A DNA stretch of 64,000 nt from Streptomyces niveus (GTDB taxonomy: Bacteria > Actinomycetota > Actinomycetes > Streptomycetales > Streptomycetaceae): contig NZ_CP018047.1 in NCBI RefSeq assembly GCF_002009175.1, positions 3,844,001-3,908,000 on the forward strand, written 5' to 3'. This document shows positions 1 to 64,000 of the stretch, piece by piece. Within the stretch, counting starts at the first letter, position 1. Every line of letters begins with the position of its first letter. A program made the translations under genes and the position numbers. A model generated the notes under the pieces. It searched no databases, had not been told where the DNA came from, and was given only the letters and a program-made list of their open reading frames with translations.

Positions 1-663
1 CTGGTTGTTCTGGCAGAAGAAGACCACCGGCGCGTTGTAGACCGCCGAGAAGGTGAACGACTCGGCGACATCGCCCTGGCTGGAGGCGCCGTCGCCGAAG
101 TAGGCGATGACGGCCGAGTCCGCGCCGTCCTTGGCCACGCCCATCGCGTAGCCGGTGGCGTGCAGCGTCTGCGAGCCGATGACGATCGTGTACAGGTGGA
201 AGTTGTTGGTCTTCGGGTCCCAGCCGCCGTGGTTCACACCGCGGAACATCCCGAGCAGGTTCGTCGGGTCGACGCCGCGGCACCAGGCGACGCCGTGCTC
301 CCGGTAGGTCGGGAAGACGTAGTCGTCGTCGCGCAGCGCGCGTCCGGAGCCGATCTGGGCGGCCTCCTGGCCGAGCAGCGAGGCCCACAGGCCCAGCTCA
401 CCCTGGCGCTGGAGGGACGTGGCCTCGGCGTCGAAGCGACGCGTCAGGACCATGTCGCGGTACAGCCCGCGCAGGGATTCGGGGGTGATGTCGGCTACGT
501 AGCCGTCGTACTCGTCGTTCTTGACGCGTTCGCCCTCGGGCGTCAGCAGCTGTACGAGCTGGGGCTCGGAAGCCTTCGGCTGCGACGCCGTCTTTGCGCC
601 GGCGCGCTTGGTGCCGCTGCTACGTCGCGGCTTTCGCGCGGCGGCAGTGCTCTCCACGGTCAC
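1..663 (-). CDS. pdhA: 2-oxo acid dehydrogenase E1 alpha subunit (pyruvate/branched-chain type), 5' part only
   Basis: The first 221 codons are present; the gene runs off the left edge. The product is the thiamine-diphosphate-binding alpha chain of an E1 component, which decarboxylates a 2-oxo acid and passes the acyl group to E2. Visible family features are RRFDAEATSLQRQGELGLW, the YREHG segment, and the ThDP/Mg motif beginning GDGASSQGD and ending near NN (residues about 190-220). The N-terminal ~40 residues are basic and Ala/Lys-rich. The GTG start at 663 has GGAGG nine bases upstream. A second E1 alpha gene lies at 21.0-22.2 kb, so the genome has at least two such complexes. Pyruvate versus branched-chain specificity cannot be settled from this fragment. 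It is divergent from the response regulator at 978. Confidence 0.85.
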   Translation of the reverse strand, partial: MTVESTAAARKPRRSSGTKRAGAKTASQPKASEPQLVQLLTPEGERVKNDEYDGYVADITPESLRGLYRDMVLTRRFDAEATSLQRQGELGLWASLLGQEAAQIGSGRALRDDDYVFPTYREHGVAWCRGVDPTNLLGMFRGVNHGGWDPKTNNFHLYTIVIGSQTLHATGYAMGVAKDGADSAVIAYFGDGASSQGDVAESFTFSAVYNAPVVFFCQNNQ

Positions 664-977
664 GTGCGTGCTCCTCCGTCGGTCCGGTCCCCGGGATCCG
701 CCGGGAACCAGTGCGGCTCGCCTGCTTCCGGACGCGTGCACGGGGTGGGTGCGACTCGACCGGGACAGGCGTGACAGGTGCCCCGGCGAGCGCCCTGTCA
801 CAGGCACGTTACCCAGTGGGTCGCATTCCTGCGAAACCCCTACTGACCTGCGATTTTACTTGGATTTCCAAGTAAAACGAGCAGGTCTGGGAACAATCAC
901 TGGTCACAGCCTTGCAGGCCGCCGGAACAACGGCACGTTATCCCGGCCGCCCACGACGGGGATAGAGGGAAGTGTGT
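664..977. promoter_or_regulatory. Divergent control region between E1 alpha and the response regulator
   Basis: This 314-bp gene-free stretch separates two divergent genes. Its right half is unusually A+T-rich for this chromosome and holds the strong palindrome listed at 854-877. A purine-rich site (GAGGGA, 965-970) precedes the TTG start at 978. I see no other gene-like or repeated content. Confidence 0.5.
854..877. promoter_or_regulatory. 24-bp perfect palindrome, candidate operator
   Basis: Two 11-base arms, TTTTACTTGGA and TCCAAGTAAAA, are perfectly complementary around a 2-base TT centre. The element lies in the divergent region between the E1 alpha gene and the DevR-like regulator, and its A+T content stands out. 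It looks like the target of a dimeric repressor or activator. I cannot assign the regulator. Confidence 0.6.
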
Positions 978-1649
978 TTGACTGATCCTGTGCCTGAAAA
1001 GGGAAAAATCACCGTATTTCTGCTGGACGACCACGAGGTGGTCCGGCGGGGCGTCCATGAGCTGCTCGCGGTCGAGGAGGACATCGAGGTCGTGGGCGAG
1101 GCGGGTACCGCCGCCGACGCGCTGACCAGGATCCCGGCGACCCGGCCAGATGTGGCGGTACTGGACGTACGGCTGCCCGACGGCAGCGGCGTGGAGGTCT
1201 GCCGCGAGATCCGCTCACGGGACGAGAGCATCAAGTGCCTGATGCTCACCTCGTTCTCCGACGACGAGGCGCTGTTCGACGCGATCATGGCCGGTGCCTC
1301 GGGTTACGTGCTCAAGGCGATCCGCGGCGACGAACTGCTCACCGCCGTACGGGACGTGGCCGCCGGCCGGTCCCTGCTGGACCCGGTCGCGACGGCGCGG
1401 GTGCTCCAGCGGCTCCGCGAGGGCAACACCCCCAAGGGTGACGACAAGCTCGCCGGTCTCACCGAGCAGGAACGCAAGATCCTGGATCTCATCGGCGAGG
1501 GCATGACCAACCGCGCGATCGGCGAGCGGCTCCATCTCGCCGAGAAGACGATCAAGAATTACGTCTCCAGCCTGCTGTCCAAGCTGGGGATGGAGCGGCG
1601 GTCGCAGGCCGCCGCCTATGTGGCGAGAATCCAGGCCGAACAGCGCTGA
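978..1649 (+). CDS. NarL/FixJ (DevR-like) response regulator
   Basis: Cytoplasmic two-component response regulator. The receiver domain (about residues 11-125) has the acidic pair D17/D18, the phospho-acceptor D63 (in AVLDVRLPDG), T91 and the conserved K113. The LuxR-type HTH lies at about residues 155-215 (LTEQERKILDLIGEGMTN...). The C-terminal part (KTIKNYVSSLLSKLGMERRSQ) is typical of DevR/DosR. No histidine kinase gene is adjacent, so it is an orphan here. A regulator in the same place in Streptomyces genomes has been linked to cross-talk with a non-cognate kinase, which I state only as background. TTG at 978 is preferred because GAGGGA lies 7 bases upstream. GTG at 972 is too close to that site; GTG at 990 is possible. 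Confidence 0.85.
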   Translation: MTDPVPEKGKITVFLLDDHEVVRRGVHELLAVEEDIEVVGEAGTAADALTRIPATRPDVAVLDVRLPDGSGVEVCREIRSRDESIKCLMLTSFSDDEALFDAIMAGASGYVLKAIRGDELLTAVRDVAAGRSLLDPVATARVLQRLREGNTPKGDDKLAGLTEQERKILDLIGEGMTNRAIGERLHLAEKTIKNYVSSLLSKLGMERRSQAAAYVARIQAEQR

Positions 1650-1812
1650 GACCCGGCCGGACAGCGCTGAAATCCGGCTGGGCGGCTCCGAAACCTGCCG
1701 AAAGGCCCGAGCCCGACCCGCCTTTCCAAAGACCGGGTGAGGACGAAGGTCCTTGCCGATCCGGGGCGGGCTCCCCTGTTCTGTGGACGATCGGTGACAG
1801 AGAGTGGACGGC

Positions 1813-2265
1813 ATGTCCACCGATGATCTGCGCGCGATCGAACTGCTCGGCCGAGTCCGGTACGGGCGGGTCGCCACGAGCATGCGGGCCATGCCGTTCG
1901 TGGCCCCCGCTCGGCACATCGTCGCGGACGACCGCGTCGTCCTGCGGATGCACCGCGGGATGGGCTATCACCAGGCGTGCAGCGGCAGCGTCGTCGCGTA
2001 CGGCGCCGACAACTTCCACTCCGGCGAGCCCGACCTCTGGGCGGTCCAGTTCACCGGCACCGCGACCATGGTCAGGCCGACGGACGACCAGCTGGAGCGC
2101 TTCGGGCCGGGTCCGCACCGCGTGGACGGACAACCGTTCGATCCGGTCTACATGCGCCTGACGCCGCAGTTCGCGACCGTGCACCTCCTCGAATACGGCA
2201 GCGAGCCGGCCGTCACCGCGGGCGAGGGCGGAGACGGACGGCGACAGAACAGCCACGCTGCGTGA
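1813..2265 (+). CDS. Pyridoxamine 5'-phosphate oxidase-fold (split-barrel) protein
   Basis: A small protein of 150 residues with the flavin-binding split-barrel pattern: an N-terminal RYGRVAT segment, then PFVAPARHIVADDRVVLRMH, a central stretch on which FMN or F420 could sit, and VQFTGTATMV. Members bind FMN, F420 or heme and act in redox or detoxification; the substrate cannot be predicted. The ATG at 1813 fits family starts. An in-frame GTG at 1804 adds three residues, and neither has a strong ribosome site. It is a lone gene between the response regulator and the APH-fold kinase. Confidence 0.7.
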   Translation: MSTDDLRAIELLGRVRYGRVATSMRAMPFVAPARHIVADDRVVLRMHRGMGYHQACSGSVVAYGADNFHSGEPDLWAVQFTGTATMVRPTDDQLERFGPGPHRVDGQPFDPVYMRLTPQFATVHLLEYGSEPAVTAGEGGDGRRQNSHAA

Positions 2266-2280
2266 TCTATCATTTGAAGG

Positions 2281-3405
2281 GTGCCGCGCTCATATGCAAT
2301 GACAGCGACGATGCCCTCTGTCGCGACAGCCCTGCCCCTGATCGATCCGCCCTTCGGCTGCCTGCCCCTCGGTGAACTGCTCCGACGCTACGAAAATGTG
2401 GGCGAGCCCCTGGCCTGCCAACCCCTCGCGCAGGGGCTGCTGAACCGTGGCTACCGGCTCACCACCACCCACGGCACCTACTTCCTCAAGCACCATCTCG
2501 ACGGCGACCGCGAGTCCATCGCCCGCCAGCACCGCGTCACCCGGCGGCTCCAGGCCCTGGGCGTACCCGTCGTATCCGCCGTGCGGGACACCGAGGGCGG
2601 CACCGTCGCCGTCGTCGGCGGCCACTGCTACGCCCTGCACCCCTGGGTCGACGGCCGGCACCGCACCGGCGCCCAGCTGACACCCGCCGCCTCGTGGCAG
2701 CTCGGATCGCTCCTCGGCGTCGTACACACCTGTCTGCAACAGGTCATGAAGCCGGCGCCGGACCGCCTCGGCCACTCAGGCACAGACACCTCGCACGGCG
2801 GCCCGCACGACGGCGGACGGGTCAGCGCCTACGCCAGCGCCACCCCCGCCGACACCTTCGCGCTGATCGACGAGTTACTCACCCTGGCCCGTGGGCGCAG
2901 CCCGGGCGACGGCTTCGACTCCCTCGCCGAACACCGTCTGCTGGAACGCCGCACGCTGCTGGAACGCAACGCGCACCACCGGCCGCCACCGGGCGCCGAG
3001 ACGCCCACGGGATGGGTGCACGGGGACTTCCACCCGCTGAACGTGCTCTACCGGGGCACGGACCCCGCCGCGATCGTCGACTGGGACCGGCTGGCCGTCC
3101 AGCCCCGCGCCGAGGAGGCGGTCCGGGCGGCGGCGATCTTCTTCGTACGGCCGTCGGGAGAGCTGGACCTGGTGAAGGTGCGGGCGTACGCGCGGGCCTA
3201 TCGGCTGACGACCGGGGCGGATGCCCGCGAACTGGCCGCCGCCGTGCACCGGGTGTGGTGGGAGCGGCTGAACGACTTCTGGATACTGCGCTGGCGCTAC
3301 CAGTTGAACGACCGAAGGGCCGACCCGCAGTTCCCTGCGGTGTCGGCCCTGGCGGTCTGGTGGACGCGGAGGTACGAGGAGGTGTGCGAGGCGTTCGCGG
3401 GGTGA
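2281..3405 (+). CDS. APH/choline-kinase-fold phosphotransferase with a TTA codon
   Basis: Cytoplasmic kinase-fold protein that would transfer phosphate to a small molecule. It has a nucleotide-loop region near residues 40-75 (LNRGYRLTTTHGTYFLK), the catalytic Brenner-type motif HGDFHPLNVL (about 245-254) and the metal-binding DWD about 15 residues further on. The substrate is unknown; homoserine/choline kinase-like and aminoglycoside phosphotransferase-like members look alike. A TTA leucine codon lies in frame at 2875-2877, so translation should depend on the bldA tRNA in Streptomyces. A TATCAT box at 2268-2273 sits just before the GTG at 2281, which suggests a leaderless mRNA. ATG at 2299 is the alternative start. 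It converges with the kinase gene that ends 19 bp away. Confidence 0.75.
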   Translation: MPRSYAMTATMPSVATALPLIDPPFGCLPLGELLRRYENVGEPLACQPLAQGLLNRGYRLTTTHGTYFLKHHLDGDRESIARQHRVTRRLQALGVPVVSAVRDTEGGTVAVVGGHCYALHPWVDGRHRTGAQLTPAASWQLGSLLGVVHTCLQQVMKPAPDRLGHSGTDTSHGGPHDGGRVSAYASATPADTFALIDELLTLARGRSPGDGFDSLAEHRLLERRTLLERNAHHRPPPGAETPTGWVHGDFHPLNVLYRGTDPAAIVDWDRLAVQPRAEEAVRAAAIFFVRPSGELDLVKVRAYARAYRLTTGADARELAAAVHRVWWERLNDFWILRWRYQLNDRRADPQFPAVSALAVWWTRRYEEVCEAFAG

Positions 3406-3424
3406 CCCGCGGTCCCTCGGGTGC

Positions 3425-5023
<1,599 letters not shown>

Positions 5024-5072
5024 CAGTCCTCGCCGTCGTTTCTGTCCGCGTGCCGCCCGCGTGCGCGGGGGC

Positions 5073-5113
5073 GCGGTGGTACCTGGGATGGATGCGGTGG
5101 TACCGGGATGGAT
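5073..5113. repeat. Two tandem copies of a ~20-bp repeat
   Basis: Copies at 5073-5093 and 5094-5113 share GCGGTGGTACC and GGGATGGAT and differ by one extra T in the first copy. They lie in the probable leader of the minus-strand kinase gene. Function is unknown. Confidence 0.6.
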
Positions 5114-5123
5114 GAAGGAGCGG

Positions 5124-5150
5124 CCGCGGGAATCGGTGTGATTCCCGCGG
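5124..5150. promoter_or_regulatory. Perfect 11-bp inverted repeat in the kinase-kinase intergenic region
   Basis: CCGCGGGAATC (5124-5134) pairs with GATTCCCGCGG (5140-5150) across a 5-base loop, GGTGT. It could be an operator, or a leader hairpin for the minus-strand kinase gene about 100 bp downstream. There is no T-run, so a terminator is less likely. Confidence 0.45.
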
Positions 5151-5439
5151 TGGTGCTGTGCCGGTCACGCTACAGCCTCGGTGCGACACGCCAATTGGAG
5201 ATGGACCGGTCATCAAACCCGGTACGGCTCCGCCCGCGCAAATTCCATGCTTTTCCTGTAACGCTTCCGAGACTCTTGTTGTGCGTAGGGTCACGGAACG
5301 GGCACCTGGCTTGACGTGTCACTGCCCTGCGGCAGACTTGGCCGTAAATACGGGATCACGGGATCAGGCGATCGCGTGAGTACGGATCAGCGCGAAGCAC
5401 TGGATCACCGCGTCGCCGCGCCGAGGGGGAAGCACAGTC

Positions 5440-7068
5440 ATGAGCCACGACGGCGCACAGGGCCGCTACGCGGGCGGTTCGGTCGCGGGCGGCCGGTACC
5501 AGCTTCGTGACCTGCTCGGCGAGGGCGGCATGGCGTCCGTCTACCTCGCGTACGACGCGGCGCTCGACCGACAGGTCGCCATCAAGACACTCCACACCGA
5601 ACTCGGCCGTGAGCAGTCCTTCCGTGAGCGCTTCCGGCGTGAGGCCCAGGCCGTCGCGAAGCTGTCGCACACGAACATCGTCTCGGTCTTCGACACGGGC
5701 GAGGACGAGCTGGACGGCTCGCTCATGCCCTACATCGTCATGGAGTACGTGGAAGGGCAACCGCTCGGCTCCGCGCTCCAGTCGGACATCCAGCAGTACG
5801 GCGCGATGCCGGCCGACCGCGCGCTGAAGGTGACGGCGGACGTGCTGGCCGCGCTGGAGACCAGCCACGAGATGGGTCTGGTCCACCGCGACATCAAGCC
5901 CGGCAACGTGATGATGACCAAGCGCGGCGTCGTCAAGGTGATGGACTTCGGCATCGCGCGGGCCATGCAGTCCGGCGTCACGTCGATGACGCAGACCGGC
6001 ATGGTCGTCGGCACGCCGCAGTACCTCTCCCCCGAGCAGGCGCTGGGACGCGGCGTGGACGCCCGCTCCGACCTGTACTCGGTCGGCATCATGCTCTTCC
6101 AACTGCTGACGGGCCGGCTGCCCTTCGAGGCGGACTCGCCGCTGGCGATCGCGTACGCGCATGTGCAGGAGGAGCCGGTCGCTCCCTCCTCGATCAACCG
6201 CTCCATCACTCCCGCGATGGACGCGCTCGTCGCACGGGCGCTGAAGAAGAACCCGAACGAGCGGTTCCCGAGCGCCGCCGCGATGCGTGACGAGTGCGCG
6301 CGGGTCCTGCCGCAGGGCCACACCGGGGCGCCGGTGATCGTGCAGGGCGCCCCGTCGACGAGCGGCGCGGGTGTCGGCTCGGCGGTCTTCCCGCCGGTGG
6401 ACCAGGGGACGCCGGCGCCGCAGGCGGGCGTGCAGACGCCGTACCAGCCGGGCGCGTACGGCCCGCCCACCCCGGCCCCGATGCAGACGCAGCCTCCTAC
6501 GTACGGCTACCCGCCCCAGCACAACCAGGGCTACCAGACCCCGGCGCCCACGTACTCGATGTCGCCGCAGCAGCCGATGGGTCCGGGCCACGGCGGCCAG
6601 GGGGGCCATGGGGGCCATGGGGGAGGCAACGGCGGCGGCGGACGGCGGAACATGCCGGTCGTCGTGGGTTCGATCGTGGTCGCGATCGCCGCGATCGGCG
6701 GCCTGACCTTCGCGCTCACGCAGGGGGACGACGAGAAGGACCCGGACGCGAAGCCCACGGGCTCGGCGGTGGAAGGCCACCGGCCGCCGGAGCGCTACCG
6801 GACGATCGAGCCCGACAAGTGCACGGACGCCTCGGAGGACGGGGTGGACCCGACAAAGGTCCAGGCACCCGACCTGCGTTACAAGGACATCCTCTCCGTG
6901 AAGGACTGTCTGACGGCCGCTGGATGGACGTGGGCGGATGTCAAGGAAGTGGACGACGGCACCCAGGCCGAGGGCATCGTCATCGAGCAGTACCCCCGTC
7001 AGGGCGCGGCCGTCCTGCCCAAGGACCAGGAATTCGAGCTGAAGATCTCCACCGGCAAAGCCGGCTGA
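5440..7068 (+). CDS. Membrane Ser/Thr protein kinase with one PASTA-like extracellular domain
   Basis: A 542-residue PknB-like kinase. Catalytic domain at about residues 18-285: GEGGMASVY, invariant K49, HRDIKPGNV, VMDFGIAR, TPQYLSPEQALG. A long Pro/Gln/Gly/Tyr-rich linker follows, then one membrane helix (PVVVGSIVVAIAAIGGLTFAL, about 405-425). The outer ~110 residues resemble a single degenerate PASTA domain: a conserved two-Cys segment (DKCTDA...VKDCLTAAGW) ending EGIVIEQYPRQGAAVLPKDQEFELKIS. It may sense a cell-wall ligand, though one repeat is weak evidence. ATG at 5440 has a good purine-rich site. It is divergent from the kinase at 3425-5023. Confidence 0.9.
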   Translation: MSHDGAQGRYAGGSVAGGRYQLRDLLGEGGMASVYLAYDAALDRQVAIKTLHTELGREQSFRERFRREAQAVAKLSHTNIVSVFDTGEDELDGSLMPYIVMEYVEGQPLGSALQSDIQQYGAMPADRALKVTADVLAALETSHEMGLVHRDIKPGNVMMTKRGVVKVMDFGIARAMQSGVTSMTQTGMVVGTPQYLSPEQALGRGVDARSDLYSVGIMLFQLLTGRLPFEADSPLAIAYAHVQEEPVAPSSINRSITPAMDALVARALKKNPNERFPSAAAMRDECARVLPQGHTGAPVIVQGAPSTSGAGVGSAVFPPVDQGTPAPQAGVQTPYQPGAYGPPTPAPMQTQPPTYGYPPQHNQGYQTPAPTYSMSPQQPMGPGHGGQGGHGGHGGGNGGGGRRNMPVVVGSIVVAIAAIGGLTFALTQGDDEKDPDAKPTGSAVEGHRPPERYRTIEPDKCTDASEDGVDPTKVQAPDLRYKDILSVKDCLTAAGWTWADVKEVDDGTQAEGIVIEQYPRQGAAVLPKDQEFELKISTGKAG

Positions 7069-7170
7069 TCACCCGCTCAACGCGACCCGCCCGGCATGAC
7101 AATAAGCATTCGACCGCGCACCCCCCGTGAAATAGCCTCCACACAACAACTCACCACCGGGGGAATCACC

Positions 7171-7602
7171 ATGCGCAAACGACTGTCCAGCCTTGTTGTC
7201 GCCGGCGCGGCAGCTGCCGTCATCGTCCCCGCCGCCGCGTCACCGGCGGCCGCCACGGCGAGTGCCGTGGGCGCCTCGTGCAGCGTCACGGGCGCCTCGG
7301 GCAGCGGCTCCTGGGTCTTCGCCGGCCGGACCCAGCTCAACAGCGTCACCCTCAGGATCACCGACACCGCGGCCGACGGGCACCACGTGGCGATCCAGCT
7401 GCAGACGGTGCAGGGATCGGGCTCGTCACACCTCTGGCCGCTGCATCACGAGTACGGCGGCAAGGGTGCCTCGCACACCTGGAACACCACGGCCACCGAC
7501 TCCCGCGGCATCAAGTACGCCTACATCGAGGCGTTCGTGATGGAGGGCAACAGCGTGATCCGGTCCTGCGGCGACAGGTCCATCACCAACCCGTACTACT
7601 AG
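7171..7602 (+). CDS. Small secreted protein of unknown function
   Basis: 143 residues with a clear Sec signal peptide: MRKRLSS, a hydrophobic Ala/Val core, and a likely cut near ASPAAATA (residues 25-30). The mature part has two cysteines (in ASCSVTG and IRSCGDR) that could form one disulfide, and is rich in Ser/Thr/Gly. I do not recognise a family. The ATG at 7171 has GGGGGA eight bases upstream, which decides the start over an in-frame ATG at 7096. A strong hairpin terminator follows at 7651. Confidence 0.7.
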   Translation: MRKRLSSLVVAGAAAAVIVPAAASPAAATASAVGASCSVTGASGSGSWVFAGRTQLNSVTLRITDTAADGHHVAIQLQTVQGSGSSHLWPLHHEYGGKGASHTWNTTATDSRGIKYAYIEAFVMEGNSVIRSCGDRSITNPYY

Positions 7603-7650
7603 GAAGCGAGCCGGTCGCCTCACGAATCCGGCCCTCCTTGTCGCGAAGAC

Positions 7651-7680
7651 CGCCCGGCACACGGTCGCGTGTGCCGGGCG
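7651..7680 (+). terminator. Intrinsic-type hairpin after the small secreted protein gene
   Basis: CGCCCGGCACAC (7651-7662) pairs perfectly with GTGTGCCGGGCG (7669-7680) over a 6-base loop, GGTCGC. There is no U-tract, as is usual for terminators in high-G+C actinomycetes. It lies 50 bp past the stop. Confidence 0.65.
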
Positions 7681-7781
7681 TCCGGCTGCCCGGCGCACGG
7701 CCCGGCGCCCGGGCGTCAACCTCGCGCCGAATGCCCCGGAGCCGAGATGCCGCTTCTGTCACCGCGTGTGACGCTGAGTAG

Positions 7782-8450
7782 GTGATGTCACGGCTCCACG
7801 CACGGCTCCGTTCCTTCCGCGCGCTCATGGTCGTGGTCGCGGTCAGCATCCTGTTGTCGGCCGCGTCCCCCTCGTACGCCGAGGAGCGCGAGTCCCCGCG
7901 TGCCGCCCCGTCGCCATCCCCGAGCGCGTCCTCGTCGCTGGCCGGGAATCAGGCCGGGCAGGGACGGCCCCGGCCGGGGCGGACGACGGCGAGTGCCGAG
8001 GCGTCGTCGCCCGGGGACTTCGATCCGTCCACGGACGCCGTGCTGCCGGATCTGCCGCTGCTGCCGGACTTACCGAGCACTGGCGGAAGACCGCCGTCCG
8101 GTTCCGCTTCGCCCTCTCCCGACAGCTCCGCGTCTCCCTCCGCCGAGCCGGAGAACGGCAGGAAGAGCGCCGGGATGAACGACCCGAAGACGGAGAACGA
8201 GCGGGAGCACAAGGGCCACGACGAGGACGAGGGAGATGACGAAGAGTCCCTGTCGGACGACTTCGGCGCCTCGACGAACGTGCCCTTCCCGCTCCGTACG
8301 CCCCCTCATGACACCAACGCGCAGGAGCGGAACGACCAGGCTCTGTCCCAGCCCGTCGCCCGCGCCGTCCCGGCACTGACTCTCGGCATCGGGATCGCGC
8401 TCATGGGGCTCGGCATCGGCTTTCTCGGCCTGCGGCTCCGTCGGCACTGA
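7782..8450 (+). CDS. Exported low-complexity membrane protein with a TTA codon
   Basis: About 222 residues of unrecognised family. The N-terminus is a signal or anchor (RLRSFRALMVVVAVSILLSAASPSYA). The middle is Ser/Pro/Asp/Glu-rich. The C-terminus has one membrane helix (VPALTLGIGIALMGLGIGFLGL) followed by RLRRH, a type I topology with a long acidic outer region. LPSTG occurs near residue 100 but is far from the C-terminal helix, so it is not a sortase signal. A TTA leucine codon at 8070-8072 suggests bldA-dependent, late-stage expression. GTG 7782 and ATG 7785 are adjacent possible starts without a strong ribosome site. Confidence 0.6.
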   Translation: MMSRLHARLRSFRALMVVVAVSILLSAASPSYAEERESPRAAPSPSPSASSSLAGNQAGQGRPRPGRTTASAEASSPGDFDPSTDAVLPDLPLLPDLPSTGGRPPSGSASPSPDSSASPSAEPENGRKSAGMNDPKTENEREHKGHDEDEGDDEESLSDDFGASTNVPFPLRTPPHDTNAQERNDQALSQPVARAVPALTLGIGIALMGLGIGFLGLRLRRH

Positions 8451-8573
8451 CGGCAAGGCCCCCGTCCAAGCCCTCAAGAACCCGCTCTGAGCTGCGACTT
8501 CGACACCCCTGTCCATCTCGCGCCACCCTTACCTCCTCCTTACGACTGACGCGTGAGGTCCCTCTCAGGACCC

Positions 8574-8609
8574 TTGCCGTCGAGGCCATACTCGGTATAC
8601 ATACTGAGT
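8574..8609 (+). promoter_or_regulatory. padR promoter with overlapping operator, probably leaderless
   Basis: TTGCCG (8574-8579) and TATACA (8596-8601) are 16 bp apart and place transcription start at or next to the ATG at 8610, with no room for a ribosome site. A 20-bp imperfect palindrome (8590-8609, ACTCGGTATAC... to ...CTGAGT, 16 of 20 positions symmetric) covers the -10 box and abuts the start codon. This is the expected layout for PadR autorepression. Confidence 0.6.
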
Positions 8610-9287
8610 ATGTCGATCCGCCACGGGCTGCTCGCCCTCCTCGAACCGGGACCGCGCTACGGCTCTCAGCTCCGTACGGAGTTCGAGTCCCGCACCGGAG
8701 CCACCTGGCCGCTGAACGTCGGCCAGGTCTATACGACCCTCAACCGTCTGGAGCGCGACGGCATGGTCGTCCAGGACGGTGAGGACGATGCCGGCCACGC
8801 GCTCTACGTGATCACGGACGCAGGCCGCGACGAGCTGCGGAACTGGTTCCGCTCACCCGTCGACCGACGCAGTCCGCCGCGCGACGAGCTGGCCATCAAG
8901 CTCGCGATGGCCGTCGGCGCACCCGGGATCGACATCCGGGAGGTGATCCAGTCGCAGCGCCACCACACCGTGCAGGCGATGCAGGACTACACGCGGCTCA
9001 AGGCCCAGGCCACCGACGTGTCACCGGAGAACCGCGACGACGTGGCGTGGCTGCTCGTCCTCGAACAGCTCATCTTCCAGACGGAGGCCGAGGCGCGCTG
9101 GCTCGACCACTGCGAGGCACGGCTCGTCCGGCTCTCGCTGACGGCCGCGCAGAAGGAGAAGCAGAAGGAAAAGCAGCGGGAGAGCGAGGGGGAGGAGCCG
9201 GCGGCGGGCGCCGACGCCCCACCGCCGCCGGGGGTCAGGCCCGCACCCGCCCCGCGCGCCGGCCTCGGCCGCTCCGGCCGCCGCTGA
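8610..9287 (+). CDS. PadR-family transcriptional regulator
   Basis: 225 residues. The N-terminal winged helix (about 1-90) shows SIRHGLLALLEPGPRYGSQL and VGQVYTTLNRLERDGMV, the PadR recognition-helix region. A helical C-terminal part follows (Vir_C-like, ~95-180) and then a Lys/Glu-rich, Pro/Ala-rich tail. It lies just upstream of an ABC exporter gene pair and is very likely its repressor, with self-repression through the palindrome that abuts its start. ATG at 8610 is chosen over upstream in-frame codons because it begins the conserved domain and fits the promoter. Confidence 0.85.
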   Translation: MSIRHGLLALLEPGPRYGSQLRTEFESRTGATWPLNVGQVYTTLNRLERDGMVVQDGEDDAGHALYVITDAGRDELRNWFRSPVDRRSPPRDELAIKLAMAVGAPGIDIREVIQSQRHHTVQAMQDYTRLKAQATDVSPENRDDVAWLLVLEQLIFQTEAEARWLDHCEARLVRLSLTAAQKEKQKEKQRESEGEEPAAGADAPPPPGVRPAPAPRAGLGRSGRR

Positions 9288-9392
9288 CACCGCGTCGCCG
9301 AGACCGCGCGGCAGGCACCCGACCGCAGAACACCGAACACCCCACCACCCACACACACCTACGCACCAGATCCGCTCTCAAGGGGGACCACC

Positions 9393-10132
<740 letters not shown>

Positions 10133-10136
<4 letters not shown>

Positions 10137-13093
10137 AGACCTGGTACCACTCGTGGCGCGCCGCGATCCGCATAGCCCGCAGGGACGCCTGGCGATTCAA
10201 GGGACGCAGCTTCCTCGTCCTCGCCATGCTCGCCCTGCCGATCCTCGGTGTGAGCGCCGCCGATCTGACCCTGCGCAGCGCCGAGCTCTCCCCCGCCCAG
10301 GCACTGGAGCGCGACCTGGGCGGCGCCGACGCGCGGGTCAACGACCCGCGCCTCGGCGGCGCCGCCCTCCTCCAGGACCCCAAGGCAGACTCGTACGCGC
10401 CGGAAGGGGACTACGACGACAAGCCGTGGCCCGACGGCGAGACGGACGTCAAGGCCGCCATCCCCGCGAACGCGAAGTCGATCGTCGACGCCGAGGGCAG
10501 GGCCAAGCTCAGGACCACCCACGGCCTGCTCAACACTCAAATCCGGGAGCTGAAGGCGACGGACCCGACGGCCGAGGGCATCATGCGCCTCGACCGCGGC
10601 CACTTCCCCCGTAAGGCCGACGAGGTCGCCGCGACCAACGCCTTCCTGGAGAGCAGCGGTCTGCGCGTCGGTTCGGAGCTGACGGCGCACGGCCTCGACG
10701 CCACCTACCGGATCGTCGGCGCGTACGAACTGCCGAACTCCCTGGGCGACGCCCAGGTCAACGCGCTTCCCGGCGCCCTGCTGGCCCCGCTGGACAAGGC
10801 ACTGGCCGCCGCGGAGCTGCCCGGCACCCAGACGTCGACCACGTATCTGGTCTCCGTGCCCGGCGACGCCGGTTTCACGTGGAACATGGTCAAGGAGTCC
10901 AACAAGAAGGGCGTCACGGTCGTCTCGCGCGCCGTCACGCTCAACCCTCCGGCCGACTCGGACGTGCCGTACTACAAGGAGAACCCGCCGTACAGCGGGG
11001 GCGGCTCGGACAACACCACCGAACTCGCCATCCTCAGCACCGTCGTCGGTCTCGCGATGCTGGAGATTTGTCTGCTGGCAGGACCCGCGTTCGCCGTCGG
11101 CGCACGCCGCTCCCGCCGCCAGCTCGGCCTGGTCGGCGCCAACGGCGGCGACCGGCACCACATCAGGGCCATCGTCCTCAGTGGCGGCCTGGTGATCGGC
11201 GCGGTGGCCGCCGTGGTCGGCACGGCGCTCGGCATCGCTCTGACCTTCGCCCTCCAGCCCGTGCTCGAAGACTGGATGGGTAAACGATTCGGCGACTTCG
11301 ACCTGCGCCCCCTGGAGCTGATCGGCATCGCGCTGATCGCGGTCGTGACCGGTCTGCTGGCCGCGATCGTCCCGGCGGTCACCGCCTCCCGGCAGAGCGT
11401 CGTGGCCTCGCTCACCGGCCGCCGCGGCGTCCGCAGGAGCAGCAGGGTGCTCCCGATCCTCGGTCTGAGCGCCGTGGTCCTCGGCGCGGGCATCGCGCTG
11501 TACGGCTCGACGGTGTCCGACCAGGTCGCGCTCGTCGGCGGCGGCAGCGCGCTCGCCGAGCTGGGTGTGGTGGCGCTGACGCCCGCCCTGGTGGGCCTCT
11601 TCGGACGGATCGGCCGCTGGCTGCCGCTGTCACCGCGGCTCGCGCTGCGGGACGCCGTGCGCAACCGGGGCCGTACGGCTCCGGCGGTGGCGGCGGTGCT
11701 CGCGGCCGTCGCCGGCACGGTGGCCGTGGCGACGTACGCCTCCAGTTCGGAAGCCCAGGAGAGGGCGGAGTACACGGCGTCCCTGCCGCACGGCGCGGTC
11801 GCGATCCTGTCGCCGGAATCCGCGGCCGACGTCCCGTCGATCCGCGACGACGTGCAGAAACTGCTGCCGACGGAGGTGCGGGCCGACGTGGACCGTGTCG
11901 TGGTCGGCAAGAGGAACTGCTCGGGGTACGGGGGCGGCGACGAGTGCGGGCGGTACGAAATCGTCCTGCCGGAGGCGCACGAGTGCCCGCTGTGGTCGTA
12001 CGACAACACAGGTGAGGACCCGGCCTCGAAGTTCTCCAAGGCCGAGCGGCGCAAGCTCGCCACGGACTGGCGCTGCTCCAATCAGCGAGGCGGCGTCGGC
12101 AACGGCGCGGGCGACATCCTGATCGGTGACGCGAAGCTGCTGAAGGTCCTGAAGATCGACGACCCGGCCGCGGAGAAGGCGCTGGCGAACGGGCAGGCCG
12201 TGTCCTTCCTCAACCGCAACATCAACCCCGCGGGCGCGCACGACAAGGACGCCGGGGACGCCGCGAAGGGCGGCGCTCGCGGCGGAGCGGTCCTCACGCA
12301 GGGCGGCCCGAAGGCCGGGTCGGAGGGCACGATCGACATCCGCATGATCTCCGCCGCCGACATGGACGCGGCGGACGCGGCGAGCATGGCGGGCAAGGAG
12401 CCCCCCGGCACCGTCACGTCGATCCCGGCCCGCCAGATCTCCGCCGGTCAGAACGCGTACGGCGTCACGATGATCGTGCCTCCGGACGCGGCACGGAAGG
12501 CGGGCTTCACGACCGTACCGCTGGGTGCCTTCTTCTCGACCGAGCGGCTGCCGAGCGACGCGCAGGAGCAGAAGCTCAACAGCGAACTCGCCAAGACGGG
12601 CGGCGACGTCTGGCTGACCGTCGAGAAGGGCTTCACCCCCGAGAACAGCACCACACTGCTGGCGCTCGCCGTCTTCGCGGGGCTGATCACGATCGGCGCC
12701 GCCGGTATCGCCACCGGGCTCGCCCAGGCGGACGCCGAGGCCGATCTGAAGACGCTCGCCGCCGTCGGGGCACCGCCCCGGGTCCGCAAGGCCCTCAGCG
12801 GTTTCCAGTGCGGGGTGGTGGCCGCGATGGGTGTGCTGCTCGGCTCGGCGTCGGGGATCCTGCCCGCCATCGGGCTGCGCTTCACCGAGCGCCGCGCGCA
12901 GGACCAGGTGTACGCGCGGATGCTGGACGAGGGCTGGGCCGGCGGGTCCGAGTCCACGGCGCCGTTCGTGCCCGTGGTCATCCCGTGGGAGACGCTGGGC
13001 GTCCTGCTCATCGCCGTCCCGCTCGGTGCGGCGGTACTGGCCGCGCTGGTCACCCGCTCACGGGGCGCGCTCGCGCGCAGGGCGGCGATCTGA
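10133..13093 (+). CDS. Large FtsX/MacB-like ABC transporter permease
   Basis: 986 residues. An N-terminal helix (SFLVLAMLALPILGVSAADL) is followed by a large outer domain, an FtsX core of three helices near residues 300-430 (ILSTVVGLAMLEICLLAGPAFAVGARRSRRQLGLVGANGG...), further helices near 445-545, a second outer domain, and a second FtsX core at the C-terminus (~840-980). ARRSRRQLGLVGANGG and the matching DLKTLAAVGAPPRVRK are the coupling segments. The partner is the ATPase at 9393. The substrate is unknown; in this arrangement antimicrobial peptide or lipid export is common. A near-perfect parS-like 14-mer lies inside the gene (10872-10885). GTG start. Confidence 0.88.
10872..10885. promoter_or_regulatory. 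Near-consensus ParB-binding parS site
   Basis: GTTTCACGTGGAAC differs by one base from the Streptomyces parS palindrome GTTTCACGTGAAAC. It is inside the ABC permease coding sequence, reading GFTWN. Streptomyces chromosomes carry many parS sites near oriC, some imperfect and some within genes, so a functional site is plausible. Confidence 0.6.
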
Positions 13094-13129
13094 CGGACAC
13101 CGGGGACACCGGACCCGGAGGCCGATCGG

Positions 13130-13166
13130 GCCCCCGTAGGGGAGTGGACCACTCTCTTACGGGGGC
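13130..13166 (+). terminator. Hairpin terminator after the ABC exporter genes
   Basis: An 18-bp stem (13130-13147 with 13149-13166) is fully paired in plus-strand RNA, with two G-U wobbles and a minimal loop. The outer arms are GCCCCCGTA and TTACGGGGGC. The G-U pairs would be A-C mismatches in minus-strand RNA, so the plus direction is favoured. It lies 37 bp after the permease stop. Confidence 0.6.
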
Positions 13167-13205
13167 TCACCGCGCATCGGGACCCGGGTGCGAGACAATG
13201 AGGGT

Positions 13206-13760
13206 ATGGAAATGCCGAGGAACGAACGGTCGCAGGAGAGCAACCCCCATGTCCTCGTGGTGGGGCAGGACGGGATGGCGCTCGGCGGCGGACAAGGGGA
13301 CGACGAGCCGCGCGAGATCCCGGTGACGGAGATGGTCGAGCAGCCCGCGAAGGTCATGCGTATCGGCAGCATGATCAAGCAGTTGCTGGAAGAAGTGCGG
13401 GCGGCTCCTCTGGACGAGGCGAGCCGGGTACGGCTCAAGGAGATCCACGCCGGTTCGGTGAAGGAGCTGGAGGACGGTCTCGCCCCCGAGCTCGTCGACG
13501 AACTGGAGCGCCTGTCGCTGCCGTTCACCGACGAGGCGATCCCCTCCGAGGCCGAACTGCGCATCGCGCAGGCCCAGTTGGTCGGCTGGCTGGAGGGACT
13601 CTTCCACGGGATCCAGACGGCGCTGTTCGCCCAGCAGATGGCGGCGCGGGCGCAGTTGGAGCAGATGCGCCGGGCGTTGCCGCCGGGTGCGTCCCACGAG
13701 GGCGACGACGGCGAGGACCCGGGCACGCACGGCGCGATCCGCTCCGGCCCGTATCTCTGA
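13206..13760 (+). CDS. bpa: Bacterial proteasome activator Bpa (PafE)
   Basis: 184 residues, the Bpa/DUF2587 family. These proteins form ATP-independent rings that dock on the 20S proteasome and open its gate for unfolded or damaged substrates. The sequence shows the conserved VVGQDGMALGGG and the helical core (IGSMIKQLLEEVRAAPLDEASR ... LVGWLEGLFHGIQTALFAQQMAARAQLEQM, about 50-155). The C-terminus is GPYL, matching the family's GQYL-type gate-opening tail. The start may be ATG 13206 or ATG 13212; GAGGG is better spaced from the second. Proteasome genes are not in this window. A strong terminator follows. Confidence 0.9.
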   Translation: MEMPRNERSQESNPHVLVVGQDGMALGGGQGDDEPREIPVTEMVEQPAKVMRIGSMIKQLLEEVRAAPLDEASRVRLKEIHAGSVKELEDGLAPELVDELERLSLPFTDEAIPSEAELRIAQAQLVGWLEGLFHGIQTALFAQQMAARAQLEQMRRALPPGASHEGDDGEDPGTHGAIRSGPYL

Positions 13761-13784
13761 TATCCAGCTGACTGTCGGAAGAAG

Positions 13785-13823
13785 ACGCCGGACGGGCCGC
13801 TGCGGCGGCCCGTCCGGCGTTTC
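13785..13823. terminator. Bidirectional hairpin terminator between bpa and the quinone oxidoreductase
   Basis: ACGCCGGACGGGCCGC (13785-13800) pairs perfectly over 16 bp with 13805-13820, loop TGCG, followed by TTC. It sits between convergent stops at 13760 and 13840 and can serve both. Confidence 0.85.
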
Positions 13824-13839
13824 TCCGTTACGGCGGCGG

Positions 13840-14826
13840 CTACGAGCGCAGCAGCAGAATCTTGCCCACGTGGTCGCCCGCCTCCAGGGCGGCGTGCGCC
13901 TCGGCCGCGTCGGTCATCGGGAACGTACGGTCCACCACGGGCCGCACCTGCCCGGCGCCGACCAGCGGCCAGACGTGCTCCCGTACCGCCGCGACGATCG
14001 ACGCCTTCTCACCGAGCGGACGCCCGCGCAGCGACGTGGCCGTGACGGCCGCGCGCTTGCCGAGCAGGGCGGCCAGGTTGAGTTCACCCTTCACCCCGCC
14101 CTGGAGCCCGATCACGGCGAGCCGCCCGTTGACGGCCAGGGCCCGCACATTGCGGTCGAGGTACTTCGCGCCGACGATGTCGAGGATGACGTCCGCGCCC
14201 GCCCCGTCCGTGGCCTTCCTCAGCTCCTCGACGAAGTCCTGCTCGCGGTAGTCGATCAGGATGTCCGCGCCCAACTCTTCGCAGCGCGCCAGCTTTTCGG
14301 GCCCGCCCGCCGTGACGGCGACCCGAGCGCCGACCGACTTGGCGAGCTGGATCGCCATCGTGCCGATGCCGCTCGCGCCGCCGTGCGCCAACAGCAGCTC
14401 GCCGGGCCGCAGATGGGCGATCATGAAGACGTTCGACCAGACGGTGCAGGTCACTTCGGGAAGCGCGGCGGCCGTCGCCAGGTCCATCCCGTCGGGTACG
14501 GGGAGCAGCTGGCCCACGGGAACGGCGACCTTCTCCGCGTAACCGCCGCCCGCGAGCAGCGCGCAGACCTCGTCGCCGACCGACCAGCCGGAGGTCTCGG
14601 TGCCGGGGCCGAGCGCGGCGACGCGGCCCGCGCACTCCAGACCGGGGTACGGGGACGAGCCGGGTGGCGGGTCGTAGAAGCCCTGCCGTTGCAGCAGATC
14701 GGCGCGGTTGACCGCGCTCGCCACGACGTCGACGAGGACTTCGCCCTCGGCGGGTACGGGATCGGGCACTTCGGCCCAGACGAGCGCCTCGGGGCCACCG
14801 GGTTCCGGAATCGTGATCGCATACAT
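13840..14826 (-). CDS. NAD(P)H quinone oxidoreductase (zinc-independent MDR family)
   Basis: 328 residues, medium-chain dehydrogenase/reductase of the quinone oxidoreductase (PIG3/QOR) group. N-terminal GroES-like part: AITIPEPGGPEALVWAEVPDP, RADLLQRQGFYDPPPGSSPYPGLECAG. Cofactor motif HGGASGIGTMAIQLAK (near 145-160) is the AxxGxxG NADPH site. The catalytic-zinc Cys/His ligands of alcohol dehydrogenases are absent. It would reduce quinones or enones in the cytoplasm. ATG at 14826 begins the conserved domain, so upstream codons are not used. It ends at the shared terminator with bpa. Confidence 0.88.
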   Translation of the reverse strand: MYAITIPEPGGPEALVWAEVPDPVPAEGEVLVDVVASAVNRADLLQRQGFYDPPPGSSPYPGLECAGRVAALGPGTETSGWSVGDEVCALLAGGGYAEKVAVPVGQLLPVPDGMDLATAAALPEVTCTVWSNVFMIAHLRPGELLLAHGGASGIGTMAIQLAKSVGARVAVTAGGPEKLARCEELGADILIDYREQDFVEELRKATDGAGADVILDIVGAKYLDRNVRALAVNGRLAVIGLQGGVKGELNLAALLGKRAAVTATSLRGRPLGEKASIVAAVREHVWPLVGAGQVRPVVDRTFPMTDAAEAHAALEAGDHVGKILLLRS

Positions 14827-14955
14827 GGTCGGGAGGCTACCCCCCGGTCCTGTTCGTAGTGCTGGCACGGATTCCCGGTGCCGGCACGGATTCAGGGTGC
14901 CGGCACCGCCCCGGCGGGGCCCGGCTGTCGGCTCGGTCCCCGTCTCAGCCCCGTT

Positions 14956-16035
14956 TCAATCCCCGTTGTTCTGCTCCAGGTTGGGATCCGCCCGCACGAT
15001 CGTGATCAGCCGGTCGGTGAGCTGGAGCGGGCTGGCCGCCGGGTCGTCGTACCCGAGCAGCCGGTGCCCGCGCAGGACGCTGACCACCAGGTCGTCCGTC
15101 TCCCGTACGCTCCGCCCCACCTCGGCCTTTATCACCGGCCGTTCGATGAGGTCGAGGCCGCTGCCCTGCTGGATCAGGTCCTCCATCACCGTGCCGGCGA
15201 CGGGGCTGAGCACGGAGAGACCGAGCAGCCGGCCCGCCGCGCTGGCGCTGGTGATGACGGCGTCCGCGCCGGACTGGCGCAGCAGCGGCGCGTTCTCCTC
15301 CTCACGCACGGCGGCGACGATCTTCGCCCCGCGATTGAGCTGACGCGCGGTCAGTGCCACCAGCACCGCAGTGTCGTCGCGCTGAGTGGCGATCACGATC
15401 TGCCGGGCCCGCTGGAGTTCGGCCCGCAGCAGCACATCGCTCCGGGTCGCGTCACCGATGACGCCCACGAACCCGTCCGCGTTGGCCGCCTCGATCACCT
15501 TCGCGCTCGGGTCGACGATGACGATCTGGTCCTTCTTCAGCCCGGTGGCGCAGAGGGTCTGCATCGCCGACCGGCCCTTCGTACCGAAGCCGACGATGAC
15601 GGTGTGGTCACGCAAGTTGGACCTCCAGCGGTTCAGCCGCCACTCCTCCCGGGTGCGCTCCGTGAGGACCTCAAGAGTGGTGCCGACCAGGATGATCAGA
15701 AAGAGCACGCGCAGCGGCGTGACCAGCACGACGTTGATGAGCCGGGCCCCGTCGCTGTACGGGACGATATCGCCGTAACCCGTCGTGGAGAGCGTGACGG
15801 TGGCGTAGTAGACGGAGTCGAGGAAGTCGACCGAGTCGTCGGAGTTGTCGTGGTAGCCGGCGCGGTCGATCCAGACGATGAAGACCGTGACGGCCAGCAC
15901 CCCCAGCGCCATCAGCAGTCGCTTGCTCACCTGTCGCAGCGGACGGTCGACGATCCGCCGCGGCAGTTTCACCCGGCTCGTGACCAGGTGTTCATCGGCA
16001 TGACGCGCCATCGCGTCGTGACCGGGAAGTTTCAC
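14956..16035 (-). CDS. Two-TM potassium channel with TrkA-N/RCK regulatory domain
   Basis: 359 residues. First membrane helix near residues 35-55 (RLLMALGVLAVTVFIVWI), pore with selectivity filter TTGYGD, second helix LRVLFLIILVGTTLEVL. The cytoplasmic RCK domain begins VIVGFGTKGRSAMQTL (Rossmann GxGxxG-like) and continues to a TrkA-C-like end. It resembles MthK/Kch channels gated by a ligand or ion binding to the RCK ring. The GTG at 16035 overlaps the moeA stop by 4 bp (GTGA), like the other junction in this string. GTG 16044 and ATG 16011 are alternatives. A perfect parS site spans this junction. Confidence 0.82.
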   Translation of the reverse strand: MKLPGHDAMARHADEHLVTSRVKLPRRIVDRPLRQVSKRLLMALGVLAVTVFIVWIDRAGYHDNSDDSVDFLDSVYYATVTLSTTGYGDIVPYSDGARLINVVLVTPLRVLFLIILVGTTLEVLTERTREEWRLNRWRSNLRDHTVIVGFGTKGRSAMQTLCATGLKKDQIVIVDPSAKVIEAANADGFVGVIGDATRSDVLLRAELQRARQIVIATQRDDTAVLVALTARQLNRGAKIVAAVREEENAPLLRQSGADAVITSASAAGRLLGLSVLSPVAGTVMEDLIQQGSGLDLIERPVIKAEVGRSVRETDDLVVSVLRGHRLLGYDDPAASPLQLTDRLITIVRADPNLEQNNGD

Positions 16036-16042
16036 GTGAAAC
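16029..16042. promoter_or_regulatory. Perfect parS (ParB-binding) site
   Basis: GTTTCACGTGAAAC is the full 14-bp Streptomyces parS palindrome. It overlaps the stop of moeA and the start of the K+ channel gene. ParB loading here would take part in origin-region segregation during sporulation, in keeping with a location near oriC. Confidence 0.9.
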
Positions 16043-17558
16043 ACCCGTCATCGGTGGAGGCGGAGGCATCGGCCCAGGCCGCCCAGGGCAGGTCGAGGAC
16101 TTCCAGCTCGTCTCCCTGACGCGCGCCGCCGGGCGGCACGACCGCGAGTCCGTCGGCGACGGCGATCCCCCGCAGCATGGCGGGACCGTTGTAACGCAGG
16201 GGCACGAGCCGGTCGTCACGGTGGACGAAGGGCACGAGCCGGGTGTCGTACGGATGGCCGTGCACCTCGTCCCGTACAGGCGCGTGGTACGCGGGCTGTG
16301 GCACCCGCCCCCCGAGCGTACGCAGCAGCGGTTCGGCGAGCGTCAGCAGCCCCGAGACAGCGGCGAGCGGATTGCCCGGCAGGCCCACCAGATGGCGGCC
16401 CGAGGCGAGCCTGGCCAGCAGCATCGGGTGGCCGGGACGTACGGCGACGCCGTCCACGAGCAGTTCGGCGCCCGCCCTGGCGAGAACGGGGTGGACATGG
16501 TCCACGGGGCCGGCGGCCGTACCGCCCGTGGTGAGGATCAGATCGGCCTCGGACTCGGTGATCGCCCGGAACAGGGCGTGGGCGTCGTCCGCGACCCGGC
16601 GGGTGTCGATGACATCCGCGCCGAGGGCCCGCAGCCAGGGCGCGATCATCGGGCCGAGCGCGTCGCGGATGAGGCCGTCGCGGGGCAGTCCGCGCACGAG
16701 CAGTTCGTCGCCGAGGACCAGGACGTCGACGGTCGGGCGGCGGGCGGTGAGCAGTTCGTCGTAACCGGCGGCGGCGGCCAGCCCCAGCACCGCCGGAGTC
16801 ACCACGGCGCCGGCGGGCAGGAGCCGGTCGCCGGAGCGGCACTCCTGGGCGCGCGGACGGATGTCCTGACCCTGGACCACGGCGCGTTCGGCGTGGAGAT
16901 GGCCGGTGGAGTCCGTACGGGCGTGCTCGCTGCGGACCACGGCTGTCGCGTCGGGCGGGATACGGGCACCGGTGGCGATCCGTACCGCCGTGCCGTCGGG
17001 GAGCGGGGTGGCGGCTGCGTGCCCGGCGAGTATGCCGGGGGTGGGCGTGAGCGTGAGCCGGATGTCCGTGGAGGCTGCGGGCTCGTCGGGGTGGTCGGCC
17101 TGATCGGTCTGATCGGGTCGTACGGACCAGGGGCCGGGTCCGGAGACCGCCCAGCCGTCCATCGCGGAGGTGTCGAACGACGGGAGGTCGGTGAGCGCGG
17201 CCAAGGGCTCGGCGAGAACGTGGCCCAGGGCCTGTTCGAGCGGGACGCGCCGGGTACGGGCCGGGGCGTTGGCGGTGGCCGGGGCGGTGGCCGCCGACCG
17301 GCCGGACCGGGCGGCGATCGCGCGGGCCTCGGCCCAGGGTGTGGCCCGGTGCCTGCGCGTACCGGCCGCGGGCTTCGGGGACGCGGCGTCGGGGTTGGGG
17401 GCGGGCTTGGGCTCGCGGCCGCCCGGGGCCCGGGGGCCGGAGGCGGTCCGGTCGGTGTCCCGCCTTCCGCCGGAACCCTCGTCCGGCTCGTCGGGCTGCC
17501 TGGCGAACAGCGCGAGGACGTCCTCGACGCCGTCGACCTCGCGGTCCTGAGCCGTCAT
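16032..17558 (-). CDS. moeA: Molybdopterin molybdenumtransferase MoeA
   Basis: 508 residues. MoeA inserts molybdate into adenylated molybdopterin, the last step of molybdenum cofactor synthesis. Motifs: FDTSAMDGWAV (about 155-165), the linker/barrel part with VRIATGARIPPDATAVVRSE, the MPT-binding TTGGTAAGPVDHV and GLPGNPLAAVSGL. The first ~80 residues are a low-complexity extension not usual in E. coli MoeA. ATG at 17558 overlaps the stop of the upstream MobA-like gene (ATGA), and the C-terminus overlaps the K+ channel start, so translation of the three genes is coupled. Confidence 0.9.
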   Translation of the reverse strand: MTAQDREVDGVEDVLALFARQPDEPDEGSGGRRDTDRTASGPRAPGGREPKPAPNPDAASPKPAAGTRRHRATPWAEARAIAARSGRSAATAPATANAPARTRRVPLEQALGHVLAEPLAALTDLPSFDTSAMDGWAVSGPGPWSVRPDQTDQADHPDEPAASTDIRLTLTPTPGILAGHAAATPLPDGTAVRIATGARIPPDATAVVRSEHARTDSTGHLHAERAVVQGQDIRPRAQECRSGDRLLPAGAVVTPAVLGLAAAAGYDELLTARRPTVDVLVLGDELLVRGLPRDGLIRDALGPMIAPWLRALGADVIDTRRVADDAHALFRAITESEADLILTTGGTAAGPVDHVHPVLARAGAELLVDGVAVRPGHPMLLARLASGRHLVGLPGNPLAAVSGLLTLAEPLLRTLGGRVPQPAYHAPVRDEVHGHPYDTRLVPFVHRDDRLVPLRYNGPAMLRGIAVADGLAVVPPGGARQGDELEVLDLPWAAWADASASTDDGCFT

Positions 17559-18463
17559 CCGGCGTCGGCCCCCTCGGCGCCGCCGCCCGTACCGCTCCCG
17601 TTCGTCCCGTCCCCCTCGTCGGCCCAGCGCAGGGCGAGCGCGGTGGCCTTCCGGGTCGCCTCGGCCACGGCCTCGGGACCTCCGCCACCGGCGGCCGCCC
17701 GGCCCGCCGCGTACCCGACCAGGAAGGTCGTCAGCGGCGCCGCGGGCCGTGCGACACCGTGCGCGGCGTCGCGGGCGAGGTCGAGGAGGACTTTGATGTC
17801 GACGTCGAGTTCGAGGCCGAGTTCGTCCTTGACTGCGGTGATCCATTCGTCCAGCACGGTCCCATGCTCCCTGATGCGTGCCCGCGCCGTGGAGATGTCT
17901 TCCCAGGTGTCGCAGTCGAAGGACGCGAGCGGGTCGGCATCCGCCGGGACACGGGCGAGGTCGAGTTCATGCGTCAGCAGTCGCAGCGGCAGGCCCACGA
18001 GATTGCCGTGCTCGGCGGCGAGAAGGGCGATCTCACGGCGCAGCGGCTCCGTTCGGTACGCCGCGACCAGCGGCTGGTCGCGGCCGTCCGCGTCGACGAG
18101 CATCGCGCCCTCGCGCTCGCCGTCCGCCGTGAGGACGCCGAGAAGCCGGGACGTCGTCTCCCGCTTCAGGAACGGCAGGTCCGCGGACAGGACGAGCACC
18201 GTGTCCGCCTCGACCTGCCGGACCCCGGCGTCGAGCGCGGCGACCGGGCCGCCGCCGGGCGGCTCCTCGCGCGCCCAGCGCACGGGACGGATCGTGGGGC
18301 GCCGGCCGCCCACGACCACGGTGCGCCCGGCACCGCCGCACGCGCCGAGCACCCGGTCGAGCAGTGCCCGGCCGCCGACGCTGACGGCGGGTTTGTCGAC
18401 TCCGCCGAGCCGCTTGGCGGCACCTCCGGCGAGCACGATGGCGTCATGGGCGGTCGTGGTCAT
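17555..18463 (-). CDS. mobA: MobA-like nucleotidyltransferase fused to DUF6457
   Basis: 302 residues. The N-terminal ~190 residues are a MobA-type NTP transferase: AIVLAGGAAKRLGGVDKPAVSVGGRALLD (nucleotide-binding G-rich loop plus K), then VLVLSADLPFL (metal-binding D). This would attach GMP to molybdopterin. The C-terminal ~100 residues (VLDEWITAVKDELGLELDVDIKVLLDLARDAAHGVARP) match the DUF6457 domain of unknown role, common next to Mo-cofactor genes in actinomycetes. It lies directly upstream of moeA with a 4-bp overlap. ATG at 18463 begins the family motif. Confidence 0.88.
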   Translation of the reverse strand: MTTTAHDAIVLAGGAAKRLGGVDKPAVSVGGRALLDRVLGACGGAGRTVVVGGRRPTIRPVRWAREEPPGGGPVAALDAGVRQVEADTVLVLSADLPFLKRETTSRLLGVLTADGEREGAMLVDADGRDQPLVAAYRTEPLRREIALLAAEHGNLVGLPLRLLTHELDLARVPADADPLASFDCDTWEDISTARARIREHGTVLDEWITAVKDELGLELDVDIKVLLDLARDAAHGVARPAAPLTTFLVGYAAGRAAAGGGGPEAVAEATRKATALALRWADEGDGTNGSGTGGGAEGADAG

Positions 18464-18600
18464 GGCTGAAGTATGGTCCGCGATCGCGCGTCCCAGGCCA
18501 TGTGATGTCCGACCGTGATCTCCGGCCGCGATCCGGGAGCGTGGCCCGGAGCGCGACCGGGACCGCGAACCGCGATACGGGCCCGCGATCCCCGGCCGCC

Positions 18601-20022
18601 CTACAACGTGCGCAGCAGCACCGCCGGTTGCTCCACGCAGTCCGCGACGTACCGGAGGAAGCCGCCCGCCGTACCGCCGTCGCAGACCCGGTGGTCGAAG
18701 GTGAGGGAGAGCTGGACGACCTGGCGGACGGCCAGCTCGCCCCGGTGCACCCACGGCTTGGCGACGATGCGGCCGATACCGAGCATGGCCGCCTCGGGGT
18801 GGTTGATGATCGGCGTGGAGCCGTCGACACCGAACACGCCGTAGTTGTTCAGCGTGAACGTGCCGCCGGTCAGATCGCCGGGCGTCAGCGTCCCGGACCT
18901 GCCCGCCTCCGTCAGCCGGGCGAACTCGGCGCTCAGCGACTCCGCCGAACGGCTCTGCGCGTCCCGTACGACGGGGACGACGAGTCCGCGATCCGTCTGG
19001 GCGGCGAAGCCGAGATGGATGTCGCGCAGCCGGACGATCTCCCTGGCCTCCGTGTCCACCGTGGAGTTGAGCTCCGGGAACCGGGCGAGGGCTGCCGTGC
19101 AGATCCGCGCCAGCAGGGCGATGAGGGAGATCTTCGGGCCGCCCGCCGCGTTGGCCGCCGTCCTGGCCGCCATCAGCTCCGTCGCGTCCGCGTCGACCCA
19201 GCAGGTCGCCTCCGGGATCTCGCGGCGGCTGCGGCTGAGCTTGTCGGCGACCGCGCCCCGAACGCCGCGCAGCGGTACGCGCTCGGTGACGGGCCCGGCG
19301 GCGGAGGCACCTGACGTGCCGTTCACAGCGGAGGCGGGGGCGGGAGTCGTGGCGGGTGCCTGCGCGGCCTGCTCGATCCGCTCGATGGCCAGCTCGACAT
19401 CGCACCGCAGGATCAGCCCGTCCCGGCCCGAGCCCGCCAGCGCCCTGAGGTCGAGCCCGTTCTGCCGGGCCAGCCGCCGCACCAGGGGCGAGATGACCGG
19501 AACGGGCCCCGACCGATCGGACGCGGAATCCGGCGCGGGTGCGGGAGCGGGTGCCTGCATCGGCGCGGGCGCGGGTGCCGGATCGACGACCACGGCGGGA
19601 GCCACCGAAGCGACGGGCGAGGCCGCCGGGCGGAGCCGGCGCCGCCGCGCGGCGGGCGCGCCCGTGCCGTATCCGACCAGCACATTGCCCGACGTCTCGG
19701 CCGGTCCGGCGCCCTTGCCCGCCGAGGCCGTCTCCGTACCCGTACCCGAACCCGTGGCGGCCGGCGCCGACTCCGACGCCCCCACCGCCACCGTCAGCAG
19801 CGGCGCGCCGACCGGCAGCTCCGTGCCCTCCTCGCCGTACCGCGCGGTCACCACGCCCCCGTAGGGACACGGCACCTCCACCATCGCCTTGGCCGTCTCG
19901 ACCTCGACGACCGGCTGGTCGATCGCGACGACATCGCCGACCGCCACCAGCCAGCGGACGATCTCGGCCTCGGTCAGTCCCTCACCGAGATCCGGCAGCT
20001 TGAATTCGAGCACCTGCGCCAT
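18601..20022 (-). CDS. bkdC: 2-oxo acid dehydrogenase E2 (dihydrolipoamide acyltransferase)
   Basis: 473 residues. Lipoyl domain at 1-78 with lipoylated K45 in VEVETAKAMVEVP. A long Ala/Pro linker follows, then a peripheral-subunit-binding domain (VISPLVRRLARQNGLDLRALAGSGRDG, about 175-210), a second linker, and the catalytic acyltransferase domain to the end. The last contains FDHRVCDGGTAGGF, the HxxxDG active site. Only one lipoyl domain is present. With the two E1 genes upstream it forms a branched-chain keto acid dehydrogenase-type complex supplying short branched acyl-CoA primers for fatty acids and polyketides. Its start overlaps the E1 beta stop by one base. No E3 gene is nearby. Confidence 0.9.
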   Translation of the reverse strand: MAQVLEFKLPDLGEGLTEAEIVRWLVAVGDVVAIDQPVVEVETAKAMVEVPCPYGGVVTARYGEEGTELPVGAPLLTVAVGASESAPAATGSGTGTETASAGKGAGPAETSGNVLVGYGTGAPAARRRRLRPAASPVASVAPAVVVDPAPAPAPMQAPAPAPAPDSASDRSGPVPVISPLVRRLARQNGLDLRALAGSGRDGLILRCDVELAIERIEQAAQAPATTPAPASAVNGTSGASAAGPVTERVPLRGVRGAVADKLSRSRREIPEATCWVDADATELMAARTAANAAGGPKISLIALLARICTAALARFPELNSTVDTEAREIVRLRDIHLGFAAQTDRGLVVPVVRDAQSRSAESLSAEFARLTEAGRSGTLTPGDLTGGTFTLNNYGVFGVDGSTPIINHPEAAMLGIGRIVAKPWVHRGELAVRQVVQLSLTFDHRVCDGGTAGGFLRYVADCVEQPAVLLRTL

Positions 20023-21053
20023 CAGCTGTCCGCCTCCCACTGAAGCCGCGCGACCGCGTCCAGCACCCGGTCCACACCCGGCAGATGGTGCTGTTCCAGC
20101 ATCGGCGGCGGATACGGGATGTCGAATCCGGCGACCCGCAGGACCGGCGCCTCCAGATGGTGGAAGCACCGCTCGGTGATCCGGGCGGCGATCTCCCCGC
20201 CGGGCCCGCCGAAACCGTTGGACTCGTGGACGACCACCGCACGCCCCGTGCGCCGTACGGAGGCGACGACCGTCTCGTCGTCGAAGGGCACCAGCGAGCG
20301 CAGATCGACCACTTCCAGGTCCCAGCCCTCCGCGCGCGCCGCCTCCGCCGCCTCCATACAGACGGTGAGGGAGGGGCCGTACGTGACGAGCGTGGCGCTC
20401 CGGCCCGTACGCCGCACGACGGCCCGGCCGATCGGCTCCACCGTGGCGGGCGCCTCCGGCGACCACTGCGCCTTCGACCAGTACAGCCGCTTGGGCTCCA
20501 GGAAGACCACCGGGTCGTCGGACGCGATGGCGGCCCGCAGCAGCCCGTACGCGTCGTCGACCGTCGCCGGGGTGACGACATGGAGGCCGGGCGTCGCCAT
20601 GTAGTACGCCTCGGAGGAATCGCTGTGGTGCTCGACGCCGCCGATCCCGCCGCCGTACGGCACACGGATGGTGATCGGCATCGGCAGCGCACCGCGCGTG
20701 CGGTTGCGCATCTTGGCGACATGGCTGGTCAGCTGCTCGAACGCCGGATAGGCGAAGGCGTCGAACTGCATCTCCACGACGGGCCGCAGCCCGTACATCG
20801 CCATGCCGACGGCCGTCCCGAGGATGCCCGCCTCGGCCAGCGGCGTGTCCGTGCAGCGGTCCTCGCCGAACTCGGCGGCGAGTCCGTCGGTGACCCGGAA
20901 GACTCCGCCGAGCGCGCCGACGTCCTCTCCGAGGACGTGCACGGTCGGGTCCTCGGCCATCGCGTCGCGCATCGCGCGCTGCAACGCCTGTGCCATGGTG
21001 GCGGGCTTCGCCGCCTTGGCGGTCTTCGCGGCCGTCGCGGCAACGGTGGTCAT
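20022..21053 (-). CDS. bkdB: 2-oxo acid dehydrogenase E1 beta subunit
   Basis: 343 residues, transketolase-like beta chain that completes the ThDP site of E1. Typical features are VHVLGEDVGALGGVFRVTDGL, DTPLAEAGILGTAVGMAMYGLRPVVEMQF, the IRVPYGGGIGGVEHHSDSSEA segment with the active-site His pair, and the C-terminal transketolase domain with ESNGFGGPGGEIAA. ATG at 21053 overlaps the stop of E1 alpha (ATGA). The first ~20 residues are an Ala/Lys/Thr-rich extension. Likely heterotetramer partner of the 21050-22231 product. Confidence 0.92.
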   Translation of the reverse strand: MTTVAATAAKTAKAAKPATMAQALQRAMRDAMAEDPTVHVLGEDVGALGGVFRVTDGLAAEFGEDRCTDTPLAEAGILGTAVGMAMYGLRPVVEMQFDAFAYPAFEQLTSHVAKMRNRTRGALPMPITIRVPYGGGIGGVEHHSDSSEAYYMATPGLHVVTPATVDDAYGLLRAAIASDDPVVFLEPKRLYWSKAQWSPEAPATVEPIGRAVVRRTGRSATLVTYGPSLTVCMEAAEAARAEGWDLEVVDLRSLVPFDDETVVASVRRTGRAVVVHESNGFGGPGGEIAARITERCFHHLEAPVLRVAGFDIPYPPPMLEQHHLPGVDRVLDAVARLQWEADS

Positions 21054-22231
21054 CGCGCCTCTCCCTGCCCGGGTGCGTCGTCGGCCGGCTCGGCCGACGC
21101 GTCCAGCTCGGCCCGCAACTGGGCGGCCTGCTCGCGCAGTTGCGAGGTCTGCTCGGCGTAGACGTGCGCGAAGATGTCCATGGGGTCCAGCTCCGGCTCG
21201 GCGTTCATCCGGTCGCGGAGCCGCGCGGCCATCGCGTCGGCGTCCTCGGCGGCCTCTCTGATCCCGTTCTCGTCGAGCATCCCGCGCTCCGTCAGCTCGT
21301 GCTCCAGCAGCCGGACCGGGTCGTGCGCGCGCCACGCCTCGACCTCGGCGTCACCGCGGTAGCGCGTCGCGTCGTCCGCGTTCGTATGAGCGTCGATGCG
21401 GTAGGTCACGGCCTCGATGAGCGTCGGGCCGCCACCGCTCCTGGCCCGCCGCACGGCCTCGGCGAGCACCGTGTGCACGGCCGGCGCGTCGTTCCCGTCG
21501 ACCAGCCTGCCCGGCATTCCGTAGCCGACGGCCTTGTGGGCCAGCGACGGCGCCGCGGTCTGCTTGGCGAGGGGGACGGAGATGGCGAAGCCGTTGTTCT
21601 GCACGAGGAAGACGACCGGGGCGTTCCACACGGCGGCGAAGTTCAGCGCCTCGTGGAAGTCGCCCTCGCTGGTGCCGCCGTCGCCGACCAGGGCGAGCGC
21701 GACCACGTCGTCACCCTTCAGGCGCGCGGCGTGCGCCAGCCCCACGGCGTGCGGGAGCTGGGTGGCCAGCGGTGTGGAGAGCGGGGCGATGCGGTGCTCG
21801 CGCGGGTCGTAGCCCGTGTGCCAGTCGCCGCGCAGCAGCGTGAGCGCCTGGACGGGGTCGAGGCCGCGCGCCACGACCGCGAGGGTGTCGCGGTAGCTGG
21901 GGAAGAGCCAGTCCTGCTCCTGGAGCACCAGGGCCGCGGCGACCTCGCAGGCCTCCTGGCCGGTGCTCGACGGGTAGACGGCCAGCCGGCCCTGCTTGGT
22001 GAGGGCGGTGGCCTGCGCGTTGAACCGACGGCCGCGGACCAGCTCCGCGTAGAGCCGCAGCAGCAGCTCGGGGTCGGCGTCCGCCACAGCTTCCGTACCC
22101 AGTACGCGGTACGGCTCGCGGTCGGGGAGCAACGGGGCGGGGTCCGTGCGGGGCTGCCACGCCGGGGGCGGGGTGGACCGGTGGACGACGGCACCCGGGG
22201 GCTCCTGGACCGTCGTGCTGCTCTTCTTCAA
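21050..22231 (-). CDS. bkdA: 2-oxo acid dehydrogenase E1 alpha subunit
   Basis: 393 residues. ThDP-binding alpha chain; the motif ALVGDGGTSEGDFHEALNFAAVWNAPVVFLVQNN is clear. STGQEACEVAAALVL and YRDTLAVVARGL are family segments, and the phosphorylation-loop region is seen as TYRIDAHTNADDATRYR. It resembles the E1 alpha at 1-663 but is a separate paralogue. The TTG at 22231 has GAGGAGG eight bases upstream and is preferred; the GTG at 22240 overlaps that site. First gene of a bkdA-bkdB-bkdC unit. Divergent from an AsnC/Lrp regulator, which probably senses branched-chain amino acids and controls it, as BkdR does in Pseudomonas. Confidence 0.9.
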   Translation of the reverse strand: MKKSSTTVQEPPGAVVHRSTPPPAWQPRTDPAPLLPDREPYRVLGTEAVADADPELLLRLYAELVRGRRFNAQATALTKQGRLAVYPSSTGQEACEVAAALVLQEQDWLFPSYRDTLAVVARGLDPVQALTLLRGDWHTGYDPREHRIAPLSTPLATQLPHAVGLAHAARLKGDDVVALALVGDGGTSEGDFHEALNFAAVWNAPVVFLVQNNGFAISVPLAKQTAAPSLAHKAVGYGMPGRLVDGNDAPAVHTVLAEAVRRARSGGGPTLIEAVTYRIDAHTNADDATRYRGDAEVEAWRAHDPVRLLEHELTERGMLDENGIREAAEDADAMAARLRDRMNAEPELDPMDIFAHVYAEQTSQLREQAAQLRAELDASAEPADDAPGQGEAR

Positions 22232-22291
22232 CGCGTGCACCTCCTCATGGGAGCGGGCATGGGCGGCGCATGAGTGTGGTGCGCCTCACCT

Positions 22292-22306
22292 ACCGATTGT
22301 TCGGTT
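22292..22306. promoter_or_regulatory. Near copy of the paa operator in the bkdA/asnC divergent region
   Basis: ACCGATTGTTCGGTT matches 14 of 15 bases of the operator found at 25239-25253 before paaN, in the same orientation. It lies in the 175-bp divergent region between bkdA and the AsnC regulator. The shared TetR regulator may also act here. Confidence 0.45.
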
Positions 22307-22339
22307 GCCGAGCCATTTTGGCTACTGGCGGCTTCAGCC

Positions 22340-22348
22340 TGTGGACAA
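22340..22348 (-). promoter_or_regulatory. DnaA box
   Basis: TTGTCCACA on the minus strand, an exact match to the Streptomyces DnaA-box consensus, in the intergenic region between bkdA and asnC. Confidence 0.55.
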
Positions 22349-22406
22349 ACGGTTCTGCACAGCCTGAGATGGGCACAAGGTGTCCACGAGCGGAGAGGTG
22401 GGGGAC

Positions 22407-22919
22407 ATGGCGGCTGAACAAATGGCCGAGGACTGGGAGCGCGCCGGGCAGGAACTCCCGCCCCGGCCGCTGGACGCGATCGACCGGGACATCCTGCGGA
22501 TCCTCCAGACCGACGGCCGCGCGTCGATACGGTCGGTGGCCGAGCGCGTCCATGTCTCGCGCGCCAACGCGTACGCCCGGATCAACCGGCTCATCGAGGA
22601 CCGTGTCATCCGCGGCTTCGGCGCCCGGATCAACCACGAACGGGCAGGTCAGGGCGCCTCCGCGTACATCACGCTGAAGATCGTGCAGAACTCGTGGCGC
22701 ACCGTGCGCGAACAGCTCCAGGAGCTGCCGGGAGCCACGCACATCGCCCTGGTCAGCGGCGATTTCGACGTGCTGCTGCTGGTCCACGCCCCGGACAACC
22801 GGACGCTGCGCGAGCTGGTCCTCACACGGCTCCAGTCGATCCCCGAGGTGCTGTCCACGCGCACCCTGCTGGTCTTCGAGGAGACCGACCTCGACCGGAC
22901 GGCTCCGCCCGCGCCCTGA
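22407..22919 (+). CDS. AsnC/Lrp-family transcriptional regulator
   Basis: 170 residues. Winged HTH near the N-terminus (LDAIDRDILRILQTDGRASIRSVAERVHVSRANAYARINRLIEDRVIRGF, about 26-75) and a ligand-binding RAM domain (ASAYITLKIV ... THIALVSGDFDVLLLVHAPDNRTLRELV). It is divergent from bkdA, so it most likely senses a branched-chain amino or keto acid and controls bkdABC. ATG at 22407 is chosen because GGAGAGG lies eight bases upstream; GTG 22380 and ATG 22422 are alternatives. Confidence 0.88.
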   Translation: MAAEQMAEDWERAGQELPPRPLDAIDRDILRILQTDGRASIRSVAERVHVSRANAYARINRLIEDRVIRGFGARINHERAGQGASAYITLKIVQNSWRTVREQLQELPGATHIALVSGDFDVLLLVHAPDNRTLRELVLTRLQSIPEVLSTRTLLVFEETDLDRTAPPAP

Positions 22920-22967
22920 GCGGGCGGCGGGCGTGCCTTCCCGGTTCCCCGGGGCCTCCCGAAAGCG

Positions 22968-23561
22968 CTACGACTCCGTGCGCAGCCCGTCGAACGCCAT
23001 CCGTACGACCGCCTCGGCCACCTGGTCGCTGTCGTAGCCGCCGGCCGCCTGCGGCCGGTACCACTCGACCAGTGAGTTGATCATGCCGAAGAGCAGCCTC
23101 GTCGCCAGCCGGATGTCCATGTCCGCGCGGAGGTCCCCGTCGTTCGCCGCCGCCTTGAGCAGATCGGCGACCCGCTGGTCGAACTCCCGCCGCCGCTCCA
23201 TGGCCCAGCGCTCGGTCCTGGTGTTGCCGCGCACCCGCAGCAGCAGCGTCACATAGGGCAGCTCCGCCACCAGGACCTCGACCGTGCGGCGCGTCACGTA
23301 CTCGACCCGCTCGACGGCCCTGCCCCGTCCGGCGCCCGGCTCGTCGAGGATCCCGAAGAGGCCGTCGATGGCCCGGCTGACCGCACGGCGCAGCAGTTCC
23401 TCCTTGCCCGCCACATGGTGGTAGATCGAGGACTTGGAGATACCGGCGGCCTTCGACAGATGCTCCATGGACGTGCCGTCGTAGCCGCGTTCGTTGAAGA
23501 CGCCGACCGCGACGGTCAGCAGTGTCTCCGGGGTGTACGTGTCCCGCCTGGCGGTCGTCAT
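22968..23561 (-). CDS. TetR-family regulator, probable PaaR-like repressor of phenylacetate genes
   Basis: 197 residues. HTH at about 12-57 (LLTVAVGVFNERGYDGTSMEHLSKAAGISKSSIYHHVAGKEEL) and a helical ligand-binding C-terminus. Its ATG overlaps the stop of paaH (ATGA), so it is co-transcribed from the promoter region at 25091-25333. That region holds the 18-bp palindrome also found before paaA. By analogy with the TetR-type PaaR of Thermus, which recognises CNAACGNNCGTTNG, this protein would repress paa genes until phenylacetyl-CoA accumulates. The operator here matches that pattern with one mismatch. Assignment to these sites is inference. Confidence 0.75.
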   Translation of the reverse strand: MTTARRDTYTPETLLTVAVGVFNERGYDGTSMEHLSKAAGISKSSIYHHVAGKEELLRRAVSRAIDGLFGILDEPGAGRGRAVERVEYVTRRTVEVLVAELPYVTLLLRVRGNTRTERWAMERRREFDQRVADLLKAAANDGDLRADMDIRLATRLLFGMINSLVEWYRPQAAGGYDSDQVAEAVVRMAFDGLRTES

Positions 23562-25090
23562 GAGCCCGCCCCTTCCGAGGACGCGACCTCGGCGGCGGCG
23601 CGCCGGCGCAGCGCCTGCGAGGCGGCGTACCGGCCGGACGGATACTCCTCGTGGAGCCGCTCCAGCAGATACAGCGTCCGGTCGGCCCCCAGCTCCGCGC
23701 CCCAGTCGAGCGGCCCGCGCGGGTAGTTCACCCCGAGCCGCATCGCGGTGTCGATGTCCTCGGCCGCCGCGACTCCGCGCGCCTCCGCGTCGAGCGCGAA
23801 GTCGACGAGCATGGCGACCGTACGGCCCACGATCATGCCGGGGACGTCGGCGATCACGCTGACCCGCTTGCCGAGCGCCTGGAAGAGGCCGACGGCCGTA
23901 CGGAGGGATTCCTCGGCCACCGTGGCGGACGGCGCCAGGGCTATCCGGGTCGCGGTGCGGTAGTCGAGCGCGAGATCGAAGTGGATCAGCCGGAGGTCGG
24001 AGTTGTCCGCGGCCTCGCCGTCCGTGAGGAAGAGCCTTGTGCCGCAGGGCAGTTCGAGCCAGCCGGGGAATCCGGGAACGGCGTCCTCCTTACGTATGAC
24101 CTCGATCCCGGCCTCTTCGATCAGCCCGGGCAGCGCGCCCGCGGCGAACAGCTCACCCTGGACGACCACGGACGACGGCGGGTCGGCGGGCGGCGCGGTG
24201 TGCGGTACGGGGGCGGGGGCGCCGTCCTCGTAGGAGAACCAGCCCCGGCCCGACTTGCGGCCGAGACCGCCCGACTCCACGAGGCGCCGCTGGGCGAGCG
24301 ACGGCGTGAACTTCGGGTCCTGGTAGAAGGATTCCCAGACGGAGCGGGTGACCGCCTCGTTGACGTCCTGGCCGATGAGATCGGTCAGTTCGAAGGGGCC
24401 CATCCGGAAGCCGCCCGACTCGCGCAGGACGGCGTCGATGGTCGCGGGGTCTGCGGCCCGCTCCTCGTACAGGCGCAGCGCCTCGGCGTAGTAGGGGCGG
24501 GCGACGCGGTTCACGATGAAGCCCGGGGTGTCGGCGCAGCGCACCGGTGTCTTGCCCCACGCCGCCGCTGTCGCCCACGCGCGCGTGGCCGCCGTCTCCT
24601 CGGTCGCGTGACCGCTGACCACCTCGACGAGCGGCAGGAGCGGCGCCGGGTTGAAGAAGTGCAGGCCGACGAAGCGGCCGGGACGGCGCAGGGCGCCGGC
24701 GACGGCCGTGACGGAGAGGGAGGAGGTGTTGGTTGCTAGCAGACAGTCGTCGGCGACGATCTCCTCCAGCGCCGCGAACAGCTCCTGTTTGACCGCCAGT
24801 TGTTCCAGGACGGCTTCCACGACGAGCGCGGCGTCGGCGAGTTCGGACAGTTCGGCGGCGGGGAGCAGCCTGGCCTTGGCGCTGTCGCGGGCACCTGCGT
24901 CCAGCCTGCCCTTCTCGGTCAGCCGGTCAAGCCGGGCTCCGACGGCCTCGGCCGCCTGCTGGGCCCGGCCCGGCAGGGCGTCGTAGAGGCGCACGGGATG
25001 GCCGGCGACAAGAGCCACCTGGGCGATTCCCTGTCCCATCGTGCCGGTGCCGACCACCGCGACGACGCGGGAGCGCTCGATTGCAGTCAT
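23558..25090 (-). CDS. paaH: 3-hydroxyacyl-CoA dehydrogenase (3-hydroxyadipyl-CoA dehydrogenase type)
   Basis: 510 residues. NAD-binding Rossmann domain with VAVVGTGTMGQGIAQ (residues 9-23). The 3HCDH signature (FVGLHFFNPAPLLPLVEVV, about 135-155) and a first C-terminal domain around 185-285 (TPGFIVNRVARPYYAEALRLYEE ... GPFELTDLIGQDVNEAVT) are clear. A second, degenerate C-terminal domain follows (~420-495). The double C-terminal domain and length fit PaaH, which oxidises 3-hydroxyadipyl-CoA in phenylacetate catabolism; a 3-hydroxybutyryl-CoA role cannot be excluded. AGGAGG lies nine bases before the ATG. It is divergent from paaN and overlaps the TetR gene. Confidence 0.85.
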   Translation of the reverse strand: MTAIERSRVVAVVGTGTMGQGIAQVALVAGHPVRLYDALPGRAQQAAEAVGARLDRLTEKGRLDAGARDSAKARLLPAAELSELADAALVVEAVLEQLAVKQELFAALEEIVADDCLLATNTSSLSVTAVAGALRRPGRFVGLHFFNPAPLLPLVEVVSGHATEETAATRAWATAAAWGKTPVRCADTPGFIVNRVARPYYAEALRLYEERAADPATIDAVLRESGGFRMGPFELTDLIGQDVNEAVTRSVWESFYQDPKFTPSLAQRRLVESGGLGRKSGRGWFSYEDGAPAPVPHTAPPADPPSSVVVQGELFAAGALPGLIEEAGIEVIRKEDAVPGFPGWLELPCGTRLFLTDGEAADNSDLRLIHFDLALDYRTATRIALAPSATVAEESLRTAVGLFQALGKRVSVIADVPGMIVGRTVAMLVDFALDAEARGVAAAEDIDTAMRLGVNYPRGPLDWGAELGADRTLYLLERLHEEYPSGRYAASQALRRRAAAEVASSEGAGS

Positions 25091-25230
25091 GAAACCGATC
25101 CTCCTGTATGAACTTCCACCGCGGTACGGGACCTCCGCAACGAGGCCGGTCCGGGGCGCCGATCCGCCGGAACTGACCGGAACGGGACCGTCCGCGACGG
25201 CGGGAAAACACGGGTTTTCCACAGCCCCCC

Positions 25231-25258
25231 TTGTCCCGACCGATCGTTCGGTTACTCT
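25231..25258 (+). promoter_or_regulatory. paaN promoter with PaaR-type operator filling the spacer
   Basis: TTGTCC (25231-25236) and TACTCT (25253-25258) are 16 bp apart. The 18-bp element 25236-25253, which reads AACCGAACGATCGGTCGG on the minus strand, lies exactly between them. The same 18-mer occurs at 30051-30068 before paaA. Bound repressor would exclude RNA polymerase from this promoter and probably from the divergent paaH promoter. Confidence 0.7.
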
Positions 25259-25333
25259 AACTCTGTCCGTTGCCCGTGTCCCGCTGTCCCACTTGTCCCC
25301 CTCCCGCCCAGCTCGACGAGGAGTTGGTCAGTC

Positions 25334-27043
25334 ATGGCCGCCCAGCTCAGCCCCCAGCAGCTCAACGAGAAGCACCGGCCCACGCTCGACCGGGCCCTCG
25401 ACGCGATCCGTACGCGCGCCTACTGGTCGCCGCACCCCGAGCACCCGAAGGCGTACGGCGAGAGCGCGCCGGCCGACGGCCTGGCCGCGTTCAAGGCCCT
25501 GCACGGCACCCGTTTCGATCTGGACCAGCCGGGGACCGACGGCTGGACGGGCGGCGAGAGGTCGCCGTACGGCCCTGAGCTCGGCGTCGAGTATCCGCAC
25601 GCCGACATCGACGTCCTGCTGCCCGCCATGCGCGCGGGCATGGGCGCCTGGCGCGCGGCGGGACCCGAGACGCGTGCCCTGGTCAGCCTGGAGATCCTGG
25701 CCCGGATCAGCGCCCGCACCCACGAGTTCGCCCACGCCGTGATGCACACCAGCGGGCAGGCGTTCATGATGGCGTTCCAGGCGGGCGGGCCGCACGCCCA
25801 GGACCGCGGCCTGGAGGCGGTGGCGTACGCGTATCAGGAGCAGACCCGCACCCCCGCCGAGGCCGACTGGTCCAAGCCGCAGGGCAAGCGCGATCCCCTG
25901 GAGTTGCGGAAGTCGTTCGCGGCGGCGCCGCGCGGCGTCTCGCTGCTGATCGGCTGCAACACCTTCCCGACGTGGAACGGCTATCCGGGCCTGTTCGCCT
26001 CGCTGGCCACCGGCAATCCGGTCCTGGTCAAGCCGCACCCCCGCGCGGTGCTGCCCCTCGCCCTCACGGTGCGGGTGGCCCGCGAGGTCCTCGCCGAGTC
26101 CGGCTTCGACCCGAATCTCGTCGCCCTGGCCACCGAGCGCCCCGGCGAGGGCATCGCCAAGACCCTGGCGGTCCGGCCCGAGGTCAGGATCATCGACTAC
26201 ACCGGGTCCACCGCCTTCGGCGACTGGCTGGAGACCAACGCCCGCCAGGCACAGGTCTACACGGAGAAGGCCGGCGTCAACACGGTCCTCGTGGACTCCA
26301 CCGACGACTACAAGGGCATGCTGGCCAATCTGGCCTTCTCGCTCTCGCTCTACAGCGGCCAGATGTGCACCACCCCGCAGAATCTGCTCATCCCGCGCGA
26401 CGGCATCACGACGGACGCGGGCCCGAAGTCGTACGACGAGGTGGTCGCCGACCTGGCGGCCTCCGTGAGCGGTCTGCTCGGCGACGACGCCCGCGCCAAC
26501 GGCCTCCTGGGCGCGCTGGTCAACCCGGACGTGAAGGCGAGGCTGGACGCCGCCGCCGATCTGGGCGACGTGGCGCTCGCCTCGCGCGAGATCGCCAACC
26601 CGGACTTCCCGGACGCGGTGGTCCGCACACCGGCGATCGTGAAGTCCGACGGCTCGCGCAAGCAGTGGGACGCGGCGGAGGGCGGATACGGCTCCGAGGC
26701 GCCGTATCTCGCCGAGTGCTTCGGCCCGGTCTCGTTCGCCGTCGCCGTGGACTCCACCGAGGAGGCGCTGGAGCTGCTGCGCCTGACGGTGCGCGACAAG
26801 GGCGCGATGACGGTCGGCGCGTACACGACCTCGGAGGAGACGGAGCGCGCGGTCGAGGACGTCTGTCTGGAGGAGCTGGCCCAGCTCTCCCTGAATCTGA
26901 CGGGTGGCGTCTATGTGAACCAGACGGCGGCCTTCTCCGACTTCCACGGCTCCGGCGGCAACCCGGCGGCGAACGCGGCGCTGTGCGACGCGGCCTTCGT
27001 GGCCAACCGCTTCCGCACGGTGGAGGTCCGCCGCCAGGGCTGA
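25334..27043 (+). CDS. paaN: Phenylacetate degradation protein PaaN (aldehyde dehydrogenase family)
   Basis: 569 residues, aldehyde-dehydrogenase-fold protein of the PaaN type. It likely handles the ring-opened semialdehyde of the phenylacetyl-CoA pathway, as the PaaZ dehydrogenase part does. It shows GVSLLIGCNTFPTWNGYPGLFASLATGNPVLVKPH, the cofactor-binding region; DYTGSTAFGDWLE and YTEKAGVN; and the catalytic Cys345 in SGQMCTTPQN. No hotdog-type hydratase domain is fused, unlike E. coli PaaZ. A GAGGAG site precedes the ATG. It is divergent from paaH/TetR and carries the shared operator in its promoter. Confidence 0.88.
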   Translation: MAAQLSPQQLNEKHRPTLDRALDAIRTRAYWSPHPEHPKAYGESAPADGLAAFKALHGTRFDLDQPGTDGWTGGERSPYGPELGVEYPHADIDVLLPAMRAGMGAWRAAGPETRALVSLEILARISARTHEFAHAVMHTSGQAFMMAFQAGGPHAQDRGLEAVAYAYQEQTRTPAEADWSKPQGKRDPLELRKSFAAAPRGVSLLIGCNTFPTWNGYPGLFASLATGNPVLVKPHPRAVLPLALTVRVAREVLAESGFDPNLVALATERPGEGIAKTLAVRPEVRIIDYTGSTAFGDWLETNARQAQVYTEKAGVNTVLVDSTDDYKGMLANLAFSLSLYSGQMCTTPQNLLIPRDGITTDAGPKSYDEVVADLAASVSGLLGDDARANGLLGALVNPDVKARLDAAADLGDVALASREIANPDFPDAVVRTPAIVKSDGSRKQWDAAEGGYGSEAPYLAECFGPVSFAVAVDSTEEALELLRLTVRDKGAMTVGAYTTSEETERAVEDVCLEELAQLSLNLTGGVYVNQTAAFSDFHGSGGNPAANAALCDAAFVANRFRTVEVRRQG

Positions 27044-27061
27044 TGCCGGACACGATCCGGG

Positions 27062-27087
27062 GCCCGGCCGTCCAACGGCGGCCGGGC
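27062..27087. terminator. Hairpin terminator between convergent paaN and the rRNA/tRNA methyltransferase gene
   Basis: GCCCGGCCG (27062-27070) pairs with CGGCCGGGC (27079-27087) over an 8-base loop. It lies in the 49-bp gap between two convergent stops. Confidence 0.6.
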
Positions 27088-27092
27088 GCCGG

Positions 27093-27845
27093 TCAGTTCG
27101 GGCCGCCCCAGTGGAAGAGGGTCATGGCCACACTGGTGGCGAGGTTGTAGCTGGAGACCTGGGGCCGCATCGGCAGGGCCAGCAACGCGTCGGCCCGCTC
27201 CCGCAGTTCGGGGGAGAGCCCGTGCCGTTCGGAGCCGAAGGCGAGCAGCGCGTCGTCGGGGACGGTCACCGACCGGATGTCGTCGCCCTCCGGGTCCAGC
27301 GCGTACAGCGGGCCCGGCGGGAACGCGTCGAGGGCCAGCGGCTCCACCGCGGTGGCGAAGTGCAGCCCGGCGCCCGCGCGGACGGCGTTCGGATGCCACG
27401 GGTCGAGGTCCCCGGTCGTCACCACCCCCGTCGCCCCGAAACCGGCCGCGAGCCGGACGACGGCCCCGACGTTCCCGAGATTGCGCGGATTGTCGAGCAC
27501 GACGACCGGCGAGCGCCGGGGCGCCGCCGCCAGTTCGGCCAGATTGTCCGCGCGCCCCCGCCTGACGGCCAGGGCCATCACCCGCGTGGGGTGCACCTTC
27601 GGCACCAGCTGCCGCAGCGCGTCCGCCGGCACTTCGACGACGGAGCGCCGCAGCGTGCCGGTCAGATCGTCGGCGAGTTCGGCCGCGAGAGCGAGCACGG
27701 ACTCCTTGTCGCTCGTCAGGGCGAGCCGCACGTCCGCCCCGAACCGCAGCGCGTGCTTCAGCGCGTGGAAGCCGTCGAGCACCACGGCGCCGGGGGTGCT
27801 CTCGTGCCACAGCCGCACGGCGCTCGCGGGATCGACGTCGTTCAT
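27093..27845 (-). CDS. TrmH/SpoU-family RNA 2'-O-methyltransferase
   Basis: 250 residues. The three SpoU motifs are present: VVVLDNPRNLGNVGAVVRLA (motif 1), LLAFGSERHGLSPELRERAD (motif 2) and MRPQVSSYNLATSVAMTLF (motif 3), forming the knotted SAM-binding fold near the C-terminus. The N-terminal ~100 residues are the substrate-binding part (DGFHALKHALRFGADVRL). It would methylate a ribose in tRNA or rRNA; the target position cannot be given. ATG at 27845 begins the domain. It is convergent with paaN. Confidence 0.88.
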   Translation of the reverse strand: MNDVDPASAVRLWHESTPGAVVLDGFHALKHALRFGADVRLALTSDKESVLALAAELADDLTGTLRRSVVEVPADALRQLVPKVHPTRVMALAVRRGRADNLAELAAAPRRSPVVVLDNPRNLGNVGAVVRLAAGFGATGVVTTGDLDPWHPNAVRAGAGLHFATAVEPLALDAFPPGPLYALDPEGDDIRSVTVPDDALLAFGSERHGLSPELRERADALLALPMRPQVSSYNLATSVAMTLFHWGGPN

Positions 27846-27879
27846 CGCCCCAGCGTAGGCGGGCGGACGGGGCGAGCCG

Positions 27880-29184
27880 TCACCGGACGAGCGAAGGGTC
27901 CGCACCGGCGGTGTCGGTCCCGGTGCCGGAGCCGGTATCGGAGTCGGAGTCGCTGTCGGAGTCGGAGTCGGTGCCCGGCTTCCCGGAGTCGTCCCCCTGA
28001 CGCGGGTTCGGCACGGCGCCGCCCGCCGGCCGCTGGGGAAGCAGCCGCGCGCTCCGCGCCGCCATGTCACCGACACGCACCAGGAAGCTCGTCGGCAGGA
28101 ATACGGCGTCGGCGGCGATCATGGCCAGCGAGAAGAACGGCAGCCCGAGCAGCAGGGCGATACCCGCGTGCTCCAGAATCATCGCCACCAGCAGGACGTT
28201 CTTGACGCGCCGGTTGAAGAGCGTGAACGGGAAGGCGACCTGCACCATGACAGTGCCGTACGTCAGCACCATCACCATCACGCCGCTGGACGCCAGGACG
28301 TCGGACAGAGCGGGCCAGGGGGCGAAGTAGTCCAGATTCAGCGGGTAGTACAGCGCGGTGCCGTCCTGCCAGCGCGAGCCCTGGATCTTGTACCAGCCGG
28401 CCGTGGCGTAGATCAGACAGACCTCGACCATGATCACGACGAGCGCCGCGTTGTGCGTGAGGTTCGCGAGGACGTCCAGCAGTGCGCGCGGCTCGCTCCT
28501 GGGCGCGTAGCGGTTGACCGCCCACCACACCCCCTGCGAGATCCACAGCGTCCACAGCAGCGCGATCATCCACCACTCGCCGCCGGTCGAATCCAGCAGC
28601 GTCCCCAGCAGGGCCACGCCGAGCACCGCCCACAGGACCGGCCCGACCCGGTCTGCGGGCGCGGCCCCGCCGGACGCCACGACGCGCTCGGCGCGGGCCC
28701 GTCGGCGGGCGTCCAGCGACCAGACCTGGCCGCAGCGCGTGAGGACGAGGTAGATCGCCATCAGGTGGATGACGTTGTCGCCGCCGTCTCCCATGAAGAT
28801 GCTGCGGTTCTGGAGGGACAGCACGCCCACCATGAAGACCACCGACATGGTGCGGGTGCGCCAGCCGAGCATCAGCAGGGCGCTGGACAGCACGGCGACG
28901 GCGTACACGATCTCGAACCAGACGCCGCTGTCGGACCACATCAGCGTGGTGAACGCGCCGTTGCCCGCGATCAGTTGCTGGGCCATGTCCCAGCTCCACG
29001 GGCTGCCGGGCCCGTACAGCTCACGGCGGTTCGGCAGCTCGCGCAGCAGGAACAGGAGCCAGGCGGCGGCGAATCCGATGCGGACGACGGCGCTCTGATA
29101 GGGGCCGAGGGACCGGGACGTGACGCGCTGGAGGGCGAGCGCGGCCTTGCGGTCGACGGTCGGCTCGTGGGCGGGGCGGCTCAT
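27880..29184 (-). CDS. HTTM-domain multi-pass membrane protein
   Basis: 434 residues with about 7-8 membrane helices. The sequence has the horizontally transferred transmembrane (HTTM) domain, related to vitamin K-dependent gamma-carboxylase. Features include SLQNRSIFMGDGGDNVIHLMAIYLVLTRCG, ATAGWYKIQGSRWQDGTALYYPLN and the following FPFTLFNRRVKN. Several polar residues of this conserved region lie within the membrane. The C-terminal ~50 residues are a low-complexity Ser-Asp repeat. The start overlaps the stop of the DUF5819 gene by 4 bp, so the two are co-expressed. The biochemical role in actinomycetes is not known to me. Confidence 0.8.
   Translation of the reverse strand: MSRPAHEPTVDRKAALALQRVTSRSLGPYQSAVVRIGFAAAWLLFLLRELPNRRELYGPGSPWSWDMAQQLIAGNGAFTTLMWSDSGVWFEIVYAVAVLSSALLMLGWRTRTMSVVFMVGVLSLQNRSIFMGDGGDNVIHLMAIYLVLTRCGQVWSLDARRRARAERVVASGGAAPADRVGPVLWAVLGVALLGTLLDSTGGEWWMIALLWTLWISQGVWWAVNRYAPRSEPRALLDVLANLTHNAALVVIMVEVCLIYATAGWYKIQGSRWQDGTALYYPLNLDYFAPWPALSDVLASSGVMVMVLTYGTVMVQVAFPFTLFNRRVKNVLLVAMILEHAGIALLLGLPFFSLAMIAADAVFLPTSFLVRVGDMAARSARLLPQRPAGGAVPNPRQGDDSGKPGTDSDSDSDSDSDTGSGTGTDTAGADPSLVR
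27937..27972 (-). repeat. 6-bp repeats encoding a Ser-Asp tract
   Basis: Imperfect tandem copies of a 6-base unit (GTCGGA on the plus strand) encode the alternating Ser-Asp run at the C-terminus of the HTTM protein. Such tracts can change length by slippage. Confidence 0.6.
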
Positions 29185-29966
29185 CGGTGGGCCTCCGTAC
29201 GGCCTTCGTCGCGCGCGCCGTTGACCGCGCCCTCGTTACGGACGCCTTCGTTACGGACGCCTTCGTTACGGACGCCTTCGGGCAGATCGTCCGAGGTCAC
29301 GGTCCACCAGGGGAAGACCCGGTAACCGGGCTTCGTGTTGATCTTCTCGTCACTCCACGGGGGCGCCGCGACCGCCCGTGTGACGGACCTGAGCTGGACG
29401 CGCTCGACCGGACCGCCGAGATCGTGCGCCTCCAGCCGCAGCATCACTATCCGGCGTATGTAGCTCTCGGAGAGCTGCCCGCGCAGACCGTTGGGGCGCG
29501 CCTTCTCGTCGTGGGAGTCGACGTAGAAGTCCCAGCCCCGGCGAAGCTCGTTCTGGTCGACATGGCTGGGGAGGAGGTTGCCGCGGATCGCCCTGGCGTC
29601 CTCTTCGGTGAGGTTGATCCAGCCGGTCGTACCGCGCGATCCGTCCGTCCGGTCCACCTCGGCGCGGGCCTCGACGGCGATGTTCTGCTGGAGGGGGTTG
29701 GGCGCGAAGAGTTTCCAGTTCTGCTCGAACTCCGGAAACACCCAGTCGCCCACTTCCTCGCCGTACTCCTTGGAGACCGTGTTGTCGGGCGCGACGTGCA
29801 GGAACACCATGGCCACATGGCCCACGGCGAGCAGTCCGACGACCGCGAGGGCGACGGCGGCGACCACTTGGTACGGGAAGGAGAGCCCGGCTATCCCTCT
29901 GGGTGGACCCGCTGGTGGACCCGGTTCTGGTGCCGGGTTCTCACCCTTGGCGTCGTACGAATCCAT
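29181..29966 (-). CDS. DUF5819-family membrane-anchored protein, partner of the HTTM protein
   Basis: 261 residues. A short Pro/Gly-rich N-terminus is followed by one membrane helix (VVAAVALAVVGLLAVGHVAMVFL, about 37-59). The outer domain of ~170 residues contains WVFPEFEQNWKLFAPNPLQQNIAVEARAEV, characteristic of DUF5819. The C-terminus has three copies of EGVRN from a 15-bp DNA repeat. ATG at 29966 has a G-rich site upstream; the in-frame GTG at 30005 lies in the divergent promoter and is less likely. The 4-bp overlap with the HTTM gene and frequent pairing of the two families suggest one complex. Function unknown. Confidence 0.78.
   Translation of the reverse strand: MDSYDAKGENPAPEPGPPAGPPRGIAGLSFPYQVVAAVALAVVGLLAVGHVAMVFLHVAPDNTVSKEYGEEVGDWVFPEFEQNWKLFAPNPLQQNIAVEARAEVDRTDGSRGTTGWINLTEEDARAIRGNLLPSHVDQNELRRGWDFYVDSHDEKARPNGLRGQLSESYIRRIVMLRLEAHDLGGPVERVQLRSVTRAVAAPPWSDEKINTKPGYRVFPWWTVTSDDLPEGVRNEGVRNEGVRNEGAVNGARDEGRTEAHR
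29236..29280. repeat. Three tandem 15-bp repeats inside the DUF5819 gene
   Basis: TTACGGACGCCTTCG occurs three times in perfect tandem (29236-29250, 29251-29265, 29266-29280). The unit keeps the reading frame and encodes the EGVRN repeat near the C-terminus. Confidence 0.9.
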
Positions 29967-29997
29967 CCCGCCCCGATCCCCGTCTTTCCACAGTCGG

Positions 29998-30006
29998 TTA
30001 TCCACA
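29998..30006 (+). promoter_or_regulatory. DnaA box next to the paaA promoter
   Basis: TTATCCACA is an exact DnaA box. It is just upstream of the perfect -35 TTGACA at 30010 in the region between the DUF5819 gene and paaA. Confidence 0.5.
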
Positions 30007-30009
30007 GGG

Positions 30010-30068
30010 TTGACACCCTACGGGCCGCCGACCGACCATTGAAGTCCATGAACCGAACGATCGGTCGG
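30010..30068 (+). promoter_or_regulatory. paaA promoter and PaaR-type operator
   Basis: A perfect -35 box TTGACA (30010-30015) is followed 18 bp later by a weak -10, GACCAT (30034-30039). The 18-mer AACCGAACGATCGGTCGG at 30051-30068 is identical (inverted) to the element in the paaN promoter. It would lie just past the transcription start, where bound repressor can block elongation. AGGGGG before ATG 30081 is the ribosome site. Confidence 0.65.
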
Positions 30069-30080
30069 TAGGGGGCCCGG

Positions 30081-31123
<1,043 letters not shown>

Positions 31124-31127
<4 letters not shown>

Positions 31128-31414
31128 GCGGATCGACCCAGTGGCCTCTGTGGGAGGTGTTCGTCAGGTCCCGCCGCGGGCTGTCGCACACGCACGCGGG
31201 AAGCCTGCACGCCCCGGACGCGGAGATGGCCCTGCGTAACGCGCGCGATCTCTACACCCGCCGCAGCGAGGGGGTGTCGATCTGGGTGGTCCCCTCCGCC
31301 TCGGTCACGGCCTCCTCACCGGACGAGAAGGACTCCTTCTTCGAACCGGCCGGCGACAAGCCGTACCGCCACCCGACCTTCTACGAGATCCCCGAGGGGG
31401 TGCGTCACCTGTGA
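31124..31414 (+). CDS. paaB: Phenylacetyl-CoA epoxidase subunit PaaB
   Basis: 96 residues, the small structural subunit that bridges PaaAC heterodimers. The opening [41 protein letters not shown] is characteristic. ATG at 31124 overlaps the paaA stop and the end overlaps the paaC start, so translation is coupled. Length is normal for the family. Confidence 0.93.
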
Positions 31415-32184
31415 CCGGCACCCCGACCCGGACCGGGACCGACACCGCGGCCCTCGCCCTCGCCGACGACGCGCTGATCCTGTCGCAGCGGCTGGGGGAG
31501 TGGGCGGGACACGCGCCCGAGCTGGAGGAGGACGTGGCCCTCGCCAACATCGCGCTGGACCTGCTGGGCCAGGCCCGGATCCTGTACTCCCTCGTGGGGG
31601 ACGAGGACGAGCTGGCCTTCCTGCGCGAGGAGCGCGCCTTCCGCAATCTCCAGCTGGTCGAGCAGCCGAACGGCGACTTCGCGCACTCGATCGCGCGCCA
31701 GCTCTACTTCTCCACCTACCAGCGGCTGCTGTACGGCGCCCTGGCGGCCGGTGACGGTCCCTTCGCCGGGCTCGCCGCCAAGGCCGTGAAGGAAGTCGAC
31801 TACCACCGGGACCACGCCGAGCAGTGGACACTGCGGCTCGGTGACGGCACCGCCGAGAGCCATGAGCGGATGCAGCGGGCCTGTACGGCGCTGTGGCGGT
31901 TCACCGGCGAGATGTTCGAACCCGTCACGGGCGGCGACGGCGGCAGCGACGCGGGGACCGGCACGGACGGGCTGGAAGGCGTCAACCGGCAGGAGCTGGA
32001 GGAGAGTTGGCTCTCCTCGATCACCGCCGTGCTGGAGCGCGCGACGCTGACCGTGCCCGACGGACCGCGCTCCGGGGCGTGGGCGGCGGGCGCCGGCAGG
32101 CAGGGCCTGCACACCGAATCGTTCGGCCGGCTGCTCGCCGAGATGCAGCACCTGCACCGCAGCCACCCGGGGGCGTCATGGTGA
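31411..32184 (+). CDS. paaC: Phenylacetyl-CoA epoxidase structural subunit PaaC
   Basis: 257 residues, ferritin-like helical subunit without catalytic iron that stabilises PaaA. Features: LALADDALILSQRLGEWAGHAPELEEDVALANIALDLLGQARILY, then LYFSTYQRLLYGAL and VKEVDYHRDHAEQW. A GTG start overlaps the paaB stop, and the stop overlaps paaD. Confidence 0.93.
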   Translation: MTGTPTRTGTDTAALALADDALILSQRLGEWAGHAPELEEDVALANIALDLLGQARILYSLVGDEDELAFLREERAFRNLQLVEQPNGDFAHSIARQLYFSTYQRLLYGALAAGDGPFAGLAAKAVKEVDYHRDHAEQWTLRLGDGTAESHERMQRACTALWRFTGEMFEPVTGGDGGSDAGTGTDGLEGVNRQELEESWLSSITAVLERATLTVPDGPRSGAWAAGAGRQGLHTESFGRLLAEMQHLHRSHPGASW

Positions 32185-32684
32185 CCGACACGAGCCGGCC
32201 GACCGAGCTGGAGAGCGAACTGCGCGCGCTCGCCGGTTCCGTGCCCGACCCGGAGCTGCCGGTGGTGACGCTGGAGGAGCTGGGCGTGCTGCGCGCCGTC
32301 CATGTCTCGGGCCCCGGCCGGGTCGAGGTCGAGCTGACACCCACCTACACCGGCTGCCCGGCGATCGAGACGATGTCCTCGGACATCGAGCGGATCCTGC
32401 ACGAGCACGGGATACCGGACGTCTCCGTCGTCACGGTGCTCTCCCCCGCCTGGTCGACGGACGACATCAGCGCCGAAGGACGCCGCAAGCTCGCGGACTT
32501 CGGCATCGCACCGCCCCGCCCGCACAGCACGGACGGGCCGGTGCCGCTCACCCTCGCCATCCGCTGCCCGCACTGCGGCTCGACGGACACCGAGCTGCTG
32601 AGCAGGTTCTCCTCGACCGCGTGCAAGGCACTGCGCCGCTGCACGGCCTGCCGTGAACCCTTCGACCACTTCAAGGAGTTGTAG
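32178..32684 (+). CDS. paaD: PaaD, Fe-S maturation factor for the phenylacetyl-CoA epoxidase
   Basis: 168 residues. The N-terminal MIP18/DUF59 domain has VPDPELPVVTLEELGVLRAV and the conserved Cys in TYTGCPAIETM. The C-terminal zinc-ribbon-like part has CPHCGS and CTACREPF. PaaD is thought to help assemble the PaaE iron-sulfur centre or the epoxidase. The start is ATG 32178 or GTG 32181, both overlapping the paaC stop. paaE begins right after the TAG. Confidence 0.9.
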   Translation: MVTDTSRPTELESELRALAGSVPDPELPVVTLEELGVLRAVHVSGPGRVEVELTPTYTGCPAIETMSSDIERILHEHGIPDVSVVTVLSPAWSTDDISAEGRRKLADFGIAPPRPHSTDGPVPLTLAIRCPHCGSTDTELLSRFSSTACKALRRCTACREPFDHFKEL

Positions 32685-33746
32685 ATGTTCCATCCGCTCC
32701 GTGTCAGCGAGGTCGAACGGCTCACGGACGACTCGGCGACCGTCACCTTCGCCGTGCCCCCCGAGCTGTACGAGAACTTCCGGCACACCCCCGGACAGCA
32801 CATCGCGCTGCGCCGGGTCGTGAACGGCGAAGAGATCCGCCGTACGTACTCGATCTGCACGCCCGCCGGCGAGCGCCCCGTGCTGCGGGTGGGCATCAGA
32901 CTGGTCGAGGGCGGCGAGTTCTCCACGTACGCGCTCAAGGACCTCGCCGTGGGCGACACCGTCGACGTCATGGAGCCGACCGGCCGCTTCCGGCTGGAGC
33001 CGCGCGCCGGGCACTTCGTCGCGATCGTCGGCGGCAGCGGCATCACACCGGTGCTGTCGATCGCCTCGACGCTCCTCGCGCGGGAGCCGGACGCCCGCTT
33101 CTGTCTGATCCGCAGCGACCGCACGGTGGCTTCGACGATGTTCCTGGAGGAGGTCGCGGACCTCAAGGACCGCCATCCGGACCGCTTTCAGCTGGTCACG
33201 GTGGTATCCAGGGAGGAGCAGCAGACGGGGCTCCCCTCGGGCCGGCTGGACGAGGAACGACTGGCGGGGCTGCTGCCCGCGCTGCTCTCGGTGGAGAGTG
33301 TCGACGGCTGGTTCCTGTGCGGTCCGCTCGGTCTGGTCAAGGGCGCGGAGCGGGCACTGCGCGCCCTGGGCGTCGGGCGGAACGTGATCCACCAGGAGAT
33401 CTTCCACGTGGACGACGGCGCGGTGGGCGCGGCGCCCGCCAGGACCGCGGCCGCGTCGGCCGCCCCCGGCGGCAGCAAACTCACCGCGACGCTCGACGGC
33501 CGCTCCGGCAGCTGGCCCGTCCGGGACGGGGACTCCCTGCTGGAGACGGTGCTGCGCAGCCGTGCCGACGCGCCGTACGCCTGCAAGGGCGGCGTCTGCG
33601 GGACCTGTCGGGCCTTCCTCGTCTCGGGCGAGGTGCGAATGGACCGCAACTACGCCCTGGAGCCGGAGGAGACGGAAGCGGGCTACGTACTGGCCTGCCA
33701 GTCCCATCCGGCCACCGCCGAGGTCGAGTTGGACTTCGACCGCTGA
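32685..33746 (+). CDS. paaE: Phenylacetyl-CoA epoxidase reductase PaaE
   Basis: 353 residues, NADPH-dependent reductase feeding electrons to PaaA. FAD domain with RRTYSICTP (about 48-56), NAD(P) domain with IVGGSGITPVLSI and ending CGPLGLVKGAERAL, and a C-terminal 2Fe-2S ferredoxin domain with CKGGVCGTC and a last Cys in LACQSHP. All four cluster cysteines are present. The ATG directly follows the paaD stop. The coding unit ends at a hairpin (33755). Confidence 0.94.
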   Translation: MFHPLRVSEVERLTDDSATVTFAVPPELYENFRHTPGQHIALRRVVNGEEIRRTYSICTPAGERPVLRVGIRLVEGGEFSTYALKDLAVGDTVDVMEPTGRFRLEPRAGHFVAIVGGSGITPVLSIASTLLAREPDARFCLIRSDRTVASTMFLEEVADLKDRHPDRFQLVTVVSREEQQTGLPSGRLDEERLAGLLPALLSVESVDGWFLCGPLGLVKGAERALRALGVGRNVIHQEIFHVDDGAVGAAPARTAAASAAPGGSKLTATLDGRSGSWPVRDGDSLLETVLRSRADAPYACKGGVCGTCRAFLVSGEVRMDRNYALEPEETEAGYVLACQSHPATAEVELDFDR

Positions 33747-33754
33747 CAAGGGTC

Positions 33755-33778
33755 GCCCGCCCCGATCAGTGGGCGGGC
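33755..33778. terminator. Hairpin terminator after paaE, shared with the rhodanese gene
   Basis: GCCCGCCC (33755-33762) pairs with GGGCGGGC (33771-33778), loop of 8. It lies in the short gap between convergent stops. Confidence 0.6.
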
Positions 33779-33800
33779 ACTCGGCACGGCCGACGCCGCG

Positions 33801-34145
33801 TCAGAGCACCAGCGCGGGGCTGCCGTTGTCGGTGACCATCGGCCGGCCCGCGCCGTCCCAGGCCTGCATCCCGCCCTCGATGTTCGCCGCGTCGACGCCC
33901 TGCCCCACCAGATACTGCGTGACCTGCGCGGACCGGCCGCCGACCCGGCACATCACATAGGCCCTGCGCCCGTCGGCCACGGCCTCGGTCACCTCACCGA
34001 AGCGTCCGACGAACTCGCTCATCGGGATGTGCAGCGCGCCCTCGACATGGCCCGCCGCCCATTCGTCGTCCTCCCGGACGTCGAGCACCAGTGCGTCGGA
34101 CGGGACTGCCGCGACATCCACCGTGGGCAGCTGGGCGAAACTCAT
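33801..34145 (-). CDS. Single-domain rhodanese-like protein
   Basis: 114 residues. The whole protein is one rhodanese domain: VLDVREDDEWAAGHVEGALHIPMSEF, then the active-site loop CRVGGRS with the catalytic Cys in VMCRVGGRSAQ, and IEGGMQAW. It probably carries persulfide sulfur for cofactor or tRNA thiolation, or for sulfide detoxification. The start ATG at 34145 begins the domain. It stands alone between paaE and the J-domain-like gene. Confidence 0.88.
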   Translation of the reverse strand: MSFAQLPTVDVAAVPSDALVLDVREDDEWAAGHVEGALHIPMSEFVGRFGEVTEAVADGRRAYVMCRVGGRSAQVTQYLVGQGVDAANIEGGMQAWDGAGRPMVTDNGSPALVL

Positions 34146-34213
34146 GTGATGCGCCTTCTCTCGTACGTGTGTGTATGCGGGTGCGACAGGTACAGCCTCG
34201 CGCACAGGGCGCG

Positions 34214-35158
34214 CTACGACTGCACCAACCTGGCCAGTTCGGACTCGCGTCCCGAAACCTCGGCGAGCAGCTGCTCGGCGATCTCCTCCAGCAGCCGGTC
34301 GGGGTCGTCGGGCGCCATCTGAAGCATCGCGCCGATCGCGCTCTGCTCAAGCTCCTGCGCCAGGAGCGTCAGCAGCTCCTTGCGCTGGGCCAGCCACTCC
34401 AGCCGGGCGTAGAGCTCCTCGTTCTCGCTCAGGCGCGGCTCCTGCGGCGCGGGCCCCGCCTCCCACTCCTCCGCGAGCTGCCTGAGCAGTCCCTCGTCAC
34501 CACGCCCGTAGGCCGCGTTCACGCGAGTGATGAACTCCTCACGCCGGGCCCGCTCGGTCTCCTCCTGCGCCAGGTCCGGGTGCGCCTTACGGGCCAGATC
34601 GCGGTAGAGCTTGCGTACCTCGTCGGTCGGCCGCACCCGCTTCGGCGGCTGCACGGGCTGGTCGGTCAGCATCGCCGCCGCCTCCGCCGACAGACCGTCG
34701 GAGTCGAGCCAGTCGTGGAACAGCTCCTCGATACCCGGCATCGGCTGCACCATGGCCCGGGCCTCACGCGCCTTGCGCAGATCCTCGGGGTCGCCCGACC
34801 GGGACGCGCGGGCCTCGGCGATCATCGCGTCCAGCTCGTCCAGTCGCGCGTACATCGGGCCCAGCCGCTGGTGGTGCAGCCGCGAGAAGTTCTCCACCTC
34901 GACCCGGAACGTCTCCAGCGCGATCTCGAACTCGATCAGCGCCTGCTCGGCGGCCCGCACGGCCCGCTCCAGCCGTGCCTCCGGCCGCTCGGACCCCGCC
35001 CCGGCGCCGGCGTCCCCGTCCACCGCTCCTGGGGCGCTCCCGGCGTCTTCGGTGGCGTCCGCGTCCTTGGTGGCATCCGTCGTGGCGTCCGGCACGTCTG
35101 GCACGTCCTGCTCGTCGTCGTTACGGATCGTCGGCTCCCCGGGGGCGTCCTGCGTCAC
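34214..35158 (-). CDS. J-domain-like coiled-coil protein
   Basis: 314 residues. Acidic, low-complexity N-terminus (~60 residues), a helical coiled-coil region (ERAVRAAEQALIEFEIALETFRVEVENFSRL, ~65-130), and a J-domain-like segment with EVRKLYRDLARKAHPDLA (HPD at 193-195) and FITRVNAAYGRGD. A second helical region (ENEELYARLEWLAQRKELLTLLAQELEQS) follows. HPD suggests it stimulates an Hsp70 ATPase, but Gly/Phe and zinc-finger regions of DnaJ are absent. GTG at 35158 has a weak upstream site; the start is uncertain by a few codons. Confidence 0.7.
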   Translation of the reverse strand: MTQDAPGEPTIRNDDEQDVPDVPDATTDATKDADATEDAGSAPGAVDGDAGAGAGSERPEARLERAVRAAEQALIEFEIALETFRVEVENFSRLHHQRLGPMYARLDELDAMIAEARASRSGDPEDLRKAREARAMVQPMPGIEELFHDWLDSDGLSAEAAAMLTDQPVQPPKRVRPTDEVRKLYRDLARKAHPDLAQEETERARREEFITRVNAAYGRGDEGLLRQLAEEWEAGPAPQEPRLSENEELYARLEWLAQRKELLTLLAQELEQSAIGAMLQMAPDDPDRLLEEIAEQLLAEVSGRESELARLVQS

Positions 35159-35229
35159 CCGTCCAGCGTACGGGCGAACCCACCCTCCTCCTTCACATCC
35201 CTGGTCCCACGCCCCCGAGGGACCCGGCC

Positions 35230-36693
35230 TCACACCCCGAGCTCGGCGGCGATCCTTCCGCTCCTGACGGCCGTCACCAGCTCCGCGTGATCCGCCTCGG
35301 TCCGGTCCGCGTACGCGACGGCGAAGGCCGCGACCGCCTCGTCCAGCTCCTCACTCTTGCCGCAGTAGCCGGCGACGAGCCGCGGATCCACGCTGTGCGC
35401 GTGCGCCCTGGCCAGCAGGGCGCCGGTCATCCGCGCGTAGTCGTCGACCTGGTCGGCCGGGAGCGCGGCCGGATCCACACTGCCCTTGCGGTTCCTGAAC
35501 TGCCGTACCTGATACGGCCTGCCGGCCACCGTCGTCCAGCCCAGCAGATTGTCGCTGACGACCTGCATCCGCTTCTGCCCGAGCACCACCCGGCGCCCCT
35601 CGTGCTCCACGCCCGGCGCCTCGAACCCCGCGGCCTCCAGGAACGGCACCAGCGCAGACGTCCGCGCCTCCTTCACCTGAAGCACCAGCGGCTCGCCCCG
35701 GTGGTCCAGCAGCAGCACCACGTACGACCGCGTCCCGACGCTGCCCGTGCCGACCACCCGGAACGCCACGTCATGGATCGCGTACCGCGCGAGCAGCGGC
35801 AGCCGGTCCGGCGAGAGCGTGTCCAGATACTCGCCCAGTGAGGCCGCGACCGCGGCGGCCTCCTCGTCCGGCACCCGCCTCAGTACCGGTGGCGCGTCGA
35901 CGAAGCGCCGCTGCGCCGCCGAACCCGCGCCTCCGCTCCCCTCGGGGCCCCCGTCGCCATCCACGATCTCCGTCGACTTGGCGGCGAACCGCGCGCTCGT
36001 GTTCTTGCGCGCCTTCTCCGACACCCGCTCCAGCGTCCCCATCAGATCGCGGGCGTCCGTGTGGGAGACCAGCTCCTCGTCAGCGATCGCGTTCCACGCG
36101 TCCAGGGCCGGCAGCTTCGACAGCAGCCGCATCGTGCGCCGATAGGCACCCACGGCGTCCTGAGCACCACGGCGGCACGTGTCCTCGTCGGCGCCGGCCT
36201 CACGCCCGGCGAGCACCAGCGAGGTCGCGAGCCGCTTGACGTCCCACTCCCAGGGGCCGACGACCGTCTCGTCGAAGTCGTTCAGATCGATGACGAGCCG
36301 GCCTCGCGCGTCCCCGTACAGTCCGAAGTTCGCCGCGTGCGCGTCGCCGCAGATCTGTGCCCCCGCGCCCGTCACCGGCGTCCCCACCAGGTCGTGCGCC
36401 ATGAGTCCGGCCGCGCCCCGCAGAAACGCGAACGGCGTCGCGGCCATGCGCCCCACCCGCAGCGGCGCCAGCTCGGGCACCCGGTCACGGCTCGACTCCT
36501 CGACGGCCCGCACCGCGTCCGGCCGCGCGGCCGGGAGCACCAGCGAATCGTGCGAAGACCTCGGAACCCGCTCCCGCAGCGCCTTCCCCGCGTCCTTCGG
36601 CGTCCCCCGCCCACCGCCCGACGCCGCGCGCCCCGCGAACCCGGGCACGACCGGAATACGCCCGTCCGTCACCACCGCACCGGCCTCACCCAT
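35230..36693 (-). CDS. DUF2252-family protein (kinase-like fold)
   Basis: 487 residues. The DUF2252 pattern is clear: MAATPFAFLRGAAGLMAHDL, then CGDAHAANFGLYGDARGRLVIDLNDFDETVVGPWEWDVKRLATSLV, and SYVVLLLDHRGEPLVLQVKEA. The GDAHAANFG and DxNDFDE elements resemble the catalytic and metal loops of aminoglycoside-kinase-like folds, so a phosphotransferase is possible. No substrate is known. ATG at 36693 begins the homologous part. Confidence 0.8.
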   Translation of the reverse strand: MGEAGAVVTDGRIPVVPGFAGRAASGGGRGTPKDAGKALRERVPRSSHDSLVLPAARPDAVRAVEESSRDRVPELAPLRVGRMAATPFAFLRGAAGLMAHDLVGTPVTGAGAQICGDAHAANFGLYGDARGRLVIDLNDFDETVVGPWEWDVKRLATSLVLAGREAGADEDTCRRGAQDAVGAYRRTMRLLSKLPALDAWNAIADEELVSHTDARDLMGTLERVSEKARKNTSARFAAKSTEIVDGDGGPEGSGGAGSAAQRRFVDAPPVLRRVPDEEAAAVAASLGEYLDTLSPDRLPLLARYAIHDVAFRVVGTGSVGTRSYVVLLLDHRGEPLVLQVKEARTSALVPFLEAAGFEAPGVEHEGRRVVLGQKRMQVVSDNLLGWTTVAGRPYQVRQFRNRKGSVDPAALPADQVDDYARMTGALLARAHAHSVDPRLVAGYCGKSEELDEAVAAFAVAYADRTEADHAELVTAVRSGRIAAELGV

Positions 36694-36771
36694 GGCGCGC
36701 CGCCTCCCCCGCACTCGTCCAACATCAACCGCCCACGACGTTACCGCCGCGCCCCGACAGCCGTCTCCCCC

Positions 36772-36780
36772 TGTGGACAA
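36772..36780 (-). promoter_or_regulatory. DnaA box
   Basis: TTGTCCACA on the minus strand, exact consensus, in the 202-bp intergenic region between the DUF2252 and HxlR genes. Confidence 0.5.
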
Positions 36781-36874
36781 CCCCCGAAAGCCCAGCCCGG
36801 ACAGCCTGGACAGCCCGAACCGGCCGTGGTTGCGGAGCGCCCGCACAGCCCGAACCCGCCCTGGTCACCGGGCG

Positions 36875-36894
36875 GTCCGGACCGGTCCGGACCC
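36875..36894. repeat. Two tandem copies of a 10-bp palindrome next to the HxlR stop
   Basis: GGTCCGGACC occurs at 36875-36884 and 36885-36894, one base past the end of the HxlR gene. Each copy is self-complementary and the pair can fold into a hairpin, so it may end transcription. Confidence 0.5.
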
Positions 36895-36895
36895 T

Positions 36896-37249
36896 CTATC
36901 CGTGATTCGGGCAGCCGCTCTCGCCCGCCAGATGTTTCTCGGCCCACCGGCCCAGTTCTTCCAGCGCGGGCTCCATCGCCGCCCCCGCATCCGTGAGCCG
37001 GTACGCGACCCGCAAGGGCGGCCCTTCGTCGACCTCGCGCACCACCAGCCCCGCGCCCGCCAGCTCCGTCAGCCGGTCGGACAGCATCCGCTCACTGATG
37101 CCGGGGATCGCCCGCCGCAACTCCGCGAAGTGCACGGGCCGTTGCATCAGGACGGACACGATCAGCCCGGTCCACCTCTTGCCGAAAAGTTCGAAGACGC
37201 GCGTCATCCCCACGTCCACCGGCCTACACGGATCCCCGTTTCCCTCCAT
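36896..37249 (-). CDS. HxlR-family regulator (YodB/QorR-like)
   Basis: 117 residues. Winged HTH of the HxlR type: VFELFGKRWTGLIVSVLMQRPVHFAELRRAIPGISERMLSDRLTELAGAGLVVREVD. A single N-terminal cysteine, Cys8, sits where the redox-sensing Cys of B. subtilis YodB lies just before the first helix. It is divergent from an azoreductase gene, as YodB controls AzoR1, so it is probably a quinone/diamide-sensing repressor. Its operator may be the palindrome at 37313. ATG at 37249. Confidence 0.85.
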   Translation of the reverse strand: MEGNGDPCRPVDVGMTRVFELFGKRWTGLIVSVLMQRPVHFAELRRAIPGISERMLSDRLTELAGAGLVVREVDEGPPLRVAYRLTDAGAAMEPALEELGRWAEKHLAGESGCPNHG

Positions 37250-37312
37250 GGCACCCAGAGTACTGCGAACCCATGAGGGGATGAAAAAAAGTAAGCTGCT
37301 GTGTTATCAATA

Positions 37313-37334
37313 GGTACGCACGAAAGTGCATACC
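37313..37334. promoter_or_regulatory. Candidate HxlR operator before the azoreductase gene
   Basis: GGTACGCAC (37313-37321) and AGTGCATACC (37325-37334) form an imperfect inverted repeat with GGTA.GCAC symmetry. The A+T-rich stretch just left of it (37281-37312) probably holds the divergent promoters. Confidence 0.5.
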
Positions 37335-37391
37335 CGGCAACGGCCGTCCGCCGCGCCAAGACCCACCCCTCTGTTCCCCATGGAGACCCTC

Positions 37392-38006
37392 ATGGCCACG
37401 CTGCTGCACATCGACTCCGCCGTCTCCCCCCAGGGATCCACCTCGCGCGACGTCACCGCCGCCTTCGTCAAGAGCTGGCGCGAGCAGCACCCCGAGGGCG
37501 AGGTCGTCTACCGCGATCTCGCCGCGGCCCCGCTGCCGCACCTGGACATCGCCGCCGTCGCCGCGGGCCCGGGCAACGCCCTGCGCGCCGAACTCGCCGC
37601 CGAACTCGCCGCCGCGGACGCCGTTCTCATCGGCGCCCCGATGTACAACTTCACGATTCCGTCCACGCTGAAGGCATGGCTGGATCACGTGATCATCCTT
37701 GGCCACAACGCCCTTGAGGACAGCCCCATCACCGGCACGCCGTTCACCGTCGTCGCCAGCCGGGGCGGCTCGTACGTGGCCGGCAGCCCGCGCGCGGACT
37801 TCGAGTTCGTCCAGAACTATCTGGAGAAGGTGCTGACCGGCATGTTCGGCGTCAAGGACGTCGACTTCATCGTCCCCGAGCTGACCCTCGCCCACGCCGT
37901 GCCGGCCATGGCCGAGCTGATCCCGCTCGCCGAGGCCTCCCGCGCCAGGGCACAGGAAGAGGCCGCGCAGAAGGCCAAGGCCCTGGCCTCCCGCCTCGCC
38001 GCCTGA
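37392..38006 (+). CDS. azoR: FMN-dependent NADH-azoreductase / quinone reductase
   Basis: 204 residues, flavodoxin-like fold. It reduces azo dyes and quinones by two-electron transfer from NADH. Visible are LHIDSAVSPQGSTSRDVTAAFVKSW (FMN phosphate loop), APMYNFTIPSTLKAWLDHVI (FMN ring region) and VASRGGSY. ATG at 37392 has GGAGA well spaced; ATG 37380 adds four residues. It is divergent from the HxlR gene, its probable quinone-responsive repressor. A (GACCC)4 run overlaps the stop codon. Confidence 0.9.
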   Translation: MATLLHIDSAVSPQGSTSRDVTAAFVKSWREQHPEGEVVYRDLAAAPLPHLDIAAVAAGPGNALRAELAAELAAADAVLIGAPMYNFTIPSTLKAWLDHVIILGHNALEDSPITGTPFTVVASRGGSYVAGSPRADFEFVQNYLEKVLTGMFGVKDVDFIVPELTLAHAVPAMAELIPLAEASRARAQEEAAQKAKALASRLAA

Positions 38007-38024
38007 CCCGACCCGACCCGACCC
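38005..38024. repeat. (GACCC)4 simple repeat at the azoR stop codon
   Basis: Four perfect tandem copies of GACCC begin inside the TGA stop of azoR. It is likely a slippage-derived repeat without coding role. Confidence 0.7.
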
Positions 38025-38054
38025 GAGAACGGGACACCGCAGCCGGAACGAGCC

Positions 38055-38088
38055 CGACCCGCACCCCGAGCAGTACGGGTGCGGGTCG
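38055..38088 (+). terminator. Hairpin terminator after azoR
   Basis: CGACCCGCACCC (38055-38066) pairs perfectly with GGGTGCGGGTCG (38077-38088) over a 10-base loop, about 50 bp past the stop. Confidence 0.7.
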
Positions 38089-38236
38089 GATCATGAACGC
38101 ACGCGCCCGCCCGGTGACATGCGTCACCGCACGAACCGCACCCCACACCCCGCGCGCACCGCACCCCACTCGACGCGGGGTCCACAACAAGCCACATCAC
38201 GGCAGAGGTATCGCCGCACAGGAAACGGGCATACGA

Positions 38237-38283
38237 GAAACGGGCCCCCGCCAGGACTTTCGTCTCTGGCGGAGACCCGTTTC
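38237..38283 (-). terminator. Terminator of tRNA-Leu
   Basis: An 18-bp stem (38237-38254 with 38266-38283) is complete in minus-strand RNA, with two G-U pairs; in plus-strand RNA those two would be mismatches. It lies 12 bp after the tRNA 3' end in the direction of transcription. Confidence 0.65.
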
Positions 38284-38294
38284 GTCGGTTCTCC

Positions 38295-38381
38295 TGGTGC
38301 GCGAGGGGGGAGTTGAACCCCCACGCCCTTTCGGGCACTGGAACCTGAATCCAGCGCGTCTGCCTATTCCGCCACCCGCGC
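38295..38381 (-). tRNA. tRNA-Leu (anticodon CAG)
   Basis: Class II tRNA with a long variable arm. Acceptor GCGCGGG pairs with CTCGCGC, discriminator A, and CCA is encoded (38295-38297). D-loop GGTGGCGGAATAGGCAGAC, anticodon loop with CAG, variable arm around TGCCCGAAAGGGCG and T-loop GGTTCAACTCC are all recognisable. Confidence 0.95.
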
Positions 38382-38696
38382 ATTGGGTGTGCCGTCCGGC
38401 CTCTCACCTGCTGGTGTGATCGCCTGGCGACATCGAAAAGATTAGCACGCTGCGGAGCGTGGAATCACATCCGTTTGTCTCGGCAACCCGGCCGGGGAAC
38501 AAGCAACCTCGAGCGGCCTCCCCCCACTCCTCCGGAGTGCACCCCGGGTGCGGGACACTGTCCTGAGGCCGCCTCTACGATCCGTGTGAGAGGTGACACT
38601 CATCGACGGGGCAGACAAGGGGAACCAGCCGATTTCCCGACGCGTGGATACGATCAGTAAGCAGTACCAGGACGGCAACGACGGAGGAGGTGCCCC

Positions 38697-39551
38697 ATGG
38701 GAGTCCTGAAGCGCTTCGAGCAGCGACTCGAAGGTCTGGTCAACGGCACCTTCGCGAAGGTGTTCAAGTCCGAGGTCCAGCCTGTGGAGATCGCCGGCGC
38801 CCTTCAGCGTGAGTGCGACAACAACGCAACGATCTGGAACCGCGAGCGGACCGTCGTCCCCAACGACTTCATCGTCGAGTTGAGCGCGCCCGACTTCGAG
38901 CGCCTCAGCCCGTACTCGGGCCAGCTCGGCGACGAACTCTCCGGGCTCGTCCGCGACTACGCGAAGCAGCAGCGCTACACGTTCATGGGCCCGATCAAGG
39001 TCCATCTGGAGAAGGCCGACGACCTCGACACCGGTCTGTACCGGGTGCGTAGCCGCACCCTGGCGTCGAGTACGTCACAGGGGCCCGACCACGGCCCCGG
39101 TCCCGGCCCCGCGCCCGGCAGGGCCCCCGCGGCCCCGCCCTCCGGTGGTTACGGCTACCCGCCCACGTCCCCGCCCCCCATGCCGCCGTCGCCCCCGCCG
39201 GGCGCCGGGCGGCCGGGGCAGGCCGCACAGCCTCCCTCGACACCGCCCCCGGGCGCGATGCCGGGCGCCCAGGTCCGCCGGTGGATCGAGATCAACGGCA
39301 ACCGCCACCAGATCTCGCGCCCCACGCTGGTGCTGGGCCGCAGCACCGACGCCGACGTGCGGATCGACGACCCCGGCGTCTCCCGCCGGCACTGCGAGAT
39401 CCGGACCGGAACGCCCTCGACGATCCAGGATCTCGGGTCCACCAACGGCATCGTGGTAGACGGACAGCACACCACCCGCGCTACGCTCCGCGACGGCTCG
39501 CGGATCGTCGTGGGCCAAACCACCATCGTTTACCGGCAAGCCGAAGGGTGA
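38697..39551 (+). CDS. fhaA: FHA-domain protein FhaA (DUF3662-FHA)
   Basis: 284 residues. N-terminal DUF3662/FhaA domain (about 1-115: GVLKRFEQRLEGLVNGTFAKVFKSEVQPVEIAGAL), a Pro/Gly-rich linker (~125-190), and a C-terminal FHA domain (~200-280) with VLGRSTDADVRIDDPGVSRRHCEI and DLGSTNGIVVDG, the phosphothreonine-binding loops. In mycobacteria FhaA is recruited to phosphorylated pseudokinase MviN and regulates peptidoglycan synthesis. First gene of the plus-strand division cluster, with GGAGGAGG before the ATG. Confidence 0.93.
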   Translation: MGVLKRFEQRLEGLVNGTFAKVFKSEVQPVEIAGALQRECDNNATIWNRERTVVPNDFIVELSAPDFERLSPYSGQLGDELSGLVRDYAKQQRYTFMGPIKVHLEKADDLDTGLYRVRSRTLASSTSQGPDHGPGPGPAPGRAPAAPPSGGYGYPPTSPPPMPPSPPPGAGRPGQAAQPPSTPPPGAMPGAQVRRWIEINGNRHQISRPTLVLGRSTDADVRIDDPGVSRRHCEIRTGTPSTIQDLGSTNGIVVDGQHTTRATLRDGSRIVVGQTTIVYRQAEG

Positions 39552-39561
39552 AGCGGGGGCA

Positions 39562-40077
39562 ATGTCAGAGCTGACCCTGACGGTCATGCGGCTAGGTTTC
39601 CTAGCCGTTCTGTGGCTGTTCGTGATTGTGGCCGTCCAGGTCATTCGGAGCGATCTGTTCGGCACGCGTGTCACGCAGCGCGGCTCACGCCGCAACGCGG
39701 ACACGCGGCCGCCGCAGGGCGCCGCCCGCCAGAACGCGGGTCCGCCCGCGCAGCGGCAGCAGGGGGGCCGCCAGCGCCGGGGGGCGCCCACGAAGCTGGT
39801 CGTCTCGGAGGGAATCCTCACCGGCACCACGGTGGCCCTCCAGGGACAGACCATCACCCTGGGCCGGGCGCACGACTCAACGATCGTGCTGGACGACGAC
39901 TACGCGTCCAGCAGGCATGCCAGGATCTACCCGGACCGTGACGGCCAGTGGATCGTCGAGGATCTCGGGTCCACCAACGGCACGTATCTCGACCGGACCC
40001 GCCTCACCACGCCGACACCGATTCCGCCCGGCGCGCCGATCCGCATCGGCAAGACTGTCATCGAGCTGCGGAAGTAG
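39562..40077 (+). CDS. fhaB: FHA-domain membrane protein FhaB (FipA-like)
   Basis: 171 residues. One N-terminal membrane helix (MRLGFLAVLWLFVIVAVQVI), a basic Gln/Arg-rich linker, and an FHA domain (~85-170) with ITLGRAHDSTIVLDDDYASSRHARI and DLGSTNGTYLD. It reads phosphothreonine marks made by PknB and links the kinase to division proteins, by analogy with mycobacterial FipA. It follows fhaA by 10 bp. Confidence 0.92.
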   Translation: MSELTLTVMRLGFLAVLWLFVIVAVQVIRSDLFGTRVTQRGSRRNADTRPPQGAARQNAGPPAQRQQGGRQRRGAPTKLVVSEGILTGTTVALQGQTITLGRAHDSTIVLDDDYASSRHARIYPDRDGQWIVEDLGSTNGTYLDRTRLTTPTPIPPGAPIRIGKTVIELRK

Positions 40078-40111
40078 TACGACAATGAGCGAGCGGAGCG
40101 AGCGAGCCGCG

Positions 40112-40132
40112 GCGGTCCCGACGTGGGACCGC
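40112..40132 (+). other. Hairpin between fhaB and pstP
   Basis: GCGGTCCC (40112-40119) pairs with GGGACCGC (40125-40132) over a 5-base loop. It sits in the otherwise empty 138-bp gap that also holds a GAGCG-rich run (40087-40106). It may be a transcript-processing or attenuation element. Confidence 0.4.
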
Positions 40133-40215
40133 AGGCTCCCGACCGGAGGGTGGGCAGTGTGGCTCGAGACCGGCTGGCGCCACATTCGGCTGGCGAACCG
40201 ACAGGAGAGGCGCGC

Positions 40216-41745
40216 ATGAGTCTTTCTCTGCGCTTCGCCGCCGGGTCGCACAAAGGCATGATCCGGGAGGGGAACGAGGACTCCGGCTACGCCGGGCCCC
40301 GGCTCCTGGCCATCGCCGACGGCATGGGCGGCCAGGCCGCCGGTGAGGTCGCCTCGTCCGAGGTGATCTCCACGCTCGTGCAGCTCGACGACGACGTGCC
40401 GGGATCGGACATCCTCACCTCGCTCGGTACGGCGGTCCAGCGCGCCAACGACCAGCTGCGTGTGATGGTCGAGGAGGACCCCCAGCTGGAGGGCATGGGC
40501 ACCACGCTCACCGCCCTCCTGTGGACGGGCCAGCGCCTGGGCCTCGTACACGTCGGCGACTCCCGCGCCTACCTCCTGCGCGACGGTGTGCTCACCCAGA
40601 TCACCCAGGACCACACCTGGGTGCAGCGCCTCGTGGACGAGGGGCGCATCACCGAGGAAGAGGCCACCACCCACCCGCAGCGCTCCCTGCTGATGCGCGC
40701 GCTGGGCAGCGGCGACCATGTCGAGCCCGATCTCTCGATCCGTGAAGTCCGCGCGGGCGACCGGTACTTGATCTGTTCCGACGGTCTCTCCGGCGTCGTC
40801 TCGCACCAGACCATGGAAGAGACCCTGGCGAGCTACCAGGGCCCGCAGGAGACCATCCAGGACCTCATCCAGCTCGCCCTGCGCGGCGGCGGTCCCGACA
40901 ACATCACCTGCATCGTCGCCGATGTCCTGGACGTCGAGTCCAACGACACCCTGGCCGGGCAGCTCAACGACACCCCGGTCGTCGTCGGCGCCGTCGCCGA
41001 GAACCAGCAGCTGCAAGCTGCCGACAGCGACCCGTCGATGCAGACGCCCGCCGGCCGCGCCGCCGGTCTGGGCCGTCCCGTACCGCAGCAGCACCAGCCC
41101 CCGCCGGGGGGCTTCGGCCCGCCGGGCAGCGGTGACGGAGCCGGTTACGGCGGCATGCCGCCGGACGCCGGCTTCGGGGCGTACAGCGACGACGACTTCG
41201 TCAAGCCGCGCTCGGCCGGCCTCAAGTGGTTCAAGCGGTCGGTCTACATCGTGCTCGCGCTGGCGGTCGTCGGCGGCGGTCTGTACGGCGGCTACCGCTG
41301 GACCCAGACCCAGTACTACGTCGGGGCCAACGACGAGCACGTCGCGCTCTACCGGGGCATCAGCCAGGATCTGGCGTGGGTCTCGCTGTCGAAGGTCGAA
41401 GAGGACTTCACCAAGATCGAACTCAAGTACCTGCCGCCGTACCAGCGCAAGCAGGTCGAGGACACGATCGCCGAGGGCAGCAAGGCCTCCGCGCACACCA
41501 AGATCGACGACCTGTCCAAGCAGGCGGCCGCGTGCAAGAAGGACGAACAGCGTCGTGAGTCCGAGCGCGCGGCGAACGCGATCACCGGCGAGGGCGAGGC
41601 CGGTGGTACGACCGGTACGAAGCCGCAGACCGGTAGCGACAGCACCATCTCCAAGCCAGAAGCGCTGAAAACAGCGACTCCCTCTCCGGGCCCCAGCCTC
41701 TCGGAGGAGGAGCAGAAGCTGGCCTCGAACTGCGGTAAGCAGTAG
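40216..41745 (+). CDS. pstP: PP2C-family Ser/Thr phosphatase PstP
   Basis: 509 residues. Cytoplasmic PP2C domain (1-240): GMIREGNEDSGYAGPRLLAIADGMGGQAAGE, VHVGDSRAYLLRDG, QITQDHTWVQRLVDEG, SDGLSGVV and GGPDNITCIVADV, all metal-binding aspartates present. A Pro/Gly linker, one membrane helix (SVYIVLALAVVGGGLYGGY, ~345-363) and an outer domain follow. It removes phosphates placed by PknB on itself and on division substrates. AGGAGAGG precedes ATG 40216, which begins the domain. Confidence 0.94.
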   Translation: MSLSLRFAAGSHKGMIREGNEDSGYAGPRLLAIADGMGGQAAGEVASSEVISTLVQLDDDVPGSDILTSLGTAVQRANDQLRVMVEEDPQLEGMGTTLTALLWTGQRLGLVHVGDSRAYLLRDGVLTQITQDHTWVQRLVDEGRITEEEATTHPQRSLLMRALGSGDHVEPDLSIREVRAGDRYLICSDGLSGVVSHQTMEETLASYQGPQETIQDLIQLALRGGGPDNITCIVADVLDVESNDTLAGQLNDTPVVVGAVAENQQLQAADSDPSMQTPAGRAAGLGRPVPQQHQPPPGGFGPPGSGDGAGYGGMPPDAGFGAYSDDDFVKPRSAGLKWFKRSVYIVLALAVVGGGLYGGYRWTQTQYYVGANDEHVALYRGISQDLAWVSLSKVEEDFTKIELKYLPPYQRKQVEDTIAEGSKASAHTKIDDLSKQAAACKKDEQRRESERAANAITGEGEAGGTTGTKPQTGSDSTISKPEALKTATPSPGPSLSEEEQKLASNCGKQ

Positions 41746-41770
41746 CCGGCCGTAGGGGGCCTTCACCACC

Positions 41771-43180
41771 ATGAGCGTTGTCACCAACACGACCACCATC
41801 GGCGCGATCGAAGCGCCGAGCCGCCGCAACACCGAGCTGGCGATGCTCGGCTTCGCCGTCGCCATCCCGCTCTTCGCCTACCTGAACGTGGGGCTGGCCC
41901 TCGACGGCAAGGTGCCCGGCGGCATGATCGGGTACGGCCTGGGCATCGGGCTGCTGGCCGGTGTCGGCCATCTCGTGGTGCGCAAGTTCGCCCCGTACGC
42001 CGATCCGCTGCTGCTGCCGCTCGCCACGCTGCTGAACGGCCTCGGTCTCGTACTCATCTGGAGGCTGGACCAGTCGCCCCGGCTGATCGCCCGCGCCACG
42101 AACCTCTACGGAGGGTTCTCACCGGACGCTCCCAAGCAGCTGATGTACTCGGCGATCGGCATCGCGCTGTTCGTGGCCGTGCTGCTGCTGCTCAAGGACC
42201 ACCGCATCCTCCAGCGCTACACGTACATCTCCATGGCCGTGGCACTGGTCCTGCTGATCCTCCCCATGTTCTTCCCGGCGAGGAACGGCGCGAAGATCTG
42301 GATCAGCCTCGGCCCCATCAACGTCCAGCCGGGAGAGTTCGCGAAGATCATCATCGCGATCTTCTTCTCCGGCTACCTGATGGTGAAGCGCGACGCCCTG
42401 GCACTCGCCAGCCGCCGTGTGATGGGCATCTACCTGCCGCGCGGACGTGACCTGGGCCCGATCCTGATGGTCTGGGCCATGTCCATCCTGATCCTGGTCT
42501 TCGAGACCGACCTCGGCACCTCGCTGCTGTTCTTCGGCCTCTTCGTGATCATGCTGTACGTCGCCACCGAGCGCACGAGCTGGATCATCTTCGGCCTCGT
42601 GATGTCGGCCGGGGGCGCGGTCGGTGTGGCCACCTTCGAGCCACACGTCCAGCAGCGCGTCGAGTTCTGGCTCAACCCCTTCGCGCAGGCGACCTGGGAC
42701 CAGAGCGAGCAGGTCGGCCAGGCGCTGATGTCGTTCGGCGCCGGCGGCACGCTCGGCACCGGGCTGGGGCAGGGCAACTCCGACCTGATCGGCTTCGCGG
42801 CCAACTCCGACTTCATCCTCTCCACCGTCGGCGAGGAGTTCGGGCTCGCGGGCACGATGGCCTTCCTGCTGATCTACGGCCTGATCGTGGAGCGCGGCGT
42901 ACGGACCGCGCTCGCCGCCCGGGACCCCTTCGGCAAGCTCCTGGCGATCGGCCTCTCCGGCGCCTTCGCCATCCAGGTGTTCGTCGTCGCGGGCGGTGTC
43001 ATGGGCCTCATCCCGCTGACCGGTATGACGATGCCGTTCGTCGCGGCCGGCGGTTCGTCGGTGATCGCCAACTGGGCGCTGATCGGCATCCTCATCAGGA
43101 TCAGCGACACCGCGCGCCGCCCGGCCCCGGCGCCCGCCCCGTCACCCGACGCCGAGATGACCCAGGTGGTCCGACCGTGA
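41771..43180 (+). CDS. rodA: SEDS-family peptidoglycan polymerase (RodA/FtsW)
   Basis: 469 residues, about 12 membrane helices. SEDS glycosyltransferase that polymerises lipid II. Family motifs: LILPMFFPARNGAKIWISLGPINVQPGEFAKI, VFETDLGTSLLFFGLFVIMLY, the large outer loop with WNLNPF-like ...WLNPFAQATWDQSEQVGQALMSFGAGG, and IPLTGMTMPFVAAGGSSV. Position next to pbpA and pknB matches RodA rather than FtsW, which lies in the dcw cluster. Its stop overlaps the pbpA start by 4 bp. Confidence 0.93.
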   Translation: MSVVTNTTTIGAIEAPSRRNTELAMLGFAVAIPLFAYLNVGLALDGKVPGGMIGYGLGIGLLAGVGHLVVRKFAPYADPLLLPLATLLNGLGLVLIWRLDQSPRLIARATNLYGGFSPDAPKQLMYSAIGIALFVAVLLLLKDHRILQRYTYISMAVALVLLILPMFFPARNGAKIWISLGPINVQPGEFAKIIIAIFFSGYLMVKRDALALASRRVMGIYLPRGRDLGPILMVWAMSILILVFETDLGTSLLFFGLFVIMLYVATERTSWIIFGLVMSAGGAVGVATFEPHVQQRVEFWLNPFAQATWDQSEQVGQALMSFGAGGTLGTGLGQGNSDLIGFAANSDFILSTVGEEFGLAGTMAFLLIYGLIVERGVRTALAARDPFGKLLAIGLSGAFAIQVFVVAGGVMGLIPLTGMTMPFVAAGGSSVIANWALIGILIRISDTARRPAPAPAPSPDAEMTQVVRP

Positions 43181-44637
43181 ACAAGCCCCTGCGACGCATC
43201 GCGATCTTCTGCGGACTGCTCGTCCTGGCCCTGCTGCTGCGCACCAACTGGCTCCAGTACGTGGAGGCGGACGAGCTGAACAGCCACGAGCGCAACCGCC
43301 GCGTCCTGATCGAGCGTTACGCCACCGAGCGCGGCAACATCGTCGTCGACGGCAAGCCCATCACCGGATCGGCGAATACGAAGGACACCGACTTCGCGTT
43401 CAAGCGGACCTATCTCGACGGCCCGATGTGGGCACCGGTCACCGGATACGCCTCGCAGGCCTTCGGCGCCTCGCAGATCGAGAACATCGAGGACGGCATC
43501 CTCACCGGCAACGACGACCAGCTCTTCTTCGACCGCACCATGGCGATGTTCACGGGCGACGAGGCCAAGGGCGGCAACGTCGTCACGACCCTCAACGGCG
43601 CCGCGCAGAAGGCCGCCTTCGAGGGGCTGGGCAAGAAGAAGGGCGCCGTCGTCGCCCTGGAGCCGGGGACCGGCAAGATCCTCGCGCTGGCCTCCACCCC
43701 CTCGTACGACCCCTCCTCCTTCGCCGGTTACGGCGCCACGGACGAGAAGTCCTGGAACAAGCTCGGCAAGGACACCGACAAGCCGATGCTGAACCGCGCG
43801 CTGCGCGAGACGTATCCGCCCGGCTCCACGTTCAAGGTCGTCACGGCCGCCGCGGCACTGGAGCACGGCGTCGTCGACGACATCGACGCGAAGACCGACT
43901 CCCCGCTGCCGTGGACCATGCCGGGCACCACGACGAAGCTGGTGAACGAGGGCAACATCCCCTGCAAGGACGCGACGCTCAGGGAAGCGCTGCGGGTCTC
44001 CTGCAACACCGTCTTCGGCAAGCTCGGCTATAACGTCGGCAAGGACAAGATGCTGGAGACCGCGAAGAAATTCGGTTTCAACGAGGAGCAGTTCGTCCCG
44101 GTCCGCGCCAACGCCTCGATCTTTCCCGAGGAATTGAACGATTCGCAGACCGCTCTCTCCTCCATCGGTCAGTTCGACACCCGCACCACCCCGCTCCAGA
44201 TGGCCATGGTCGCCTCCGCGGTCGCCAACGACGGCAAGCTGATGAAGCCGTACATGATCGACCAGCTCGAAGCGCCGAACCTGGACGTCATAAAGAAGAC
44301 CGAGTCCGAGGAGATGGGCCAGCCCCTCAGCCAGGAGCACGCGCAGATGCTCCAGGAGATGATGGAGACGGTCGTCAACGAGGGCACCGGCAGGAACGCG
44401 CAGATCCCGAACGTGACCGTGGGCGGCAAGACCGGTACCGCGCAGCACGGCGAGAACAACAGCAAGAACCCGTACGCCTGGTTCATCTCCTACGCCAAGG
44501 GCGAGAACGGGTCGCCGGTCGCGGTCGCGGTCGTCGTCGAGGACAGTGACGCCACCCGCGACGACATCTCCGGCGGCGGTCTCGCCGCCCCGATCGCCAA
44601 GGACGTCATGAAGGCAGTGATCGACAGCAAGAAGTAG
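43177..44637 (+). CDS. pbpA: Class B penicillin-binding protein PbpA
   Basis: 486 residues. One N-terminal membrane anchor (RIAIFCGLLVLALLLRTNW), a dimerisation domain (~45-150), then the transpeptidase domain with catalytic Ser217 in PPGSTFKVV (SxxK), SCN and KTGTA. It crosslinks peptidoglycan made by the adjacent SEDS protein. GTG start coupled to rodA. Downstream a T-rich-loop hairpin (44655-44687) may end the unit before pknB. Confidence 0.94.
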   Translation: MNKPLRRIAIFCGLLVLALLLRTNWLQYVEADELNSHERNRRVLIERYATERGNIVVDGKPITGSANTKDTDFAFKRTYLDGPMWAPVTGYASQAFGASQIENIEDGILTGNDDQLFFDRTMAMFTGDEAKGGNVVTTLNGAAQKAAFEGLGKKKGAVVALEPGTGKILALASTPSYDPSSFAGYGATDEKSWNKLGKDTDKPMLNRALRETYPPGSTFKVVTAAAALEHGVVDDIDAKTDSPLPWTMPGTTTKLVNEGNIPCKDATLREALRVSCNTVFGKLGYNVGKDKMLETAKKFGFNEEQFVPVRANASIFPEELNDSQTALSSIGQFDTRTTPLQMAMVASAVANDGKLMKPYMIDQLEAPNLDVIKKTESEEMGQPLSQEHAQMLQEMMETVVNEGTGRNAQIPNVTVGGKTGTAQHGENNSKNPYAWFISYAKGENGSPVAVAVVVEDSDATRDDISGGGLAAPIAKDVMKAVIDSKK

Positions 44638-45017
44638 TCGGGACGTTCCCGTGGTGGCCCGGACAGCTTTTTACGCTGGCCGGGCCATTGTCGGACCGGG
44701 CGGCGGACCTTCATCCCGATAAAGGGCCGACCGTCGATAAGGACGGGAGAAGTTTCCCTATACACCGAACCCGGTACGGCAAGGCGGCGGAATTCCGGCA
44801 GTGCCGGAATTCGGGCGCCGTCACCATACGGTGACCTGCCCCACCATCAGTACGCCGAGCATTAACGACCGATATGTGACCATTCAAGTACCAGTCCTGT
44901 ATCAGCTACCAGGGACGGTCGGACCGGATGCGGCGTGCCCGGTAGCGTATGCGCGAACAGCACACCGCCGGACCGCACACCGGTGCGGTCGGGACAGACG
45001 GAGAGGGCTGGAACAGT
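44638..45017 (+). promoter_or_regulatory. 380-bp region between pbpA and pknB with two palindromes
   Basis: This gene-free stretch holds the hairpin at 44655 and two further palindromes: arms GAATTCCGGCA and TGCCGGAATTC around one base at 44790-44812, and GTCACC-ATAC-GGTGAC at 44820-44835. The length and content suggest pknB has its own regulated promoter rather than only read-through from pbpA. No clear -35/-10 pair could be fixed; TAGCGT at 44943-44948 is a possible -10. Confidence 0.45.
44655..44687 (+). terminator. Hairpin after pbpA
   Basis: Arms 44655-44667 and 44675-44687 (starting TGGCCCGG and ending CCGGGCCA) pair at 12 of 13 positions around a loop that contains TTTTT. The U-run is in the loop, not after the stem, so efficiency is uncertain. 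Confidence 0.45.
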
Positions 45018-47030
<2,013 letters not shown>

Positions 47031-47088
47031 GGCGATGAGGACTGAGGGCGCCTCCTCCTGAGAAGAGTCACAGGTGGCAGGCACAGAC

Positions 47089-47134
47089 GGAGAAGCCCCG
47101 GCATCCTGAAGAGGATGCCGGGGCTTCTCCGTTT
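47089..47134. terminator. Strong hairpin terminator after pknB, shared with the sortase gene
   Basis: A perfect 19-bp stem (47089-47107 with 47112-47130) and a 4-base loop GAAG, then GTTT. The stem core is GCCCCGGCATCCT. It lies between convergent pknB and srtE genes. Confidence 0.9.
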
Positions 47135-47163
47135 CACGGGCTCTGTCGGTCGCTTCGTCGGAG

Positions 47164-47997
47164 TCAGCGGACCGAGGTCAGCTCCGGCGGCTTCGTCCGG
47201 TCCTCGTCGACCTTCTCCGTGCGCTCCAGCTCGGCCCACACGATGTAGCGGTAGTCGGACGTGTAGACGGGCGTGCACGTCGTGAGGGTCAGATAGCGGC
47301 CGGGCTTCTTCTTGCCCGACTCCTTGGGCACCGGCTGGAGTACGTCCACGTTGTACTTCGAGGTCTTCGGGAGGTCCTTGAAGACCTTGTAGACGTACCA
47401 GGTCTCCTTCGTCTCGAAGACGATCGAGTCACCGGCCTTGAGCTTGTGGATGTTGTGGAACTTCGCGCCGTGGCCGTCGCGGTGCGCGGCCAGCGAGAAG
47501 TTGCCCTTCTTGTCCTTCGGCAGCGCGGACTTCACCGGGTCGGTGTAGTAGCCGGCGACGCCGTTGTTGAGGGACTTGAGGTCCGTGCCCTTCTTCACAA
47601 GGATCTCGTCGCCGGTCATCGCGGGCACGTGCAGGAAGCCGATGCCGTTCTTGACGTCGAGGGCGCCGGGACCGCCGCGGCCGTCGGCCCAGCCGTCACG
47701 TACCTCGTTGCCCTGCTTCGTCGCCTCGCGGTCGGCCAGCACGTTCGTCCACCACAGCGAGTAGACGACGAAGAGACCGAGCACCAGGCCCGCGGTGATG
47801 AGCAGTTCGCCGAAGACGCTGATGGCCGCGGCGCCCCGGCCGCGCCGCGGGCGGACCGGTGTCGCGGCGGGTGCGGCGGCCGGCTCAGAACGCTCAGGCG
47901 CCGGTTCGGCCACCCCGGTTGTCGCGGATGTATCGTTTTTTCCGTCTTCTCCGGGTGTGCTCGCACGCCCGTCGTCGTGCCCTGTTCCCGCTGCCAC
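47164..47997 (-). CDS. srtE: Class E sortase
   Basis: 277 residues with the chosen GTG start. Disordered cytoplasmic N-terminus, a membrane helix (ISVFGELLITAGLVLGLFVVYSLWW, ~59-83), and the outer sortase barrel. Catalytic residues are seen: His172 (LAAHRDGHG), Cys241 (LTTCTP) and Arg250 (DYRYIVW). It covalently anchors LAXTG-type proteins such as long chaplins to peptidoglycan during aerial growth, in Streptomyces. Two neighbouring class E sortases here match the SrtE1/SrtE2 pair. The start is uncertain: TTG at 48087 would overlap the upstream gene by 50 bp. Confidence 0.9.
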   Translation of the reverse strand: MAAGTGHDDGRASTPGEDGKNDTSATTGVAEPAPERSEPAAAPAATPVRPRRGRGAAAISVFGELLITAGLVLGLFVVYSLWWTNVLADREATKQGNEVRDGWADGRGGPGALDVKNGIGFLHVPAMTGDEILVKKGTDLKSLNNGVAGYYTDPVKSALPKDKKGNFSLAAHRDGHGAKFHNIHKLKAGDSIVFETKETWYVYKVFKDLPKTSKYNVDVLQPVPKESGKKKPGRYLTLTTCTPVYTSDYRYIVWAELERTEKVDEDRTKPPELTSVR

Positions 47998-48037
47998 AGC
48001 ACCCGTCCCCTGGTCCCTGGTCTTCGTCGTGATCCGT

Positions 48038-49483
48038 TCAGCCGACGAGAGCGTCGGGCTTTCCCTTGCCGCGTGGCCGTTCCTCAACCATCTTGCCCCA
48101 CACGATCATTCGATACGTACTGGTGAATTCCGGCGTACAGGTCGTCAACGTGATGTATCGCCCTGGCTCCTCGAATCCGGAGCCGGGCGGCACGGGACCG
48201 ATCACACCGACGTTCGACGGCGCGGTCTGCGGGAGGATGCTCGCCATGTCGTACGTGAAGTAGGAGTCCTGCGTCTCCACGACGATCTTGTCGCCAGGCT
48301 CCAGGCGGTTGATGTACCGGAACGGTTCACCGTGGGTGTTGCGGTGTCCCGCGACCGCGAAGTTGCCCTGTTTGTCGGACGGCATCGCCGTCTTGAGCCG
48401 GCCCTCCGAGTAGTGGCCGACCATGCCGCGGTCCAGGACCTTCGCCTTGTCGATTCCCTCCGCGATCGGAACGACCACGTCGAGCTTGGGGATGTGCATG
48501 ATCGCGAACCCCTGGCCGGGCTCGAAGGCTCCGGGCTGACGGCCCTTCGCCCAGCCGTCCTGGATCTTGTCCGTCTCCTTGCCCGCGTAGAGATCGGCCT
48601 GGATGTTCGTCCACCAGAGCTGATAGGTGACGAACAGCAGCATCAGCACACCGAGGCTGATGAAGATCTCGCCGACCGCGCGGCTGAGGATGACTCCCGG
48701 ACTGTCCTTGAGCGCACGGGCGGCCTGCCGCGCCTCGACGCGGGAGAGGGGCCTGGCGGGCGCTGAGGCGGCCGGCGCGCTCCCGGGGCTCCCGGAGCCC
48801 TCCGAGCGCCTGTGACCCCGCCCACGGCCCCCCTTGGCCGCCTTACGGCGCTCCGCACGGCCCCCGACGGCAGGTTCCGGCGGCGCCGGGCGCACCGCGC
48901 CGTCCGCACCGGATCCGGAGACGGTCGGCAGCAGGGCCGTGGCCTCCTCGGCGCCACCGGCGCTCGCGGCACCCACGTGGGGGCGGCGGCTGTTCTCCGT
49001 ACGGAGCCCGACGGTCTCGTCGTTCCGGACGGGGGCGTACGACGGATCGGGAGCGGTCCGAGGGGCGGGCGCGCCCGCGGCCGCCGGACCGGGCACCGGC
49101 CTGGGTGCCGGTACGGGCGCGGGCGCCTGCGCGTGCGGCGCCATGCGCACCGACTCCGGGGGGACCTGGGACGCCCAGTCCTGCCCGTATCCGGCGGACG
49201 CCTTGTCCGCGTACGGATACGGCCCGTAGCCGGACCACTCCCGTTCCGCCGGCGGCGGCCCCGATATCCCGTCCCCCGCCGCCCAAGGGCCGGGCGCCGG
49301 AGAAGGCGGGGCGGGAGGGGAGGGCGCGGGAGGCGGCGGGGCGCCCTGTCCGGGGAGCGGATCGTTCAGCGGATCGGCGAGTCCGTCCACCGCCGCCTCG
49401 AACGCGCCCGGTTCCTCGTACGGTTCCCGCTGCTCGTACGAGGAGCCGTGTCCCGCGTCGTGCTCGGGGCGGAGTGCGGTCAC
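48038..49483 (-). CDS. srtE: Class E sortase with long Pro-rich cytoplasmic region
   Basis: 481 residues. The first ~240 residues are Pro/Ala/Gly-rich and cytoplasmic, unusually long for a sortase. Then a membrane helix (VGEIFISLGVLMLLFVTYQLWW) and the sortase domain with catalytic His (VAGHRNTHG), Cys (LTTCTPEF) and Arg (TYRMIVWG). It is the partner of the sortase at 47164. GTG at 49483 overlaps the pabA stop by 4 bp (GTGA). Confidence 0.92.
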   Translation of the reverse strand: MTALRPEHDAGHGSSYEQREPYEEPGAFEAAVDGLADPLNDPLPGQGAPPPPAPSPPAPPSPAPGPWAAGDGISGPPPAEREWSGYGPYPYADKASAGYGQDWASQVPPESVRMAPHAQAPAPVPAPRPVPGPAAAGAPAPRTAPDPSYAPVRNDETVGLRTENSRRPHVGAASAGGAEEATALLPTVSGSGADGAVRPAPPEPAVGGRAERRKAAKGGRGRGHRRSEGSGSPGSAPAASAPARPLSRVEARQAARALKDSPGVILSRAVGEIFISLGVLMLLFVTYQLWWTNIQADLYAGKETDKIQDGWAKGRQPGAFEPGQGFAIMHIPKLDVVVPIAEGIDKAKVLDRGMVGHYSEGRLKTAMPSDKQGNFAVAGHRNTHGEPFRYINRLEPGDKIVVETQDSYFTYDMASILPQTAPSNVGVIGPVPPGSGFEEPGRYITLTTCTPEFTSTYRMIVWGKMVEERPRGKGKPDALVG

Positions 49484-50121
49484 GCGACCGCCTTGCCCAC
49501 CACCGGCGCCAGGCCCGCCGATCGGCCCACGGCGCCCGGATCACCGCACTGCGCCAGCCAGTTGGCCAGCATCAGGTGACCGTGTTCGGTCAGGACGGAC
49601 TCGGGGTGGAACTGCACGCCCTCGACGGGCAGTTCACGGTGGCGTACTCCCATGATGATGCCGTCGGCCGTGCGCGCGGTGACCTCCAGCTCGTCGGGCA
49701 GTTCGGCGGGCTCGGCGGCGAGCGAGTGGTAGCGCGTCGCGGTGAAGGGCGAGGGCAGCCCGGCGAACACGCCCTTGCCCTCGTGCGTCACCAACGAGGT
49801 CTTGCCGTGCAGCAGTTCGGGGGCGCGGCCCACCACACCGCCGTACGCCACCGCCATCGACTGCATACCGAGGCACACCCCGAAGACGGGGACACCGGTC
49901 GAGGCGCAGTGGCGCACCATGTCGACGCAGACACCGGCCTGTTCGGGTGTGCCGGGCCCGGGGGAGAGCATCACGCCGTCGAAGCCGTCCTGGGCGTGCG
50001 CCGTCGAGACCTCGTCGTTGCGCAGCACCTCGCACTCCGCGCCGAGCTGGTACAGGTACTGGACGATGTTGAAGACGAAGCTGTCGTAGTTGTCCACGAC
50101 GAGGACGCGGGCACCGCTCAC
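49480..50121 (-). CDS. pabA: Anthranilate/aminodeoxychorismate synthase glutaminase subunit
   Basis: 213 residues, class I glutamine amidotransferase that releases ammonia for 4-amino-4-deoxychorismate (folate) or anthranilate (tryptophan) synthesis. Motifs: VLVVDNYDSFVFNIVQYL at the N-terminus, oxyanion loop LSPGPGTPE, catalytic Cys83 in GVCLGMQ, and the His/Glu pair in VQFHPES. This conserved gene near pknB is called trpG or pabA in mycobacteria and Streptomyces. GTG at 50121 overlaps the stop of the 57-aa gene upstream. Confidence 0.93.
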   Translation of the reverse strand: MSGARVLVVDNYDSFVFNIVQYLYQLGAECEVLRNDEVSTAHAQDGFDGVMLSPGPGTPEQAGVCVDMVRHCASTGVPVFGVCLGMQSMAVAYGGVVGRAPELLHGKTSLVTHEGKGVFAGLPSPFTATRYHSLAAEPAELPDELEVTARTADGIIMGVRHRELPVEGVQFHPESVLTEHGHLMLANWLAQCGDPGAVGRSAGLAPVVGKAVA

Positions 50122-50291
50122 GGGGTGCCTCCCGCGCCGGTCACCGTCGCGTCCCCGAACGGGAGGATCGGCTCCGCCCATGGGAAGACGTACTGGAACA
50201 GCACGAAGACGACCGCCAGCGCCAGCACGAGCGCGACGACCGCCCGCACCCACACGTTGCCCGGCAGATGCCGCCAGATCCAGCCGTACAT
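50118..50291 (-). CDS. 57-aa single-helix membrane protein
   Basis: A short protein, MYGWIWRHLPGN then a membrane helix (VRAVVALVLALAVVFVLFQYVF), ending in a short outer tail. ATG at 50291 has AAAGGGA seven bases upstream. It is coupled to pabA by a GTGA overlap. Similar small proteins sit here in other Streptomyces. Function unknown. Confidence 0.75.
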   Translation of the reverse strand: MYGWIWRHLPGNVWVRAVVALVLALAVVFVLFQYVFPWAEPILPFGDATVTGAGGTP

Positions 50292-50413
50292 GCTGTCCCT
50301 TTCCGTTCCGTACCCGGTCCGCACCCGCGCCGCCGGACCGGCGAGCGTGATACCGAACCAGACTAAGGGGCCACAGGGTCACGTGGGCGGCGCACGGGCC
50401 AGGTGTGCCGTTG

Positions 50414-50436
50414 CCCTCTTCTTCTTATAAAGAGGG
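50414..50436 (-). terminator. Hairpin between the DUF881 gene and the 57-aa gene
   Basis: CCCTCTT (50414-50420) pairs with AAGAGGG (50430-50436) over a 9-base A+T-rich loop. It is the second of two hairpins after the DUF881 stop. Confidence 0.4.
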
Positions 50437-50463
50437 TGGCCCGTGTCTCAAGGAGGGCGGCCG

Positions 50464-50481
50464 GGCCGAACGGTTTCGGCC
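50464..50481 (-). terminator. Hairpin directly after the DUF881 stop
   Basis: GGCCGAA (50464-50470) pairs with TTCGGCC (50475-50481), loop of 4. It begins four bases past the TAG of the minus-strand DUF881 gene, so it is a likely terminator. Confidence 0.5.
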
Positions 50482-50484
50482 GGG

Positions 50485-51252
50485 CTATTTCACCGGCTTC
50501 GCGTAGTGGAGGTCCACGGTGCCCGTGTAGCCGGGGAGCGTGGTCCCACCGTGCTCGTCGACCTTCCACCCGAGCCCGTACGCCTGCACGTACAGCTGGT
50601 AGTTCTGGATCGCGGGCGAGTCCGCGAGCGCCTTCTGGAGCTTGCCCTGGTCCCCCACGGCCGTGATCTTGTACGGCGGTGAGTAGACCCGGCCCTGGAG
50701 GATCAGGGTGTTGCCGACGCAGCGCACCGCGCTGGTGGAGATCAGCCGCTGGTCCATGACGCGGATGCCGCTCGCGCCACCCTTCCAGAGCGCGTTGACG
50801 ACGGCCTGGAGGTCCTGCTGGTGGATGACCAGGTCGTTGGGCTGCGGCTCCGGGTAGCCCGGATTGGCCGTGGCGTCCGGCGGGGCGTCGTCGAGGGTGA
50901 CGGTGAGGGCCTTGCCCGACACCTTCTTGGTACCGGCCGCGTTCTCCAGACGGCGCAGTTCGGCGTCCTCCGCCTTCGTGGAGCCGGAGTCGCGGCTGGC
51001 GAGGGTGTCGACGTTCTCCCGTACGACTCCGGTGGACTCCTCCAGGGCGGCGTTCCTGTCGCTGCGCTCCTGGATCAGGTCCGAGAGCTTGAGCAGGGAG
51101 TCGTCCGTACGGAGGTTGGTGCCCTTCGCCGTGTTGAAGCTGGTGACGAAGATGAGGCCGGCGAGGGCGAAGACCCCGGCCGTGAGCAGCCGGACCGGCC
51201 GCCAGATCGGTCGGCGGACCGGCCCTTCGGGGGAGTCGGCAGAATTGCTCAA
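50485..51252 (-). CDS. DUF881-family membrane protein
   Basis: 255 residues. N-terminal cytoplasmic tail, one membrane helix (RLLTAGVFALAGLIFVTSF, ~22-40), a coiled-coil stretch (LKLSDLIQERSDRNAALEESTGVVRENVDTL) and the DUF881 globular domain (LTVTLDDAP ... DLVIHQQDLQAVVNALWKGGASGIRVMDQRL ... YKITAVGDQGKLQKAL). Such proteins lie beside division genes in Gram-positives, and a divisome role is suspected. TTG start with AAGGAGAT upstream. It is divergent from crgA. Confidence 0.88.
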   Translation of the reverse strand: MSNSADSPEGPVRRPIWRPVRLLTAGVFALAGLIFVTSFNTAKGTNLRTDDSLLKLSDLIQERSDRNAALEESTGVVRENVDTLASRDSGSTKAEDAELRRLENAAGTKKVSGKALTVTLDDAPPDATANPGYPEPQPNDLVIHQQDLQAVVNALWKGGASGIRVMDQRLISTSAVRCVGNTLILQGRVYSPPYKITAVGDQGKLQKALADSPAIQNYQLYVQAYGLGWKVDEHGGTTLPGYTGTVDLHYAKPVK

Positions 51253-51394
51253 CGTACCCTTATCTCCTTAGGCGCCACGGAAGCACTACGCTAACGGACG
51301 CCCGGGGGAGCCGGCGTTCCCCCTGCTCCTCACCCCCGGCACACCGTTTCAGTTACCTGCGCGGTCACGCAGCGCATCGACAGGAGAGTCCCTC

Positions 51395-51652
51395 GTGCCG
51401 AAGTCACGTATCCGCAAGAAGGCCGATTTCACGCCGCCCCCCGCGGCGAAGCAGTCGACCACCATAAAGCTGTCCAACCGGAGCTGGGTGGCGCCGGTCA
51501 TGCTCGCCCTGTTCCTCATCGGGCTGGCCTGGATCGTCGTCTTCTATGTGACCGAGGGCTCACTGCCGATCGACGCCTTCGGCAACTGGAACATCGTGGT
51601 CGGCTTCGGCTTCATCGCCGCCGGCTTCGGCGTCTCCACCCAGTGGAAGTAG
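51395..51652 (+). CDS. crgA: Cell division inhibitor CrgA
   Basis: 85 residues, the full CrgA family. Basic N-terminus ([16 protein letters not shown]), two membrane helices ([22 protein letters not shown] and [19 protein letters not shown]) and a short outer loop between. In Streptomyces CrgA coordinates FtsZ-ring formation before sporulation septation. GTG start with AGGAGAG upstream. Confidence 0.95.
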
Positions 51653-51686
51653 CGGCGGCCACCGGCGTCAAGCTCTGCCCAGAGAC

Positions 51687-51898
51687 TTATCCACAGCGCT
51701 GTCCACAGCCGGGGGAAAAGGTCTGACGATCTGTGGATAACTCCACGGCAGGTTGACGCCGGTGTGACTGGAACACCCGCTTCGGCCGATGTGATGAAGC
51801 GTCTCGCCCCTTGTCTCTGCTGGGAAAACCCGGATCAGCGACAAGGGGCACTGATGTTCCACACAGAGTGCACAAGATCCGACACACGCTGTGGACAA
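51687..51898. promoter_or_regulatory. Cluster of DnaA boxes between crgA and the rhomboid gene
   Basis: Exact boxes: TTATCCACA at 51687-51695 (+), TTATCCACA at 51732-51740 (-) and TTGTCCACA at 51890-51898 (-). A one-mismatch box, CTGTCCACA, is at 51699-51707 (+). They fill the 287-bp non-coding stretch 51653-51939. This is separate from oriC, which should lie between dnaA and dnaN beyond the right edge. It could titrate DnaA or be controlled by it. Confidence 0.7.
51806..51849. terminator. Long inverted repeat among the DnaA boxes
   Basis: GCCCCTTGTC (51806-51815) pairs perfectly with GACAAGGGGC (51840-51849). The 24-base loop holds an inner GGG-AAAA-CCC. It sits between convergent crgA and rhomboid genes, so a terminator is the simplest reading; a structured RNA is the alternative. 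Confidence 0.5.
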
Positions 51899-51939
51899 CT
51901 GTGCGCTTCGAGGGACTTCGACGGTCACTTCGACAGCTC

Positions 51940-52833
51940 TCAGTTGAGCTGTCCGGTCCTGATCACGACGACCGCCACCGTCGCCAGCAGTACCACCGCG
52001 CACGTGCCCCACTGGACCAGCGCCCGGCGCTCACGCGGCGCGTGCACGAGGCCCACGGCGATCGCGGTGCCCGCGACCAGACCGCCGACATGCGCCTCCC
52101 AGGCGATGCCGGACCAGGTGAACGTGAAGAGCAGGTTCAGCGCCAGCAGCGCGAAGACCGGCCTCATGTCGTAGTTCATCCGGCGCATCAGTACGGCCGT
52201 GGCGCCCAGGAGACCGAAGATCGCGCCCGACGCACCGAGCGACGGCTGGTTCGGCGCGGCGATCAGATAGGTCAGGGCGCTGCCGGCCAGCCCGGAGATC
52301 AGATACAGCGCCAGAAAGCGCACCCGCCCGAGCGCCGCCTCCAGCGGACCGCCGAGCCACCACAGCCCCAGCATGTTGAACGCGATGTGCCACACGGCCT
52401 GGTGCAGGAACATCGACGTGAACAGGCGGTACCACTGCCCGTCGGCGACGCCGACGATCTGACCGATGTCCGTGTTGAAGGCGAGCCCGATGAGATCCAG
52501 CTCACCGACGACGCGCTGTTCACCGGCGAGTACCGCGACGAAGACCGCGAGATTCAGCCCCAGCAGGATCTTCGTGATCAGACGGGGATCGGCGGCGATG
52601 GTGCCGCCGGCGATCGTGCGCGGCCGGGTGGCGGTCGGGGACATGCCCGAGCCGTTCGCCTCCCGTACGCAGTTGGGGCACTGGAATCCGACGGAGGCGC
52701 TGATCATGCAGTCCGTGCAGATGGGCCGCTCGCAGCGGGTGCAGCGGATGCCGGTCTCACGGTCCGGGTGCCGGTAACAGTGGGGTGTCGTGTCGGCTGC
52801 GGGCCGGTCCGGGCCCCCGGGCTGCTGGTCCAT
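51940..52833 (-). CDS. Rhomboid-family intramembrane serine protease with N-terminal zinc-finger
   Basis: 297 residues. The first ~60 residues form a B-box-like zinc finger (CYRHPDRETGIRCTRCERPICTDCMISASVGFQCPNC). Six or more membrane helices follow. Catalytic Ser is in GASGAIFGLLG and catalytic His in WEAHVGGLVAG; WHIAFNMLGLWWLG matches the rhomboid HxxxN region. It cleaves membrane proteins within the bilayer; substrates unknown. ATG at 52833 with GAGGGG upstream. It converges with crgA. Confidence 0.92.
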   Translation of the reverse strand: MDQQPGGPDRPAADTTPHCYRHPDRETGIRCTRCERPICTDCMISASVGFQCPNCVREANGSGMSPTATRPRTIAGGTIAADPRLITKILLGLNLAVFVAVLAGEQRVVGELDLIGLAFNTDIGQIVGVADGQWYRLFTSMFLHQAVWHIAFNMLGLWWLGGPLEAALGRVRFLALYLISGLAGSALTYLIAAPNQPSLGASGAIFGLLGATAVLMRRMNYDMRPVFALLALNLLFTFTWSGIAWEAHVGGLVAGTAIAVGLVHAPRERRALVQWGTCAVVLLATVAVVVIRTGQLN

Positions 52834-52970
52834 CGGTCCCCTCGGTGCTCGTTGCGGCGGGAGGAGCACAGCGCACCGCCCTCCCCGTCCGGTATGTAAC
52901 CACTACGGACGGGCAGGGCGGGATGGTTCCCCGAACGGGAATCCGAGACGTCGTGACGTGTCCGAGGAAC

Positions 52971-53498
52971 TCAGCGGGACTCGACGACGACCGACTCGAT
53001 CTTGACTTCCTCGACCGGGCGGTCGGTGCGCGAGTTGGTCTGGGTGGATCCGATGGAGTCCACGACCTTCTTGCTCGCCTCGTCGGTGACCTCACCGAAG
53101 ATGGTGTGCTTGCGGGTCAGCCACGCGGTGGGCGCCAGGGTGACGAAGAACTGCGAGCCGTTGGTGCCCGGTCCCGCGTTCGCCATGGCCAGGAGGTACG
53201 GCTTGTCGAAGGCGAGGTCCGGGTGGAACTCGTCCTCGAACTCGTAGCCCGGACCGCCCGTGCCGTTACCCAGCGGGTCTCCGCCCTGGATCATGAAACC
53301 GCTGATGACCCGGTGGAAGACCGTGCCGTCGTACAGACGGTCGCTGGACTTCTTGCCGGTCGCCGGGTTGGTCCATTCACGCTCGCCCTTGGCGAGCTCC
53401 ACAAAGTTCTTGACCGTCTTCGGCGCGTGGTTCGGCAGGAGCCGGATCTCGATATCGCCGTGGTTGGTCTTCAGGGTGGCGTAAAGCTGCTCGGCCAC
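52971..53498 (-). CDS. Cyclophilin-type peptidyl-prolyl cis-trans isomerase
   Basis: 175 residues, cytoplasmic cyclophilin A-like fold with no signal peptide. FHRVISGFMIQGGDP is the catalytic segment (Arg, Phe, Gln), followed by FEDEF, LAMANAGPGTNGSQFFVTL and LTRKHTIFGEV. It speeds proline isomerisation in protein folding. GTG at 53498 has GGAAGG six bases upstream. This gene is conserved near gyrA in Streptomyces. Confidence 0.94.
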   Translation of the reverse strand: MAEQLYATLKTNHGDIEIRLLPNHAPKTVKNFVELAKGEREWTNPATGKKSSDRLYDGTVFHRVISGFMIQGGDPLGNGTGGPGYEFEDEFHPDLAFDKPYLLAMANAGPGTNGSQFFVTLAPTAWLTRKHTIFGEVTDEASKKVVDSIGSTQTNSRTDRPVEEVKIESVVVESR

Positions 53499-53905
53499 GA
53501 TCTGCCTTCCGTGAGTCTGCTCTGACTCTGTCGATCCTCGCACGGACACCGGGTCCGCCGTCCGCCCCGTACCCCTCAAGAGCTCGTCGCGTCCGATGAC
53601 GGGGAATCAGCCGCCGTCGTCGGGGCACACGCGGGGGCAGACAGGAGCAGGGCGGAGAAAGGCGAAGCAGTGACGGCTTTGACGGGGCGCGGCACGGCGA
53701 ACCGTGGCATTGTCGTCGAGAAGCTCCTCTTGCACCGCAATGCCCAGGCATCGCCCCAAGTCGTCTTCGTTGACCCGGATGCCCGTACCGCATGCCGGTC
53801 CGGCGTGCGGCAGGCATGATTTCGATCTGGGTGGACAGGCGGATCTTTGTCCAGTTAACGGGGGAAACCCCCAAGCCCCTGACCGCCACCGAGGAGGAGG
53901 ATCCT
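53499..53905. promoter_or_regulatory. 407-bp divergent region between cyclophilin and DUF5324 genes
   Basis: No gene is visible. The main structure is an imperfect palindrome at 53788-53810 with arms CCGCATGCCGG and CCGGCGTGCGG around one base (10 of 11 matched). Its role is unknown; it may be an operator for the DUF5324 gene. A strong GGAGGAGG site before GTG 53906 ends the region. Confidence 0.4.
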
Positions 53906-54589
53906 GTGACCCGCATGGACAGCGTGCGCGCCGCTACCGATTCGGCGAGGGAGAGCGTGCTGCACGCCGCGGAAGCGGTGGCGCCCTACGCCGACACAGC
54001 CAAGGAACAGGCCGCGTTGTACGCCGAAGAGGCCCGCGTCCGGCTCGCACCGAAGGTGTCGAAGGCCGCGAAGCAGGCTCGTGTTCAGTACGGCGCCTAC
54101 GTGGCGCCGCATGTGCCCCCAAAGGTCGACATGGCCGCACAGCGTGCCGCGGCACGGACGCGTAAGGCCGCGCGTCAGGCCGCCTGCTACACGGTGCCGC
54201 GCGTCGAGCACGCGGTATCCGTCGCACAGCCGGTCGCCGGGGAAGCAGCGGCACGTTCCGCTGCCGCCATCGCCGCGCTGCGCGGTCAGATCACGGTGAA
54301 GGAGGTCCAGAAGCTTGTGAGGAAACATGAGCGACGGGCCAAGGCCGGACGGCTCGCCAAGGGCCTGGTGGTCCTCGGTGTACTGACCGGTGGCGCTTTC
54401 GCCGCGTGGAAGTGGTGGGACAAGCAGGCCAATCCCGACTGGCTGGTGGAACCGCCCGCTCCTACCGAGGTCTCCGAGCACAACGCGTCGCTGTCGTCCG
54501 TCGACGGCAGCCAGGGTGCGCTCGACCCGGAGGTACAGGCCAAGCAGGCGAAGGAAGAACGGGCAAGGAATCGCGACGACCGCCCGTGA
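53906..54589 (+). CDS. DUF5324-family helical membrane-associated protein
   Basis: 227 residues. The first ~130 are a long amphipathic Ala/Arg/Lys-rich helical array (DSVRAATDSARESVLHAAEAVAPYADTAKEQAALYAEEARVRLAPKV), then a likely single membrane helix (LAKGLVVLGVLTGGAFAAWKW, ~145-165) and a short hydrophilic tail. It resembles apolipoprotein-like repeats that bind membranes. Conserved in streptomycetes without known function. GTG 53906 has an excellent ribosome site; ATG 53915 is possible. Confidence 0.8.
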   Translation: MTRMDSVRAATDSARESVLHAAEAVAPYADTAKEQAALYAEEARVRLAPKVSKAAKQARVQYGAYVAPHVPPKVDMAAQRAAARTRKAARQAACYTVPRVEHAVSVAQPVAGEAAARSAAAIAALRGQITVKEVQKLVRKHERRAKAGRLAKGLVVLGVLTGGAFAAWKWWDKQANPDWLVEPPAPTEVSEHNASLSSVDGSQGALDPEVQAKQAKEERARNRDDRP

Positions 54590-54904
54590 CGGGTGACCGG
54601 TGATCCGTGGGACTGGTGATCCGTAGGAGGACTGCGGTGGTCTCGCCGTACGACGACTGTCGCGGCCGGCGCGGGTGATGCGACGGCCCGGCCGGTGCGG
54701 TACGGCGGGTACTGCGTGCCCTGCGGGTGATCCGGGTGACGCGGGTGACTCCGGTCAGGTCCTGTGCGGTGTGGACCGCGACGGATGAGGCGGTGTCACG
54801 GGCGCCTTGCGTGGTGCGGGCGCCGAGTGCGGGGCGGGCACCGTACGTGGTGCGGGCGCCGTACGTGGTGCGGGCGCCGGGAGTCCTGAGGGAATCCCGG
54901 TTCC
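54590..54904. other. 315-bp gene-free stretch with tandem repeats
   Basis: Reading frames exist on both strands but show only repetitive Arg/Ala/Gly/Thr runs and no ribosome site. The main content is the 18-bp repeat at 54804-54875. It lies between the ends of convergent DUF5324 and DUF6344 genes. Confidence 0.5.
54804..54875. repeat. Four tandem 18-bp repeats
   Basis: Copies at 54804-54821, 54822-54839, 54840-54857 and 54858-54875. The consensus is GCCGTACGTGGTGCGGGC; the second copy is the most diverged. There are no spacers, so it is not CRISPR. Probably arisen by slippage in non-coding DNA. Confidence 0.8.
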
Positions 54905-55297
54905 TCACGCCGCCGCCGCGAGCGCCGCGTCGGCGGCGGCGTTGTCGCGCGCCACGGCGGCGTCCGTACGGGTGTCGACGGGCAGGCGCCGGACCGAAGG
55001 TGACGAACCGTGAGCCTCCGCGCGGATACGCTGCTCGATGGTCGGCGGCCGGGACGTGTTCGCCGGCCGCGCGCTCTCCGGCAGTGCCCGTGCCCGTTGC
55101 ACAGCGGGTGCTTCCTCGCCTCCGCCCCGGGTCTCGGCGGTGGCCGCTGAGCGGTCGCCCTTCGCGGGCTGCTCGGCGGGCTGCTGTACGGCCGCGTCCG
55201 CCGCGGCGGCGGGGGCGGTCAGCCCCAGGGTGGCGAGCACCGCGAAGAACGCGGTCAGGAAGACGGTCCACAGATTCTTGACCTTGAAGGCGGCCAT
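54905..55297 (-). CDS. DUF6344-family small exported protein
   Basis: 130 residues. N-terminal signal or anchor (NLWTVFLTAFFAVLATLGLTAPAAAA) after a short MAAFKVK, then a hydrophilic Ala/Glu/Arg-rich region with RPPTIEQRIRAEAHGSSPSVRRLP. Low complexity, Ala-rich end. Streptomyces-specific and of unknown role. The ATG at 55297 has GAGGG a few bases upstream. Confidence 0.7.
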   Translation of the reverse strand: MAAFKVKNLWTVFLTAFFAVLATLGLTAPAAAADAAVQQPAEQPAKGDRSAATAETRGGGEEAPAVQRARALPESARPANTSRPPTIEQRIRAEAHGSSPSVRRLPVDTRTDAAVARDNAAADAALAAAA

Positions 55298-55462
55298 GGC
55301 CCCTCGCTTTCAGGTTGCGCTCGGGTTGAGCGATCTACATACCTTCCTCATGATGTGTACGCATCTTGGGAATCGAGGGACCAACGCCGCCACTGCGCAG
55401 TTCTTCTGATGAACACCACCCGTACGGTGCAACGGGTGCCGTTAATCGTTTGTCGTGCCGCC

Positions 55463-56353
55463 TCAGGCAGCCGTCCGGCTCCCCCTCATCACCTCGAAGA
55501 GGCTGGTGAAGCTGTCGTCGGCGTGACCGTCCACGACGCCTCGCCGGAACAGCTCCAGGACCGCCTTCGGCAGTGCCGTGTCGACCCCGGCCGCCTCGGT
55601 GGTGTGCAGGACGTGCTCGATACTCGCCACTCCCATGGCGAGTCTGTCGACGTCGCCGGGGAACTCACCCGCGTCGATCCGGGGCGTGTAGAACTCGAAG
55701 AACTGCGACATCCCGCCCGTGCTCCGCGACGCGTACGGCAGGAACTCCGCGGCCGGGATGCCGTTGGCGTCCGCGATCGCGAGGGCGTGGACCCAGCCGA
55801 GCATCGTCGTCCAGAACAGATCCATCCCGATCTGGTAGTACAGCGCCGCCAGCCCCTGGTCCACACCCCGGTAGTCCGTGCCGGTCAGCACCTCCAGCGT
55901 CGGCGTCAACTCGTCGAACAGGTCCCGGGGGCCGCTGTAGAAGGTGAAGACCTCCGGCGTGCCGATACCGGAGGGCGGTGTGTTCACCCCGCCGGTCAGA
56001 TGCCGGGCACCGTGACCGGCGAACCAGTCCGCCGCCGCCCGTGCCCGCTCCGGGGTGTCCGAGGTCAGATTGACGATCACCCGTCCCGGCAGGCTCGCCG
56101 CGGCCGGTTCGAGGATCGCGTACATCGCGTCGTAGTCGGTCAGGCTCAGCACGACCGGTCCGCCGGCGACCAGGGCCTCGTCGACCGAGGCGGCGAGGGT
56201 CGCGCCCCTGGCCACCAGTTCGTCCGCCTTGCCCGCGCTGCGGTTCCACAACGTCACCGCGTAGCCCTTGTCGAGGTACGCGCCCGCCATCGCCCGCCCC
56301 ATGGGGCCGAGACCGACCACCGTCACCGCCGGCGCACCCGTATCCGTACTCAT
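55463..56353 (-). CDS. NADPH-dependent imine-reductase-like protein
   Basis: 296 residues. N-terminal Rossmann domain with VTVVGLGPMGRAMAGAYLDKGYAVTLWNRSAGKADELV, then VNLTSDTPERAR and a helical C-terminal dimerisation domain with LYYQIGMDLFWTTMLGWVHAL (Asp178 near the position of the proton donor in imine reductases). Related to beta-hydroxyacid dehydrogenases, but the catalytic Lys of that family is not evident, which supports the imine-reductase group. Substrate unknown. ATG at 56353. Divergent from a TetR gene with paired operators between. Confidence 0.8.
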   Translation of the reverse strand: MSTDTGAPAVTVVGLGPMGRAMAGAYLDKGYAVTLWNRSAGKADELVARGATLAASVDEALVAGGPVVLSLTDYDAMYAILEPAAASLPGRVIVNLTSDTPERARAAADWFAGHGARHLTGGVNTPPSGIGTPEVFTFYSGPRDLFDELTPTLEVLTGTDYRGVDQGLAALYYQIGMDLFWTTMLGWVHALAIADANGIPAAEFLPYASRSTGGMSQFFEFYTPRIDAGEFPGDVDRLAMGVASIEHVLHTTEAAGVDTALPKAVLELFRRGVVDGHADDSFTSLFEVMRGSRTAA

Positions 56354-56371
56354 CGCGCACTCCACTCTCAC

Positions 56372-56428
56372 TAGAACGAACGCTCTATCCAACGGAAAAC
56401 GTAGCACGCCTCTAGAGCGAGCGTTCTA
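56372..56428. promoter_or_regulatory. Two TetR operators between the reductase and TetR genes
   Basis: TAGAACGAACGCTCTA (56372-56387) and TAGAGCGAGCGTTCTA (56413-56428) are imperfect palindromes that match each other at 14 of 16 positions when one is inverted. Their centres are 41 bp apart. Both lie in the divergent region, so the TetR protein at 56446 should repress both genes. Confidence 0.75.
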
Positions 56429-56445
56429 TCCAGTAGACTTCCGCT

Positions 56446-57072
56446 GTGAAGACGGCGGAGCAGGACCTCACCGCGGACGCGGAGCGCCCGGTCGGCACGC
56501 GCGAGAGAATCGTCCGGGCCGCCTCGCTGCTGATGCAGCGCCAGGGCTACGACGGCACCGGGATCAAACAGATCTCCACCGAGGCCGGAGCCACACTCGG
56601 ATCGGTCTACCACTTCTTCCCGGGCGGCAAGCAGCAGCTGGCCGTGGCCGCGATCGGGCACGGGGACCGCGAGTTCGCCGACGAACTGCGCCTCACCCTC
56701 GACGGCGCGGCCGACCCGGCCCAGGCGGTGATCGACTGCGCGCACCGCCTCGCGGAGGGGCTGCGCGAGTCCGACTGGGTCGAGGGCTGCCCGGTCACCT
56801 CCACCGCCCTGGGTACGGCGGGCCGCGCGCCCGACATCCAGGAGGCCGCGGCTGCCGCGTTCGCGAACTGGCGCGACCTGGTGTATGCCCGGCTTCGCCG
56901 CGCCGGCGTCGCCGAGGACGACGCCCACGATCTGGCCCATACGGTGATCAGCACCCTGGAAGGCGCCGAACTTGCGGCCCAGGTGTCCCGCAGCGAGCGC
57001 CCGCTGCTGACCGCCGGCCGTCACCTCGCCCAGCTCATCAACCTCTACACCCCGACGACGGAAGATTCCTGA
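56446..57072 (+). CDS. TetR-family regulator (LmrA/YxaF type)
   Basis: 208 residues. HTH at ~18-65 (TRERIVRAASLLMQRQGYDGTGIKQISTEAGATLGSVYHFFPGGKQQL), and a C-terminus of the LmrA/YxaF group with VEGCPVTSTALG. Probable repressor of the divergent imine-reductase-like gene and of itself through the paired operators. GTG start. Confidence 0.88.
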   Translation: MKTAEQDLTADAERPVGTRERIVRAASLLMQRQGYDGTGIKQISTEAGATLGSVYHFFPGGKQQLAVAAIGHGDREFADELRLTLDGAADPAQAVIDCAHRLAEGLRESDWVEGCPVTSTALGTAGRAPDIQEAAAAAFANWRDLVYARLRRAGVAEDDAHDLAHTVISTLEGAELAAQVSRSERPLLTAGRHLAQLINLYTPTTEDS

Positions 57073-57160
57073 GGTCACGTCAGGCCATTGGTGGGACGGT
57101 CGGCCGATCGCGCCCGTGGGCCCCTGGTCAGGACGCGGGCGGGATCCGATCCTTGTTCCC

Positions 57161-57982
57161 ATGAACGATGGCGTGGTGTGGCTCGTGCTGAGCACGAGCG
57201 GGCTCCTGGTGCTCCTGAACGCGGGGATCGGCGTCCTGGCCCTGTGGAGCCACCGCTCCGGGCTGCGTGTGACGGAGCGTCTGATCGCCTCGGGGGAGCT
57301 GGATGTCTACCACGCGACCTGGCTGACCGGGATCGGATACCGCGGGACACAGACGGCGACCTGGTACCGGGAACGTGTCGCGGCGGAACTGGCCCTGCGC
57401 GCGCTGCCCGCAACGGGGCCGGCGTACGGCGACAACGAACAGGAAGGGCCCGTACCGCCACCCGACGCCACGGCCCCGGGGGCAGCGGTCCCTCCGGAAC
57501 ATCCACTGACTCTGGCGGCCTGGCGGTTCACCCGCGACTCCCGGTCCGCCGGACGACCGGTGACGGTGAAGGCCCTCGCGGATCACCCCGCTTTCAAGGC
57601 TGCCTGCACGGCCCACCGGGAACGGCTCTCCGGCCATCTGCCTCTTCGCCGTACACGGCTCGACAACAACTCCGGGCGCGCACCGAGGGCGGCGGCGCTG
57701 GTCGCGACGGCATGGATCACGCTCAACACCACTCTGCTGATGGCGTCGAACGCCTTCGGCGCCCCCGACGCCGGGCCCCGGGGATTCGAAAGGGTGGTCG
57801 CGCTGCTCGCCCTGGCGGCCGGCACCGCCGCCCTGGCCGGTTTCATCCTGGTGGTTCTGCAAGTGTTGCTCTGGCGTGCCTGGCAAGACCGCTGGCCCCG
57901 GAGGCTGCGCACACACTGCGCGGACCTGCTCCGGCGCGAGTCCCGGGACCGGGTGCCTCTGTCAGATGTCCCGACAGGCTGA
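57161..57982 (+). CDS. Three-helix membrane protein of unknown function
   Basis: 273 residues. Helix near residues 5-28 (VVWLVLSTSGLLVLLNAGIGVLALW), a cytoplasmic middle with VTERLIASGELDVYHATWLTGIGYRGTQTA and a Pro-rich loop, then two helices near 195-255 (AALVATAWITLNTTLLMAS and LLALAAGTAALAGFILVVLQVLLW). No family recognised. ATG at 57161 lacks a good ribosome site. A bidirectional terminator follows. Confidence 0.6.
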   Translation: MNDGVVWLVLSTSGLLVLLNAGIGVLALWSHRSGLRVTERLIASGELDVYHATWLTGIGYRGTQTATWYRERVAAELALRALPATGPAYGDNEQEGPVPPPDATAPGAAVPPEHPLTLAAWRFTRDSRSAGRPVTVKALADHPAFKAACTAHRERLSGHLPLRRTRLDNNSGRAPRAAALVATAWITLNTTLLMASNAFGAPDAGPRGFERVVALLALAAGTAALAGFILVVLQVLLWRAWQDRWPRRLRTHCADLLRRESRDRVPLSDVPTG

Positions 57983-57993
57983 GGGCCTTGACA

Positions 57994-58039
57994 GAAAATG
58001 CCCTCCGACCCGCGTTTCCGCTGGTCGGAGGGCATTTTC
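57994..58039. terminator. Bidirectional terminator between the membrane protein gene and tRNA-Ala
   Basis: A perfect 17-bp stem (57994-58010 with 58023-58039), core ATGCCCTCCGACC, flanked by AAAA and TTTT. It can end transcription in both directions. Confidence 0.9.
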
Positions 58040-58044
58040 AAGTG

Positions 58045-58117
58045 TGGAGCCTAGGGGAGTCGAACCCCTGACATCTGCCATGCAAAGACAGCGCTCTACC
58101 AACTGAGCTAAGGCCCC
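58045..58117 (-). tRNA. tRNA-Ala (anticodon TGC)
   Basis: 73 nt. Acceptor GGGGCCT pairs with AGGCTCC, discriminator A; D-arm TTAGCTCAGTTGGTAGAG, anticodon loop with TGC, T-arm AGGGGTTCGACTCCCCT. CCA is not encoded. A tRNA-Ala near gyrA is conserved in actinomycetes. Confidence 0.96.
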
Positions 58118-58297
58118 GGAAGGGGTGTACGACGGCGCCGCAGGACGTCTCGGTGACCGCCGGGGACCAGAGTACCGGGTGTCCCCCGTGATCTCGCAAA
58201 AGGATTGGGACTCCCGGTGCGCGACCCCGCTCCGTAGGATGCCCCAGAGGTTCGCAGCAGCGAAGCTGCCGCCTGGGGAAGCGATGGGGAGACGCGA

Positions 58298-58846
58298 ATG
58301 GACGCCGCACAGCAGGAATCGACAGCAAGAGCCAGGGAACTTCAGCGCAGCTGGTACGGAGAGCCGCTGGGAGCACTCTTCCGCCGACTCATCGACGACC
58401 TGGGGCTGAATCAGGCCAGGCTCGCCGCGGTGCTCGGTCTGTCGGCCCCGATGCTCTCCCAGTTGATGAGCGGCCAGCGCGCCAAGATCGGAAATCCCGC
58501 CGTGGTCCAGCGTGTTCAGGCACTCCAGGACCTGGCGGGGCAGGTCGCCGACGGCAGTGTCAGCGCCGCCGAGGCCACCGCCAGGATGGACGAGGTCAAG
58601 AAGTCGCAGGGCGGCTCCGTCCTCACCGGCACCAGCCAGACGACGAACAGCACGGGTGCGCCGACCGTGCGGCGGGTCGTCCGTGAGATCCAGTCACTGC
58701 TGCGGTCGGTCGCCGCCGCCGGTGACATCATCGACGCGGCGGACTCCCTCGCACCGAGCCACCCCGAGCTGGCAGAGTTCCTCCGGGTGTACGGAGCCGG
58801 GCGCACCGCCGAGGCGGTCGCGCACTACGAGGCGCACCAGAACTAG
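58298..58846 (+). CDS. Small HTH DNA-binding protein
   Basis: 182 residues. A Cro/C1-like HTH near residues 25-75: LIDDLGLNQARLAAVLGLSAPMLSQLMSGQRAKIGNPAVVQRVQAL. A helical, hydrophilic C-terminus follows (VRREIQSLLRSVAAAGDIIDAADSLAPSHPELAEFLRVYGAGRTAEAV). It lies 88 bp before a Ser/Thr kinase gene on the same strand and is conserved with it, so it may be a kinase substrate or control its gene. ATG with GGGGAGA upstream. Confidence 0.82.
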   Translation: MDAAQQESTARARELQRSWYGEPLGALFRRLIDDLGLNQARLAAVLGLSAPMLSQLMSGQRAKIGNPAVVQRVQALQDLAGQVADGSVSAAEATARMDEVKKSQGGSVLTGTSQTTNSTGAPTVRRVVREIQSLLRSVAAAGDIIDAADSLAPSHPELAEFLRVYGAGRTAEAVAHYEAHQN

Positions 58847-58934
58847 GCCGGAGCTGGGCGCGGCAGGCACGACACAGACCGCGGCCGAGGGCGACGGTCC
58901 GCCGGACAGGACGACTGGGAGCGAGCGCGGCGCA

Positions 58935-60521
58935 ATGGGTGAGGTCTTCGCTGGTCGGTACGAGTTGGTCGACCCGATCGGACGTGGCGGTGTGGGCGCC
59001 GTCTGGCGTGCCTGGGACCACCGGCGCCGCCGGTACGTGGCGGCCAAGGTGCTCCAGCAGAGCGACGCTCACACCCTGCTGCGTTTCGTACGCGAGCAGG
59101 CCCTGCGGATCGATCACCCCCATGTGCTCGCACCGGCCAGCTGGGCCGCCGACGACGACAAGGTCCTGTTCACCATGGATCTGGTGAGCGGCGGTTCACT
59201 GGCCCATGTGATCGGCGACTACGGCCCGCTGCCACCGCGCTTCGTCTGCACCCTGCTCGACCAGCTGCTCTCCGGTCTCGCGGCGGTGCACGCGGAGGGA
59301 GTCGTACACCGCGACATCAAACCCGCCAACATACTGCTGGACGCCACCGGGACGGGCCGGCCGCATCTGAAGCTGTCGGACTTCGGTATCTCCATGCGCA
59401 AGGGCGAGCCGCGTCTGACGGAGACCAACTACGTGGTGGGCACGCCCGGTTACTTCGCGCCGGAGCAGATGATGGGCGCGGAGCCGGACTTCCCCGCCGA
59501 CCTCTTCGCCGTCGGCCTGGTCGCGCTCTATCTGCTGCAAGGGCAGAAACCCGATTCCAAGGCCCTGGTGGAGTATTTCACCGCGCACGGCACCCCCGGA
59601 GCGCCACAGGGGATCCCCGAGCCGCTGTGGCAGGTCCTCGCCGGACTGCTCCAGCCGGATCCGGACGCCCGGTTCCGTACGGCGACGGGAGCCCGCAAGG
59701 CGCTCACGACGGCTGCCGAGATGCTGCCCGAGGAGACGGAGGACGACGAGCCCGTCGAGGTCTTCGACCAACTCGGGCCGCTGCCGCACCCGTTCGGCCC
59801 CGAAGGGCCCGTCGCGGCCCCGGGCTCGGGCCGGCACGCTCTCAAGACGCCGTCGTACGGAAACGAGCACACCGGTGAGGTCACGGGCGCCACAGGCTTC
59901 GCAGGCGTCACGGGCGGAGTCACCGGCGGTGCGACGGACGGGCCGACGGGCGGCCTGACAGCCGGCCCGCCGGATGGCGTGACGGATGGCGTGACGGATG
60001 GCGTGACGGATGGAATGCGGGACGGAGTGACCGGCGGACAGCCGCAGTCCACCCCGCAGACCTCCATGTCGGAGACCGGCAGCTTCCACCTCCCCCCGCC
60101 GCCTCACACCGACCGCCAACAGCCACCGCAGCAGCAGCAACAGCTCTACCAACCCCCTTCCGGGCCACACCCGTTGCAGCCGTCCCCGCCCGCCGCCTCC
60201 CACTCCGCGCCCGCGCATCCGCTCACGCCCCCTTCCCCCGCCGCGACCGATCTGTCGCAGGCGCCCACCACCTCGGTGCCGCACGACTTGCCGCACACCC
60301 GTAGATACACCGCTCAGCAGCCCGGGGTTCCCACCCAGTACCCACCGGCTCCGTACGCCCCTGCCACTCCCGCTCTCGCCCCCGGCGCGTTCAGCGACAC
60401 GGCGCCCGTCCCCGCGTCGCACAAACGACGGCCGGGACCGCCACCCAAGGTGACGATCCCGGTTCTGCTGCTCGCGCTGGTCTGTTTCGGTGTGGGGTTC
60501 TGGGCCCTCTCCCAGATCTGA
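58935..60521 (+). CDS. Ser/Thr protein kinase with C-terminal membrane anchor
   Basis: 528 residues. Catalytic domain (~8-265): GRGGVGAVWRAW, invariant K38, HRDIKPANI, LSDFGISMRKGE, TPGYFAPEQMMG. A long low-complexity region rich in Gly/Thr, Pro and Gln follows, with a Gly-Val-Thr-Asp repeat from a 12-bp DNA repeat. It ends in one membrane helix (VTIPVLLLALVCFGVGFWAL) at the very C-terminus, so there is no outer sensor domain. ATG at 58935 lacks a strong ribosome site. It follows the HTH gene and may act with it. Confidence 0.88.
   Translation: MGEVFAGRYELVDPIGRGGVGAVWRAWDHRRRRYVAAKVLQQSDAHTLLRFVREQALRIDHPHVLAPASWAADDDKVLFTMDLVSGGSLAHVIGDYGPLPPRFVCTLLDQLLSGLAAVHAEGVVHRDIKPANILLDATGTGRPHLKLSDFGISMRKGEPRLTETNYVVGTPGYFAPEQMMGAEPDFPADLFAVGLVALYLLQGQKPDSKALVEYFTAHGTPGAPQGIPEPLWQVLAGLLQPDPDARFRTATGARKALTTAAEMLPEETEDDEPVEVFDQLGPLPHPFGPEGPVAAPGSGRHALKTPSYGNEHTGEVTGATGFAGVTGGVTGGATDGPTGGLTAGPPDGVTDGVTDGVTDGMRDGVTGGQPQSTPQTSMSETGSFHLPPPPHTDRQQPPQQQQQLYQPPSGPHPLQPSPPAASHSAPAHPLTPPSPAATDLSQAPTTSVPHDLPHTRRYTAQQPGVPTQYPPAPYAPATPALAPGAFSDTAPVPASHKRRPGPPPKVTIPVLLLALVCFGVGFWALSQI
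59972..60007 (+). repeat. Three perfect 12-bp tandem repeats in the kinase gene
   Basis: GGATGGCGTGAC occurs at 59972-59983, 59984-59995 and 59996-60007, followed by a diverged copy. It encodes the DGVT repeat in the linker. Confidence 0.85.
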
Positions 60522-60546
60522 ACGGCCCCGCCCCTTCGGCTGCTCG

Positions 60547-61863
60547 CTACCGCCCGGCGTCCCGCCGCCGCGCAAGCAGCGCCCATCCCCCCAGCCCCAG
60601 CACCAGCATCGTCCCCGTACCGATCCCGCCCACCGCGACCAGCGTCATCGCGCCGCTGTCCGCGTTGTCCCCGTCGACGGCCTGCTCCTGATTCCCGTCC
60701 GACACGTTGAACTCCTCGGCCGGCCCGTTGTACTCCGGCCCGTCCACCGCATCGCCTTCGACGTTCACGCGCACCTTCAGGTCGTACGCATTTTGCCCGA
60801 ACTTGTCGCCCACCTCCGGGTTGAGGCTCACCCGCAGGTAGTACCAGCCCGCGAAGCGCATCGCCTTCTTGCCGGGGGTGGAACTGAATCGGTTCGCGTA
60901 GTTCACCGGTGGCGCCGGGTCCGTCGACGTCCACTTCGGCTCGCCGTTGTACGACATCGTGTCGGTGCTGTCGACGAGACCTCTCGCCGGGTTGTACACG
61001 GCGAGGGACATCGCTCCGGTGACCATGCCGTTCCCGTCCGAACTCCCCAACTCCGCGGCGGCGAACAGCTGCTGCCCCCAGTCGACGGGCACACGGTAGA
61101 AGAGCGATTCACCGGGACGGATCTCCGCCGTCCACTCACCGTCGTCCAGGCTCGTGGCGGCACTGAAGCCGGCGCCCCCCGCCCGCGGCCCGGAGGCGTC
61201 GGACGGCCCGGGGGAGTCGCTCGACCACGCCTCGGGAGCCTTCGTGGAGCCGCCGGCCTTCAGCCGGGGCTCGGTCAGAAACCGCAGTTCCAAGTCCCAC
61301 GCGTCCGGCGAGGACGTGGGCTTCGACTCCCTCTCCACGATCACGTAGTACGTGCCGTCCTCCCGACAGGCGCCGTACTCCTTGCCGTTGAGAGTCCGGG
61401 ACACATAGGCGGTCAGCGGCTGGGGATAGTCGCCCGTCGGCAGCACCCGGGCCTGCTCCGAGTCGCAGTCCTTGCCGTCGCCGTCCTGCATCGTGACCGT
61501 GATCTTGTCGCCGTAGTCCACCAGCGACTCCAACTCGGGCACGGCGGTGGCCGATACGTACCCGTTCTCCGAGTCGTCCAGGTCCAGCTGGTAGAAGAGC
61601 TTCTGGCCCGGCTCGATCGAATCGGAGTACGTGAAGCCCCCGTCGAGCTGCCCCGCGTCGCCGGTACCCGTCCCGCCGTTCGCAGGCCCGGCCTCCTCGT
61701 CCAAGGCGTACGGAGTCGGCCCCTCGGCCGCCGCGGCCGTGCCGGACAGCCCGGGCAGACCGCTCAGGACCGGACCTCCCGACGCCCCCGGCTGCGCCAC
61801 CACCGCGCACATCGCCGCCGCCGCGACCAGCGCCACCCGGCCCCTGCTGCGCAGCCACTTCAC
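60547..61863 (-). CDS. Exported type I membrane protein of unknown function
   Basis: 438 residues. Signal peptide (MKWLRSRGRVALVAAAAMCAVVAQPGASG), a large outer part with two similar beta-rich halves (FTYSDSIEPGQKLFYQLDLDD and EWTAEIRPGESLFYRVPVDWGQQL), and a C-terminal membrane helix (AMTLVAVGGIGTGTMLVLGLGGWALLA) followed by RRRDAGR. The repeated PGQ/ELFYxL pattern suggests two copies of one domain. The Cys pair DCDSEQ and GACRED may form a disulfide. No family name is known to me. GTG start with AAGGGGA upstream. It is convergent with the kinase. Confidence 0.75.
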   Translation of the reverse strand: MKWLRSRGRVALVAAAAMCAVVAQPGASGGPVLSGLPGLSGTAAAAEGPTPYALDEEAGPANGGTGTGDAGQLDGGFTYSDSIEPGQKLFYQLDLDDSENGYVSATAVPELESLVDYGDKITVTMQDGDGKDCDSEQARVLPTGDYPQPLTAYVSRTLNGKEYGACREDGTYYVIVERESKPTSSPDAWDLELRFLTEPRLKAGGSTKAPEAWSSDSPGPSDASGPRAGGAGFSAATSLDDGEWTAEIRPGESLFYRVPVDWGQQLFAAAELGSSDGNGMVTGAMSLAVYNPARGLVDSTDTMSYNGEPKWTSTDPAPPVNYANRFSSTPGKKAMRFAGWYYLRVSLNPEVGDKFGQNAYDLKVRVNVEGDAVDGPEYNGPAEEFNVSDGNQEQAVDGDNADSGAMTLVAVGGIGTGTMLVLGLGGWALLARRRDAGR

Positions 61864-62058
61864 GAGCTTCCCCTTGTCGTCCGGCGGCCCCGCCGCCCAC
61901 CACCAACAGCCCGTCCATCCTGCCCCGCCGGTCCGGCCCCTGTCTGCGCGGGCAGCCGATCCGTAACGCCCCCACCACCCGCCACCGGCCCCGAAATTTC
62001 ACAAAAGCAACCAAATCATTCGCTCAGGTGAACTCGCGGCCGAACTCCCCCACGACAG

Positions 62059-62096
62059 CGCGAAGCCCCGGCCGTCTCGGCGGCCGGGGCTTCGCG
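62059..62096 (-). terminator. Terminator after the DLW-39 gene
   Basis: CGCGAAGCCCCGGCCG (62059-62074) pairs perfectly over 16 bp with 62081-62096, loop TCTCGG. It lies 16 bp past the DLW-39 stop in the minus direction. Confidence 0.8.
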
Positions 62097-62112
62097 TACC
62101 GACTACTGGGTC

Positions 62113-62247
62113 TCAGACACCCGAACCTGCGGGCACGGAGTCGGTCGCCTCCGTCCACAGATCCTGCTCGGCGCGATCCGCCTGGATCTGGCGGTACACG
62201 AGGAGCCCGCCGATGGCGGCCAGTGCGACCAGGAGAAGCTTCTTCAC
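62113..62247 (-). CDS. DLW-39 family micro-protein
   Basis: 44 residues: a membrane-spanning or amphipathic N-terminus (VKKLLLVALAAIGGLLVY) and RQIQADRAEQDLWTEATD, containing the DLW triplet that names the family. GTG at 62247 has GAGG seven bases upstream. This tiny gene sits near gyrA and tRNA-Ile in many actinomycetes. Function unknown. Confidence 0.85.
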   Translation of the reverse strand: MKKLLLVALAAIGGLLVYRQIQADRAEQDLWTEATDSVPAGSGV

Positions 62248-62383
62248 CGCGCGACCTCGTCTTTCCTTGTCCTAGGGGCCTTCTGGCGCCCGACTATACA
62301 CACCGACCGATACCGATCAGTGACCTACATGCGCCCCCGATTCAGGGGCCACGAGGACCAGTCAACACCCGCGCGACACAAAG

Positions 62384-62423
62384 CGATCCGCCCGGACAGA
62401 AGGCTCTCTGTCCGGGCGGATCG
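62384..62423 (-). terminator. Terminator of tRNA-Ile
   Basis: CGATCCGCCCGGACAGA (62384-62400) pairs perfectly over 17 bp with 62407-62423, loop AGGCTC. It lies 6 bp after the tRNA 3' end. Confidence 0.85.
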
Positions 62424-62429
62424 GCGCTG

Positions 62430-62503
62430 TGGGGCTAACAGGATTTGAACCTGTGGCCTCATCCTTATCAGGGATGCGCTCTAACCAACTGAGCTATAGC
62501 CCC
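62430..62503 (-). tRNA. tRNA-Ile (anticodon GAT)
   Basis: 74 nt. Acceptor GGGGCTA pairs with TAGCCCC, discriminator A; D-arm TAGCTCAGTTGGTTAGAG, anticodon loop CTGATAA with GAT, T-arm ACAGGTTCAAATCCTGT. CCA is not encoded. Placed between gyrA/DUF3566 and DLW-39 as in other actinomycetes. Confidence 0.96.
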
Positions 62504-62619
62504 GCGCTGCCCCTGAAGATTAGCGCACTCCAGGGCCAGTCCCAAAATCGATACCGGGGCCATGCTCTTCCCCGCCCGTCCGCCGTCCGGCCCCTTGTCG
62601 AGCCTGGTGGAAGGGCGTC

Positions 62620-63369
62620 CTACTCGTCCTCGGCGAGCGTCAACTCGACGCCACCCACGAAGCCCGCGGACAGGTTGTAGATGAATGATCCGAGCGTGGC
62701 CAGCGCGGTGGCGAGCACCACGTCGATCACGGCGATCACCGACGTGAAGATGAGCACGCGCGGCAGCGAGAGGAACGACTGGAGATCGAAGCCGTTGCTC
62801 TCGTTCGAGCCCGTCGCCTCGCTGATCGTCCCGCCCACCGTCGAGAAGACGCCCATCGCGTCCATGACCATCCACAGCACAGCCGCCGCGATGACCGTGC
62901 ACACGCCGAGCGCGATGGAGAGCAGGAAGCTGACCTTCATCACCGACCACGGGTCGGCCTTCGCCACCCGCAGCCGCGCCTTACGCGTGCGCGGAGTCGT
63001 ACGCGCGCCCGTGCGCGGCAGGCGTACGCCCGCCGCCGTGGACTGCCGGGCGCCGCCCTGCGTGTGTGTCTGTCCCGGCTGTCCCGGCGCCACGCCCTGC
63101 CCCTGTCCCTGTCCTTGGCCAACCTGGACATGCGGCTGCGGCTGCGCCTGCTGCTGTCCGCCCTGTGTCCCCCCGCCCTGCGGCGTCGGATACGCCTGCG
63201 GCGGGTGGTACGGCTGCGCCGCCTGCTGCGGCTGCTCGGATCCGTACGTCTCGTAAGGGGGCTGCTGCCCCCGGGTGCCGGTCACCGTAACCCCCTGGGA
63301 GTCCGTGGCAGGGCCACGAGCACCGTTCCCTCCGGAATCGGCCGATCCGGCGCCCGTGGCTCCACTCAC
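62620..63369 (-). CDS. DUF3566-family membrane protein
   Basis: 249 residues. A long Gln/Pro/Gly-rich cytoplasmic N-terminus (~125 residues, with a GQGQGQGQG run), then the DUF3566 domain with two membrane helices (VMKVSFLLSIALGVCTVIAAAVLWMVMDAMGVF and VLIFTSVIAVIDVVLATALATLGSFIYNL). It follows gyrA by four bases and is conserved there in actinomycetes, but its function is unknown. GTG start with GAGGAG upstream, inside the end of gyrA. Confidence 0.9.
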   Translation of the reverse strand: MSGATGAGSADSGGNGARGPATDSQGVTVTGTRGQQPPYETYGSEQPQQAAQPYHPPQAYPTPQGGGTQGGQQQAQPQPHVQVGQGQGQGQGVAPGQPGQTHTQGGARQSTAAGVRLPRTGARTTPRTRKARLRVAKADPWSVMKVSFLLSIALGVCTVIAAAVLWMVMDAMGVFSTVGGTISEATGSNESNGFDLQSFLSLPRVLIFTSVIAVIDVVLATALATLGSFIYNLSAGFVGGVELTLAEDE

Positions 63370-63373
63370 GCTT

Positions 63374-64000
63374 CTACTCCTCGTGCTCCGCTACCGAGGG
63401 CTGGGTGCCCTCAGCTTCCTCGGCAGGCGCGGCCGTCTCGGTCGCCGGCTCGTCACCGGCATCATCGCCGACGACCCCTTCGACCTCTTCAGCCTCACGA
63501 CCGGCCTCGGCATTACGAGCGATGCCGACGACGGCATCGCGCTTGCCCAGGTTGATCAGTTGGACACCCATCGTGTCACGGCCCGTCTCCCTGACTTCGT
63601 TGACTCGCGTACGAATCACACCGCCGCCCAGGGTGATGGCGAGGATCTCGTCCGTCTCCTCGACCACCAGCGCACCGACCAGCGAACCGCGGTCCTCCAC
63701 GATCTTCGCGGCCTTGATACCGAGGCCGCCACGTCCTTGAACGCGATACTCGTCGACGTTGGTTCGCTTCGCGTAACCGCCGTCAGTAGCAGTGAACACG
63801 AACGTACCGGGCCGGACGACATTCATCGAGAGCAGTTCGTCCCCTTCGCGGAAACTCATCCCCTTCACACCCGATGTCGCACGGCCCATCGGGCGCAGCG
63901 CGTCGTCCGTCGCGGTGAACCTGATCGACTGCGCCTTCCGGCTGATGAGCAGCAGATCGTCCTCCGCCGAGACCAGTTCGGCACCGATCAGCTCGTCGTC
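63374..64000 (-). CDS. gyrA: DNA gyrase subunit A, 3' end
   Basis: The last 208 codons plus stop are present; the gene runs off the right edge. This is the C-terminal beta-pinwheel that wraps DNA for negative supercoiling, recognised by repeated blade motifs such as [56 protein letters not shown] and [31 protein letters not shown]. It ends in a 40-residue acidic Glu/Ala tail, common in actinobacterial GyrA. dnaA, dnaN, recF and gyrB should follow beyond the edge. Confidence 0.96.

What the first reader, a model, noticed from the sequence alone, without database searches (positions are those of the whole stretch)
51653..51939. DnaA-box cluster outside oriC, beside crgA
Three exact DnaA boxes and one near box occupy a 287-bp gap between the division inhibitor gene crgA and a rhomboid gene, on both strands, with a 10-bp inverted repeat among them. 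It could titrate DnaA or link replication initiation to septation.
Basis: partly seen in the sequence, partly recalled or inferred. Interest (0 to 1): 0.75.

Follow-up and report, generated by a model that had tools for sequence, protein, structure and literature searches.

The report
Ancient DnaA-box element behind crgA
A small cluster of binding sites for the replication-starting protein DnaA sits just behind the cell-division gene crgA, near the replication origin, in this Streptomyces and in most other actinobacteria sampled, so it is probably an old replication-control site and not a local accident.

Summary
The 287-bp gap between the convergent crgA and rhomboid genes holds three exact DnaA boxes, one near box and a 10-bp inverted repeat. 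None of 20,000 shuffles gave three exact boxes. oriC is ~21 kb away.

DnaA-box clusters near oriC are known in S. coelicolor (passages). I recall, unseen, that one of them ("H69") is this locus. What I did not find in print is its depth. At least two exact boxes occur in 197 of 198 distinct Streptomycetaceae gaps. In 28 other families, 48 of 53 loci have a box within 300 bp downstream of crgA, against 5 of 53 upstream. A later sample gave 35 of 38 against 1 of 38. Spacings recur, and a palindrome near TNACACNNGTGTNA, for an unknown protein, often accompanies the boxes.

Best reading: an oriC-proximal site that binds and titrates DnaA, like datA. Direct control of crgA is not supported, since the boxes lie at its 3' end. 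E. coli DARS has the same order of boxes but another gap. Outside the family the boxes are mostly imperfect, and no binding was measured.

The parts
51395..51652 (+). crgA, 85 aa, gene to the left of the element
   Evidence: PF06781 CrgA, E 7e-30
51687..51695 (+). DnaA box B1, TTATCCACA, exact
51699..51707 (+). DnaA box B2, CTGTCCACA, one mismatch, tandem to B1 with 3 bp between
51711..51719 (-). GGGGGAAAA stretch: place of an inverted box (TTTTCCCCA or TTATCCCCA in relatives), decayed here to 3 mismatches
   Evidence: assignment as a box is inferred
51732..51740 (-). DnaA box B3, TTATCCACA, exact, head-to-head with B1/B2
   Evidence: exact core + box / - box in 195 of 198 distinct gaps
51752..51768 (+). 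Conserved 17-mer GTTGACGCCGGTGTGAC; contains TGACGCCGGTGTGA (51754-51767), one mismatch from TNACACNNGTGTNA
   Evidence: <=4 mismatches in 148 of 156 Streptomyces gaps, <=3 in 14 of 39 other-genus gaps; single copy in the genome at <=1 mismatch
51806..51849 (.). Hairpin, probably a two-way terminator between the convergent genes
   Evidence: -31.5 kcal/mol, z -6.0; z < -2 in 96 of 145 Streptomyces gaps against 21 of 145 for a control zone; no U tract
51869..51879 (.). Conserved TGCACAAGATC before B4, perhaps a weak box
   Evidence: consensus of 190 gaps; role inferred
51890..51898 (-). DnaA box B4, TTGTCCACA, exact
   Evidence: 147-150 nt from B3 in 110 of 156 Streptomyces gaps, absent from 6 of 156 parsed gaps
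51940..52869 (-). Rhomboid protease gene, convergent with crgA
   Evidence: PF01694, E 1.4e-37

Best explanation
The gap is a DnaA-binding control site near oriC. Shown: a conserved array of DnaA boxes behind crgA throughout the Streptomycetaceae sampled, and boxes in recurring spacings, often with a palindrome, behind crgA in most other actinobacterial families sampled; crgA stays near dnaA. Inferred: DnaA loads cooperatively on the closely spaced boxes; because the site is copied soon after oriC fires, its number doubles just when free DnaA must fall, which restrains re-initiation by titration, perhaps with the help of a protein on the palindrome. crgA is mainly the neighbour that marks the place.
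For: Boxes far above chance. 197 of 198 distinct gaps with >=2 exact boxes. Other families: 36 exact + 81 one-mismatch boxes in 300 bp downstream of crgA against 0 + 5 upstream, and 15 for the reversed motif downstream; later sample 40 + 59 against 1 + 0. Distance crgA-dnaA 12-131 kb in 20 genomes. 16 of 53 exact boxes lie within 110 kb of oriC. Boxes stay where no rhomboid gene was detected. E. coli DnaA prefers pairs of boxes 2-3 bp apart (PMC11317965, passages), as B1-B2. Clusters near oriC in S. coelicolor and B. subtilis are cited as repressing untimely initiation (PMC5742627, PMC4585315, passages). E. coli has a conserved dense region of DnaA motifs near oriC, called favourable for titration (PMC12371093, abstract passage).
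Against: No binding, copy-number or phenotype data here. Passive titration alone does not call for fixed spacing or for a place behind crgA. Outside the family most boxes have a mismatch (81 of 117) and affinity is unknown. No box in 5 of 53 class loci (L265, L288, L290, L325, L337), 3 of 38 later loci (L358, L361, L382) and 6 of 23 loci of other classes. From recall, D78, not H69, was the strong cluster with a deletion phenotype in S. coelicolor.
Confidence: 0.6

Rival explanations
1. The site works like E. coli DARS: DnaA molecules held head-to-head, helped by a third on a tandem box, lose ADP and are recharged with ATP, so the site promotes initiation instead of restraining it.
For: DARS needs head-to-head boxes I and II with box III next to II (PMC10380432, passages). 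E. coli K-12 DARS1 and DARS2 read + / - at 14 nt / - at 12 nt. The actinobacterial triad has the same order: tandem 12-13 nt, then head-to-head 10-11 nt; 32 of 53 loci downstream of crgA, 0 of 53 upstream; 15 of 38 against 0 of 38.
Against: The head-to-head gap is 1-2 bp instead of 5 bp. In the window the third box is decayed and the strict triad pattern has no hit in the window's genome and hits only 2 of 13 genomes of its genus. Triad in only 2 of 23 loci of other classes.
Confidence: 0.15
2. The site acts on transcription at the shared 3' ends: bound DnaA blocks read-through between crgA and the rhomboid gene, or crgA transcription through B1-B3 strips DnaA off and so ties crgA activity to free DnaA.
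For: B1-B3 lie between the crgA stop and the hairpin, B4 between the hairpin and the rhomboid stop. The element goes with crgA even where no rhomboid gene was detected (29 of 55 loci). At E. coli datA, transcription read-through is reported to remove IHF (PMC10950094, title and start of abstract in a listing).
Against: No promoter boxes at crgA. A strong hairpin already serves as terminator in two thirds of Streptomyces gaps. Nearness of crgA to dnaA explains the link more simply.
Confidence: 0.12
3. The site is a leftover or outlying part of the replication origin.
For: In family f15 the same convergent box core lies between dnaA and dnaN (L256, L259). The gap is 60.3% GC against 70.4% for the window.
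Against: oriC lies complete between dnaN and dnaA in this genome. The element is 12-131 kb from dnaA. I saw no AT-rich unwinding tract.
Confidence: 0.06
4. Chance or hitch-hiking: boxes are merely common near oriC.
For: 16 of 53 exact boxes lie within 110 kb of oriC.
Against: Upstream of crgA, at the same distance from oriC, there are almost none; spacing is sharp; Fisher p 1e-16 for >=1 box downstream against upstream in the later sample, though loci are related by descent, so p is only indicative.
Confidence: 0.01

Closest known systems
S. coelicolor DnaA-box clusters outside oriC (H69, H24, D78; Smulczyk-Krawczyszyn et al. 2006, J Bacteriol 188:6184; paper not held, names recalled)
   Same: Streptomyces, near oriC, clusters of boxes; cited as repressing untimely initiation. 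CrgA is SCO3854 and a rhomboid is SCO3855 in S. coelicolor (passages), so the same gap should exist there; that it is H69 is recalled.
   Different: Sequence not compared. The paper's account of conservation is unknown to me; reach beyond Streptomyces, recurring spacing and the palindrome come from this work.
E. coli datA
   Same: Non-coding DnaA-box cluster that lowers active DnaA; its region also has a tandem pair at 12 nt and a head-to-head pair at 12 nt.
   Different: datA needs IHF; no IHF-type site was sought here, and the head-to-head spacing differs.
E. coli DARS1 and DARS2 cores
   Same: Order of three boxes, tandem spacing of 12 nt.
   Different: Head-to-head distance 14 nt (gap 5 bp) against 10-11 nt (gap 1-2 bp).
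B. subtilis DnaA-box clusters near oriC (Okumura et al. 2012, cited)
   Same: Clusters near oriC cited as repressing untimely initiation.
   Different: Arrangement and neighbours not compared.

Membership tests
DnaA-box cluster outside oriC (datA / B. subtilis / S. coelicolor kind) | Several strong DnaA boxes close together outside oriC, above chance | tested here: met
DnaA-box cluster outside oriC (datA / B. subtilis / S. coelicolor kind) | Conserved in relatives | tested here: met
   197 of 198 distinct Streptomycetaceae gaps; other families
DnaA-box cluster outside oriC (datA / B. subtilis / S. coelicolor kind) | Binds DnaA and its removal raises initiation | not testable with these tools
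   needs ChIP, footprint and deletion
S. coelicolor H69 cluster | Same locus (between SCO3854 crgA and SCO3855 rhomboid) | not testable with these tools
   2006 paper not held; identity recalled; SCO numbers from passages
DARS core | Boxes III-II tandem and II-I head-to-head in this order | tested here: met
   order seen in 32 of 53 and 15 of 38 loci; decayed in the window itself
DARS core | Head-to-head distance as in E. coli (14 nt start to start) | tested here: not met
   10-11 nt
MtrA binding site | Direct repeat [GT]T[GA]ACC-N5-GT[GT]ACN (PMC5650626, passage) | tested here: inconclusive
   TTGACG-CCGGT-GTGACT fits with one mismatch, but the spacer is nearly invariant and the second half-site varies; other families keep a palindrome

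The most novel reading that the evidence does not exclude
The 3' side of crgA carries a phylum-wide actinobacterial DnaA-control site: a set arrangement of boxes plus a palindrome near TNACACNNGTGTNA bound by an unidentified, widely conserved protein that does there what IHF or Fis does at datA and DARS. It would be a missing part of the DnaA cycle in a phylum that, as I recall, lacks Hda and SeqA, and the ancestor of the Streptomyces titration cluster.
Probability: 0.3. Interest if true: 0.85.

Novelty: new variant of a known kind. Interest (0 to 1): 0.66.

Why it matters
How actinobacteria keep their origins from firing again too soon is poorly understood. A short, conserved, non-coding site with a recurring geometry and a second protein site gives a direct handle: footprint it, remove it, find the palindrome's protein. 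It also turns a Streptomyces observation into one about a whole phylum.

Tried and rejected
Promoter control of crgA by DnaA: no box with <=1 mismatch within 1.1 kb upstream. Known RNA family: none at E <= 1. Sigma-70 promoter or U-tract terminator: none found. A 12-bp inverted repeat CACCGGCGTCAA/TTGACGCCGGTG around the box core showed up in a fold; 1 of 165 gaps has 12 bp and 1 has 10 bp, the rest are like a control stretch in crgA, so it is not a conserved structure. MtrA: see membership test. BldD: recalled consensus has a 1-nt centre, the palindrome a 2-nt centre; not pursued.

Literature, open-licence PMC only: searches (0 papers) listed papers, of which I opened passages of 14. None of these passages joins crgA to DnaA boxes; most listed papers were not opened, so absence from print is weakly supported.

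Rows left out. Genus: 120 of 121 genomes had crgA; 30 came as loci, 60 of the other 90 were fetched. Family outside the genus: 40 of 51 fetched. Named genomes: best 80 of 514 relatives, itself a capped list. Of these 210 loci, 5 lacked a detected rhomboid gene and 7 gaps were duplicates, leaving 198. Genus g1 is unnamed; I take it as Streptomyces from the named relatives. Three gaps (L096, L100, L101) seem cut short by the parsing. Class: 59 genomes, 4 of them g1; of 55 others, L272 and L277 were dropped for short downstream sequence. Other classes: 38 of 80 phylum genomes had crgA (7 of them from the window's own class); 23 new loci analysed. Later sample: 38 of 40 genomes had crgA, all 38 used; many of its families and some genera are those of the first sample. 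The palindrome consensus was read off the first class sample (41 of 53 against 2 of 53), so only the other classes (10 of 23 against 2 of 23) and the later sample (27 of 38 against 1 of 38) test it; 30 of 40 gaps of other Streptomycetaceae genera lack it at <=2 mismatches.

Full report
Observation. The 287-bp gap 51653-51939 lies between crgA (PF06781) and a rhomboid gene (PF01694) that converge on it. It holds exact DnaA boxes at 51687(+), 51732(-) and 51890(-), a near box at 51699(+), and a 10-bp inverted repeat at 51806/51840. None of 20,000 shuffles had three exact boxes. The genome has 53 exact boxes against 10 for the backward pattern; 16 lie within 110 kb of oriC. oriC shows as 13 one-mismatch boxes at G000 3916889-3917453, between dnaN and dnaA, ~21 kb from the gap.

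Anatomy. B1 and B2 are tandem, 3 bp apart. A conserved GGGGAAAA stretch follows, probably a decayed inverted box. Then come B3 in inverse orientation, the 17-mer GTTGACGCCGGTGTGAC, a hairpin, and B4. B3 to B4 is 147-150 nt in 110 of 156 Streptomyces gaps; 6 of 156 lack an exact B4 in the parsed gap. The hairpin, probably a two-way terminator without a U tract, has z < -2 in 96 of 145 gaps against 21 of 145 for a control zone, so about a third lack it.

Family scale. Of 198 distinct gaps (158 Streptomyces, 40 from 16 other genera) 197 have at least two exact boxes; L105 has one. In 3,960 shuffles of these gaps none had two. The 17-mer is within 4 mismatches in 148 of 156 Streptomyces gaps and within 3 in 14 of 39 others. 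It has no second copy at <=1 mismatch in the genome.

Class scale. In 53 crgA loci from 28 other families the 300 bp downstream of crgA hold 36 exact and 81 one-mismatch boxes, the 300 bp upstream 0 and 5, and the reversed motif finds 15 downstream. At least one box: 48 of 53 against 5; at least two: 41 against 0. 26 of 28 families have a box in some locus; f3 and f21 have none in this sample, though three f21 loci of the later sample do. Spacings are sharp: tandem 12-13 nt (20 pairs), head-to-head 10-11 nt (21 pairs) and 22-24 nt (17 pairs). The triad (boxes with <=2 mismatches) occurs in 32 of 53 and the head-to-head pair in 40 of 53 downstream, 0 of 53 upstream.

A genome-wide search for the triad pattern hit 73 of 148 class genomes; the backward control shows 0 in every listed row. 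The window's own genome has no hit, and only 2 of 13 genomes of its genus do. Of the 62 hits in genomes whose crgA place I had, 44 lie within 300 bp downstream of crgA and 18 elsewhere.

Later sample. With thresholds and definitions unchanged, 38 further class loci gave: at least one box 35 against 1 upstream, at least two 30 against 0, triad 15 against 0, pair 29 against 0, palindrome 27 against 1. The triad is thus less frequent than in the first sample.

Other classes. 17 of 23 loci have a box downstream of crgA, 0 of 23 upstream; the triad is rare (2 of 23), the pair occurs in 8 of 23. Only 38 of 80 phylum genomes had a CrgA match.

Second element. Many class loci carry a palindrome close to TNACACNNGTGTNA, often just before the first box. 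At <=2 mismatches: 41 of 53 downstream against 2 of 53 upstream (the set it was read from), 10 of 23 against 2 of 23 in other classes, 27 of 38 against 1 of 38 later. The Streptomyces 17-mer contains TGACGCCGGTGTGA, one mismatch away, but on the other side of the core, and 30 of 40 gaps of other Streptomycetaceae genera lack it. That these are one element is inferred. The exact pattern occurs at 3 other places in the genome. The binding protein is unknown.

Neighbours and place. A rhomboid gene was detected downstream in 26 of 55 class loci, within about 1-1.5 kb; boxes persist without it. In 20 of 22 genomes checked, crgA and dnaA could be compared on one contig and lie 12-131 kb apart, three of them counted across contig ends taken as circular. 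Closeness to oriC may be what is selected.

Same core at an origin. The pattern TTATCCACAN{18,40}TGTGGATAAC occurs in 29 of 296 class genomes: 22 of 31 of genus g1, 6 of family f15, 1 of f16. In f15 loci L256 and L259 it lies between dnaA and dnaN; in L255 beside a dnaN; in L232 (f16) between rplI and dnaB.

Mechanism. I favour a site near oriC that binds and titrates DnaA. Shown: boxes, conservation, position. Inferred: binding, titration, effect on initiation. The nearest geometric match is the DARS core: E. coli K-12 DARS1 and DARS2 read + / - at 14 nt / - at 12 nt, the same order as the triad but with a 5-bp head-to-head gap instead of 1-2 bp, so it is not filed as DARS.

Novelty. Two papers cite clusters near oriC in S. 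coelicolor that repress untimely initiation (PMC5742627, PMC4585315, passages). From memory the original paper names H69, H24 and D78, and H69 should be this locus; it is not held. At Streptomyces level the finding is probably known. The reach across the phylum, the recurring spacing and the palindrome were not seen in the searches made, most of whose listed papers I did not open.

Noticed in passing
L014:10336-10424 (G000 3953336-3953424): Two exact and two one-mismatch boxes just upstream of dnaB, after rplI and a transporter gene; a box core also lies between rplI and dnaB in L232. From recall this may be cluster H24.
   Followed up: partly
L017:478-776 (G000 4003478-4003776): Three exact boxes within 299 bp between a class II tRNA synthetase gene (serS by my reading) and a prephenate dehydratase gene; another pair lies by kptA at L016:8450-8483. 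One of these may be the recalled D78.
   Followed up: partly
[quoted passage not shown]
   Followed up: partly
51661-51672 and 51753-51764: A 12-bp inverted repeat encloses the box core in this species but in only 1 of 165 gaps examined, this one.
   Followed up: yes
29998-30006: Single exact box TTATCCACA in front of a paaA-like gene (name from my reading of the frame), between divergent frames.
   Followed up: no
L337-L339, L382-L384: Several f22 genomes have two adjacent CrgA-family matches (G194, G224, G235, G247, G265).
   Followed up: no
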